Below are positions 1-64,000 of a DNA stretch of 64,000 nucleotides, piece by piece. The stretch comes from Isoetes taiwanensis (taxonomy: Eukaryota > Streptophyta > Lycopodiopsida > Isoetales > Isoetaceae). A program made the position numbers and the translations under genes. Positions within the stretch are counted from its first letter, which is position 1. Every line of letters starts with the position of its first letter. The notes beneath the pieces are model-generated. The model made no database searches. It was not told where the DNA came from and worked only from the letters and a program-made list of their open reading frames with translations. The stretch is taken from positions 248,001 to 312,000 of the forward strand of contig JAJEKV010000054.1 in NCBI GenBank assembly GCA_021234155.1, written 5' to 3'.

Positions 1-159
1 ACCCACTTGAGACTCATCTGATTTTTCTGCAGTATCTTCTGGAATATAGTTTGGAAGAGGATCTTCATCTTCTTCCATCGTGGAGCTGATTGAACTAGAG
101 CCCTCTCCTATGCACCACTCATCGATATCTCCAAAATTTACACCCAAGATATCCAATGA

Positions 160-2364
160 TCATCCCCTCGGGTAGACTGCTCCCCCATAATACATATCTT
201 CATTAAAATTAACATCTCCAATGCGGCATATGATCAGATGATTGGTTTCTAAATGATACAACCTATAGGCCTTTGATTCTAGAGAATATCCAAGATGGAT
301 GCAGCGCACACTCTTCTCCTCCAATTTATGATGCTTTTCAGCAGGGATAAGAGGGTATGCTATACATCCAAAAATTCTCAAATGACCAAGAGAGGGAACC
401 TGACCTGACCACAAGAAATGAGCTGTGCGTCCTTGCAAGGAGGATGTTGGTAATCGATTGCGAAGATATGCTGTGCTGTCATGACTGCTTCACCCCAGAA
501 CTTGTCCGGCATCCCAGCAAATCGTAACATGGATCGGGCACTTCAATCAATGTACGGTTCATACGTTCCGCCACTCCATTCTGCTGTGGTGTGTATGGAG
601 TAGTTCTCTGATGGATAATGCCATGTTCTTGCAAATATGCCAAAAACTGTTTTGAACAGTATTCTCCCCCATTGTCACTTCATACCAACTTAATCTTCTT
701 CCCAGTTTGAGTTTCCATTTGTGCTTGAAACTCCCTAAACATATCCAAAACTTCTGATTTTCTTGCCAACAGTCTAACCGTCACAAATCTGGAGAAATCA
801 TCTATAAAGGTGATCACATATCGCTTATTCCCAATAGACATGGTGCGCATAGGGCCACAAATATCAGAGTGTATGAGCTCCAATACATCTTTTGCTCGCT
901 CACTTTCACCTACTTGGAATGTGCCTCTCTTATGTTTTCCCATCACACATGCCTCACAGTGCTCCATCTCTTCCTCATCACCAATGCTGAAGTCTACTGC
1001 CAGCCTCTCCTTGTGTAGCTTCTTTATTGACTGTACATTCACATGACCCAAACGATTGTGCCAAAGCTGTAATTCATTCATAATCCTTCCTGCATTCAAT
1101 GCCTGATGTGGAATCTTGATTGTGACATCTAATTTGTAGAGCCCATCCTTGCGACTCCCACTGGCGACCTGCACACCTTGTTCATCTGATATAGTGCAAG
1201 TATACTTTGTGAATGTCACCACCAATCCTGTATCAGCTATCTTCCCAATTGATAGTAAAGTTTGAGTCAATCCTGGTACGCATTTCACATCATGGATCTT
1301 CTTGACATCGGTCCCCATCTGCACCATTATACTGCCTTGACCACACACCTTATATGCCCTGTTATCTCTGACATATACTTGTTGTTCAGATTTAGATGCC
1401 TCAAATGTTTCAAATATGTCTCTCACCGGAGTCATGTGCATTGATGCGCCTGAATCCAACCATATATCCATGATCTGATTCATTCTTGGTGATGAACTTA
1501 CCATGAATAATTTATCACCATCTTTATGGTCTCCCTTTCTAAAGTTTCTTGATGGAAATCTGTTCCTATCCACTGATGACAACAGTCTGGTCCTGCAATC
1601 CTTCGCCATATGACCAGCCTTGCCACATCGAAAGCAAGGGGATTTTCTGATCCTATTCTGCATGCTTGCTTCCCCTCTGAAACTGCCAAACAGAGTTGGG
1701 CTTCTATTCCCATTTGACGGAACATCCCTTGTCTGCATTGGTTTCTTTCCAAACCATCTCTTCTTGTCTTTGATCATAAAAGCTGTATTCTTAGCATTTC
1801 CTTCTAATTTCAGATTTCTTTCTTCTTCTATTAACGCTGCAACCAAACTGTCCATTGACTGATTTGGGATGTTTGTCAATGCTGTAACAACAGATCTGAA
1901 ATCTGAAGCCAATCCCTTCAATAGCACTGCCATTTGATCTTCTGTTGAGACCTTTACATTCACTCTTGCTAATTGTATGACAAGAGCACGCAACCGACTC
2001 AGAAATTCTAGAATAGATTCCCCTGAGGTCATGTGGAGATCAAAAAATTGCTGCTTCAAGACAATTCACATGTCTTTCCAGTCCCTCCAAATGTCTTCTC
2101 CAGTATCTTCAAGTCTACAAGATGAATATACTCTTCCCCAAGGGCTAACCCTATTGTGGTGACTGCTTTCCTGTCCCTTTGATCCCATTCTATGGCTTTT
2201 GCTGCCTCTGCTGGCTTGACCTCTGTGCCATCTACAGCTGTCCATGTTGCTTCTCTCATCATGATTAATTGAAGTTTTAGGGACCAGGTATGGTAATTGT
2301 TTCCAGTGAATTTCTCTAGAAATTTCTCAAAGAATTTATCTATTCCCTGAGTTGATCCTGCCAT
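160..2364 (-). pseudogene. Copia gag-protease-integrase polyprotein, frameshifted
   Basis: Gag starts at 2364 (residues MAGSTQGIDKFFEK) and runs to about 2056. It continues in another frame from 2059 to 680 with a UBN2-type gag, a CCHC zinc knuckle (CFRCGKAGHMAKDC), the aspartic protease site (WLDSGASMHM), the GAG-pre-integrase HLGH-type region (LWHNRLGHVN) and the start of the integrase core (HSDICGPM, FIDDFSRF). The rest of the integrase (680-440) and the integrase-reverse transcriptase linker (438-160; FGCIAYP, LGYSLESKAYRLY) are in further frames. Domain order protease-integrase-(reverse transcriptase) is diagnostic for Copia. The frame changes make it a pseudogene. Confidence 0.88.
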
Positions 2365-2606
2365 GCTTTCAGAATCTCAAATTTCGTGTATGAAATTCGT
2401 ACCTCAATAGGTCACTGGTAAATTCTTTGTGGGAACTGGAGGCGTCTGAATACACTCCTCCTCTGCTGTAGGCGAATTTGAATCTGTTCTCTCAGCCTTC
2501 TCTGCTGAAGCCTCTGATTTACCCTGCGTAAAACCCTCTGTATCCTTTCTTCGAAACTGTGGCAGCAGCTGCCCTGTCTATGCCCCATAGCAAAGCTCTG
2601 ATACCA

Positions 2607-2802
2607 TCTTAAGATTATAGAAGTCAGAAGATGGTGGAGAATAGGTAGTCGGCTTTTCTTATTGATTCGATAACACAATACAACAAAAGTAGTTATCTTA
2701 TGCATCGGACAGATGCGACGTTTCCCTAAACAATATGACTCATATATTGCTGACTAGGATGACACCTAATCTAGATTCTTGCTGACTCATTATATTCTAA
2801 CA
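2607..2802 (-). repeat. 5' LTR of the Copia element
   Basis: About 196 bp between the initiator-Met primer-binding site and the TGTTAGAATA start (minus strand). Only one LTR is in the window, so age cannot be estimated and a TSD cannot be checked. Confidence 0.7.
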
Positions 2803-4324
2803 CCTTTATGTGGTTTTCACATGATAAAGACTCTGATATATCATGAATATGCCCGTGATTTAAACTGTGGTTTAAACGCATTCAATCTGGCAAAACGATT
2901 GCGATTAATTTAGGAGATTGAAGAGTGTAAATTGTTTTAGATAAAATGGTGCAAACCGCTTTAGGGTGCGTCCGCAAATAGTATTTGAAAATTCAGACTT
3001 TGTGGAAGGGCATGTAAAAATACTAGCTATTGGACGTATTCGCCCTATTCTATTGTATTGGAGTGCAGAAAGTAGCAGGAGATACCCGACACATTCAGTG
3101 TACAGGTCAAGGTTTAGAAACAATTCAAATCGTGTGGACCTGTGGATATGTGTGGTCGTTATCAAACCTCATATGACTATAAGGTACACCGTGGCTAAGC
3201 GAATAGGCAATAATATACGGCTGGAATTCTGGATATAAATAAAGCATGAAGTTTGTCATTTTCCTAGTTTTCCATGGCTAAAAGTTTTTCCCCACCCTTT
3301 ATAATTTAGCATCTACATGATTAGCCTCTTTTCCCACGATCAGGGAGAGGATTTTGTTAGCCTAATTTGGGCCATGAAGTTTCAAATATCATTCTTCTCT
3401 ATAATTTTGTCAAAATAAATTGGCTTTCCTGCAAGGTAGAACAAGCTCTATTATTTATCATCTTTTCAAGCTTGTAGATGAAAACGGCACCCTGGGGACT
3501 TTGTCTTAGCTTGATCGTCATCCACAATTACATCTGATACGTATTCCAATTGCAATGTGACATTGCATAGCTACAAAAATAAGCTTTTGTGCATTTGAAA
3601 TGGTGAACAGCTCAAGCTTTACTTGTACGTCTGATTTTATCTAAGAGGGAATGAATCCATAGGCGCGTTCAAGCAAGGACAAGCGTCCAGTAAGTATCAT
3701 TTGGTGCTTAGCTGACTAGAAAGATCAAATGGATTGTTCTTAGAATACTACGAGAAGCAATTGTTGAATAATCATGGTAGATGTAGTGAACTAAAGGTTA
3801 TGCTGAAGAGGTTCTTTCTCGTGTACAAGCTTCCAAGCTTGCACCCTCGAAAAGCAATACCACTTCCTGCCAAAATTTATCAAAATTTACAACAGGTTAT
3901 TCTCAACTTGACACTTGCTATAGTTATTGAATGGCACCTTGGAACATCCAACACGATAGCCACGAAATGTTACCATGCCGATAAATTGTCTACAATATCA
4001 TACAGGTTATACAGTTCCCAGTAATCACCAGGGAAGCCGATGGAAAAAAGCGCGGCATCATATTATCATGAACTCCTTTCGCTCTAGGCTTTATCACTTT
4101 CATTCTTCAGCAGCTTTTATTATGTCTATTTAAAAAACCTACCACATACCTAAAAAAAGGCTTCACGAGCAGCAACGTTTCATCCACTTCTCAAATATAA
4201 GCTGCAGTCACATTACATAGCATTAGTAAGCACTGAGATCAGACTGAATGAGAATGTGAAAAAGCATAAATATTAAAGGTGTAAAAATATTCATTTACTA
4301 AGTTACGTGGCAGTGTTATACGAG
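2803..4324. other. Intergenic stretch, no gene recognised
   Basis: AT-rich sequence between the Copia 5' LTR and the stop codon of the kinase gene. The open frames here are short and have no family resemblance. The part nearest 4325 should hold the kinase 3' UTR, as that gene reads leftward. Confidence 0.5.
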
Positions 4325-6775
4325 TCAACAACCTTCCATGAGGCCTCTCAATGTTACAGGACTGTTAAAGGGTGCTGCTGTTTCAGCAGGTATGGCTAAT
4401 GTTTGGACAAGTAGCTCCAGTACAGTTTTCATAGATGGTCTGGCTGAAGACTCACGCTGCACGCACAAACGTGCTATTTCACATAAAGCATACAGCTCTA
4501 AGGGAGTTGCACTCTTTAATGTTGGATCAACTATCTCCATCATTCTATCCCTGTTTTGCAGAAAATGCCCGGCCTGAAAACAGTCAAATTATTTTTTGTT
4601 AGATCTTATGAACCTGCATTAAAGCGCAATATAATTTACTAATAAAATTACCCAATCTACAAGCATGCCGGTTTCTTCACTGAAGGCCAGCTTTCCTGTC
4701 AAGATCTCAAGCAAGAGAACACCAAAAGAGTAAACATCTCCTGCTCGACTATATACTCCTTTGTGGACAACATCTGGATCCACGTAGCCACCAGTTTTTC
4801 GCACTACTGCAAGCTCTGAACTCACTACAACAGGGACTCTCCCCAGGCCTGTCATCTGCAGAAATAATATAATATAATAGGTTAAAGGATGGTAGAAGAA
4901 AACAAGCAGATTTTAGTGACCCAACTCCAACGTATGAGCAACAATTACATCTTTAGCATTTGATATATTCAAACCATTCTATATTACAAACATAGAAACT
5001 CAGAGCTTTGGATTAAAATCTGCATGCTTAGAAACAACCTCGAGTCTGGCTTCTTGGAAAGGATAGTTATGAAATTGCCACAACTTTGATTATTCATGGC
5101 ATGATTATTCATGCCTCGTCCATGCCCACAGCCAGGATTGAATTGTCAAGTTGATTCAAAATGTTTTGACAGCTTGCCACTTCTTGTCTTTGGCATGAAC
5201 CCCACAATAGCCACCTAATGTGTCGAATCCATCATGTGGTCTGGCTTCTTTCAAGTGGAATCTCAACATCATGCACCTTTACGAGTCTTTGCACTCATCA
5301 CTTGCTAACCAGCATGGTATATGAGTATGAACTACCCCCTCCAGCATGTCAGTCCAGTGCATAAGTGTCTAGTTATCCCATATGGACTCTATTACATATG
5401 ATGATGGAGAATGAGGGGTTGTCATGTGAATAAAGCTCAGCTCAGTTTCTAGAATCAATAAACTGCATTAAGCTGATTCTCATGTTTCTAATTGAGGCAA
5501 CATAGTTTAAAGACTAGTAGTTCTTGGAGTAGTCTAGATTTTTCCTAATGTACCATGACCACATGTTAGAGAAACAAGCAATTTTGGTGGATACAACTCC
5601 CTATCTCTCATTATTAGCTGTTTCTGCCTTGTCCTATAGAATTCAAGGCCCCCATGCTTAAACCTGACAGTCCAATTAAATTCATATTCAAAATACTTAG
5701 ATCAGCCAGTCACACAGTGAGAAACAAGAAAGAGGAGATATAAATAAACCTTGGCTGCATTGTCCTCTGTCAATAAAATGTTCCTGGACCGAAAATCGCC
5801 ATGGATAATTGGAGGATTACATGAATGATGCAAGTAAGCCAAGCCATATGCGGCGCCAACTATTATTCGCATCCTCTGCCTCCAGGTTAGATGCTCGTCA
5901 CCTGCAGTGCAAAATCAATAGCATGTTAGTAATATGCTAAAATGGAATGCTCCATGGGATCTTGTTGGCTAAAGAAGCACTTTGCTAAAATAAGAATTAA
6001 GATTTCACGATAAACTGTCAATCATTAATTGTTCTCCATACCGTGTAAGTTTTCGAAAAGAGACCCATTTGGCGCATACTGAAAAATGAGCATTCTGAAG
6101 GAAAAAGACTTCCAGATGAGTATATAAAGTTAGCCATAAACACGACCCTCAAAAATAGACTGGACATAAACATGCCTGTGGGTCTTCTCGTCACAAAATC
6201 CTATCAAGTTACTCAAGTGTTGATGATGAACACGTGACATAAGTTCAACCTGTATTAACATTACTAACAAAAATTTTGACTCAAATGCACCCTTAAGGAC
6301 ACCTACATACCTGAAATCTGAAACTGGCATCCACGTCTGAACTTTCAGCAATGCCTTTCTTTATGCTTTTTATGGCAACCTCAGTTCCATCTCCTAAAAT
6401 TCCCTTGTATACAAGATTAGTCGTGCCTTCTCCTATCAAATTACTGAATCCCTCACTCACCGCTTCAATTTCCTGATACGTGAAACGGAAAACATGACCT
6501 GCAAAGGAATTTAAAACTTGTAAGTGCTCCTCTAAAGGGGTAAGGAACACATTTCAAGGACATTTACCTCTTATAAGCCCCTTTGTGAAGACGGATTTTC
6601 TAGCCTTCTGATGTGTAACAGGAAGCTCCTGTTTGCAAAACCGCTTGCGCAAAATCATAATCAACTGAAGAACTGATACGAGAAATAAGGCAGCTGAAAC
6701 AACTGATGCTGCCCCAATAAGGCCATACATCCAAGTGTCCATCTGCCTTGTCTTAATCTCCGCTGAACTTGTCCT
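4325..6775 (-). CDS. Receptor-like kinase with degenerate active site (probable pseudokinase), 5' end unresolved
   Basis: Minus-strand gene with six well-defined 3' exons: 6498-6311, 6249-6176, 6094-6042, 5901-5750, 4855-4652 and 4573-4325 (stop). A membrane-span exon lies upstream, ending at 6568. All phases close and joins preserve kinase homology. The membrane segment (GLIGAASVVSAALFLVS) is followed by a basic juxtamembrane stretch, then the kinase domain. Visible features are the glycine loop IGEGTTNLVYKG, the beta-3 lysine in VAIK, the alpha-C glutamate in VELMSRVHH, the catalytic loop HGDFRSRN (HRDxKxxN expected), GGYVDPD, SFGVLLLEILTG and the C-lobe arginine in SSARPSM. The DFG magnesium-binding motif reads GLG (AAK/MTGLGR across the 5750/4855 junction), so catalysis is doubtful and a scaffold or signalling-pseudokinase role is inferred. 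Intron 6175-6095 starts with GC. I could not build the ectodomain exons upstream of about 6775 and do not recognise the ligand class. Confidence 0.8.
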
Positions 6776-8093
6776 GGTACCACTGAAAGCTCAAACACTT
6801 TGTATAAACCACTGCACAGACCTTTAATAGGTAACTTCATATCTCTCACAACGACCCATAACTTGTTCTGATGCCAAGATCCAAACAATAAAGCCAGGCT
6901 CCAAAACTTGTCTAAGACTTGGAGAGCGTATTTGGTCCCGCATTACAAAGGGGCCTTTCTTGCTTTGCAACTATGAGCTTTGAAAGCTGAACTCAGCCCA
7001 GCTGACAAATGCAGAAGGCTAATCAATTCCTGTCTGGTATCGACAGAAAACTTCATAGTTCCGTCATTTGGTTTCGGCATTATCCTCCTAATCCTTGCAT
7101 CAATCCTCCATCTTTAGCTGAAGACAGAGAGTTCTAAACTTCGATCCAGCAGATAAAGGGGTGGAGTACCCATGGTTGATAATGTTTCGGTTATCAGCCA
7201 GACAGAATTACTCGATCCAACTGGGATAAGTTGCAAAACCACCTTTTCAATTGCAAGATGTAGTCCCAATGCCCCATGGGCCATCCTCCATCCTACACAT
7301 TCCCTGGGCGGCTGCTCTTGTAAAAGACTTTTTCCCTATTGCTTGAATAAAACCAACCCATAATGGAATTTCCACCTACGAAATCATATATCTTATACTT
7401 CAGCTTGCTTTTTGCCACGCTTGTGGATCGCTTAGAGGTCACTTCAAAATGGTCTCACAATCTTTTCGGAAAGAGGTTTGATATTTGTAAAATTTTGCTT
7501 TCTCATCAATGTTGGTGTAGGCCTAATAAAGTTTTTTTAGCAAATTATTTATCCCAAGCCAACAGGGTTTCATTGTGCTTATTCTTCCCATATGATCTTT
7601 GAGATCAAATTAGTGATGGCGGGAGCAGGAAGACTATGGTGCAACCTAGCGCCTTTAACATCAATACTTCAATACAGCAAGTCCAAGTAGACGATTTCTT
7701 GGTTTCCCCATCTTTCTTGTCCATTTACTTTCAATCTACTCGCCTGCCTTTTCCAACCTTCTTCTAAGGTCATATCAATTCTGCCAGCTTCCATTATCCA
7801 TTTCCTGCTTTTCGGATGATGGACCCACCAGCTTTGGTTTCCCGAGAAGCTTCGTCCACTTTGCTTCCTCAATCAGCCTCCCGCCACTACCTCTGACTTC
7901 ACCAACAGGGAAGATCTCACTTTTGCCCTCTTCTGAAACAGAAGATGTCTCCACCATAATTATCTTCAGCTAATTAGAAGCAAAAATAGTAGACAATCTA
8001 TCACTCGTCTGTTTTGCAACCAGGGAAATTTGGACTGGCATAACTATGTTATCGGAGCAATCTTAGCTTCCCAAGGCTAGCTCTTCAATTCTA
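6776..8093. other. Region upstream of the kinase; decayed coding-like fragments
   Basis: Kinase ectodomain exons or the promoter would be expected here. Minus-strand frames between 6776 and 7360 and at 7669-7957 are open for 60-75 codons but are broken by stops and match no family I recognise. The 7669-7957 block (start MVETSSVSEEG) has coding-like composition and could be the edge of a retroelement. Confidence 0.35.
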
Positions 8094-8360
8094 TCCTAAT
8101 AACGAATGGCTTGAATGGCTCGCCAATCAGAAGCTTGAACATCCTCTTAGCTTGCGACTCACTCAATGTAACGTTTATAACCGACATACCCTTAGCCAAT
8201 AGGCAAAACCTAGAACTAATGCTCGTCCTCATAACGAATGGCTTGAATGGCTCGCCAATCAGAAGCTTGAACATTCTCCATCCTCCTAGCCTGCAACTCA
8301 CTCAATGTAACATTTCTAACCGACATGCCCTTAGCTAGGCAAAATCTAGAACTATGCTCG
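8094..8360. repeat. Tandem duplication of about 132 bp containing the TRIM insertion edge
   Basis: Two adjacent units (about 8094-8225 and 8226-8360) share ATAACGAATGGCTTGAATGG and run through CTCAATGTAAC into ACCGACATACCC or ACCGACATGCCC. Each unit therefore carries flanking DNA, the TSD CTCAA and the first part of a truncated TRIM LTR followed by internal sequence. The duplication must postdate TRIM insertion. Confidence 0.75.
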
Positions 8361-8480
8361 TCCTCGAGTTTCACAAGACCATAGACCACACCATCCCATA
8401 GTATCCAAAACCAAGTCAAGATATTCGGGTCATAGTTGCCCCCACGGAGACTCGAACTCGAGCCCTGCTCTGATACCAAA

Positions 8481-8560
8481 TGTAATGTTCCTTAACCACC
8501 CCGCCCTGGCCAACTCGACAAAACATCAGATATTTATGGGAAATCCATCCAATCCTCTTA
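8481..8560 (-). repeat. TRIM LTR, left portion (split by insertion)
   Basis: Begins TGTAATGTTCC two bases after the primer-binding site and continues at 12927-13005. The two parts together make a 159-bp LTR ending CCATCGTTACA. Confidence 0.85.
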
Positions 8561-8764
8561 TTTTTTTTTTTTTTAAGAGAACGGGGTGTTTTTTATATTT
8601 ATCATAATAAAAAGTACAATGTTTCAAACATATAAAGGATTACTACAGGAGAAGCCTCAACATCTTCATCCTTTATGCGCAGAAACTTATTCTCTGCTCT
8701 GTAAGCTAATATACATGAAGCGCATAGTGATCTCCCATATGGTGACCAGAAAAGACAAGAAGAT

Positions 8765-9606
8765 TGATATGATTTAAGGGTTCTTAGAGGTATTGTCCAC
8801 TTAGAAAGACAAACAAATAGATAGAAACAGGTCAATTCTTAGAGTCTTATATCAACTATAAGCAATAACAAAAGGTACTTGGTTTCCACAACCAAGCTAT
8901 GGAGCATCCAGTTCCACCCAACCGGATCCAGGGATTAAGGCAATTTCCAAGGGAATTACAAGCAGATTGACCACAGCTCCTTCTCTTTTATAGCCTGAGA
9001 TCTTTTGAAATACAGCATGCACACCACTAAAAGGTTTCAGGAGGCATCAACATCTCTGATATCCGGGCTAAGATCCACGTTCAACAATTGAATGGCGCTC
9101 TTCTGCAGAGTTCATCATATCGGATTCACTAAGCTCAGATTTGGGCTGTGATTGTTCAGAATGGTTTGGATTCAGCAGCAGCAGCTTCGGGCTCCCTGCA
9201 GGACGGATTTGGGCCACAATCAAGGTCGGATTTGCTGGCACCGGAATTGATGACCTTCAGCTTGCCGGACTTTGCAGGAGTTGGAAAGAAAGTCTGGAGT
9301 TTTGCTGCTTCTCCCCAACTGGCCGAGATCCCCTGTTATCACCAAATCGGCCCCTTTTGGCCAGCGACAAAGTTGCCACCTGCTTTTTCCCAATCTCCTC
9401 TCGATCCATTCTTTTTCCCTGAAGATAGCTGCATGAAACCTTTTCTGATATTCCCCTTTCGTTCAAATAAGATATTTTCCTTTTCTTTAGCGTTAATGGT
9501 TACTTGTGTTATCTTGCCCATTTTTCTTTACCTCGCAACCATTGATTTCTATATGCCCCATTGCCTTAATCTCTTCGGACCACTCCCCCTAGCATGCTCC
9601 ATATCA
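8765..9606 (-). repeat. 3' LTR of the gag-only element
   Basis: Bounded by TGATATG/CATATCA and nearly identical to 11179-12025. The 5' edge as drawn abuts the TSD AAGAT. Confidence 0.92.
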
Positions 9607-9755
9607 ATTCCATCCCTTCTTAAAGAAGATCGTCCGCAATCTTTCGAATGCACTTGAGATGGGTCCATCCCTTCTCAAGGTGATTGCTCCCGGATCAAGT
9701 TGCATTGAAGGGTTCCCTAGTCCTGCAAACTTAAGAAACAGTTATGGATATCCAC

Positions 9756-9859
9756 GTACTTCCGCAGTACGATATACCCTTGTACCTCCGCGGTACCACG
9801 TGATTGTATCTTCCCTATACAGTATCTCCACGATACCAATCATTGTATCTCCACGATAC
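9756..9859. repeat. Five 15-nt palindrome-ended units inside the gag-only element
   Basis: Units at 9756-9770 (GTACTTCCGCAGTAC), 9782-9796 (GTACCTCCGCGGTAC), 9806-9820 (GTATCTTCCCTATAC), 9822-9836 and 9845-9859 (both GTATCTCCACGATAC). Each is a small inverted repeat around a TCC core. They lie between the end of gag and the polypurine tract. Confidence 0.85.
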
Positions 9860-10029
9860 TGATGTAATTTTGGCAGGCCTATTGCTACAACTACAATTAC
9901 CATTCTTCAAAATTTACATCAAATGCACCATGCGTATATAATAATTTGATTTTTATTCCACACAAAAAAACTCAACATACAAATCAAATCTTGCAAATCT
10001 TACCCTAAAGGTATAAATCTTAACTATGT

Positions 10030-11177
10030 TTACCCCAGAGTTCCCATTTGGAGCCATTTCCGTTCTTTGGCATTAGCCTTTACTCGTTCCTCATCTTTGA
10101 AGCTTACACCTTTCTTCCGCTCATCGGCAGCTTTAGAGGTCTCAGGTATATCCTCCAGCTTGGGACCTTCAATAGCATGCATATGTACACCCCTTTGAAG
10201 TTTAGGTGTCTCAACCTTTGTGATCCCCCCTTCTCCAAACGGACAATCCCTTAGGTAATGCTTTCCTCCGCATCTATAACAACCTCCCTTTGGTTCCCTA
10301 GTTTCCTTCCTCGTTCTACCTTGACTTCCCTCTTCCCGCTTCTTCTCAGAACCATTACCGTTGCCGTTGTTTTTCCTCTTCTTGAAGCTTCTGGAAGATT
10401 CCTTACTTCCATTCTTCTCTTTGCTACTCTTTTTATCCTCTTGATCATCTGAAGTGTCTTCATCCCAGAAATCAAATTTCCTAGTTTTGGGATCTATTTT
10501 CCGTTCCACTGCAGATGCTAGTTTTATGGCTTCATTTAAATCTTTGGGGTGAAATATCTCCATCTCCGCATAGATATCATCCCTACATCCGCTAACATAT
10601 TTTCTCAGAAGCTCTTTCCCATCTAGATTCCTTATTAGTGCTGCTAAGTGAGTAAATTTGGAAGTATAGAACTGAATACTCTCTGTTTCCCCCTGCTTCA
10701 GACGATCCCTTTCCCAATCAGTGGTCTTGGGATCACATTCTCGTCTGCCTTGCCACCATGCTTGGGCTTGATCTTTTAGATAGGTATCCATGGCTTGCAG
10801 TCTTTCCACATCTGTTGCCTGCACACGTTCAAAGAACTTTTCCCACTGACTGATGAACTAACAACCTTGACATGCTTTGTCTTTCCCCCTTTGAAAGTCG
10901 GCATGCCTACTTTCTCTAACCATTTTCTCAGCTTAGGTGGCGGTGGCGGAGTTACTGGTGGAGGACCATTAGGCAGAGGAGGTGGTTGCGAATGTTGCAA
11001 ATAAATATCTGGAAGGAAGCGATACAGAATAGACAGCAATTCCACTTGCCTGGCATACTCTTGCTGACTGCTAGGCATAGGCAAAGCTAACTGGGATGCA
11101 ATGTAGCTGGCATTGGACAAGGCTTGCTGGTATTGTGCTTCAGTAACATTGAAGCGTTGGGCTCGCTCTGATACCAC
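10030..11177 (-). CDS. Gag polyprotein of the gag-only LTR element
   Basis: Two overlapping minus-strand frames, 11177-10776 and 10824-10030, cover one gag with a single frame change near 10,800. The N-terminal part has a proline-rich patch (PPPLPNGPPP). A retrotransposon-gag capsid region follows (QAQAWWQGR, FTHLAALIRNLDG, YVSGCRDDIYAE), then a lysine/serine-rich basic linker and one zinc knuckle CYRCGGKHYLRDC (spacing C-x2-C-x3-H-x4-C, seen in many plant Gypsy gags). Gag packages the element RNA into cytoplasmic particles. The WWQG region places it nearer Ty3/Gypsy than Copia. Function is doubtful because of the frame change. Confidence 0.8.
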
Positions 11178-11178
11178 T

Positions 11179-12025
11179 TGATATGATTTAAGGGTTCTTA
11201 GAGGTATTGTCCACTTAGAAAGACAAACAAATAGATAGAAACAGAAGAATCAATTCTTAGAGTCTTATATCAACTATAAGCAATAACAAAAGGTACTTGG
11301 TTTCCACAACCAAGCTATGGAGCATCCAGTTTCCACCCAACCGGATCCAGGGATTAAGGCAATTTCCAAGGGAATTACAAGCAGATTGACCACAACTCCT
11401 TCTCTTTTATAGCCTGAGATCTTTTAAAATACAGCATGCACACCACTAAAAGGCTTCAGGAGGCAGCAACATCTTTGATATCCGGGCTAAGATCCACGTT
11501 CAACAATTGAATGGCGCTCTTCTGCAGAGTTCATCAGATCAGATTCACTAAGCTCGGATTTGGGCTATGATTGTTCAGAGTGGTTTGGATTCAGCAGCAG
11601 CAGCTTCTGACTCCCTGCAGGACAGATTTGGGCCACAATCAAGGTCGGATTTGCTGGCACCGGAATTGATGACCTTCAGCTTGCCGGACTTTGCAGGAGT
11701 CGAAAAGAAAGTCTGGAGTTTTGCTGCTTCTCCCCAACTGGCCGAGATCCCCTGTTATCACCAAATTGGCCCCTTTTGGCCAGCGGAAAAGTTGCCACCT
11801 GCTTTTTCCCAATCTCCTCTCGATCCATTTTTTTTCCCTGAAGATAGCTGCATGAAACCTTTTCTGATATTCCCCTTTCGTTCAAATAAGATATTTCCCT
11901 TTTCTTTAGCGTTAATGGTTTCTTGTGTTATCTTGCCCCTTTTTCTTTACCTTGCAACCATTGATTTCTATATGCCCCATTGCCTTAATCTCTTCAGACC
12001 ACTCCCCCTAGCATGCTCCATATCA
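11179..12025 (-). repeat. 5' LTR of the gag-only element
   Basis: Bounded by TGATATG/CATATCA, with the primer-binding site immediately inside and the TSD AAGAT immediately outside. Confidence 0.92.
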
Positions 12026-12926
12026 AAGATACTGGAAAAAATAGCTCCCGAAGCTTTCTTTTACACATTGAAGAACCAAAGCGGATACCCTAGAAACACT
12101 GAAGATAGAAGGAAGTACCATAATATGAGACCAAATTAGTTGCTGCATTGTTGGGATGCAAAACAGTCAGCCTAAGTAGGCTAGACACACTTGCCCAGCC
12201 GCCAAGACTCCTCCCAAAAGTCTGGTTCATGATATATAAGCGTCTTCCTGCTCACATGATATCTCGAGCTCGGCCCCTAAATTGATCTCATTTCTTGCAC
12301 TTCGAATCCATTCAAATAATTCCCAAATTCCACCAAAACCTCATGATAAAAGACAGATTCTGATCAATTCTTGAAAATTCTGTACCTTTCTGCTAGAAAA
12401 AAAGAACGGGAGAAGGAAACTGCTGCCTGACAGAGTAAACCCAGGTGTAATGAAGGTCTGGTGATCAAGTTAGAAGCTGCTTCTCTTAACAAGCTTGTAC
12501 CTAATCTACTCCACCTTATAGGCGCCATTTTGCCTTTTCGGTGTGTCTCTGCAAGAAAGATTGGAAATGATCCTTCTCTTAAAAGCAAAGAACATTATGC
12601 TTTCATAAAGCAAGAATGCTTTCAGAAGCAAAGAGCAGAGTAAGCCACGTTAGTGGCATGAAGGCATGAAGGAGACATGGAAAGAACCACCATAAAGCTG
12701 CTTCCAAGGAGAAAATCTACAAGAAACCTGGAAAATTCTTCAAGACTACCGGATCCCATGCTAGCATCTGCAAACAGGAAAAGAAACCCTCGATTTTGGA
12801 GCAGCAGTGCCGGAATCGATGAGAGAGGGGCGGTTTCTCTCTCTCCCGTCCACCCTAGCCGCTGCCGCCTGCGCCTGCGCCAAGAACCATTGTCGCTTTG
12901 ATCCAAAAACACCTCCAATCCTCTTA

Positions 12927-13005
12927 TGAGTCGCTTCTACTCATTTATGCCAGTGTCTCAAGAACACGACACCAAGATCCACTCGAGCGGTCTCCCATCG
13001 TTACA
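12927..13005 (-). repeat. TRIM LTR, right portion (split by insertion)
   Basis: Continues the LTR that starts at 8481. The shared 13-mer TCCAATCCTCTTA at 8548-8560 and 12914-12926 is the duplicated insertion site. Confidence 0.85.
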
Positions 13006-13166
13006 ATCTCTCCCACTATAACTATGATCGTCCTCGAGCATCGCAAGACCATAGACTGCACCATCCCATGGTGTGCAAGACCAAGTCAAGATCATACCGT
13101 CCAATGATTTCCAGATCATACTTGCCCCCACGGAGACTCAAACTCACGCCCTACTTTGATACCAAA

Positions 13167-13334
13167 TGTAATGTTCCTTAACCACCCCAGCCTAACCAGC
13201 TGGCAAAAAAATTTGGATATTTATGAGAAATCGATCCCACCCTCTTATGCGTAGTCTCTTCTACTCATTTATGCCGGTGTCTCCGGAACGTGACACCAAG
13301 ATCCACTCGAACAGTCTCCCATGGGTCCATTACA
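13167..13334 (-). repeat. TRIM LTR, complete copy
   Basis: 168 bp, TGTAATGTTCC to CCATTACA, followed by the polypurine complement ATCTCTCGCACTA and a second internal segment (13335-13494). Confidence 0.85.
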
Positions 13335-13494
13335 ATCTCTCGCACTATAACTATGCTCGTCCTCGAGCATCGCAAGATCATAAATGGCACCATCCCATGG
13401 TGTCCAAGACCAAGTCAAGACCATACTATCAATAGTATCTGGGTCATACTTGCCCCCATGGAGACTTGAACTCGAGCCTTGCTCTGATAACAAA

Positions 13495-13639
13495 TGTAAT
13501 TCTCCTAACTAATATGCCCTTAGCCAACCGGGCAAAACCATCTAGACATTTATGATTTGGCGCTTCTACTCATTTATGCCAGTGTCTCGGGGATATGACG
13601 CCAAGATCCACTCCAACGGTCTCCTATAGATCCGTTACA
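13495..13639 (-). repeat. TRIM LTR, terminal copy
   Basis: 145 bp, TGTAATTCTCC to CCGTTACA, directly followed by the TSD CTCAA. Confidence 0.85.
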
Positions 13640-13644
13640 CTCAA

Positions 13645-14178
13645 GGGATCCATTTAAGTGGAATTATGAAGATAGGACCCTACGGAGCACCGCCACTGGG
13701 ATCCTTATATTGAGCTTGGCTGTTCACCACATGCGGGCTGGGTATGGGTTTGACACCTCCTGTGCTAGGTGAACACTGGTTCAAAGGATTTTGGGAGGTT
13801 AAGTCGGGTAAGGACGAGTGATCTCGGACCTCTAGCTTTTCCATAATTTCATTGTGCTCTTGGATGAGACTTGTTTCATTCCTGCCTCATTAGACTGGGG
13901 AGATACAACTTGGAGTGGTCCCATAGGGTGAATTCTTTGAATCAAATCTTGGAAGGCTAAAGTCATAGTTGTTCAAGACCCTCAGTCAACCCCTTGAGTC
14001 TGAGCTCGGGGCAGGAACCCTTATTTTTGGTGAAATTATATATGTCTATGATGATGTACCGTAGTGTTGATGGATGGGATCCATTCCCGCGGGCATATTA
14101 TTATATGTGAATCTACAATATAGGATTTGATAGATGTGAATCTATAATATAGGATGTCCCAGAGGAGGCTGGGTCAAT
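13645..14178. other. Spacer between TRIM array 1 and the Harbinger left end
   Basis: No gene recognised. It contains a short tandem repeat near 14102-14155 (GAATCTAYAATATAGGAT twice). Because Harbinger inserted here, this stretch should be continuous with 28282 onward, so it may belong to the Gypsy remnant's 3' UTR or LTR. Confidence 0.4.
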
Positions 14179-14193
14179 AGGGGTGGCCACATG
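14179..14193 (+). repeat. Harbinger left terminal inverted repeat
   Basis: AGGGGTGGCCACATG, exact complement of 28264-28278, preceded by AAT. Confidence 0.85.
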
Positions 14194-17100
14194 GCCATTT
14201 TTTCGCATTTTTCACATCCCCTCCCCCCAAAATGTGGAGGCCATTGGGGGTGGAGACCATCCATATAGTCGGAGGCCCTTTTTCTATATTCCAAATTTGC
14301 AGAAGCAGAGGTCTGCTCTAACCGCAGTTAAGAACACCGATCAGAACGACGATTCTCGATGATTTTGATCAAACATAAGAGGAGAGGACCAAATATAAGA
14401 ACGGCAAAATTCGTCAGTTGTACTACATTCGATTTTCTCACCATCAGAGGAGAAGGAATTGAAAATTGAAAGCGGGAAATAACTTTGGATTTGCTCACGA
14501 TTCCAGGTATTTTAATTTCTGGCATTCAAGAGATACTTAGGTTAATGGATTAGATAAACTTAGGCATTCCAAGATAAAGCCAAATGCTGATGCAGATTTG
14601 GAAGCCAAGGATCAAGCGTGACAGGTTAGATTTGCCACCTGATTCTATGAATTCTAAATTTGCCTCCTGATTCTAAATCCTGATTCAAAATTTGCCTCCT
14701 GATTCTATGAATTGGGATAGTAACTATGCAATAGTTATTTTAGAATTTGCATTCATCTGTACTAGATTCTTCTAAGTTCTAAAACATTGTATTTAACAAA
14801 CAACATTGGCTCACTGAGTTTCTAGCTTCTAACCTAGTTGTCTATGATAGCCAACAATGTTGCAGAAGACCATTGCTGTTATGATAGCCAACAATGTTAT
14901 CCTCTTTTCAACATTCCTCAGATTCATCTTGGACACCATGCAACCACCATTTGAGATGAGAAGTAAGATGGACGAAGAGATGGGAAGGATGAAATTTGTG
15001 TCTATTGTGCTTGTCTTTTCAGCAATGGTACAAATAAGGAATCCAGGTCGAGAATTTCGGGTTTTCCCCAGGCAGTCCACGTTCAATGAAATTATTGAAC
15101 GCCATTCTCGGCAATATGACTTCAATGTTTTAAATTTAAAGTGGAAAGAATAGTAGAAGGTGGATGTTGCTAGCTTTGAGAGATTAGTGGAATTCCTTTC
15201 CCCTTATTTGATCATTCCTGGCCGAAAGGTAAGACCGTCGTTAGACATAAGAACTGCGATCAAGATTGTCTTATATAGGTTGGGTAGCGGCATGAGCACT
15301 AGACGCATGCGGGACTTGTTCCAGGTTGGGAAGTCCACCATTGAAAAATATACCAATAAGGTATGTGGGATTCTGGCTGATAGAAATAAACTTTTGAGGT
15401 TTTTTATCCAAATTCCTAGAGGTGATGATTTGATAAGAGTGATTAATAGCTTTGAAAAACTTTGTGGCCTCCCAAATTGTTGTGGTGCAGCTGATCTACT
15501 TATTTAAAATGTTTTTGGAGGTGGGTGTCCTCTTTTTTCCGGCCGCCGGTAACGCCGGTAACACTCCATTTTCCGGCCAAAAGCGTGATTTTGGCACCGG
15601 AAAATATTTTTAGGCAACACAACATTTTTATCTCCACGACCGTTTTTCTCACTCATTTCTTTCTTCACTGGCCGTTTTCGTTGCTCATTATTCCTCTGAA
15701 ATCACTTCCGGCCATATACCATTTTGAGAAAATAGATAACGTTGGGACTCTACACCGATCTGCCTCAGGAAGCGCCAGCGGCATCGGAAGCCAGGTACAT
15801 CGTCCTCAATCTTCATTTTTTTAATGCTTAGGAATGAATCGCTTAGAGGAAGCTTAGTGCAAGGGCTTAGAGCAGGGCTGAGAGCAGATTATTATTTTTG
15901 TTCAAACCCTACTACGCATGTACAGGTTTTGCTCAATTTGCGCCATAGTTGAGCTGTGCATGTACAGGTTTTTCTCAATTTTGACCCATAGTTGGGCGCA
16001 AAGGCATTTTGCTACTGGATTCAAGGACCAACGAGCAATTTTCAGGTAGATTTCATTTTGGGTGTCTCGGTCTTGAGGTCTGGATCTGTTTACATGTGCC
16101 TGTGCAACTCTTTGGATTTGTTTAAATGGGTCTCGATTTTTTGGCTCAAATGTAGCGTTGAAGAAGCATCATTAGTTGTAGCTCTCAAGATCAAGCCATG
16201 CAAAACATAGCTTACCTGTGTTTTCAATTCTACCAGGTAGTAGTCCTCCGCCTGCATCAGAGTTTCATCACATTTCATCTTCATACATTGGCATCCACTG
16301 AGCAGCCAATTTTGCAGCAACGTGAGCTTTGCTTTTTCTGTGTTTTTATGCTTTAAGTTATGTTTTGGTTGAGAGTGTGTTCCAGAACTTTGGACGAAGT
16401 CTTTTGTGAATTGCATTGTGGACGAATGTAGATCTAAGTCTTCAGATATATTCTTGCTGTGTCCAGATGTCAGTGTTGCTGCACAGAAGCGTCTTCAAAG
16501 CAAGATAAACTTTTCGATTTTTTGCTTCCTTTGTGGCTGATGACTTCTGGTTTGTGGCAGCCATTGATTTTGATTAATGATGTGGACATGAGGCAGAGGT
16601 AAGAGGTAAGACTCCTTATTTATATGTAGCAATCAAATTCTTCAATTACATAATCCGGACCGAGTATATGTAGCATTTGAAATATTTAACAGATCAATTG
16701 CTGTTAAAGTACAGTTAAAATGTGTGCATTCATGGTCTGCTAATGACATCAACATGAGACCAACAGCTACTACTTCTCCAGCTGAAACAAACCTGAAATG
16801 CTGAAAGAGTCATTTTGCTTTTTACTTCCAAGGCTGAGTTTTTGTCACAATGCATGGCATGCATCCCTGTTATATGCTATATCCCTGATTTTTTTGCCCT
16901 TAGCAGAAGTTAGAACTCTATATCTGCCATGCAAATGCCCTTAACAAAATCGATACCCAGACTTTGCAAGAAGGTCCCACAGAATCCATAGGCAGAGTTT
17001 GGAAGTAGAGCCGGCAAATTATTGTGATATTTTTCATAATTAGTAATAATTTTCTGGATACATATTCCAGAATTAGGGAACCCATGTTCATCAGCATTTG

Positions 17101-17358
17101 AAAGATAGAGTGCATGTTTTCTTCTTCCCTGGGAGGTGGATCATTGTATGGGTATAAGTAATTATATTTTTTCAATTGAACAGATTCTGTTTGAAGTATG
17201 TCCTTTTGAGTGATGTTAAGAATAGGTCTTGCAATGCTAATGTCTGCTTACATGCCAGGGCCAAATGCCAGTAGATATGCCTGTTTACTGGATTCCAGCA
17301 CTTATTGTTCAACCACAAGGATTTTTTGTAGGTATACAGCATATGCTGAATCCCAGTG

Positions 17359-17536
17359 GCTTATGCAGGTTTATGTTTATATTGGGAATAGCATCACACT
17401 ATTGTGTATTGCAGCCATCTTAACTCATAAGAAGTGCTCTGAGGCATGCTTATGCAGGTTTATGTTTATATTGGGAATACCATCACACTATTGTGTATTG
17501 CAGCCATCTTAAATCATAAGAAGTGCTCTGAGGTTG
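17359..17536. repeat. 89-bp tandem duplication inside the Helitron
   Basis: Units 17359-17447 and 17448-17536 start GCTTATGCAGGTTTATG and differ at two positions that I noticed (GAATAG/GAATAC and TAACTC/TAAATC). Confidence 0.85.
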
Positions 17537-18249
17537 CTGCCTTGCCAGACATGCAACGGTGCATTGCCATACTTATCATTTATTGAAAACTCCAGTTTTC
17601 ATGTCCATTTATGGCAAAAATCTGGCACTATTTGTTACAACACTTATGTGGAGTGATTGGACAATTTGTTAAGCCAAGTAGCAGCATAGGGAAAACAAAA
17701 CTATTATCACTTGGTATCAAGTCTAAAAATCCTGAAGTTTAATTTACATATGAACCTATTCATAAAATTTGTTAGCAATTAAGTTTTGAAGGAGCTCAGA
17801 AGTATGTGCGAGTTTGTCAGGTGGTGCAGCAAATGGCTTCTGTCTTATAGGTGAGAACGTTGATAAACATTCATAAGAGTTTGTTGAAGATCTGTTTCAA
17901 CGCAGGGTATAAAAGAAGATTAAAATACAAGCAAATTGTGTTGCTAATTTTAAGTGGCATACATCTCATTTATGTTCGCATCTAATGTGTGTCTAAGGTG
18001 CCCTATATGGATATGTAGAGCATGAACATGCAAAATATTGTGTTATCTCCTGTTGTCATTCTCTATTATGTTCAATATATGATAGGATAATAGAAGCGTG
18101 CAATCTTTTCTCGCTGAATTTGTCACAAATTCTTTGTGTAATTGTTGAGGGCTAAAATACAGTTTTAAGTATTTGACGATATTTGAGGTTCAAATTATGG
18201 TAAGTGGCATTTGAGGTTCAAGCTGTTGTAATTGATTAATTTATTTGAT

Positions 18250-18390
18250 GTTGCTTGCTGGGATCGCAGTGAAGGGAATGGAGATGGTCCTTGGGTTTAT
18301 AGATGACCCACTCCTAGCTAACGGGACGCCCACCTGCAAATTAAGATTTGAATCCCAACCTTCTAATCTCTATTCCCCTACATTTGAGCC

Positions 18391-18424
<34 letters not shown>
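18250..18424 (+). repeat. Possible SINE-like fragment ending in poly(A)
   Basis: A run of 33 A (about 18391-18423) follows a box-B-like motif (GATTTGAATCCC, near 18348). Box A is not convincing and no TSD was found, so a tRNA-derived SINE is only one reading; a 5'-truncated LINE tail is the other. Confidence 0.35.
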
Positions 18425-18427
<3 letters not shown>

Positions 18428-18529
18428 AAAAAGAGAAAAGAGAGCAAACGCTAAAAACTTTTTCCTCCAAGGAATTTAGAGCAATAATCCAGCTAAAGTT
18501 TCCAATGTGTCTTACAAACCTAAAGGTTT

Positions 18530-18680
18530 TGGAGCCTAGATTTCATTGTTTCCGAACTTAGAGCCTAAATCATTCTTTTTGTGATTATATTAAGGAAAGA
18601 CTTGGAGCCTAGATTTCATTGCTTTTGCGATTTTGGAGCCTAGATTTCATTGTTTTTATGATTATATTAAAGAAAGACAA
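18530..18680. repeat. Degenerate repeats of a GAGCCTAGATTTCATT unit
   Basis: At least three copies of GGAGCCTAGATTTCATTG with intervening TGATTATATTAARGAAAGAC, inside the Helitron. Confidence 0.7.
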
Positions 18681-18967
18681 CGAACAAGTGCTAGCTTTTT
18701 GGCCAAGCTTAGTTCTAAAGTTAAAGATTGATCTTTTGAAGTTGTATGCCTAAGGGGATACTATAGTATAGAGGCAAATTAATTTATGTTTATAGGGAAA
18801 CAATAGCTTTCAAGACATCTTGTGCGGTTCGAATCAATGACTTGCATCTGCGTTTCACTTTTACCTCTGAAACGTTGTTTTCGCTACTGAAACTCAAAGT
18901 TAATACATTGATGATACTTTTGTTAAACAATTTTCAATAATGTCCATTCTTGCCAATATTAACATAT

Positions 18968-19077
18968 GCTATTTTGGAAGTTGCACATGTGGATGTTAAA
19001 CTCGAGTAAAAGCACATGCCTTATTTTAAAAGTTGCACATTTGGACGTTAAAGCGGAGTAAAAGCACATGCTCAGGA
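18968..19077. repeat. Two-copy subterminal repeat of the Helitron
   Basis: Two units of about 57 bp containing AAGTTGCACATKTGGAYGTTAAA and GAGTAAAAGCACATGC, just before the terminal hairpin. Confidence 0.75.
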
Positions 19078-19803
19078 TATTAGCCTGGCAACGCCGGGCA
19101 CCGGTTTACTAGTGGATCTTATATTGTGCTCCAAGAAAAACCATCAAAAAAATATGATACACATGCGTATCACAATAGGAAGGGCATCAATTCCATATTA
19201 TTGCAAGGCCTATGTGATACTAACAAGATGTTTTTGGATGTATGTTGCTTGTTTCCTGGTGGTGTCCATGATGCCAGTCAATTTGCTCATTCATCCTTGT
19301 ACAAGAAGTTGAAGTATAACATTGAATGTAGTGGGCCAATACTACAATTGCAATGTGATAATTACCAACAAGAAGGAAGAAGCGCGCAGACAATCAATGT
19401 GCGCCCATACATCCTAGTTGATACAGCCTATCCTTTGCGATAATTCTGTATGAAGATTTTTAACAAGCCCACTACTCTCCTTATGAAGGAGTTTAATAGA
19501 CACATCAAGCATGGAAGGGTGGTGATTGAGAATATTTTTGGGATACTAAAAAGCAAGTTTCAGATCTTAGGAAGTCTAAATTGTCATGTGGATAATGTAT
19601 CAAAAGTTATAGTGGCTTGTTGTGCTCTTCATAACTTTTGTAGGATGGCCACCCTTGGATTATCATTAAATGAACCAAGGCCTGCTGAAAATGTGCCACC
19701 TTATGAGTTTGAACTCAATGCAAAGTGTCTGACAAGAAAGGGACAAGTATTGAGAAGTGCAGTCTTCCAAAAATGGTTGGCCCAGAGAGAGAATGGGATA
19801 TGA

Positions 19804-21383
19804 GAGAAGGAAAGGTTTGCAAGTACAGAGGCACAGAGGTCTGGAAGTTAGACTTTATGCTGCATATGGTAGATTCTTCATCATCTTGTCTATTCTTTGG
19901 CTGTTGGTAAACAGAGACTTGATGCCTGGGATGGTGTTGGTGCCTTAGTGGCGCTTGTTGAAGTTTGTATGATTTTGTTCATTGCCATAAACTAATACTA
20001 CTTTAGCTGTTGTATACAAAAAATTTGTACCTTTCAATCACTTAAGCACTTGGTAAATCTGCATTGTACTTTGCATTATGATACAATAAATTTGCCTGCA
20101 TTGTACTTTGCATTGTTAAATAGTCTGCATTGTACAGTCTGCATTGCACTTTGCATTGTACAGTCTACATGATACAGTCTCCAGAGAGCAAGAGTATTAC
20201 TCCAGAACTTCTCCAAGTCTAGGGTCCAAATGAATCGGGTTGAAATCAAGGGTTTGTTTTGAACATTTTAAACAATAGATATTAGGATTATTAGTGTCAA
20301 AATGATCAGATATTCACAAGCAGGATCTGGTTCACTTTTCAGCAATAGAATCATGGCAATAGAGTCATAGACTGTACAATGCAGACCGTATCATGCAGAC
20401 TGTACAATGCAATAGTTTTCTTTAAGCTATGAGAAAAAAGTTATGTTCAATTTTCCACTGTATATTCTAACCATCATTATCTATTCTGCCATCAATTGTA
20501 CATTCTAAGCATCGTTCTGCCATCAATTGTATATTATAAGCATCATTGTATATTCTGCCATCAATTGTATATTCTAACCATCATTGCCTATTCTGCCATC
20601 ATTGTCTATTTTGACATCATTGTATATTCTTGCTACATATTCTAAACGAGGTGCACCCTGGACTACCATAGTCGTCGGATTCATCGATCCTACGACCCAT
20701 ATCGTATGTTGGGGCCTGTGAGCACCTCTCGTTTCGCTTGTAGTCATATATAATTGGAGCGCCTATGATTCTGAAATATGAAATACGCTTTTGCCTAAGG
20801 TTTTGAGGGAATATTGAACCTCTATATGGCTTTGCCTAATTATTAATGTCAAAATGATCAGAATTCACAATCCAGATCAAAATGATCAGATATTAGTATC
20901 AAAATGATCAAATATTTACCGTCTAGGGGTCTATTATCTCTAGATAAAGAACTTTCATTGTTTATATTTTAAGAAGCATCTATATTTAATATGCATGTTA
21001 CATAATTAATAGGACAATTTAAATACTCTGACGAGAAAAATATCAGCTGAACTATCCTTTACTAGAGACCACAGATCGGTTTTCTTTGTTCCTTGATCAC
21101 AGATCAGATCACAGATTGCAGAGACCACAAATCAAATCCCCATGTGCTGGCATACAAATTTGTGTTGCCATACAAATTTAAATGGGACATTTGAGGAAGG
21201 AACCTTTTTGGTAGCAAGATCTCATATATATAATTCATATTTACATTCATGGACGCCAAGATTGGGTTGCGGCATTGACTCATACAACTTAGTTCTCCTA
21301 GTAATAAATACAGAAATTATCATTTCAAAACATCCAGCTATACCGAGGTTCATAGTCACCGCAAAGCAGTGTAGGCGGGGAGA
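19804..21383. other. AT-rich Harbinger interior with inverted and short repeats
   Basis: No gene. It contains a 28-nt imperfect inverted repeat (20153-20180 and 20383-20410; arm contains GCATTGTACAGTCT), several GCATTGTACTTTGCATT units (20060-20160), five or so repeats of the type CATCATTGTATATTCTGCCAT (20470-20640) and repeats of TCAAAATGATCAGATATT (20298-20915). Confidence 0.65.
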
Positions 21384-22211
21384 ATGGCCAAGCGGCAGAA
21401 GAAAGGCCGCAAGACCTCGGGTGCTCCCCGACTTCATAGGGGCGAGGCGGCTCCGCTACCCGCCCGCCCGGCCTCCACGGCAGCCAAGCCCCCCGCTTTG
21501 CTGCCCTCAAGACTCCAGCCACTCCACGCCATCCCAGCCACCACCACCACCCCCCCAGCACAGGACCCGGTCCTCGCCCACCTTTGACCATGCAGCCGCA
21601 GAACTCCGGGAGCGCAGGCGGAGAGGCCCACCGGGTAGTTCGAGGCATGCGCACAACGGCAGGGGGAGAGTCTCGCCCACAACATCCGAACACACATTCT
21701 CGATCGGATGACATTCCCGGGGCCAGTTCACATTTCTCGAGCAGCCCGTCATGGGGCTCAGCGCCCGGGTCGTGACCGCATTGTCATATTCACGGTTGCG
21801 GATGCACGGTGCGTGATGCCATATTGCGCCGTGCCCGGATGCTGAAGGGGACATCCCTATCGTGGGCCGGGACCTCACACCCCGCGGTAACAGAGGCACG
21901 CAGACGGGAGCTTGTCCGGGGTCGAGGCATTCGCCAAGCGGGTGCCGCGGGATTGGTTCGAGGCCGGGATGCACATTTTCCCGACGACACGCTATTCTGC
22001 TGGACCCTTCGCGCAGCCCCAACCGGTAATGCGTGGCCCCCTTTACGCTTCCCCTACCACGGCCCCCCTTCTCCTGCTCCTACTCCTGCTCCCTCCACGA
22101 CCCTCTCAGGCCACATCTTGCCTCGCTCCATCTACTTCTCACTCAACCTCTGCTTTCGAGTCCTCCCCAGCGACTTCGGGCTTACCATACCATCCCTGTG
22201 ACAAATAGGAA

Positions 22212-25181
22212 TTGTGCCTCCGGGGTGGTCTCATGGAATTGTCGAGGCTTCCCTTGGCGAAGGGGGCGGTCGAACTCCGTGGCGTGGCGGCCGATATGGA
22301 TCTCATCTTTCTCATGGAGACATGGGAGCATCTTTGGCCTAAGGCTACGATCTGCCCGGGTTACCAACATTTCTCGGTCTTCAATACATGCGGGGACGGA
22401 GGGGTCATGGTGGAGTGGCTTGCTACTACCGGACAACCTTGGCACATTCGGTTACCCCTCCAAGGAAGAGGCAGACACAACCGGTACTTGTGGGTTCGTG
22501 TGCATAATAAACGGTGGCAACCCTCTTTTTTCGGCGCTGTTATTTCCCTCACGAAGAGCACCTTCTATCGCAGCCACCCCGATGCGGATAGGATGGACCC
22601 TTATGTCGATCTATATGATGACATCTGGCAGACACCAGCGGTTGGGTAGGGTCGTCCTTCTTGGAGATTTCAATGCATGGGCGGGGAGTAGAGCAGCCCA
22701 TGCGACTTGACCCCCCTCACGACGATGTCCTGCAGCCTACGCCCTTGGAAAGCAACCCGCCACGAGGATCGGATGGCGCCCAGGTCACTCGCTTTGGCGG
22801 CGGTTGCTCTGCTATGTGGTGTTTTTGACTTGATAATTTGCAATGGCACATCACAAGTGGCCCGATTCTCGCAAGTGCACATGCATGGGACAATCGTGGG
22901 GAGGGTCCGGTGTGGTGGACTATGCGCTCAGTAGTGCGCCAAGATATGCATCTCATCGGTCGTTTCCGGGTGGGCAATGCATACGGTTCGGGATGAGGAG
23001 GTCGACTCGGATCACCTTCCACTTTATTTGGACTGGTTTGGCAAGCGCGCGGAACCCCCACTATGCCAGCCCCTCGCCGTCCTCGGTTGAGACTAGATTA
23101 TGAGCGTGCAGAGGACTATGCCGAGGTGCTCATGGGGACCCTCCCGTGAATTCTGCGGACCTCCACACTATAGCGGCCAGACGCAACCGGTGACTTCGCT
23201 ATTACGGGATGCGGCCGGACAGGTGCTTTGGCGGACTCCCCAGCGTCGCCGCCGTGGTCAGCAACATTCCCGCCAGAACCGATGGTTTGATGCGGAGTGT
23301 AAAGAACGCAAGCGGCGGCTCCGGTCACATTACGGATCCAGGTGCCCGCTTGCGAGGCCACCACACGATGCCAGCCTATCCCCGAAGGAGACAAAGGCGG
23401 TACCTGCCCGCATCGGGGAGATGTTAGGCCTGCTTGGACACTCATCCTCGAACCTTTTGGCGCAGAGTGCTTTGAAGGCCAGCCCAACCTACGGGGGACA
23501 TCACACCCGAGGCGGTGGGAGAAAAGATGCGGCGGCTCTATGACCCGCCCGGGGACGCCAGCGCCCATACCCCCACGGGATGGCCCCCATTAGTTTCGTG
23601 GAGGAGGATGTTGGGGAGGGTCCGCAACGGCCGGGCTAATGGGAAGGCGGATGACCTCGATGGTATGCGGCCGAAGTTACTCAAATGGGCGTGTCACCGC
23701 TTGTGCCGGTCCTCACTACCTGTTCAACGAGCATTGCGGGGAAGGTCTCCCGACAATGGACCACAAGCGTGGTTGTTCCCATTCACAAAGGCGGGCGACC
23801 CACCTTTGTCCGCCAATTACCAGGGACGATCATGGTCGATTCAAGATTTGCCAAACTCTTGGCTAGCATTCTCGAAGCGGCGATTGACCGGCCGGGCGGA
23901 GGTCGCAGATGTCGCGGGCCCTCACACACAGCGAGCTTTAGACCCCCGCCACTCAACGATTGACCATATCTTTACAACTGCGGGCGATTGAAGCCGGTCC
24001 GGAATCATCGGCGGGACTTGTATTCTTTGCTTTGTGGACTTAGCGAAGGCTTTTGATCTGGTTCCGGGGAAAAGCGTAGGCTAGGCTGCGCCAACGGGGC
24101 TCCCCTTTTGTGCGAGAATGCCATATACTGAGTTGTATGAGAGTTGTTTTGGCGGGGATCGTACCGACGGGCGAGGCATTCACCAATGTAGTATCGGGTC
24201 GGCGGGGTTGCCCCCCCTCGCCAACACTTTTTGGCCTCTACATTGTCGGTTAGAGCCCCGACGACTTCGCGAGCATGGAGGGATGGCATACGACTTTTGC
24301 ACTGGGTCATCCGCCCGGCTCATCTATGCGGGACGATGTTGGCCTCTTGGCCCACACCCAGAAGTTATGCGATCTCACTTGGATGCCCTAGACACATTTT
24401 GTCGCTCTGAGACATCTTGGCGTGAATTTGGCCAAGACCGTGGTGTTTCTCATATCCTCCTGCACTCACATGTCGGGGCGTACTGTGGACGCCACGCCCA
24501 CCTACAAGTACCTAGGGGTGGAGTTCCCCTCCGCCTCTCTGGCGGGGCGCCTATCCGCTATGGGTGACAACAGCTGGAAAGCGCTTTATGCCATGCGAAC
24601 ATGAGTCACCCGCAGAGCTCTATGATTGGGGCCATCGGTCACATCTGTTGTTAACCGGTCGAGCCCGGCCCTTTCATACAGCGGGTCGAGGTTTGGGGCG
24701 ACTGTCTCTTTGGCGACCTGGAATGACTTGGAGCAGGTGCGAAGGCATTTTGGCACGGGCACTTGGGGTTAAACCTTCAGTCCCCTATCGATTCTCGGGC
24801 TGCAGAAACTGGATTCTTACGCTTCGGGCAGCCCTTGATAGACACATCGTCTATTTTCAGAAAGTAGTTACTATGGGTGATGCTCGGCTCCCCTTTTTGG
24901 GCTTACTTGTGGCAATGGGTCCTCGCCGGCTTAGGCCCTGTTGGAGGGGTAAGAGACATCGATGGTTCGCCGGATGCGAACGCGGGAAGCAGATCGTCTT
25001 GGTGGACCGGTGGCCGTCGTGGCGGCCTGCGGGGAGTACCCTAGACGCTTGTTTCCTTGGCAAGCTCTGGGACCCCGTCGCTCTAGAGCCAGTCAAAACG
25101 GCCCATTACAAGGAGCACATCAACCCCGTGTTAGCCGGGGTCCCAGCCTCTACCTGCGTTCCGGTGCCCGCCCCGGCTTGA
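22212..25181 (+). pseudogene. LINE ORF2 relic (endonuclease-reverse transcriptase)
   Basis: Pieces in different frames: endonuclease 22212-22710 (METWEHLWP, YLWVRVHNKRW, LLGDFNAWAG); reverse transcriptase finger region 23600-23990 (DGMRPKLLKWA, FAKLLASILEAA, STIDHIFT); catalytic region 24000-24600 (FVDLAKAFD, the second DD box in DDVGLLAHTQ, NLAKTVVF). In an intact copy it would nick DNA and reverse transcribe its RNA. The closest relative in this window is the inverted LINE at 53.6-59.1 kb, which has the same motif set and C-terminal histidine/cysteine motif. Confidence 0.8.
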
Positions 25182-25559
25182 GACTCATTGCCTCCATTCG
25201 CACGAGGTGCCCACCATCTTCGCGATCGAGGCGGGCGGGGTGGATTGGGGAGCCCCCCGCCAGCTCTGTCGAGTCTTCATCAAGCGGGTGCCATTGAGGA
25301 TGAGTCTCACACTTTCGAGTTGCCGGCGTTGATCACATCCGGGCGGATCACGGCCCTTAGTATGGCCGGACTTGCCCGCTTACATTTGCCGATGAACACA
25401 CCGTCAAGACGTGCCACGGGGTCGCATATACCGGAGAGTCTTGGACTGCGAGGTCACCTTTGCCCCCGCTTTGGCTTTGATTGATTGGGCACTACGGGTG
25501 CGGTGCATGACTGTATATATTTGGGTGTTTTTGCATTGTATATGTTAGGACAGTTTGTC

Positions 25560-25718
25560 AGCAGGCTGATTGCTGCCACGGTTTTTCCCTCGAAAACCCT
25601 TCGGGGCGGGGGTTTTTTAATTCGGACAGTAATCCGCTTGCTGCGTTTTTGTATTGGGTCCCATAGACCGATTGGTCTCCGTGGACGATAAAAGTACCTT
25701 CCTTCCTTCCTTCCTTAT
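25560..25718 (+). repeat. LINE 3' end: stem-loop and (CTTC)n tail
   Basis: Contains TTTTTCCCTCGAAAACCC, a hairpin CCC-TTCG-GGG (25597-25606) and GGGGGTTTTTTAATTC, then TTGGTCTCCGTGGACGATAA followed by CTTCC repeats. The same layout is seen at 32541-32617, 60361-60500 and 62540-62690. Confidence 0.8.
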
Positions 25719-26399
25719 GTCTTATTGTCTAATATCTGGACCAATGCTTCGCGTAAGAAGACCAGAAGCTTTATCTTCATTTTCAGTGAAGTACAACATC
25801 ATCTTCATTTTCCTAAAGTAAAAAGTTTCTGTTGTGATGGTGCCCATTATATTAATGGCCCTTGAAGATGACTTTGGAGCATGTGCAGCAGTATCAGAGG
25901 AACACTTGTTTGTTCCCAAGCAAGACAATATGGGTTATTTGATCAAGAGGTTCAGATGAAGAAAATGGAGAAACTAGTCTTGTAATATAGACTTGTAGTA
26001 TGGACTTGTAGTATGCACTTCATTATCTAGAAATCAGAAGAGAATTAAAGCAGATGCCTGAGCTACTGGATATACAAGAAAGAATTGAGCCTGGGACCAG
26101 AAACAATTTGCCTGAGTTAAAAACCAGAAACAATTGACCAGATTCCTTATTGTACAAGCACAACAATTGTATATTTTAATATTTGCTGCATAAAGTTACA
26201 ATTGACAACCTTGTAAGTTAAAAACTATTCATTCTCTGGATCTGCACTGAAACAGAAACACATTGAACAAATTGTCCAAGCCTGCGAGCAAAAGAGCTGC
26301 CATGTTAAGGCTAACAATTTTATGGTTAATCTTATATAATCGATTCGTGGATGTCTCAGCCAATGATGAGTCTACAATCAATGATTTGGTAGCACCTAG

Positions 26400-27490
26400 C
26401 TATTTATGATTCTCTTGAACCTGTTTAGAGCAAAGGGACAAATTAAAAAGAATTATTTGCAATGCAAATCTACCTTGATATTGCATCAAACTAGCTATTA
26501 GTTGGGTGTTGAATGCATTTTGTTGTTGAACCATTGAGGAGAACATCTGTGACATTTGTAATTGCAGCTCCATTCTTTTAAGTTCCATTGTCTCCTCGTG
26601 TACAATTTTCCGTAATGAACAAATGTGAGAAGGCAAAATCATAATTTAAGGAATTAGTTCAAACAGGATTACCTTCTCAAATCTTGAGTTTTCAGCTTCT
26701 ACCATAGATTTTATAGCTTCTGTCGTGTCAGCTTCAGTAGTTTTGACCTTCCTCTTCCGTGCATTCTCCTTGCCCTTCACTCCAGCACCTCTACATGCTT
26801 GATCTCGGGGGGCTATCAGGAGACTTGGGATCTTCAGTCTCATTGAAGATGCATGGATTTCTTGCATTGGCAGCAGCAGCGGCTGCTTCATCGTCTACAA
26901 CGAATGCCTTTGCTCTCCCTGAAGTAGAGGATGGGCGAGCATGAGTAAAGGTGTCAGGCTCTTCAATGTTGCCTTCATGCATATTACTGTAAGCAAAGTT
27001 GTTAGGCATAAGCTCTTCAATGTCCTCTTCATGCACATGTGTGTCATCCATGTAACAGTCATCATGCATATGTGGGGCATGCATGTAGCTCTCATCGCTT
27101 GCTGCAAAACCATCGTCTTCGATATTCATTGCACGGGACCTTGGCTGAGACCATCATCAATGCCACCGGGTACACTAGGCACTTTGCACATCTTGAAAAT
27201 AGATCATCTAACAGCTGATAAGGGGGCCAGTTTGTTGCCATAGATCCAGTTTTAGAGGCTTGCTCTTTCAATCGTTTGTACCTCGTCTTCAACTTCTCCA
27301 TTTTAGCCCTTAATTGTTTGGCAGTTAAGTCCATGTCATATGCCTTGGCAAGATCATGAGAAACATTCGACCATTGTTTGTTCGACAAATGAATCTTCTC
27401 ATTAACAAAAAAAAAGTTACTATACAACTTGATGAATGTCATCTCCTTTCCCACATCCCAATACCTTTGGCCCTTTGCTGAAGCAAACAA
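26400..27490 (-). pseudogene. Harbinger MYB/SANT-like DNA-binding protein
   Basis: The N-terminal block 27490-27092 has a Myb/SANT-like (Myb_DNA-bind_3) domain: WDVGKEMTFIKLY, IHLSNKQWSNVSHDL, KQLRAKMEKLKTRYKRLKE, YQLLDDLF. The reading continues in other frames at 27129-26791 (acidic, His/Met-rich, starting MNIEDDGF, then a poly-Ala patch and NARNPCIF), 26891-26646 (basic KGKENARKRKVK) and 26642-26400 (coiled-coil-like, KRMELQLQMSQMFSSMVQQQ). Introns and indels both appear to separate the pieces. In PIF/Harbinger elements this protein brings the transposase to the nucleus and to the element ends. It converges on the transposase from the other end. Confidence 0.8.
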
Positions 27491-28263
27491 AACTGTAAGC
27501 TTTGATGTGAAACATATGAAAGTTTTATAATAGAACCTGACATATTCTCTTGTGGTTTTGCAAATTGTCCCTTCAAGAAGAATAAGAAATTAGTAGTTTA
27601 TATATTCAATCTAATGAAATTAAACATTCTAATGGTACATTAGAAGCTGAAATCCCCAATTATCTTAGATATAAAAAAGTGAAGAGCAATAAAGAGCATT
27701 TCACACCTACCTCAATAATTTGGACGTCTCCCATCCCATTTTGGCCATCCAATGGTTGCATAGAATTGGAGCTCACATATAGAAGCTTGCATCCCTGCTC
27801 AGAAACAGATCCAAATAATAAGCAAATGCTTAACATGCTTAGAAACAGATACATTTATGTAAGATACATTTTTATTTGCTGCCAACACAAAAATAGGTGC
27901 AAGGTTGAACAGTTAGCCCAAAAGCAATATTTTTTATGATAAATACCTCTTGTTCTTTGAAGTTTGACACTATTTTACGCATTCAGCTGATCGTTAAGAA
28001 AAAATCTGCAACAAAATAGTGAATTCGAATGAAAAGATCCAAAAATCTTCAGCAATTTTGCTTTCAAGCAACCCCAATATGTTCTGCCCTTTATTCCGAT
28101 GCCTCCATGCAAGCTCTAGTCTCCATGCATCTGGTCTAGCGAATTCCTCTGATCTGCCTGTTCTAATCGTAGTTAAACTCCACCGAAGGTAACGGGGGTA
28201 AGAACCCCTCTAGTATAAAATCGGTATACGGTAGAGGTATACGAGAGGGGTGCAACATTGTTG
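27491..28263. other. Harbinger right subterminal region
   Basis: A minus-strand exon-like frame (about 27790-27715, GCKLLYVSSNSMQPLDGQNG) may be the first exon of the MYB-like gene. Nothing else is recognised before the right terminal repeat. Confidence 0.4.
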
Positions 28264-28278
28264 CATGTGGCCACCCCT
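28264..28278 (-). repeat. Harbinger right terminal inverted repeat
   Basis: CATGTGGCCACCCCT, exact complement of 14179-14193, followed by AAT. A subterminal hairpin (CCCCTCT...AGAGGGG, about 28205-28255) lies just inside. Confidence 0.85.
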
Positions 28279-28281
28279 AAT

Positions 28282-30600
28282 GACACTTCCATATCCCTCA
28301 CTCAAGCATTTGGCTATCCCAAATGGTCCGAGTTAGAAGGAGGCCTTTCTGGGTGCTGGGTGATAATGTCCCCCGTAAGGGAAATTTTTCATGTTTAGCG
28401 GTGGGAGCATTGCATAGGGTTCGAGAGCGTAACAAATCTTATAAGCTAGGTTCCTCACTCTAACTATTCTGAATGGTCCTACACATCATGCTGCCAAATT
28501 TTGCAGTTTCTATTCAAAATGTATCTTTCTCAGCCGCAATTTTGAGCCATACTTCATCACCTTTCTCAAAATATCCTCGGGGGATGCACTTAGTCATAAG
28601 GGGGTATGGACGTCTGCGTTCGAAGGGTGGCCAAAAACATCCCTAGCATAATGATCTTTGAAAGCTAATTTAACCCCTAAAGTATATATTTTGCCACGGA
28701 TAATGGTGAAAAAACCCTCTAATGGTAAGTATAAAATACGAAATGGTAAAAAAAAACCCCTTTTATTGCACGCACATGTCCCATACTGCAAACAATATTG
28801 AATCCCCCGGGATTGTGCCATGTTGTTGGGGTCAAACATTATCCATATGTTGGCATAAAGGGTATCATACATGTAGCAGAAAGCTTCAAATTGATCATGT
28901 TTATCCCATATATACGTCCTCAACATATCTTCAAGAACTCAACTCAATCCTTCCATTTGGTTGTCCATCTTAGGATGGTATACCATGCTCATGTGGACTT
29001 TAGTACTGTCTGGTGCCTTCCAAAAGTCTCTTGTAAACTTAGGGTCTCGGTCAGATGTTATACCTCTAAGTACACCATGCAACTTGAAAATATTATCAGC
29101 AAAGAGCTATGCCATTTTCAATGCCACGATTGTTGACTTGCATGGTATGAAGTGTGCTAAGTTTGAGAGTGGATCCATGACTACAAGAATGCAATCGTTC
29201 CCCTTCCTCGTGGTTTGAATCCCTGTGATGAAATCTAGCATATGTCTTGCTGGATTGGCACTTCAAATGGTCAGAGATGCCCTGGGCTTCTGATATGCTC
29301 AAACATTCATACGTTGGCATGATACTACCCTTGTGATAGAGGTGTCCTTCCTCTACCTTATAGCCAAGTGAGATCCTTTACGGTTGCGGAGTCATGATTT
29401 TATCCTCTATTTTCTTGTAGAAATCAACTTTTACTACCCGTTCTTGCATGACGTTCAATTTCTTTAGAGACTATCATCAACATTCAACATTCCATTGAAT
29501 GCAGGATCTACGAGAAGGTATCGAGGATGACATTCAGCTTGTCTGATTATCTCAAAAGGCAACTATGTTTGCATCATCTTTGACCATCTATATTGCCCCA
29601 TTGCTTAGGATTGGTTGTGTGGGAAAATGTTCCAATCCCTTATGGACTGTGAGTATATCTCATTATGTTCAAGAGTTCCTTATCATGCATCAGATATCTA
29701 GACTTTGGCCCATTGAACATTTTATGGTCATGAGCAAATGACACGGGTTTTTTGCATCAAGACTACCCCCGTTCCTTCTTGCAAGCATCTATGATAAACT
29801 CATAGGCTTTTTCAGGTCGTAGAGAGCTAACATTGATGTTGTTGTGAGTGATGCCTTCAATTCCTCGAATGTGTTGATGCACTATTCTGTCCAAGGCTCA
29901 TCCCACTTCTTGACATCCTTCGTCATTCTTGACAATGGAGCTGCTATGTGCGAGTAATCTTTGACGAACTTGCGGTACTAACCTGCTAGGCCTAGGAAGC
30001 TTTGGACTTCTACCACATTATTTGCTCTTGGCCATCCTTCAGTTACTTCAATCTTGGCTAGATTCGTGGATAAGCCATTCGTTCCAACTATGTATCCAAG
30101 TATTCTCATATGCTGGATGTATCAAATGAGCACTTGCTCCTGTTAGCGTATAGCTTGTTCTTTTCAAGAACTTCAAAAGTTTACCTCAAGTTTGTGCTGT
30201 CATGTGCTGATTCATGGACTTGGAATGGGCACGTCATTGAAGGCAACAATGACGGAATGTCGCTCATCAAGCAAAGAACATTGCTGGTGCATTACATAGG
30301 CCAAAAGGCATCACTGTGAACTTGTAGTGGCAATACCGCATTCTGCAGGTGGTCTCGTGTATGACTTCTTTCTTCGTACAAATTTGGTAAAACCTCGGAT
30401 CGAAGATCAATCTTTGAAAAGACTTTGGACCCTGTAATTGATCAAAAAGATCATCTACACTTGGAAGAGGGTATTTGTTCTTTATGGTGTCCTTGTCAAG
30501 TCTCCTTCTTAGCAAATTATCCTTTTTCTTGAAGAACAAGATTGATGTCCAAATGATGATACCATGGCGTTCCAATGTATTATATGGGATAAGTACCTAG
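28282..30600 (-). mobile_element. Ty3/Gypsy LTR retrotransposon remnant
   Basis: On the minus strand from 30575: reverse transcriptase (IKNKYPLPSVDDLFDQLQG, FTVMPFGLCNAPAMF), then degraded RNase H (30.2-29.4 kb), integrase (29.3-28.6 kb; the pattern of SDRDPKF and PLTNLTYFIPT-like pieces in several frames) and a post-integrase segment near 28600-28500 (PLMTKCIPRGYFEKGDEVWLK). Order reverse transcriptase before integrase marks it as Gypsy. No LTR was identified. Harbinger is inserted at its 3' side. Confidence 0.8.
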
Positions 30601-30748
30601 GTTGTACTACCAGATCACAGCACATATCAAGCATATTGGCATGTACAAGGTGCGATATGTGCATGTACGCCACTAACATGTTAATATATTACATGGGCTG
30701 CATCTTGGTGATATAAATTCATTGACATGTATTTATTCGGTGCTTATA

Positions 30749-31214
30749 TTGGCACCCAAATGTTAACTACGCATGCAAGGGATTCTCTTAAAAGAATCCA
30801 GAGATTCTTTTAAGCTAATCCCCTGGATTCTCTTAAGCTAATCCTATCTAAGAGCATTAAACATCCAAATCTTAAACAAAATCCTAATTTCTCTTTAGGA
30901 TTAGAATCCTAATATTCCTTAGGATCCTAATGCTTATTTTTCACTTATTCATTTTCCATGAATAGTGCAAAATAATAATGCACAGAATCCTAAAGGTGAA
31001 GGTAGGATATGTAAAAGAGAATTCTAAACAGTAGGGTAGGATTAGTTTAAGAGAATCCTACTAAAGGGAAAAGGATTAGCTCAAGAAACTCCTAAAGGAA
31101 AAGGTAGGATTAGCTTACGAGAATCCTAGGGGGAAAGTAAGATTCTCTTAAGAAGATCCGCAGGTTCTCTTAAGAGAACCCGCTTGGTATGTGTGGTTAA
31201 AATTAGGGAGCCAA
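30749..31214. mobile_element. MITE with long imperfect terminal inverted repeats
   Basis: A 466-bp element. The left end TTGGCACCCAAATGTTAAC matches the complement of the right end (TTGGCTCCCTAATTTTAAC), and similarity continues for about 45 bp up to TTCTCTTAA. It is flanked by TA on both sides. The interior is packed with short forward and inverted copies of GGATTAGCTTAAGAGAATCC-like sequence. The TA target suggests Tc1/mariner-type mobilisation, but the assignment is tentative. Confidence 0.7.
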
Positions 31215-32399
31215 TAAAGGTTGTGGTATCTATTTACCCTCTGCGACCATTAGGAACTATTATATTACACATGTTAATATAACATTTTACGAAAGCCAAA
31301 AAGTTTATTAATCAGAATGTCTCATCTAACTGTATAAGCACAAAAAGATGCCATAGGAGCACGAGCCTGGAGCACAATGTACTTACTCCAGAATAGGAGA
31401 TTAACGATAAGAATCAATTCGAAGATACTGAATCCAGATGCGTTCCATCAGTTCTGATTCAAGGGAGGAACACTCTAAGCTGTCAATATCTTTTTCTGGG
31501 CCACCATAATAACATTGTGTGCAGATGAATAAATGCCCTAAAAGATGTGGTATCTGCGACGTTCCCATAGCGACCATAGGAGCCAACCGGAACCAAGATG
31601 AAATGCCCATTCTTAACATAGATAACACTAACATGTTAATATAACATAGTGTAATCTATGAAACCATTATATTACACATGGATGCTAATATGTTAGCCAA
31701 CTTGGTAATATAGCATGATGGGTTGCCCTCATGAGGATTGAAGAAGCATTGCTAAAAGTAACTATTTAACATTTTGTACTAAGATAGAACTATACTAGCT
31801 CGTTAACACTCCGAGCTAACCATCACCTCACTTTAAGAACATAATCACAGAATATATTAGAATTAGAGTAAAATAGAATAGATCTTTTTACATCCACGAA
31901 TACGAAGAGGTTATGGGACACATGCAATAGGCTAATATAACCATTACTACTAGAATCAAGAAACCCCTGCCTTGACAGGTTTTCAAGGGAAAAAGCTTTG
32001 CAGTAATGATGATATTAGACAATCAGAAAAAAATAAGTAGACCATGATGACTATTGAGGGTTCAGTAATTGAAGATGCTCATCTTGAACCTCAAGTATGT
32101 ACAATGTCAAGTCATGCATAGATGGTGCTTTGAGAAGTTGTAGGAGTGTGGAATAGAATCCCATCGATCCGAGACATCGGATCGCCATTCTAGAATGGGA
32201 CGAGCATGCATGTTTTGCATGCATGCGGGCGGCGCATGCCCGTTCTGGTTGGGACTTCGCTATTTTAGGCGCGTTTCTGCTTCGACTTCTCATCGGCGCT
32301 TCCTCTTCTCTCTCAGCAGTACCTTATTCTCTTTGAACCCACCCTCCCCCCCTTCTTTGTTATTGTATTTTTATCGCGTGGCACGCGCGTAATCAGCCC
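31215..32399. other. No gene recognised
   Basis: AT-rich sequence with short repeats of TATTACACATGYTAATAT (31260, 31620-31680). A run of CATGCATG-type sequence sits at 32205-32235. Confidence 0.4.
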
Positions 32400-32690
32400 C
32401 TCCACTCTGGGAGGTTTGGTTTGTCTTGTTGTTTTGTTGGTGTTGTGCAGGTACAGGTTAGCGAGCGGCATCTGTTTCGACTTTTCCATTCGTGGGTTTT
32501 GGGAACGATTTTTATGCCTTACGTTTGTCCAAGCCCCTTGCCGAAGGCTTATCACTAGGGTTTTTCCTCGAAAACCCGAAAGGGCGGGGTTTTTTAATCC
32601 CGGTGATAAGCTTTCGGCAGGTACACTAGCCCAGTCTCTATTAGCATTGTATTTTGTTGGGGTCCAAATGATATAATTGGATTTTCCCTT
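32400..32690 (+). mobile_element. LINE 3'-end fragment with long hairpin
   Basis: A 15-bp outer stem, CCGAAGGCTTATCAC (32541-32555) with GTGATAAGCTTTCGG (32603-32617; one mismatch), encloses TTTTTCCTCGAAAACCC-GAAA-GGGCGGGGTTTTTTAAT. The inner loop is a GAAA tetraloop closed by CCC/GGG. The layout matches the 3' end of the LINE at 21.4-25.7 kb, so this is a 5'-truncated member of the family. Confidence 0.7.
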
Positions 32691-33899
32691 TATTTTTTAT
32701 GGGTAGTTCGCATGTGTGCGGCTACCCACTATCCACCATTGTAGAAAATCTGCTGAGATGAATGAGAAGCAAGTCTAAGTCGGGCGGTTTGTTGGTTTCA
32801 TGCGAGTCCCATTCTAGAATGTTAAAGTCAAATAACAATTCATGACCATCTCAAAAGTAGGATATCTTAGAAGAGTATGGTTTTCATCTTCAATAACCTG
32901 TAATTGGCAATATGTACATAATCTCGCTTCACGCAACAATTGTGATTGCTCCCATCTGTCTCAATCAGTAGCTTATAGAAACCTATGCGAATTGATGCAA
33001 TAGCTATAAGCTTTTTCCTGGACAAGGATTCAAGCAACGATAACATGAAAACAAGCAAATACTCACTTTTACGAGTGCATTAGGTCTAGGCCATATATCC
33101 ACCAGTCAAATCGCATACATGCCACATATCACCGTCCAAATTGCATTTTATGTAGCATATGGTAAATGCTTAACTTCTTTCCCTAGGGTTTGCTCTTCAA
33201 GCAATCCAATACAGAGTGGAGAACTTGTACAATAAACTAATAAGATAAAGACTTGAAAGGGAAAATGGACAATTCATTATGGGCATTAGTGAATGATAGG
33301 ACAACTTATTATGAGCACCAATGAATGACTTAATGAAGCAAGCTCTACTTCAAACGTTCGTGGGGCTTGTATGATATTGTGGTGAAACCCACGATATCTC
33401 ATCGAGACCTTTCTAATAACCAGTGATTTGACATCGTAGGACGTTGTGCCCATGGAATGTTGGGGAAACTAAGAGAATATCTATGGAATCTTGAGAGAAT
33501 CTTTACGACCTTAAAGGAATTTCAAGATTTTAATTTTTCAGAGGTTTCAAACAAATACACGTCGCACAAGCCTACATGAGCCACCACAATAATTTTCTTC
33601 GATTCAAGTGATATTAGCTTTGATAGAAAGAACTCATTGTCATTTACAATGTGCTTGAAGGACACATTCCCATTTGGATCATAACAAAAAAATTACAATA
33701 ATTTCCTTCAAAAATACCTTTAAATCAAGGGCGTTTTTTAACAAAACTTATAATAAGTTAAGGGTATATGCTGGTCATGGCTGAGTGTTATTGTGCCAAG
33801 TGTTATTTCTTTTTTAAGGACCATTGGTTCCCAGCATAAACGTGAGAATATTTGAAATCAAGGGCACGTGATTTTACACCACATAGCCCCGTATAGCAG
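32691..33899. other. No gene recognised
   Basis: AT-rich sequence without a credible open frame or repeat structure that I can identify. Confidence 0.4.
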
Positions 33900-35660
33900 G
33901 ACGCTCACCATATGTCCCCAATACGTATGTTCATACGCAACATATAAAATTGAATACAAAGCAAGCATGAACATTGAAATAAAGCAGATGCCTTATCAGT
34001 AAAACCCTCATGGGATTCATGTGCCCTCGGAAGTCTCTTCGCTGCTTCAAAGATACTTTGAGGTCATCTATATCCAAACAGTACAAAGCCTCATCAAGGT
34101 GCTGTATTGAATTCATGAATGGACATCGAGGTTTCTTTTGCTACCAACTCCACATCTACATGCAAATGAAGGCATTCTGACCTACTGCCAGCAGAACATG
34201 AGCACCTGGAATATCTTCCTCATCAAAATCAATATCCACATTCACAACTGGACTGAATATCCCATCCGGATCCATTAATCCATCATTCTTCTCTACATCC
34301 CTATGTGTGGTTTAAAAAAAAAGCAAGTATATACATGAACACCGAGCGCCAAGAAGACCTAGATAGCAGAGAAAGAGTGATCTTCCACATCCACTGGTAT
34401 GAAACCATCTCATGGGCCGGGATCTGGTATTATAGGAGGCTTTGGAGGTCTATCCCTATCATCATCATCACTGTCCATGTAACACACGTCTCCCTCACGA
34501 ATGGCAACACCTGCATGGGCATCCCAGTACCGCCTTCTCCCCTTACCAACTCGCTCTACGGGAACAACTCCGGAGGCTGAATAATACATTCCTCACATTA
34601 ATGCGAGAGGCATGCGTAGAATCTAACGTCAATCTCCAAGCGGCCTCAACACACTGCTGGGAAGTAAAAGATGTGTTTGTTGGCAACACCCAAAATCCAT
34701 TGAACACAAACTTCTCAGTCTATAACATCCTACAAATGATTTGAATAAGAGAGGCACTTACATGGCGCTTCCCATGATACGTGTGGAAATGCTTTGCTTT
34801 GGCAAACATGTTACATTATCAAGGGTGACACAGTTTTTAATATCTCCAGCCCCATAGGGAGCATACAGATTCTTTCCCCTCTCAATTTGATCAGCTGTCA
34901 CGTCCTTCATGTGATGCCTGTGATGGAGCTTTTCCATGTATCATTCCCTCAAAGCAATGCATTTTCGTGTCCCTCAAGGCTTTGCACAGTATAACTGCCT
35001 CAATAGGTTTATGTGTATCCCATCCAGGCTCTTCTTCAGCCTTAGATTTAGGAGTGGTGAGAGCAATTATGAAGACTACTTGAATGTGCAGGTGGTCAAG
35101 GTTGAAACCCCTCTTTTAGCTGACAATGCCAGCCATACACTCACATTGCAAGAACCTACACACAATACTGTAAATTCCCTCCCACACATCTACACCGCTA
35201 ACACTGACGGTTACATGGACATCCAACGATGATTGCTCATCCCTGCTAACAGCACTCTGTCTCACAGGCTTGCTAATGATTTTCTTCCTCACTGCAAGTT
35301 TCTTGCCTGGAGGGAGGGTTATTTTGCCATGATCCCCGAAAGGGGAGGGTTGGTCTCCCTTAAACCCATGTCCGAGGAAGTTTTATCTCATCCGCCATAG
35401 GCTGTTCTTCAGCTTTACGTTTTTTTGCAAGCTTTTCTTTGTGCAAAACGTTGAATAATGCGGACACCATAGACGAAGCTATAGCAGCATGGCTCAAGCT
35501 AGGGTGATGCTAGGGATGGACGGCTCAAGCTCAAGCTAGGGTGATGCTAGGGATGGACGGCTCAAGCTCAAGCTACGGTAGCGATATGAGGAGTAGCCAT
35601 GCTGGTGCCAGAAACCATGGCAAATTTCTTCCCTGCAAAGAAAAAATATTAGGGTCTTGA
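33900..35660 (-). pseudogene. Chimeric gene relic with a subtilase active-site fragment
   Basis: After a plausible splice acceptor (minus-strand TTTCTTTGCAG, near 35635) the frame reads GKKFAMVSGTSMATPHIATVA, which contains the serine-protease S8 catalytic Ser motif GTSMATPH. A few tens of bases further, past a tandem repeat and stops, it reads HPSLSHAAIASSMVSAL, matching the next conserved subtilase helix. It then changes to KEKLAKKRKAEEQP and unrecognised coding-like blocks (35333-35140, LPPGKKLAVRKKIISKP; 34980-34770, YAPYGAGDIKNCVTLDNV). The catalytic Asp and His regions are not seen. I infer a captured or duplicated gene fragment, not a working protease. Confidence 0.5.
35484..35580. repeat. 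37-bp tandem repeat
   Basis: CAAGCTAGGGTGATGCTAGG recurs with a period of 37 bp (positions 35497, 35534 and, partially, 35571). It interrupts the subtilase-like frame on the minus strand. Confidence 0.8.
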
Positions 35661-36240
35661 TCAGGAAAAAAAATCCGATTAGATGCTCTGTTTCTAGCAG
35701 TTAGGGGTTTTAATCCTTAACTTGAAAATTGGGTTTGTCGATTTTGAGAGGATCATAGATCCAGAAGCAAGAATATCAGGGTTAAGAATGTCGGCATCCT
35801 GGGAAGCAAAGCTTGAATTAACAGGGGTTTTTGCTTTCTTTGCTTAAATTTGCTTCAGATATAGAGACCACATCTCAGAAACAGGATTGAATTCAAGAGA
35901 TTTGTTAGAAACAAGGGATTGTTAGAGATTTTTCAGATAAGTACCCTGGATTCGTCTCTAGATGTCAGCCGGAAACGCATAAGGCGGGAAATGGAAGTTG
36001 GAATTGGATGAAACTTGCTTACAAAGGTATGGCAAAGCAGAGGAAGGATATTTGCCGGAACAGAGAGAGCAGGGGATTTTTGTCGAAAACAGACGACGAT
36101 GGAATATTCGAAAGACTATTGGCAATAATCTTTAGAATATTCCATAAAAAAGAATATTCGGGGAGTTATGCGTAATAACTACAATCAGATCTAACGGCCA
36201 GGGACGGTTAGATCCATATAACTTCCGAGGACATGGGCTA

Positions 36241-36345
36241 GATAACGTCCTCTCCCGAGGAGTTATGGGCCAGGAAAATGGCCGAGTGGCCAGGAAATTC
36301 CGAGGCCGTTTTCCTGGCCCATAACTCCGAGGAGAGGACGTTATC
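36241..36345. repeat. Near-palindrome with 45-bp arms
   Basis: The left arm 36241-36286 (GATAACGTCCTCTCC...GGGCCAGGAAAATGGCC) pairs with the right arm 36301-36345 (GGCCGTTTTCCTGGCCC...GGAGAGGACGTTATC) with few mismatches and a 14-nt loop. It could be a foldback MITE or the end of the larger inverted-repeat element to its right. Confidence 0.8.
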
Positions 36346-37060
36346 GGCCTTAACGTCCTTGGCCGAGGCATTTGGCAGAGCCCCTATAGCCAAGCTTGGC
36401 AGCCTGCACTGCCATCTCTGTTTTTGGTGTACCGTCGCAACAAACCCGCAGAGCTAATCGTCCAAGTCCGGCGAGCCCCTGAAACCTTCCATCTCCATGG
36501 GCCAGGCCTATTTCGTGCTCCGAATTTTGTGATATCCTTCTTCGCCGGAATAGAGCTCCATTCCTTCATGCCTCCTTCCCTTCCCGCCGGATCTGTCCCT
36601 CTCAGACCTCCTTAACAAATCCCAAATAGCTCTGTTTTTTAAACAGAGCATCTGCTGCAGCAGGAGTGAGGCGGATGCTATCAACAATCGTCATTTTTGC
36701 CAAGGAAGCCCAACTATGGCGACGGATTTACAGCGCTGGTTGCATAAGACTGCAGAACTGGTTGCGGATGCTGCGGTGGATGCCATCTTCAGCGACAAGA
36801 TGCACGACTTACGGGCCGCCGGCTTATGGCTATATGGCGCCCGCTATGGCTTTGTCATTTGTGCTTGGCTATGGCGGAGGGCCCAGAAAAAAGAAAACGA
36901 CCACGTTGCAGCAGAGGAAATGTTATGGCCATAACATCTTTGTTATGGAGATGTTATGGCCATAACCAATTGGGCCACATAATGTTACTGGACATAACAT
37001 CTAGAGATCAACGGCTGAGATTAAACCCTACAGCTAAATGCTGAGGCCAAGGACGTTAAG
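36346..37060. mobile_element. Inverted-repeat-bounded insertion (possible gene-carrying MITE) upstream of MAA3
   Basis: The left end (36346-36372: CCTTAACGTCCTTGGCC then GGCATTT) is the complement of the right end (about 37034-37059, containing GGCCAAGGACGTTAAGG). Between them is GC-richer, coding-like DNA including a 72-codon plus-strand frame (36716-36934; MATDLQRWLHKTAELVADAA) of unknown family, and palindromes TTATGGCCATAA (36924, 36954). It ends about 200 bp before the MAA3 start codon, so it may overlap the promoter or leader. The TSD is unresolved. Confidence 0.5.
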
Positions 37061-37261
37061 GGTTTAAAAATCCCTCCCCTTTTTCCGCCCAACCTATGCC
37101 ACAATCTAGGAAACTGGTTATTTCGGGGACTATTCGGTATGATCGTATAGAAATTTCATGTCCTCGAATGCCGGAAAACGAGCTCATAACATTTCAAGCC
37201 ACTCGTAGCCCCGCTCCATGCGACGCTATATTGGGATCCATATCTAATCTTATAAGCTGCC
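37061..37261 (+). promoter_or_regulatory. MAA3 proximal upstream region
   Basis: About 200 bp between the inverted-repeat element and the MAA3 ATG. It probably contains the transcription start and 5' UTR. I see no clear TATA box or other decisive promoter motif. Confidence 0.4.
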
Positions 37262-40200
37262 ATGGTTGCCCTCATATCAGATGCGGCCGAGGAAGGGCGT
37301 CTGCGCCTCATGGAGCAGGACCGCGTCGCATTAGCATCTCATCAGACCAAGTTGCATAAAGTGGTTCTTAGCTGGGATTACTTGCGTTTGCTTGGACAAA
37401 GCAAGGTATAGCTTCAAATCATTCATCAATTCGCAACGTCGGAAACAAGTTGCTAATGTAGCCTTTAATTTGGCAGGTAACTGATAAAAAACGTAAAAAA
37501 GCCGATATAAATGATCCTCCTTTAAGACCTGTTCCGGAAACTTTTGATAGCGTTGAAGATTACCTCTCAGTTTTTGAGCCCTTGCTGCTGGAGGAATGTC
37601 AGGCCCAGATTATCAGAGGCGATGATGAAGGAGGTCTATATTTTGCTCGGTCTGCAATTGCTTCAAGTTGTTTATTCGGGCATTAATCTGATGCTTGCAG
37701 CAGGAGTTTCTGAATGCCACATGGCTGCCCTCACGCATTGTGAGAAGGCAAATGAGTTCCATGTTGCAAAGTTTGTGACTAAAGCCGATATTGCTGAAAC
37801 CTTTACAGATAATGATCTTGTTTTGCTGAGCAAGGAGGTATGCATTTTCCACTACTATTAGCTATTTGATATTTATGAGGATGTTGTCATTCTAGTGTAT
37901 ATGGTTGCATGTGCTTTATTCAATAAATTATGTTGGGAGAATAGCTTCAACCTCTGCCTTCCTCTTGAGCACTTTTCTCTTTCTCGCAATACACAGCATA
38001 CACCAATCTACATCTTATTTGCTATTTGAACAGTCCTTTCTCTTCAGTCTTACATTCTGATTTACTTTATTCTTATGAGACTCGGATCTTCAAGATCCAG
38101 AATTATAGTGTGACTGGCACAGCAGGGTTAAAAAGTCAGAATAAGCGTCACATTCACCATGCAAGCTACAATCTAGGGGATCTTCTATAATCATATCTTC
38201 CACTGAGCACCTCATCTAGGTCGTTGGCTTTGCAAAGTCCATCTATAAGATAACTATAAGATTTGGTATGCAGCCCTTTGCAATCATGTCCTCACATGAA
38301 CGTTGGCTTGCTTGCTTCACAACATCTATATGACACTATTAGTCACTTGGAAGACATCCTTCCATAATCACATGTCAGCAACACTCAGCGCCTTATCTAA
38401 TTTGTTGGCTTTGCGGGTTGATCTACAAGAAAAGCTGCAGATAACAACATCTGGAAAGGATTGCACACATCTCATTCAGAAGAACATAAGCCGAATCCAC
38501 CATGTTGATTTTGTTTGATTTGGCTCTTGAAATGCAGAGTCATGACAGAATTGTAGGTAACGTTATCTGGTTCTCATTTCATGGCAACCATAAAATCCAG
38601 CAAATGACAAGCTTGCACACATCTCAGCCAAGAAGAGCAAAAGTCTGATCTACCATGTTGGTTTGGTTTGCTCTAGTCATGGTAGAATTGTAGGTAACGT
38701 CATCTGGTTGTCATCCTCATCAACCATAAGATCCAGCAACTGACAAGCTGGGAACTGGTTTCAGTTCTAAATATAACCACCGAAGGTCACTGCCCAGGTT
38801 GAAAGACAGCCTCCCCAGGCAAGATAACAGAAGGGCCTGCATTATTTCTTCTCTCCAATTGCTTTATTAAATCTTGATGCTAGTTAAATAAATCAAAATC
38901 TGGCTTGTTTCAAGCAATGGTAGGCTCATGGAAGAAAAAATAGAACTGCTAGAATCTTCTTCCAATTTTCCCCTCCTAAATAAGGGTCAAAGGTTGAAAC
39001 TGTCTTTTGGATATTTAATTATTTTCTTGGGAGTTCACCATGAGCCGTTTTCCAGAAGTTGTATCTTTCTTTGCTCTCACAGTTTCGTAAGGCATGTTTG
39101 TAAACTTGGGGGTAGCACTCCACAAGCTGTATCCTTCTTTGTTCTCACAACTTGTATGGCATGTCTCTAGCAACTTGGGGGGGCAGTACTACCGACTGCT
39201 TATGCTTTTGGGATTTTTGAAGGTCATGAGCGTCCACAGACGCTTAGACTGCGTTTATATCTCGATAGGGAGTCAGGTTCAGGTCAAAATAAAGGCTCTC
39301 TGATGATACGGGGCTCGTTGCAAGTTTCATCTTCGGACTCGCCATGGTGGATTACAAAGGTATATCATAGTATGGATCTTTATTTATAGGCAAAAATCAA
39401 GGAGTTTGTTATTGCCAATAATTTTTAGTTATTATTGTATATTTCAGAAATGATTGTCTGTCTGTGCATGTTTAGTTTTTGAGACTGGAAGTTGTTGATT
39501 GCATTCTCTGCAGCTTTGCAACCTGTCAACCATATCACGAGAATATGCAGCATTGCAGTCTATCAGTTCCCTTCCATTTAAGGATGTTATATTGTCAGCA
39601 AAGTCGGTGGCAACAGGGAAAACTGCAAATGGAAGTTCTCATTGGAACATACCACTGCCTTTATTCGAGTATCTTAAAACTACCCATAACCCATCACAAA
39701 TGCAGGCTCTTGAGGTTTGTTTAGCTCTGGCTTTATTGTGGTTCAAGTTATAACATCAATATGATGTATGCCTTGTTTTCTTTGCAGGCAGGACTTTCTC
39801 GTGAACCATTGGTCCTTATACAGGTTTTCAAAGCTCTGATTAGGTTTATAGATTTACTAGAAGATGTAATATATTACAGTTTTTCCACCCCTGTAACTAT
39901 ACTCTGCAGTATTTCACTGCAGTAGAATGGATCTTTTTCTGCCTAACATTCACCTTAGTTCTAAATATGTGTGACATTTTTCTCCTTAAGTGATTTTGTT
40001 TTTTTTGTTTTATACTAGTGTGCATGTGGTGTATCCACTCATTTGTTCCTCCTTTACTTTTCAATTACGTAGTAAGTGAGGTATTTAGGTCTTATATGAT
40101 TGAATTATCCAGGGCCCACCAGGGACTGGCAAGACACAGACCATATTAGGGGTTCTTAGCGTTGTCCTTCATTCAACGCCTGCAAGGATACCTTCAATGC

Positions 40201-43200
40201 AAGTACACAGTAATGAGCATCATTCATAATCCAATTTTTCTTAAGGTGGCCGCGGGCTTAAAAAAAGGATTAAACGTATCCCTTGTTTTTTTCTTACTTC
40301 AGTGATGGATGTTTTGTTGAGGAGAAGATAGAACTTCCCTTTTGTGAGAAGTAAGTAAATGATTCTGCATGGTAGGTATAAACTAACTAGTTACTTATCA
40401 ACGTTTAAATTGTTGAAACCAGACTGCAACACTGGATGAAAGCCTCGCCATGGTTACTGTATGCTGGTAATCCTCGTGATGTGATAATGCCTGAAGATGG
40501 AGATGATGGTTTTTTTGAAATTTCTCCAAATCAGTATGTGAGTGTCCATTTTATTCTAGTTTATGCCTATAACACATTGCTAAAGCTTTTTTGGGATATA
40601 GACACCAGAGGTTGTGAGTGCAAAGAGGAAGCATCGGGCACATGTTCTTGTTTGTGCGCCTTCAAATTCTGCTTTGGATGAAGTTGTTCTTCGGCTTATC
40701 ACTACAGGTATCTCTTTAACCTTTGATTGATTCCAAGAAAATTAAACATTTGTTCTGTTAATAATATCTTTTGAGATGTTCTTGCCCATTTGTTTATCGG
40801 GGAAATTTGTAGAGCCATGTATGCTCTATTCTATTTGTTTATCAGGGAAATTTGTAGAGTCTTGAAAGTGTCTCATTTAGCTGCAGTTAGTGCCGACTAA
40901 AATAATGTTTGCCCCACCATCCATCTTGCAACGGCACAGACACTTTTATCATTGATGATTAAATGGATTCTATTGGCTGATGGCTATCAACTGGATTCTA
41001 CTTGGCCATAGCTATTTTCTTCTCTATAATCCTGTCTGCTGATTGTTCAACGGAGATAATGTAAATTGTCAGAATTTAGATATTCCTTTGCAACAGGTTT
41101 TATTCCTAAATTAAGGAAGGTCAAAATATTCTTCTTCAAAGGTGCAAACCTTGTTATTTGAAAACAAGACTGGACAGCCTTTTTTCTATCAAACTCACTT
41201 AGCAGTACTAAAATAATGGCAATACGAAAAGTAATGCAGGAATTTGTTTGAATCTGAACAGCTCCTTTTCACTTGGATTTTGCCAAATTGCTTGAAAAAC
41301 TCTCTTTTACCTGTTAAATGTTTAGTTGCACCCGAATCTATCAACCAAGTGTCCTGTTCCAGATTGTGGGCAGCAACATTTAAAAATTGAGTCTTGAACT
41401 CTTTTATAGACACTTGAGATACTTGTGCAGTCGTCTCTATCTTAGCCACTTTTTGTAATTTTAAAACATCCTTTGCTTCTTGTTGGTTAAAATTATAAGG
41501 AAGATGCCATTTCAGCTTGTTGCAATCATGTTTGAGGTGACTGTTCTTGTTACAGTACCAACAAGAAAAGGGAGTTTTAGACTGGGAAACATATGTAGAG
41601 TGCGATAAAGAATTAGAATCAATAGAAGAAGTAATAGGAGTAAGAATGGGTGAAGTGCAAGCCCTGCTTCATAATAACTTGCTGCTTCATGTTATTGAAG
41701 CTTTTTGTTAACAATCTCTGCTTCCAACAGTTTATGCTGCAATTGTCTAAAGTTATTTTGATCTGTACTGTCATCTTAAGATGATTACCAAGAACGTGAT
41801 AGTCCCTGGTGCCTTTAAGTACATACATGATCAAGGTGACATTATCCAACTTACCACCACTCGCACAATGTTTTTCTTTGAAGGCTTTGAGCTGCTGAAG
41901 ATAATCTCTCGTGTTTGTGCAAGCCATTAAGCGCTTACATGATCAAGGTGATATCATCCGACTTACCACCTTTTTTACTGCCAAGGCTTTGAGCTGAAGA
42001 TAACATATCATGTTTGTGCAATTTTCTAACCTGAGATTATTCATCTGACTTTGAATAAAGATCTGCTGTCCAACTTCTTTTTGAACATAGGCTGCTTGAA
42101 AAAAATCAAATGCCGCATTAAATGTCTTAGACACCCTAGTATCCCTTCGAAAATCTGTAGCCATCAAATGAGCAAGAAAATCCTTCTTATCCTTGGGAGT
42201 AAGAGGATTCCAATCTTCAAAAAAAAAAAACCATCTCCAAGGTCTTTCAAATTGAGTTTGGTTTCAAAAGCATCTCGCCAATATACCAATTATCAATCTC
42301 CAAGACAGAATGAGTTGGATTATCAGTTGGACCCATCTTTCTGGCACAGTTCAGTGGACCAAATGCTTCAAATGACCCTGTCAATGCTAAGGCAAGATTT
42401 TGAAAATGTTAACAGAAAATTCCACAGAAATTGCAAGATATCAACTCTGATTTGGAAGAAACTTGGCTTTCAAACAGCCATTCAGGTCCGATTCAGCCTG
42501 TAAATTCTGGGCTTCAAATTCTCAACTCGACAATAACAAGGCGATTCTGGCCCTGGCAGCAATGGAAGATGAATATGACATAGTTCTTCAAGATAATGTC
42601 GCATGGGAAACTATGACAAATCTAATGTAGATTTATCTTAAAGATGATGTCCTGTATTATATTAAACGTTCTGTTGATCAGGAAATGCATCCTTTGGTAG
42701 TAGGAGATTAGCTTTAAAAATTGTGGGATGTGTACAGTCCAAGTTTGAGAATGAGTTTGCAGCATGTGACTTTGGGCATGAATCTGCAGAGAGGCATAAG
42801 AATGGATGGGATGCTTGTGGCTCAGATATAACAAACAGTTCATCGGCACGAATTCCTAGAGAAAGATAATAATGGATTGCATCCTCCCCCTCCCACCTTC
42901 TCTGGGTCTCTTCCACCTGCTGCTGCTCCTCCTTCGTTCTTCCTTCTTCTTTTTCTTCTTCTTCTTCTTCTTCTATAAACCATAGTCATGCCCATCTGTA
43001 GCTAGTCTGTTTTTCCTAAAGCCTGTGGTTCTGTTAGGGCGGCTCATACTATGTATCTTTCTTCACCATGAATACATTAGACTGCATATAATCAATGCCT
43101 TTTCAGGAATCTAACAGCAGTTCGTGAAGTATTATGACGAGAAATGTGTATCTTTATTTGTTCATGAGCTTGCTAAAAAGAGAAGTGTCCAAAAGATAGA

Positions 43201-46200
43201 AACAGCTGCAGCCCAAGGCCAAAGCAAGATAGAAATGTCTTCATTCTAACTTGTTGAAGAAGAGTCAACAGTATAGGAGCACAAACAATCATTTCAGAAG
43301 ACAAGACATGATAAGAATATCAAAGGGCCAAGTTCTGATATTAGAAAGCATTCAATGAGGCAGCTAGGATGACAATTCATCTTCCTAGAAGTTTTTCAAT
43401 TGAAATTTGATTAGATGGTTCTAGTTACTATTTGATCTTTTAGGTGTTATAATCCTCCTTGCAAATCCGCAATTTTGTATTTTTTTTTGGTCTCATAAAC
43501 TTATGGGTCTTTCATGGAAGTTAACAAATCTCCCCTCTTCCTCCCACCTCGTCAACATGAGAAGATAAGATTGTGTTTCAAGAGGTATTCTGGCATATTC
43601 CAGGTTTGTGGCATTGGTGCCAAGTACTTTGTCTTAACATGATCAAAGGAAAATTGCAGCATCAGACACTCACGTGGAACCTGTCATCTTGATGAATAAA
43701 TTCAGACTCCTTATCCTTCTCAAGCAATTTTTAGCGCAACTAGGCCTCTTCTCTCTGTTACGCGTCTATAAAATCTTTAGGAAGAGCAAAAAATATTTCA
43801 TGGTCATTCTAGATGACTATATCTGATGTATATAGGTATTTTTGGTTTGGAAACCAAGAATCAGGCTTTTTCATATTTTAAACACTTTTGTACTGTTGTT
43901 TAGGACCAGTTAGGCCACACATTAAGTGCTTTGAACTGATAATGGCAGAGAGTGTGGAAATGATGGATTCAATGGTTACTGTGGTGTTGCTGAAGATATG
44001 AAAATGTGCATGCTCAAAATGGAGTATCACGAGATTTGTTTGGTATATTCTAGCCTAAAGAGAAGATGAGAAGAATTCAATTTTAAGTGAGGATCTGATC
44101 TAAAACTGCACATTCATCATTCTCCCGAATATGGTTCAATGGAGGATGTGATATGAACTTCACTTGTGACCATTGGAATAAAAGTTAAAGAGCGACATCA
44201 GCATCAAGTCCTCTAAGCCTGGATCTATGAGGCATTAAAATGTGAAACTTAAACTCTTAACCTGATAATTATGCGACGTCATTCTAGCTACTATATAGCT
44301 GTTTACGGTTCATTCATTCTTGCTTCAACTAGTTCTGTTCCAGTGCCTTCCTTTTTCAATGTCATTCCCAGATTCTGTAATGAGTCTGCTTTCAAGGATA
44401 TGCATGTCTGATGAAGGTGCAATGTGATATTTCCTAATTGAAATCAGCCATTCTCTTTCTTGCTCTTATAGTTCTCTCGTGTTCTTGCCTGGTTGCTGTA
44501 GCTTTGATCTTAATTTCTGTCAAGACTTTAAGATGATCCAACCGTTTTTCTCATCTTTATCAGCATCTGTGTCAGCCTTTCTCTGACTTAAGAACACTAT
44601 GAAGGTCTACGAGACCGAGGTACATCATAAGAATCCTTCCAGACCTGATAATTTGAGCCATCTAATACTAGATTTCCTGCCAACTTTCATGGCCGTCAAG
44701 AACCCATGGCCTATTGGTAATCTTTCTGAAACTGTCCTCCCAAATGTAATTAACAGTCTGACAAATCCAGTCTTTTTTCAATACTACAATTGATGCGAGT
44801 TCTGTGAGATCTCTAGAGTTATGAACAGAGTAATGGTACCAGCTTTCTACTGTCATCTTCAGAAAAATGCTGAAGATTGAAGGAAATTGGTAGAAACTAT
44901 CAAGGTTCCAAATGTCAATCATCAGCCATAAAGATGTCCAAGCAGCCCAAAATGGACCCATGTATACAATCTGATGTGGATATTGAGCAGTCTTGTATCA
45001 TCTGAATAAAATTTGATGTAGATCCAGACTACAGCCACGACAAATGCACCCTAGCTGGGTAAGGGGATTTCAAGATCCTGATTACAGAACGGTAGGCTGG
45101 TGGAATTACATTTTAAGCACACTATAAACTGCTCTGATACCATGTTGAGTTCATTGCAGAATGGGATGATCTATTGGCAAGCAACAAAAAGCATTTAATC
45201 TTTTTCTGCAATGCATACATTATGTCCTAAAGAAACACAGGGAAACCTTGCTGGGAAGCTTTACTAGAAATGCAGATTGGGAACCTCGTGTGATGAGGAG
45301 AAGCTGTTGATGTAACAGACTTTAACAATGGCCTAAACACTGGCTGGTTGGAAACTTTTTAAAATTGCCAGTAAGTGCAAATTATCTGTGCACATGCGTA
45401 CATTTTTTTTAACCTATGATCAATATATTTTGTTACTTAGATTTAATTGACAAGATGGAATGGCATGTATGAGTGCTAGAACTTTTGAAAAGCTGGAGAA
45501 CTGACATGTTATGATGTGCAAAAGCGGTGCTAACATGCCAGGATGTCCATTCATCACCTTACTCAAGGTCAATTCTGAGTTTAGTTTCTCTTCCGCTAAC
45601 GTCTCTCTTAGCTTATAAAATAAAGGCATGCCAAGGATACTCCTAAGAGAGTCTAAACGTGAAGTGATAAGGCAATGAACCTTGTGTTTATAGATCTGTT
45701 TGGTTTGTCAGGTCTACATGATGAGCATGGCCAGCAATACATACCAAGTGTTGTCCGTGTTGGTCTCCATGTCCACCATTCTGTACAATCCGTCAGCATG
45801 GATAATCTGGTATTCACTGGATGTATAGGTGTAACATGGCCGTGGACTAAATATCTGAGTAAAACCTTGTTGATTGTCAGGCTGAACAACGGTTGAAAAG
45901 CATAGATCGGTCATTGGCACCTCGTGGTGCCACTGGTGGCTCTGAACGTGATCGGATAAGGCTTGCTATTCTCGAAGAGGCTGCAATTGTATGTCACAAA
46001 GCACTGTACTCTGAAATTGTGAGTTATATTAACATTATCCAATGTTACAGGTGTGCTGTACATTAAGCTTTAGTGGTGCTAGCATATTTTCCCGAATGCG
46101 CCGTGGATTTGATGTGGTTGTTATTGATGAAGCTGCACAGGCGGTAGAGTTTTTTCACCATTTTTTCTCTTCTTTTCTTTTCTTAATGAGTATAATTGGC

Positions 46201-47884
46201 ACTTTTTTCCTCATTATTGTGTAAAGCAACAATAGACTTGAAGTCGAGAGTGGACCTGTAGGGCATGGAAGTGTGAATTCAAAGATAAAAAGTTGACTTT
46301 TATACTTGGAATATGGCCCACTATTACGGTTGATAATCTCTCATCCTGATCTTAGAATTAGGAGCGTAGGAAGTGCTTATTACCTCCTTGGGGGCATAAA
46401 CCTTTATATGCAAATGTGCAATTATGCTGTTGATTTGCAGGTGGAGCCATCTACTCTGGTCCCGCTTGCCCATGGTTGTAGGCAGGCAATCCTGGTATGG
46501 ATTTTGTGCTTATCAGCTTTCATACAGTGCATCTTGTCTGATGGCTATTTCTCATGCATTAAATTGTTTATGCACAGGTTGGGGATCCAGTCCAACTACC
46601 GGCAACTGTAATTTCAGATCAAGCTGTTAAAAATGGGTAACGGATTGAGGATTTTTTTTGTTGGACAGTACCCATATCTTCTTTGCTAAACATTATTTTT
46701 ACAACTTCGATCAGTTATGGTACAAGTCTCTTCAAGCGATTCCAAAAGGCAGGTTATCCTGTGCAGATGCTAAAGACTCAGTATAGGATGCATCCCCAGG
46801 TCTACATAGAGTTTCCAACCATGCTTAAATTTACTTGGTTTTATTTTCTTTTGCCGTGAATCACTTGTTGTGATTTTGGTAAATACTAAGGATTCTAACA
46901 AATGCTCATATTCTAGATTCGTCAATTTCCATCAAAGGAGTTCTACTCTGAGGCATTAGAGGATGGCGAGAGTGTGGAAGAACAAACGAAGCGTCCATGG
47001 CATGAATACCGTTGTTTTGGCCCATTTGCTTTCTTTGATGTTCCGGGCAAGGAATCGCAACAGGGAGAGAGTGGTTCGTATGTGAATACAGACGAGATTG
47101 ACTTTGTGCTAGTGCTTTATCGCCACATGATTGCGAACTATCCAGAGCTCAAAGGTGGGCCTTATGTTTCCGTGATATCACCTTATAAGCTTCAAGTGAA
47201 AATGCTGCGGGAACGATTTGTTGAAGTGTTAGGCAAGGACATTGCCCGCCTTATTGACGTGAATACTGTTGATGGTTTTCAGGTGATAATAGGATAATTT
47301 CTAATTATGTTTAATTTAATATGGCATTTAATATGTAAGTTGTTTGTACTGCAGGGACGCGAAAAAGATGTTGCCATATTCTCCTGCGTTAGGGCAGATA
47401 AAGAAAAAGGTATTGGATTTTTATCAGACTTCCGTCGAATGAATGTGGGATTGACTCGTGCAAGAGCCTCCATGCTGGTAATTATTTTGAATGATCAATC
47501 AGAGTTCTTTAATATCAACTTTATCAATGGAGTGCAATTTAGGTTGTAGGTTCAGCAGCTGTATTGAAAAAGGACAAGCATTGGTCCAATTTAATTGGGA
47601 GTGCTCAGGAGCGCAGGAGATTTTTTAAGGTAATTTACTTAGTTATTGGCTTTTTATCTGTTTAGCTAAACTATTTGTCACAGGTTACCAAACCCTATCA
47701 TGCACTTTTCAATGAGGAAAGCTTGAATGCAATGAAGAAATTAGATGAAGTAGAAAAGCAGATGAAGGACGAGCAGTCTGCATATCAAGGTTCTGATACT
47801 GAAAATCAGATGGATGTGGATCAATTGGATGATGGGCAGGAGGCTGTAGAAAATTTTGGGGACTTTGATGATGGAGATGAGTGA
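37262..47884 (+). CDS. MAA3: MAA3-type SEN1-like superfamily 1 helicase
   Basis: Orthologue of Arabidopsis MAGATAMA3, an ATP-dependent RNA/DNA helicase of the Upf1/SEN1 group thought to act in nuclear RNA processing. Exons: 37262-37405, 37477-37633, 37704-37837, 39171-39359, 39514-39714, 39788-39823, 40113-40209, 40303-40350, 40423-40537, 40602-40707, 45712-45809, 45881-45988, 46051-46143, 46441-46494, 46578-46636, 46715-46799, 46917-47282, 47355-47477, 47543-47629, 47684-47884. Motif I (GPPGTGKT) is in exon 7, Ia (VCAPSNSALDE) in exon 10, II (VVIDEAAQA) in exon 13, III (GDPVQLPATV, Lys of GDPKQLP replaced by Val) in exon 15, IV (LKTQYRMHP) in exon 16, V (VNTVDGFQGREKD) across exons 17/18 and VI (VGLTRAR) in exon 18. 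An acidic tail ends the protein. The start ATG follows an in-frame TAA. The exon 7/8 junction is one base short of a closing phase; all other junctions close. Intron 10 (5 kb) contains retroelement debris. Confidence 0.93.
41195..42500 (-). mobile_element. Copia gag-protease fragment in MAA3 intron 10
   Basis: Minus strand: gag (42500-41619; WRDAFETKLNLKD, DFRRDTRVSKTFNAAFDFFQ, MNNLRLENC), a degraded zinc knuckle near 41520-41560, and the protease site DTWLIDSGATKHLTG (near 41350). Frames are broken. It is related to, but clearly different from, the Copia element at 48.6-53.6 kb. Confidence 0.8.
42940..42975. repeat. (TTC)n microsatellite
   Basis: Pyrimidine-only run CTTCTTTTTCTTCTTCTTCT and neighbours in MAA3 intron 10. 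Confidence 0.85.
43560..45143. mobile_element. Second retroelement remnant in MAA3 intron 10
   Basis: A plus-strand Copia integrase-like trace near 43890-44090 (an AFSYFKHF then DNGRECGND pattern across frames) is followed by unrecognised sequence. A minus-strand initiator-Met primer-binding site (GCTCTGATACCA, 45131-45142) suggests an LTR to its right. The two traces have opposite orientation, so at least two old insertions are mixed here. Confidence 0.5.
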
Positions 47885-48599
47885 ATGCAGACATGGAACC
47901 AGATCAATGCAGGAGTTTTTAGGTAAAGAAGATACTCATTGCTTTCTCTTTCCAAGGTTGATTGGATGAACATAGTGAGATGACGCAGCTGGACAGCACT
48001 ACAGAGACCATGTTATGCATCACTCATACAATACTCATTCATGTAAGAAGCATACATGTCAACAGCAAAGAGGAGCTTGCATGAAAGAAACGAACATTCC
48101 CTACAATCTGACTTCCAGGCCTCAAGATGATGATGGTTTGGCTGGGTTCAAAATCAACTCACAATTGCCCGACTTTCAGGCGCGGAAGATGAGGATGTAT
48201 CGACTCGCATCCTCATGGAATATTTGGCTTTAGACTTATTCAATGTTAAAGTTTAAAGCGATGGTTTGGCATACCTCTTACATTCTGGGGGAATATTTGG
48301 CTCAAAATTGTTTCAATTTTAAATGTAAATCGGCTGGTTAAAAATGTATAACTTTTGCAAGCCAATTAAATGCGATTATTGTTTGGATATATCTGCATCT
48401 TGATTATCTAGCAACTTGATGGGCAAGAATGATGGGCGAGAATAACAAAGCCTAAAATTGGGAGGACGTGGGATGTAAGTGATCCAAGCTATTGAATTGA
48501 GAAATGGGGAACTCGACAGCCAATTTTAAAAGGAGAATATGATCACCATCTTATCTTCCTCAAATAGGAAATGGCCATCTCAATAGCCATGTTTGTTTC
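47885..48599 (+). other. MAA3 3' UTR and downstream flank
   Basis: Sequence between the MAA3 stop and the Copia left LTR. AT-rich and without a gene. An AATAAA signal is not obvious close to the stop. Confidence 0.45.
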
Positions 48600-48813
48600 T
48601 GATAACAACAATGCATACAATGGAAAGAAGAGGATCTACTAACAACGCTCCAGAGAGCGCTATACTCTGCTCAATCTAACTGCTAGACTATGGCTTATAT
48701 AGATGTGCCATGTCAGCAACAAGCGTGCTGTGACACGTCAGCACAGGCGTGCTATGCCACGTCAGCACACACAAAGCCTAAACATCCTAACGTCTAGTCA
48801 TCTTATTCTAACA
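48600..48813 (-). repeat. 3' LTR of the recent Copia element
   Basis: Plus-strand TGATAACAACAATGC to TTATTCTAACA; no difference from 53351-53564 was seen. Confidence 0.95.
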
Positions 48814-48869
48814 TCCCCCCTGATGACTAGCAGGGATGAATAACAAATAGAACAAACAGTTATCCCCCC

Positions 48870-51800
48870 TGAACTGTAGAGGCAGATTGAATATGCAGAA
48901 TGTCTTTGAGAAGCTGGAATTGTTTGCCTGCCAATGGTTTAGTGAAACCATCTGCTGCCTGATCTTTAGTAGAGCAATACTGGAGATTAAGAAAACCATT
49001 TTGTACCTGCTCCCTTACAAAACAGAGTTTTATATCCATATGCTTAATCTGAAGATGACCTTTATAATCCTTGACATGGTAGATAGCCCCCTTGTTGTCA
49101 CAAGTGAACTGTTGCAGGGACGCATGTAAATCTTCAAATCTTCATACAAATGGAGAAGCCACAACATTTCTGGATGTAGCACAAAGTGCTTTCAATTTCG
49201 CATTCGTAGTGCTAATACTAGTTGTATCTTGCTTCTTGAACTCCATGTGATAGGATTGCCTCAAAAAATGAGACATAACCAAGAAGGCAACGCCTGTAAT
49301 CTAGATCTGTTGATGCCATGTCAGAATCCGAGAAAAGATGAAGAGTAGCAGCTGAATTCTTAGTATACATTAGTCCTTACGTCAGAAAAGTACCATTCAA
49401 ATACCTCAATACTTGCTTACCCGCCTTCCAATGAGATTGCTTTGGGTCTTTGCATAAACCTGCTCAACACTCCTACATACACAATATCGGGCCCTGGTAT
49501 GTGTAAGATACAATATTTCTCCTACTAAATGCGTACAATGTGGGATCGTGATCCTCGCATCGAGTCAAGTGTCAACCGACCATTTTCCTGGGGCAGCAAA
49601 GCGGGTTTACATTCGTCATATGAAACTTTTCAAGAATTTCAGCAAGATACTTCATTTGTGTTATATGAATACCATCTTTTGTTTGCCACACCTCAAGACC
49701 TAAACAATAATGCATGAGCCCTAAATCTGTGAGAGTTCAAAATTTGTGGTTAGCAAATTCTTGGTTTGTTGTATAAACCGAGAAGCACCTCCTGTAATGA
49801 TTATATCATCTACATATAGGAGAAGAATAGCTACTTCCCCATTTGCAAAAACCGATAGTATAGGTTAGGATCTGCCCTAGATCTCTCGATAACCCATAGA
49901 AAGAAGATAAGAATTTATCTTCCGATGCCAAAGACCGAGGAGCCCTGTCTCAACCCATAGATACTCTTTTTGAGTTTTGCGGACATAATCGGGGTGTGTA
50001 GAATCTTCAAAACCCGGGAGGCATTTGCAAATAGAGTTCTTCTTCAATATCACCATTTAGGAAAGCACACTTGAAATCAAGATGATACACATCCCATTGT
50101 TTATGAGCAGCCAATGCCAAAACCGCCCTTAGAGTGTCCAACCTAACAACTGGAGCAAACACTTGAGTGAAATCAAACCCTTGCTTTTGAGTATAACCTT
50201 TAGCAACTAATCTAGCCTTGTGTTTAGAAATAGTACCATCCGAATGATACTTGATCCGAAACAACCACTTAGCACCAATAATGTTTTTATTTGGGGAACG
50301 AGGTACCAAGTCCCAAGTTTGTTGCTTATGCATCATTGCAATCTCATCATTCATAGCGTTAACCGATTGTGGAAACCGAAAGCACCGAGAATATGAAGTA
50401 GGAACCACGTCTTTGAGGACTTGTGTCATTAAAGCATAGTTGCACAAAGACACGAGGTGGAGGTGAGGAAGGTGGAGAATTGTAGTCAAGAGGTAGGAAA
50501 TCAGCATAGGGATCACGAATGAGATGTAATTGGTTGAGATCTTTGGTGGAAAATCAGGAAACACTTGGACAATGGAAGAGGAAGAAGTAGGACAAGGAGC
50601 GAGAGGAGGAGGATGAATCGAAACTAAGGACTGGTTGGACACAAGTGTATCATAATCTGTAGAATCTGGCCGATGTAAATCACCGGAGTAGACACCATCT
50701 TCAACAAAAATCATACTCCTAGATGAAAATACCTTTTGAGTGACAGGGTCATAGCATTTCCACGCCTTCATATTCAAAGAATAGCCAATGAACACAACTT
50801 TGATAGCTCGATCGAAAGTTTCCCATTCTTGTGAAGAATCTCGGAGGAATTGTAGTGTAAGCTAGACAACCAAAAACTTTCGGATGTTTAACATCGGGTT
50901 TAGAATTGTAAAGAGCTTGAAAGGGAGTTTGAGTACCCATAGATTTGGTAGGAGCTCGATTTGATATGTAGCGGCAGTAAGAAGCGCCTCAGCCCAAAAT
51001 TTTGGAGACAACCTCTTATGCTTTAACATACTTACGGCCAAATCCATCAATGTCCTGTTTTTTACGTTCGCTACTCCATTCGAGGATGGGCATAAGGGAC
51101 TATCTGCTCTCTCTGAATGCCTTTGGATTTCAGAAATTCTTCAAACTCATTTGAGAGGTATTCTCTAGCATTATCAGTCCTTAACCTTTTGATTGTAGTG
51201 GAGAACTCATTCTCAACTAGCTTGTTTGAGGTCGAGAAAAGATAGAAAGAGCTTGAGATTTGAATTTAATAGGATATACCCATGTATATCTGCTGAAATC
51301 ATCAACAAATACTATGAAGTACTGTTGCCTCCATAAGACTCAATAGGCAAAAATGGATGTCGAATGAATTAATTCCAAAGGTTTTGAGCACGCAGTCCGA
51401 GCTTGAGATGGATAAGGAGCTTTGTACCTGCTTGCCTAGTCTGCGCAAGCATGGCAATTAAGATTTTGATTTTTCAAAATAGGCAGGCCATCAACCATAC
51501 GATATTTAGAGGTCGTGTGACAAGTGCGAGTGAGAAATATGACCATACGGCATGCCAAAGTTCTTTCTCGATGTAGGAGTAAGCTGCTGCTACCATTGAA
51601 GACCGAGTACAAGAATAATTTGGAGATTTAGACTTGTTAAGAACATACTGTGCCTTCAAACATTAAGACTCCCTTTGGCAATAGGCCCAAGTTTTTGAAG
51701 ATCAACAAAATCAAGTGGATTCTTGGAAAGAATATGAACCAACCCTCCGTAAAAACAATCTTGAATATCCAAGCTTCTTGTCAAACCGACTTACACTCAA

Positions 51801-52803
51801 TAAGTTGGTGCAACCCGGGAACATGAACAACATCTTGAAATTTGAGAGTAGTACAATGATCGGTTTGAACTGAAACCGTGCCTTTGCCTTGAGACTTTGC
51901 AAGATTGCCATCCGCCATTTTAACAATGGTATTAGTATGAGGAACCAAACTATCAAACAAATGAGACTTGCCTGCAAAATGTTTGGTTGCAGCAGAATCT
52001 ATCAACCAAGTTTCTTCATCCAAATGTTTTGCAATATTGAGGAAGCCAACCTCAAAATCTTCAACCGACGGATCTGAAACATGAGCATTAATCTCACTAA
52101 TCTACGGTTGAGAGGGAACGGGTTTAGATACATCTGCCGTTACATGTTTAACAAGCATGAGCCTTGACATATTACGCAATCTCTCGCGTGCATTTTCCGA
52201 CGCAGTCTTTCTTCATGTGCCCCTCTTTTCCACAGAACCAGCAGAAACTAAAAGGCTTTCTTCTTGAATTTGTGGTAGAAAAAGAGGACCTAGAATTAGC
52301 TTCGGATGAAGTTCCTGAAGAATTTGAAGAAGTCTTTGCTTTAGAAAAATTTGCATGCTCCACTAGATCTCTTCTTTTCCTATGAATCTCTGCATCCAAG
52401 AGCTTCGCTGCAGTTGAGTGAAGGAAATCTTGATCTTAACCTTCATCGATAATAATCAATAATGTGTTGATATTTCGAGATAAGCCTTTCAAAACATACA
52501 TGATTAAGGTGACATCCTCCATCTCACCACCGGTGCATGATATTTCTCCTTAAGTGCTTTAAATTGTCGTAAGTAATCATTCATATCTTTACAATCTTCA
52601 AGCCCGAGATTGTCCATCTTGCTCCTTAGGATAATCTGATGCCCTTCACCCTCATGGACACAAATCTTACGCAAACACTGAAATGCTTCTTGAAAAGACT
52701 TACAGTTTTGAATATCTCTGTTCGGATCGGGATTAATACATGATCCGAGATGATACAAGGCTAGCTTATCCTTCTTCAACTCATCAGAGTTGTTGGCTTC
52801 CAA
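48870..52803 (-). pseudogene. Copia gag-pol polyprotein, broken frames
   Basis: Order on the minus strand: gag (52803-52504; KMDNLGLEDCKDMNDYLRQF), CCHC knuckle (FCWFCGKEGHMKKDC, near 52240), protease (WLIDSAATKHFAG, near 52010; the usual DSGA site reads DSAA), GAG-pre-integrase and integrase (51.7-50.9 kb), linker and reverse transcriptase (50795-50007; GAKWLFRIKYHSDG, ARLVAKGYTQKQG, DVYHLDFKCAFLNGDIEEE), the YVDDIII catalytic box near 49800-49820, and RNase H C-terminus near 48970-48890 (KDQAADGFTKPLAGKQF). Frameshifts and stops separate most domains, so transposition in trans is implied. Confidence 0.88.
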
Positions 52804-53350
52804 GATTTCGGAAAAACAACATCCAAATCACGCAAAACCAAGATTGGTTTCAAATGCAAATCTCCAAGTGAAATAATTCTCTGTATCCAATACAGGGTGA
52901 GCAAAGTACTTCCACGGTTCAGTGTTAGCAGCCATTAAAAGAAGCAAGAAAGCTAAAAAAACCGGGAATTCTTGAGGAATTGAACGCCAGATCATCGAAA
53001 TCTTGGAAAATTTAACACCGATTTACAATATACTCGAAGATCGGACACAATGCGACCTCCGGATCAATATCCGACCTCCCCGATCCACAAATTGTGTCAA
53101 AATCCGAACTCGAGCAAAATCCGACCTCGATCTTCAAACTAGATGAAAAATTCTCAAGATTATCCAATTCCACAGCAAATTATGCCAATCCCAGCAGCAC
53201 ATTTAGCTCAATTCAAATGAAAAAAGAAAGCAAGAAGATCAAATTAATGACTACAAACAATCTCCCGATCAAGATTAATACCCTTTTACTTCTCTCCTTA
53301 TTGATTTGCAGCCTAGATTCCTCTCCTCTCCAAGGTCGGCTCTGATACCA

Positions 53351-53564
53351 TGATAACAACAATGCATACAATGGAAAGAAGAGGATCTACTAACAACGCT
53401 CCAGAGAGCGCTATACTCTGCTCAATCTAACTGCTAGACTATGGCTTATATAGATGTGCCATGTCAGCAACAAGCGTGCTGTGACACGTCAGCACAGGCG
53501 TGCTATGCCACGTCAGCACACACAAAGCCTAAACATCCTAACGTCTAGTCATCTTATTCTAACA
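53351..53564 (-). repeat. 5' LTR of the recent Copia element
   Basis: Minus-strand start TGTTAGAATAAG, adjoining the primer-binding site without spacer. It contains TGACACGTCAGCAC and TGCCACGTCAGCAC, direct repeats with an ACGT core like bZIP sites, which may drive transcription. Confidence 0.95.
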
Positions 53565-53699
53565 GTTTCCATGGTGCTTATTTCAAAAGGACTCTAGCTT
53601 TGTGCTGGACATATTGATTGGCTCATGTGAAAAACGCCGCTTAACCTAGGCGCCCAACCTGCCGTTCAAACGCGCGTTCAGCCCATAAGCCATTTTCCT

Positions 53700-54478
53700 A
53701 TGCCACCGAAGAAGAAAGGATCATCCTCCACGGGTGATCTTATAGAGTACGATGGTGATTCGGCATCCCTGATTGCTTTGATCCAAGATTTGAAATCAGA
53801 AATTTCGGGACTGAGAAACCAGGTCACAGGAATACAGAAAATTCTAGAGGAAGTTGTAGCCCAAAACTCCAGTCTAAAACTTCACTTCAGAACATGGAAT
53901 TATCTGTTGCAATCCAGAAGCCCACAATTGATTACAATGCTCAGATTCAATCATTAGAAACCAGGCTTAGTTGCTGAAACCTTCAATCCAGAAGCCCACA
54001 ATTGATTACAATGCTCAGATTCAATCATTAGAAACCAGGCTTAGTTGCTGAAACCACTAAGGAACAGATGATTTGGCATCATGAACATGTTTCCTCTGAG
54101 CAAGCTGACCAGGAAATTCGTGCAAAAAATCTAAAAGTTTCAGGCTTACTAGAGGTTGAAGAAGATATATCAGATACCATAAGCAGGTTCTTTGCAGATA
54201 CAATGCATTTGCATGAACCAAATTTTATATCAGCAAGAAGACTTGGGAAGCCAGGATCTCATATCAGACCAATTCTAGTGAGATTTCACAGCAAGGATGC
54301 CAGAGACAGAGTACTGCACAATAGAAATGCACTTAAAGGAGAAAAGATATGGCTGGACTTGGATTTGACTCCAACCCAGTTAGAAACTCGTAAGAAGGAA
54401 TGGGCCAGAGTTAAAGAGGCCAGAATCTGGACTAGTTGCATATTTAGACAAAGGAGGCAGGGCAATCATAACAAATAG
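53700..54478 (+). pseudogene. LINE ORF1 (RNA-binding protein), frame broken by a 74-bp duplication
   Basis: Starts MPPKKKGSSS, followed by a coiled-coil-like stretch (LIQDLKSEISGLRNQVTGIQ). After the duplication the second frame (from 54068) has the L1 ORF1-like RNA-binding signature: ARRLGKP, RPILVRFHSKDARDRVL, LKGEKIWLDLDLTP. The 74-bp tandem duplication (53910-54057) is not a multiple of three and ends the first frame at 53957. In working copies this protein chaperones the element RNA. Confidence 0.8.
53910..54057. repeat. 74-bp tandem duplication in LINE ORF1
   Basis: CAATCCAGAAGCCCACAATT begins at 53910 and again at 53984. The copies are identical for about 72 bp. Confidence 0.92.
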
Positions 54479-54503
54479 GAAGCGCAATTAGGAAATAGGG
54501 GCC

Positions 54504-55499
54504 TTGAGAGTAAGCTATTGGAATTGTCATGGACTCAACCAAGCAAAAATAGATGCTAGGTATGAGACCTGGAAACAAAATGATCTGCTGTTATTCACAG
54601 AGACTTGGGCACACCAGTTCCGTTCTTTACCGGACATCCATAACTTTGTTTTGCTTGGACAGGTATGGAATGAAAAATTGACAGGAGCTGGGCGTGGCTT
54701 TGGAGGTATTGCTGCCTATGGCAAAGCTAATGTAAGGCATGAGTTTCAGCTCATCAAAGAAGATGTAAACAAGCAGTTTATATGGCTGAAAATTAAAACA
54801 ATGAGACACAATATATTTTTAGCTATCTGCTATTTTGCCCCATCAAATGCCTCCATCTATAGTCGCCATGAGCTAAATAAGGATGATCCCTTCTGCTATC
54901 TTTGCTCTGATGTCATGGAATTATGCTCACAGGGTGATGTGTTGATTATAGGAGATTGCAATGGGCGCACAGGCAATCAACAAGCAAGAACTTTTGAAGA
55001 TATTTCAGATGCAAAATTGAATGAGATAGCAGATCCGGTGTATCTCAGATCCTCAGAAGATCACATTACTAATGCCATAGGCGAATCCCTGTTGGAGTTT
55101 GCCACGGTATGCCGGCTGAAGATCTTAAATGGTATAAGCTTGTTTCAGCAGTCTGGGAAATTTACATGTATGAACCATACAGGGGCAAGCACAATCGACT
55201 ACCTCCTAGCTAAAAATGCAGATCTCATTGGAGATTTCTTCATAGGAGACAAGTTGCCTGAATTAGACCATGCTCCTCTCCACTTGACAATTAAGGCCAA
55301 AGCCCATATCCATATGCAGCAGCCAAGCTTCCACCCAAGGCTGAAAATAAATTTCGCATACAGTGCTCAACACAGGGAACTTGTGGAGTTACTGGCACAA
55401 ACGTCCTGGTCAGGCCATCTTGTGGAAGATGCGAAACAATTCTCAGAGCTGTTGCTACTAGCTGCTGGAAAAGTGTTTGGATTTTCCAAGAAATACTGA
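54504..55499 (+). CDS. LINE ORF2 N-terminus: apurinic-type endonuclease
   Basis: A 331-codon open frame: MRVSYWNCHGLNQAK (metal-binding Asn), LLLFTETW (catalytic Glu), ICYFAPSN, VLIIGDCNGRTG (Asp/Asn catalytic pair), STIDYLLAKN, ELDHAPLHL (Asp-His). All expected endonuclease-exonuclease-phosphatase residues are present. It would nick the target DNA for target-primed reverse transcription. The frame stops at a TGA at the inversion breakpoint, so it is detached from its reverse transcriptase. Confidence 0.88.
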   Translation: MRVSYWNCHGLNQAKIDARYETWKQNDLLLFTETWAHQFRSLPDIHNFVLLGQVWNEKLTGAGRGFGGIAAYGKANVRHEFQLIKEDVNKQFIWLKIKTMRHNIFLAICYFAPSNASIYSRHELNKDDPFCYLCSDVMELCSQGDVLIIGDCNGRTGNQQARTFEDISDAKLNEIADPVYLRSSEDHITNAIGESLLEFATVCRLKILNGISLFQQSGKFTCMNHTGASTIDYLLAKNADLIGDFFIGDKLPELDHAPLHLTIKAKAHIHMQQPSFHPRLKINFAYSAQHRELVELLAQTSWSGHLVEDAKQFSELLLLAAGKVFGFSKKY

Positions 55500-55506
55500 T
55501 GGCTTA

Positions 55507-56828
55507 TAAGTGTTTCTCCCGTAATCCAAAGTGAGAGAATATAATTTGATTCAGTACCTTCAAATTGATTCTTGCATTAATCTCTTATTCTGGAGCAAGC
55601 ACATTGTGCTTCAGGCACATGTTCATTGTGGCATCTTTTTATGCTTACACAGTTAGAATCTTTTTATGCTTACACAGTTAGATGAGACATGTATATTATA
55701 AATGTTTATATTTGAAACATTTGCTTTCGTCCTTTTTTTAAAAAAAAAAAAAAGGGGGAAAGAAAGAAATCCCTTATAAGGTAGAGGTCTATAAGAATTA
55801 AGTGGCATATTTTAAATTTATAATTTCACATGTGCCTTAAAGTGGTAGGAGGCGTGGTTTAAGCAGTGGTGGTGAGTCAAGTTGACCAATTGTATTACTA
55901 TAAACTTGCAAGTTGACCAATTGTGGTACTATAAACTTGCAATATTTGCGTTTTGTATTTGCTGGAGGTATTTCAGGGATGGTTGGGCCAAGATTTGGCC
56001 GTTGCATTGTATGAGAAATCGTATAGCAGGCATATGCTTGAAGTGAATCGAGCAGCTTGTTGGCCATTGATGTTTGAAGTCCGAAAATGGTCTGTGGTAT
56101 TTGTTTATTGTGATTTCTGTGGTATTTGTTTATTGTGATTTCTGATTGCATGGTATGAATTTAGAAGGAGACGGCTGCGCACATGGGTATGTTTCTTGGA
56201 AAGACATGTCAATGTTGCATGTTGTTGTTGTCGATGGCAGAGCTCCAAGCTTAAGATTTGTGGAAGTTTACCGGGATGGACTGAGCGAAGAAGGGAGCTT
56301 GCTTCTTTCGATTCTAGTGAGGCTGGCTTGGCCAGGAGATTTAAATCCTCCAAGCCCTGACCTGTTTCTCTGTTCTGGGAGAGTTTACAGTTCTGCAACT
56401 TCGTTCTGGCGAGGTTTGTTGCATTCTGCAGCTTCATTTTGGCTCAGCTATCCGCTGTATTGCATTCCACCAATCTACTGTATTGCCCATTTGCTGCCAT
56501 TGTGTTCAATTTTTGTTGGCCTTAATTTTTTTCCATCGGATCATATGTTTGTTTTGAACCATTGACTTTGGCATGTGTTTTTTCCTCAAAATTCTGATAG
56601 CCTTTGATCTGGCATAAAGCACAAAATATACGTGAGATCGATGGTCAGAAATGAAAGATGAATATGAGACCCATTGAAGATGGATAAATAATGAATAAAA
56701 CCCACGTGAGGTTTCTTCGATCATTCATATTATCTATGCAGCAATACATTTCTTCCTCTATTTCCCTCGAAACCCAATTGTAATCACAAAAATAGATCAC
56801 TTTCTTCCCATAAGCCTGTTTCATTGAT
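55507..56828. other. Non-LINE sequence inside the inverted segment
   Basis: If the inversion model is right, this 1.3 kb was originally the flank downstream of the LINE tail. It contains T7/A14 tracts at about 55735-55755, a 20-bp repeat GTTGACCAATTGTRKTACTA (near 55880 and 55910) and no recognised gene. Confidence 0.5.
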
Positions 56829-59079
56829 ATTTATATTTATTTATTTATTTATGTCTAATGCTCTCTAAGGGCCAAGAGAGGCCATGGAGCACAATATCAA
56901 ATCAATTACAAATTCAGCAATAGTGATCGATGAGTATCTACTGCTTGCAGATATAGTCCTAATTCTATAGGAGCCATACCTAACAATGAATAGTAATCTG
57001 TATTATGTATATCAAACTTCTCTCTGATGTGCGTATACCCTGGGCATTGTATGAACGTATGATGCTCGTCTTCTACGTTGCCAGAGTCACAAATTTTGCA
57101 CAGCCTTGCTTCCCTAGGTGTTTTTGCCCATCTGCCAACCTCTATTTCCAGCCGATGCGAGCTGGTACGGTATTTGGCTATGACCTGTTTACAGAACTTA
57201 GGGATATCCGAATTCAAATAGTTCTGGCTTTTATACTCTTCCATGTGATTGATATTTGCCTTGTACTGCATCATCCGGCTCCCTGGATCTGCCCATAAAT
57301 GGTCAATTGCACATTTCTCGAGCAATATCCTTGCATCTGATTTGTTGGCTGGCCAGTTAGCATCTGTTATGCCCCATTTTCTCGCCCATGCATGAAGATT
57401 TTTCAGCCACCCTTGATCTGAACTTACCATAGCCTGGTAGGACGGGCGATCGGAACATTGCTCCTTCAGCCTGTTAAGAAAATTGATAGATTGGAAAAGA
57501 GCTTCTATCTCTAAAGGAAACATACCAGACTCCGCAAGTATAATGGCATATGGGATTTGAGCTCTGACTCCAAGCTCCTCACGCAGGAATGTCTTTTGTA
57601 CTGCTTCAATCTGATTCCATAGTCTGGCAGGAATTTCTGGTCCCCAAATAGGTGCCTCGTAGAGCAAAATGCCGTTTGCACCAATGTTTTGAACAAAACT
57701 TTCTTAAGTCCCCAATTTGTCAGTGAGGCTGTGCTGCATTTTGTAAGCATGCTGTACAATGCTGTCTTCCCTCCTGTGACTTGGCGTTTAATGCATTCCT
57801 TCCAGCTGTAATTAGTGGATATATCTACTCCCAGGTATTTGTAGCAGTCAACTGTCTCCAGTATATGTCCCTGATATGTAAAATTCGGCCTTTCCCTGGT
57901 ACCAAAGACCATGATCTTTGTTTTTGCTACATTTACCATCATTTTCTTTTCATTACAAAAGTTTTCTAGGCTGCACAAGTGATCTTGCAAGATATGCTTT
58001 TTGCTGGCTACTAGTACCATATCATCGGCATACAGCAATAACTGGATTATGTGCGCTCCTAATTTGGTGCCTGCTAGAGATCGAGCTTTTATCCAGTCTT
58101 CCAGTTCATCTATGAAAATCCCAAACAAAGTTGGAGACAACGGGCAGCCTTGACGTACTCCAATAGTGCTTCTAACCATTGTATCTACTTCCCATACAAC
58201 TTTTATGAGTACCTCTGAATACAACTGAGAAACTGCCGCTCTGATCTCCTGTGGAACCCCTATTCGTGTCATCCTCTCACTCAATTCCATCCGGGGAACT
58301 GTGTCAAATGCTTTAGCAAAGTCCACGAAAGCAACATATAGCGCAACATTAGGAGAGTTTGCCTTCTCTATCATGGCTCGAAGGGTAAGTATGTGGCCTA
58401 GAGTGCTGTGCTTTCGCCTGAAACCAGCTTGGAATAAAGAGCGCCTACCTGTATCCTCAGCCCATGAGCTTAGCTTGATTTCCAAAAGGCTGCCCAAGAT
58501 TTTGGCAAATGTACTTCCAATCAAAATGGTCCTGTAATTGGATACTAACTTTTTATCTCCTGCCTTATGTATCGGATGAACCAAATTGATCTTCCAATCA
58601 TCTGGCATTCCTTGCATGATGCTCTTGTTTAACAAATCTGTAAGAACTGATAGTGTTTTTCACCACCCCATTTAAACAATTCTACACATAGCCCATCCAC
58701 ATCTTTAGCTTTATTGTTCGCCATCCTTGAAATAGCCTCATCTACGTCTGCTTCTGTGAACAGTGCTGCTCTAGAATCTATAATTGGCATGTTATCAGGG
58801 CCGTTTTTCTCATAAATATCCTTAACCAAATTCAGCAAGGCATCTATTTCCAGATTGGCATACTCTGATTTATCTCTGAAAGCGTTCCAAAAGGTTTGTG
58901 GCCCCTTCTTAAATTGTCCGGTAAGCTTGCCCTGTTGCTGCTTGTAATAGGTTCGCTTCTTTCTTCTCAAGAGATGCTTATACCATTTGGGTTTGCAGAT
59001 ATTTCCCTTATCCAACATGCTTCTTGCAGCTTGGCATTCCTCGTCCCACCAAGAATTGCACGGTTCGTAAGCAATCAGT
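56829..59079 (-). mobile_element. LINE 3' half (reverse transcriptase and tail), minus strand, inverted
   Basis: Reads leftwards from a NSWWDEECQAARS block (near 59050) through reverse transcriptase and a zinc motif to a 3' UTR and a (TAAA)n tail at about 56829-56850. It is the missing continuation of the plus-strand half ending at 55506. Confidence 0.85.
56906..59079 (-). pseudogene. LINE ORF2 C-terminal part: reverse transcriptase and zinc motif
   Basis: Three frames: 59079-58629 (WWDEECQAARS, RRKKRTYYKQQQ, DVDEAISRMANNKAKDVDG), 58635-57511 (VHPIHKAGDKKLVSNYRTI, AFVDFAKAFDTVPR, GVRQGCPLSPTLFGIFIDEL, LLLYADDMVLVAS catalytic box, VNVAKTKIMVFG, YKYLGVDIS) and 57667-56906 (REELGVRAQIPYAIILAE, CKICDSG...EDEHHTFIQC zinc motif). 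One frameshift is near 58630 and one near 57600. The catalytic YADD is intact. It has the same family architecture as the GC-rich LINE at 21.4-25.7 kb. Confidence 0.88.
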
Positions 59080-60344
59080 GATGGGCCACAGCAATAACAC
59101 TACGAGCAAATGAGTAAATTCCATGAAAAAATGAAAAATGTGAAGTCTGCTATGCTCTCATATTCAGCACAAGAGTCAATTAGAACCAAGATGGAATGCC
59201 CTCCGAGGATTTATGACCAAGGGTGTTTTAAATGTTATGGTGATTGTTCAAACCTAGAACAATCCCACCTTTTTTTTGTTATTGCATCTGCATACAGGTT
59301 CCAAAAGGAAAGATTATGCAGAATTTTCTTTGTTATGGACTTCCTAGCCTAGCATGAAGTCTGACTTTGACCTTAAGGTTTCCTTCCAGTGCAAGGTATG
59401 TATTGAATACCTTAAATGCATTGTCTAGATAGACAACTCACAAATTATTATGAGTATTTAGAGGTACTAGTAGTACCACAAAACATATGGAATATACAGG
59501 TACACAATTTTTTTTTTTTTTTTTTTTGGGGGTTTATATGTGGAGGTGTAGTAATTGATGTGCAACATGCAAAATGGCCTTGTATGCTTCTACACGGCAT
59601 TTTGCTTCTAACAAAACTAGTCCGACATCTTGGCATGATGGAATTGGTAAGACCTATCAGTGTACCTTGCAAAATATAATGTTTTATTACGAAAGTTCTT
59701 TTTTGGAGCTCACATTTGTTTATGCACATGTATTTATTTTTGAAAATTGAAGGAAACATTTTCATTGGGAGAAACACACAGATTGGTTCTCCAGATGGAA
59801 TGTGCAAGAATAGGCATATGTACGAGTGGATCAAAAACGAAGAACACACAGTTGAAGCAATATCTTAATGCATGCTTCCTCAGTAAGCTTTGAAATGCCG
59901 GCGCCTTGGAGATGGCCAAAATATCATATTACAAAATTCAAATTAATCCTACACTTGTTTGTCGTCCACGCACATAGTATTACCTGTTAGTACATCTGCC
60001 CATGAAGAGGTGTAGGACAATTGCATCAATTTGCATTGATGCACAACACTTCGAATTGAGAAAACCAGATGGTCCTGTGAACTGCATGGAAATAAGATAT
60101 GTTGATGTTGCAAAATGGGAGCGATTGAAGATGAATATAACTCTCTTCGAATTTGCCTAGTGTTTAAAGTTATTTCAGCATGATATGTCAGTATGATTAC
60201 ACCTACTTAGCCATTACCTTGCTTTTGCAGATGCTCGTAGGGATGGCACTAGCCCACAATGACAACACTAACATCTTATATGTTGGATGTTCTTGACTGA
60301 TAAGCCCAATTATGTTTGCATTTTAACACATTGATATGCATTCA
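59080..60344. other. No gene recognised
   Basis: AT-rich sequence with a T19-G5 tract at about 59506-59530. Open frames here are short and unsupported. Confidence 0.4.
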
Positions 60345-60500
60345 TCAACGGGATTATGAGTTTCAAGGTTTTGGCCTCAAAAACCTTCTAGTAGTCCTAT
60401 ATAGCAATGGGCTTCCCATGTTTTTTCTTGTATCTAGACACCTTAGTCTCCATGGACGATAATAATTCAATCCAACCCTACCTAACCCAACCCAACCCAA
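60345..60500 (+). mobile_element. LINE 3'-end fragment with (AACCC)n tail
   Basis: A hairpin-like AAGGTTTTGGCCTCAAAAACC, then CTTAGTCTCCATGGACGATAA followed by CCTAACCCAACCCAACCC. The GTCTCCRTGGACGATAA block matches the 3' end at 25675-25690, so this is another 5'-truncated member of the same family with a different tail repeat. Confidence 0.65.
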
Positions 60501-60794
60501 TGCAATTCAACCAATCCGTGTATCCTTAAATTTGATTATCCCAGCTCGTATCCACTTCCTAAGCAGCTTGGTATATTGTTCTGATAAACTTCTCCTCTAT
60601 TTTTTAGCAATAAGGTTAAAAAATGATCTTTCTTAGTTTTTTTTGGTGGCCAAAAAGGCCCTAAAGGAAAAAAGGCCATTGTTTTGTTTTTTTTTTTCAT
60701 GTGGACCTTGATTTGTAAGGTCTGTTTTTTGCCATGCATTTGAAGATGCGCATGCGATATGCACATGTCGCATGCAATGCTACATACACAGCAA

Positions 60795-60830
60795 GCGCAT
60801 GCAACATGTGCATGTGCATGTTGCATGCGC
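60795..60830. repeat. Perfect 14-bp inverted repeat in alternating purine-pyrimidine DNA
   Basis: GCGCATGCAACATG (60795-60808) and CATGTTGCATGCGC (60817-60830), separated by TGCATGTG. It lies in a region (60745-60860) rich in GCATGC and CATGTGCATG. Confidence 0.9.
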
Positions 60831-61287
60831 CTGTGACATGTGCGTAGCACATGCTTTCTGGAATTTGCAACCAGACATCTTGGAAGAACATACTAGATTT
60901 TTATCATCTCTAGGCCTTTGGTCTAGTGGTAACACATTAGTCCTAGAATATCTACGTTAACCAACGACTACAAATCATTGGCTTCCTAGATTTTGGCCAA
61001 AACCAGTAAAAATAAGGTATCCCATAAACAACCACATAGAAGTAGACCCAAATGGTCAAACCAGAATGTTAAGATGTCTATACATTTAGCATCAATGCTT
61101 TTGTGATTGAAATGAGTGATAACCTTGTTCCAAGCTTTACTGAGACTTCTAAAAAGAAAGATATTTTATAATCTATATGGGTGAATAGTTTGCACCATGA
61201 ATGGCTTTTAAAATGTACTTTTGGCACCTAGAGCTTGAGCATGTAGGAACATATCCTTATAGCCTAATTCACCAAGCTTCGTAGGAT

Positions 61288-61786
61288 GTGCAATCTCTTG
61301 CCATGGGGCAAAGTGCACCTCTTCCCAAATATATTCCTGACGGTAGCCTCATGCTTATTGTAAGATTTCAAGTCAACGATAATGGCAGAGTAAAAATGTA
61401 CACGAAGCTTGCAGGGATCAAGTTTGCAAAGAAGACTCTCCAAGCAAAAGATAAATTGTTTTTAAGACATACGGTTTTCTTACTAGTTCTAATAGTGTCT
61501 AGGCCTCTTTGGCTGCGAGATTGATGGGAAGAGGTAAGCCAAGAAGAGTGATGGATTGTTTTTGGGATGGGGAGGGGGGGCTTAATATCCGCATGTATTG
61601 ATGCTGGAGTCATGATTTTTAAAAGGATGCTGCACTTGTCCAAGTTAAGATAGACCCCAGAGATTGTACCAAAGTCCTTGTTACATTAAAGAAAATTGGA
61701 GATGTAATCTTCTCTAGCCTCTAAGATGATAAACATATCATCCTTATATTGGAAAATGGATAGATGCTTTTGGGAGACAGGCATTT
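61288..61786 (-). pseudogene. L1-like LINE reverse transcriptase relic, C-terminal part
   Basis: Minus strand: SIFQYKDDMFIIL (from about 61773; YADD expected), EDYISNFL, then a SGVYLNLDKCSIL motif (near 61640), frames broken. It is continuous with the block at 62700-63240 once the TRIM array and LINE tail between them are removed. Confidence 0.7.
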
Positions 61787-62488
61787 TGTACGTTTCTAAC
61801 TGACATGCCCTTAACCAACTGGGCAAGATTGTCTAGATATTTATGAGTAGTCGCTTTTGCCCATTTACGCCAGTGTCTCGGGAACACCCCACATGCACAT
61901 TACTAAGATCTCTCGAGCACGTCACAACCTCTCCCACTAGACCTATGCTCATCCTCAAGCATCAACAATACTATCAAGAACCTTTATAAGATGGACCCCA
62001 TACATATAGGCATCCATGGAGATTCGAACTCGAGTTCTAGCTTTGATACCAAATGTAACGTTCCTAACCGACATGCCTTTAACCAACTGGGCAAATTTAT
62101 GCCGGTATCTCGAAAATGCCCCACAGGCACATTCAAGGATCGAATACTTGAGCGGTCAACCATAGGCCCGTGACAATCTCTCCCATTAGAACTACGCTCA
62201 TCCTCGAGCATCCAAGACTATTATTTAACTAGTAGACCACTGACTATGTGGTTACCAAGTTTACTAAATTACCCATGTATATAGACATCCATGGAGACTC
62301 AAACTTAAGACATGCTCTGATACCAAATGTAACGTTCCTAACCAAGATGCCCTTAACCAACTAGGCAAAAACGTCTAGACATTTATGAGTAGTCGCTTCT
62401 ACTAATTTATGCCAATTGTCTCGAGAATGCTCCCCACAGGCACGTTCAAGGATCGAATACTCGAGCAGTCAACCATGGTCCTGTTACA
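61787..62488 (-). mobile_element. TRIM tandem array 2 (three LTRs, two internal segments)
   Basis: LTRs 61787-61926, 62054-62175 and 62328-62488. Internal segments 61927-62053 and 62176-62327, each with a polypurine complement (CTCTCCCAYTAGA) on the left and initiator-Met primer-binding site on the right (exact at 62314-62325, degenerate near 62041). The TSD CATTT flanks the whole array (61782-61786, 62489-62493). Same family as array 1. Confidence 0.88.
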
Positions 62489-62493
62489 CATTT

Positions 62494-62690
62494 AAATACC
62501 TTTTATCTTATTGAGGCATTCAAGAGCATCAATATTGCAAAAGTTTTTCCCTCGAAAAACTTTTGAAGCAAGGGTTTTTTAATCCTAGTAGTAATGGCTG
62601 TACTAGGCCATTGTATGGGTCCCATGGCCTCTTGGTCTTCGTGGACGTTAAAAAATCTATTCTATTCTATTCTATTTTCCCACATATAAA
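62494..62690 (+). mobile_element. LINE 3'-end fragment with (ATTCT)n tail
   Basis: TTTTTCCCTCGAAAAACTTTTG, GGGTTTTTTAATCC, then GGGTCCCATGGCCTCTTGG and TCTTCGTGGACGTTAAAA followed by ATTCT repeats (62658-62680). Matches the tail region of the GC-rich LINE. Confidence 0.75.
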
Positions 62691-62699
62691 AAAATGTAG

Positions 62700-63290
62700 G
62701 AGGCTAGAAGGCATCCTTATTTAACACCTCTTTGAACTCGAAAGAATTTGGAAGGAGATACATTAATAAGAAGGGCAAAACAGCCATTATTATTCCGCCC
62801 CATAATATTCTGAAGGAGATCATAGTGGATGCCTAAGTGTTGAAGGGCTCTCTCTAGGAAATCCTACCTGATAATCAAATGCGCTTTTAGATCAAGTTTT
62901 AAAAGAAGACAATTCTACTTAGATGTTCTACTCCAATGTAAAACCCCAGAGGCAACAACAAAGTTGTCTAGAATGAATCTGTGAGGTAAGAAAATATATT
63001 GACTTTGTTCATAGGGGATTGAATGTGCCCAAAGTCCGGTTGGAAATTATTTTAGCTAAAAGCTTGTAGGTAGCATTAGTCAGGGATATTTATCTTCAGT
63101 GATCAATTTTAAAAGGATTAGAAATTTTGGATATAAGAGCTACAAATCTGAAAGAAAAAGCATGTTGAAGAGAGGCAGCCTCCCAGGACCCTTTGCCAAG
63201 TGATGGTCTCATGCTTTATAATAGTCCAAAATTAATTTGGTAGTTTTGCACTAGTTTAAAACTGCATTCTTTGTTTTTTACAATATAAAT
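62700..63290 (-). pseudogene. L1-like LINE reverse transcriptase relic, N-terminal part
   Basis: Minus strand pieces: SLTNATYKLLAKIISNR (near 63045-63095), a degenerate linker, then ALQHLGIHYDLLQNIMG and RGVK.GCLLAS (near 62720), corresponding to the finger and palm regions before the YADD box. Broken frames. Confidence 0.65.
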
Positions 63291-63680
63291 GGATCTAAAT
63301 CTTGTTAAATTTGGATACTTTCCTTTTTATGATAGAATAATTTGATTCAATATGTGTTTTCATGTTTAGTCCCTATCATTTTATATCGGTTGAAGTCAGT
63401 AAATCCTCTTTTTGCTTAAAAAAGGTGTTTGAGGTCAGGGAATTATTTCTCCTTTTTTTTTTTTATTAGAAGTTTTAATTTGACTCTTATGGTTACGAAT
63501 TGAACACATACTTATTTGAGATCATAAGTTATAGTTTTTTTTTAATACTCTTCTACTTGTGGGTATTTGCCAAAATCCCTCTATATGTCGAATTATCCGT
63601 AATTTGGAGAACGACCTAAAACTGACTGACCAAAAGCAACAGAAATGACAATACTTAGAGAGTCATAAAATCTTTTTTAT

Positions 63681-63731
63681 ACCTACCTACCTACCCTACC
63701 TACCTACCTACCTACCTATCTATCCACCTAC
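63681..63731. repeat. (CTAC)n microsatellite
   Basis: TACCTACCTACC repeats with small interruptions (CCCTACC, CTATCTATCC). Confidence 0.9.
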
Positions 63732-63769
63732 AAAGAATTGAAGACCTTCAAAAGATAACAGCTAAAAAT

Positions 63770-64000
63770 TTACCAGGGCGTATAGGACATCTCGTTCTTC
63801 TATGGTGAGGCTGGGCCAGAGACACAAAAAATTATTTCCGATTGCTCAGCTTGGTGAAGTTGATGTCGCAGATCCTAAATTTGATTGGTCTTCTCATCAA
63901 CAATACGCTTAAGTTCTTTGATCGTCCTTTGAGCATGAGCACCATGCAAATGTGAAGCACCCATAGAAGAAACTTGGAGTTGAAGGCCAACAATTTCTGT
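63770..64000 (-). other. Coiled-coil-like coding trace at the window end
   Basis: A minus-strand frame entering from the right edge reads GAHAQRTIKELKRIVDEKTNQI then DLRHQLHQAEQSE with one stop between. The heptad-like pattern suggests a coiled coil, but no family is recognised. Confidence 0.3.

Follow-up and report, generated by a model that had tools for sequence, protein, structure and literature searches.

Tandem Helitrons as such are already in print: head-to-tail junctions like those reported here have been described in plants, bats and fungi, and both the concatemer explanation and insertion at the 5' end of a resident element have been published (PMC5876387, PMC5148889). In maize, two unlike Helitrons joined head to tail at a G/T junction have been described, a pair for which insertion at the border of the resident element was proposed and the order of insertion was left open in the accessible part of that paper (PMC2267711). 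The rice Mothra Helitrons are, like the family considered here, high-copy and non-autonomous, with a putative mother element and autonomous relatives recognised by homology; as far as the accessible text of that report extends, they differ in having sub-types of 1,252-2,741 bp with two tandem-repeat blocs, and the two families are likened by description, not by sequence (PMC4683698).

The locus analysed here lies in a window of 64,000 nucleotides from Isoetes taiwanensis (C1061:248001-312000 of a genome of 1.66 Gb in 1,110 contigs), the term window denoting this whole stretch throughout. An earlier note on this DNA had described a Helitron inserted between A and T within a Harbinger transposase. 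Its borders proved exact, with A at 15494, TCTACTTATTTAAAATG from 15495, CTAG at 19109-19112 and T at 19113, and the termini are those of a Helitron (5' TC, 3' CTRR), TCTACTTA standing at 15495 and CTAG at the opposite end (Table 1). The insertion had been claimed to lack a target-site duplication; none was seen at the Helitron borders, and the paralogous empty sites described below are ungapped. A hairpin near the 3' end had also been noted and is present at 19083-19099, shortly upstream of the terminus as in other Helitrons, but its dimensions had to be revised: instead of 6 bp at 10 nt from the end, the DNA fold gives a 7-bp stem that includes a G-T pair and closes an AAC loop, 13 nt upstream of the element end. 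Of the 65 family 3' ends that the fetched loci contain, 59 keep all 7 pairs; the folding energy by itself is unremarkable (z -1.39; 21 of 200 shuffles equally good).

Table 1. Features of the Helitron and of the interrupted transposase gene (window positions).
Feature	Position	Strand	Evidence or remark
PIF/Harbinger-type transposase gene (name assumed), upstream part to split Asp codon GA/T	14938..15494	+	Joined translation; start codon assumed
5' insertion border, host A then T of TC	15494..15495	.	Sequence; 7 of 7 non-tandem family 5' ends in fetched loci follow A
Non-autonomous Helitron, whole element	15495..19112	+	3,618 bp; genome-wide family termini; missing from related target copies
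Conserved 5' terminal region (TCTACTTATTTAAAATG...)	15495..15605	+	About 100-121 bp common to members with different bodies
Conserved 3' terminal region, ends CTAG	19033..19112	+	At least 42 genome matches; core pattern 1,046 times
3' hairpin GCCTGGC-AAC-GCCGGGC	19083..19099	+	DNA fold; 9 nt before CTAG
3' insertion border, CTAG then host T	19112..19113	.	Sequence; 30 of 34 non-tandem family 3' ends in fetched loci precede T
PIF/Harbinger-type transposase gene (name assumed), downstream part	19113..19803	+	DDE_Tnp_4 at 2.7e-10 and 3.2e-10 on two pieces

The insertion cuts a GAT (Asp) codon after GA. When 15494 is joined to 19113, the reading frame stays open through CCGAADGSYIVLQ; in the unjoined frame, a stop occurs at the fourth codon past the split Asp codon. 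The exact frame restoration announced previously is thereby upheld locally and fails for the transposase copy as a whole, which is broken independently by three further stops in frame, a pair at 15151-15156 and one at 19441-19443, at all of which a relative, L033, has sense codons. Because of these other stops, the window transposase is dead with or without the Helitron. The uninterrupted relative L033 has an open frame of 417 aa with DDE_Tnp_4 at 2.5e-22; this domain was thus found in the whole of L033 and, for the window copy, in two pieces of its downstream part, while the upstream part taken alone gave no Pfam match. The split Asp corresponds to residue 188 of 417 in L033, in which the DDE_Tnp_4 match starts at residue 192 (profile position 6). 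We take this residue to be the first catalytic Asp of the DDE triad, an identity with which the match position is consistent without being proof of it. We likewise presume the name PIF/Harbinger for the target, the Pfam label itself being DDE_Tnp_4. Compared with PIF/Harbinger-type transposases carrying this domain, L033 agrees in its intact frame and domain, whereas the window copy differs in being split by the Helitron and in its three other stops. Of the terminal inverted repeats and 3-bp target duplication expected of PIF/Harbinger elements, a putative left boundary was seen near 14173, common to 4 of 6 relatives, no right-hand partner being found in the stretches searched, and a sequence search of PDB for relatives of the transposase returned 0 at E 0.01.

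Uninterrupted related transposases, which the earlier note had asked for, were sought with a query of 320 bp of joined flanks. The 19 genome matches were distributed as follows: (i) the nine best (89-96% identity; contigs C1019, C1040, C1030, C1048, C1074, C1053, C1036, C465 and C1082) cross the join and cover the query completely or almost so, (ii) one on C996 (96%, query bases 6-210) and one at C952:19616783 (83%) cross it too, (iii) two are the window's own halves, (iv) five (70-76%) span the join position, and (v) one covers 39 bases. Of the nine best, six were fetched, and none of the six has a gap at the join, the single gap of L035 lying elsewhere; L032 has C, not T, directly after the join position. 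These empty sites are paralogues of the target, not alleles of this very locus.

The search for other copies with the same termini, also proposed beforehand, was positive at both ends. The last 80 bp gave at least 42 matches (40 of 121 candidates scored), 39 of them ending at base 80, one at base 79 and two at base 39; for the first 100 bp, scoring 40 of 471 candidates gave at least 40 matches, of which 38 begin at base 1 and two at base 8. The exact 3' pattern CCGGGCACNCGTTTACTAG occurs 1,046 times genome-wide (520 + 526) and its reversed control 0 times; the 3' end of the window element is one base off this pattern and so falls outside the 1,046. For the exact 5' pattern TCTACTTANTTAAAATGTTTTTGG, 197 occurrences were counted (89 + 108; control, 0). 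As is characteristic of Helitrons, the dispersed copies have both ends in common. The four of 34 non-tandem 3' ends without a following T are perhaps broken or secondary ends. Thirteen units that were cut out, including the window element and L008 (cut at an end without a following T), span 1,593-4,990 bp, and most pairs are alike only over about 100 bp at each end. The first 1,097 bp of the window element are common to L001 (94.6%) and L002 (88.5%), and L038-L041 match the 3' two thirds, wholly or in part, in blocks, so that the element is a mosaic; at least 53 other stretches match its interior (16592-18250) in blocks of 73-95% identity (40 of 52 candidates scored). The longest internal stop-to-stop frame is 134 aa, Pfam scans of two internal frames, 134 and 109 aa long, found no match, and no Rep/PIF1-helicase ORF occurs within the window element. 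Since no internal frame exceeds 134 aa and both scanned frames lack a Pfam match, the element is non-autonomous. A captured gene was considered and set aside, the two scanned frames being without a Pfam match and no parent gene having been identified.

A search with Helitron_like_N gave at least 150 matches (150 of 1,813 candidates scored), with matches in 0 of 14 control genomes, and one match lies 3.4 kb upstream of a family 3' end. The element concerned (C1018:33456295-33469735; 13,441 bp) has a family 5' end (L037:96) and a family 3' end (L011:9736), each of which forms an exact family junction; the two fetched stretches (L037 and L011) contain no further TTTACTAG end inside it. An ORF of 1,979 aa in this element carries Helitron_like_N (1.5e-57) and PIF1 (2.8e-78), with HVH at residue 1046; with both domains in one ORF it resembles autonomous Helitrons (Pfam PF14214, PF05970), from whose Rep and PIF1-type helicase arrangement the window element differs in having no such ORF. 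The next downstream element was fetched over its first 165 bp, all of which are identical between the two. Judged by its sequence, this 13.4-kb Rep/PIF1-helicase element is a plausible autonomous partner of the window element, and the non-autonomous family would thus be tied to such a partner within the same genome. Because its 5' end resembles that of the window element for no more than the first 49 bp (88% identity), cross-mobilisation by it is inferred from the shared ends.

Two other accounts of the locus were weighed. The continuity of the transposase frame once the segment is removed would also suit the view that the transposase gene has an ancestral intron with a chance resemblance to a Helitron, and a test of this idea had been set beforehand, namely whether related transposases carry the same 3.6 kb. 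They do not: relatives at 89-96% identity have no intron there, and for this reason the idea was rejected; moreover, the segment ends recur about a thousand times genome-wide and the borders are TC...CTAG rather than GT...AG, which leaves an intron with practically no probability. We find it equally hard to credit that the segment did not insert singly but belongs to a tandem Helitron array or a rolling-circle concatemer. Although 21% of the exact family 3' ends adjoin the 5' end of another member, both outer flanks of this element are transposase sequence, and BLAST of the element against the window (E 1e-3) found no second copy of the ends. Directly observed are the exact borders, the family-wide termini, the paralogous empty sites, the A/T context and a Rep/PIF1-helicase element with like ends. 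Almost certainly, a non-autonomous Helitron of a large family entered a PIF/Harbinger-type transposase copy at the AT dinucleotide of a GAT (Asp) codon, presumably by the rolling-circle route and with no target-site duplication made. The Rep-helicase of the putative partner or a close relative may have moved it in trans, and the reaction would begin with a nick at TC, terminate at the hairpin and CTAG, and finish by joining to A/T. The finding is ordinary transposon biology, real and correctly read, and the window element offers a clean, replicated empty-site proof of Helitron insertion.

The more notable part, worth following up, is the excess of junctions in the family. The exact junction pattern CCGGGCACNCGTTTACTAGTCTACTTA, in which no base separates the 3' end of one member from the 5' end of the next, occurs 222 times genome-wide (111 + 111; control, 0), or at 21% of the 1,046 exact 3' ends, a count that calls for exact agreement at 18 bases in the upstream element and at 8 in the downstream element, and is thus biased to young upstream elements, and that is inflated by later duplication of junctions within arrays. 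Likewise, 41 of the 197 exact 5' ends (21%) follow ACTAG. With about 1.5e8 AT sites (the AT dinucleotide fraction of the window, 0.089, x 1.66 Gb), the chance expectation against which these 222 stand is about 0.002 same-orientation abutments for 1,046 random copies, and less than one even for ten thousand. Eleven junctions were drawn at random from 88 and 4.6 kb was fetched per side; because the 88 are what remained of 100 listed junctions after 12, six of them in C317, had been left out, the sample leans away from homogeneous arrays. Eight of the 11 join unlike elements (L045, L047, L048, L049, L051, L052, L053 and L054), which have only end regions or short blocks in common, one joins like elements (L044, units 92% alike over 3.9 kb), and two were not judgeable (L046 and L050). 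Outside the sample, L004 likewise joins unlike elements. In L048, the first member of the unlike pair recurs beyond the pair, after 8.1 kb, and the junction is one of five family ends on C1034 spaced 7.8-7.9 kb apart, each after ACTAG. A 32-bp "micro-Helitron" between two elements of L015 was discarded as a candidate, the letters, read by eye, being those of a direct duplication of the 32 bp that span the junction.

These numbers make an old question countable, that is, whether such junctions are concatemers or come from insertion at G/T or at the A/T of a resident. A possible rather than probable reading is a preference of the family for the 5' border of resident members (A/TCTACTT) as target, the junctions arising by successive and often unlike insertions and the homogeneous arrays by later amplification; about one in five intact ends would on this reading be a head-to-tail junction, and insertion at the A/TC border of a resident would give unlike junctions with a canonical target. 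That the junctions are mainly concatemers from failed rolling-circle termination, or products of unequal exchange, rather than independent insertions at 5' borders, seems to us unlikely. Homogeneous arrays do exist, in C317 (where the seven top-scoring copies of the query lie, one inverted and six in direct orientation at a spacing of about 4.2 kb), in L003 (units 98.8% alike), in L005 (95.5%) and in the 92% pair of L044, and the 165-bp identity of the putative autonomous element with its follower points the same way. Against this, broken copies of the C317 units at 87-93% occur on C1100 and C1045, so that C317 is not unique, and the L003 units are not exclusive sisters, one of them being 98.0-99.8% like L010 on another contig as against 98.8% to its neighbour. 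The eight unlike junctions of the random sample and L004 speak against concatemers as the main source, because a concatemer of one element cannot bring unlike elements together. Homologous recombination of circular Helitron intermediates with the shared 5' end of a resident would yield the same junction as insertion at the resident border, and the data do not separate the two.

Set beside the maize HelA-type Helitrons, the family is alike in its TC...CTAG ends, A/T flanks, AA in the middle of the hairpin and 9 nt from hairpin to CTAGT, and departs from the maize search rule, which has CG before the 9 nt where GC stands here, so that the regular-expression test is negative; the 5' consensus is TCTACTTA here and TC[TC][CA]TA[CT]TA in maize, as given in the accessible part of that paper (PMC2267711). 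None of the paper titles that we found announces a genome-wide sorting of junctions by whether the joined elements are like or unlike, a statement about titles that makes no claim of absence from print. Compared with the tandem arrays described in the accessible text on plants, bats and fungi (PMC5876387, PMC5148889), 8 of 11 sampled junctions here join unlike members, and to the one adjacent pair in the maize paper, as far as its accessible part goes (PMC2267711), correspond 222 exact junctions in this one genome.

Exact-pattern counts across the genome revealed that 21% of the exact ends of the family (Helitrons sharing the ends of the window element) are head-to-tail junctions, with zero bases separating the two elements. 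The elements joined are unlike family members at 8 of the 11 junctions sampled at random. At one such junction (locus L015), which is spanned by a 32-bp duplication, an apparent 32-bp Helitron with both ends was rejected as a mimic produced by that duplication.

Several contigs carry arrays. On C317, one family member is present as six direct units, about 4.2 kb apart, plus one inverted unit, and broken copies of this unit (87-93%) occur on C1100 and C1045. The C1034 array comprises 5 family 5' ends spaced 7.8-7.9 kb apart, every one directly preceded by ACTAG; the sampled junction L048, which covers part of it, shows unlike elements as a repeated pair. On C1030, 5 family 5' ends lie on a single strand, 5.4-5.5 kb apart, and none of them is among the exact 5' ends preceded by ACTAG; this array is a tandem repeat of another kind than the ACTAG-preceded family ends.

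Coordinates of the junctions, arrays and window features
Feature	Location	Remarks
Head-to-tail junctions	genome-wide; loci L037, L011, L042-L054	
C317 array	G000:C317:44293-71388	partly covered by L042, L043
C1034 array	G000:C1034:7645911-7677397	
C1030 array	G000:C1030:13625843-13647711	
Retrotransposon pieces: copia-type gag + pre-integrase, RVT_2, RVT_1	window 680-2065, 50007-50861, 57511-58659	minus strand
G+C-rich segment	window 21000-26000	
Direct duplication	window 17359-17533	within Helitron
SINE-like stretch	window 18270-18432	within Helitron

Elsewhere in the window, one segment reaches a G+C content of 51-60%, against 34% preceding and 39% following it, and three ORFs in it (204-226 aa) gave no Pfam match at 0.001. 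The window Helitron itself contains a direct duplication of 86 bp (97.7%) and, separately, a stretch of SINE-like appearance ending in a long A run.
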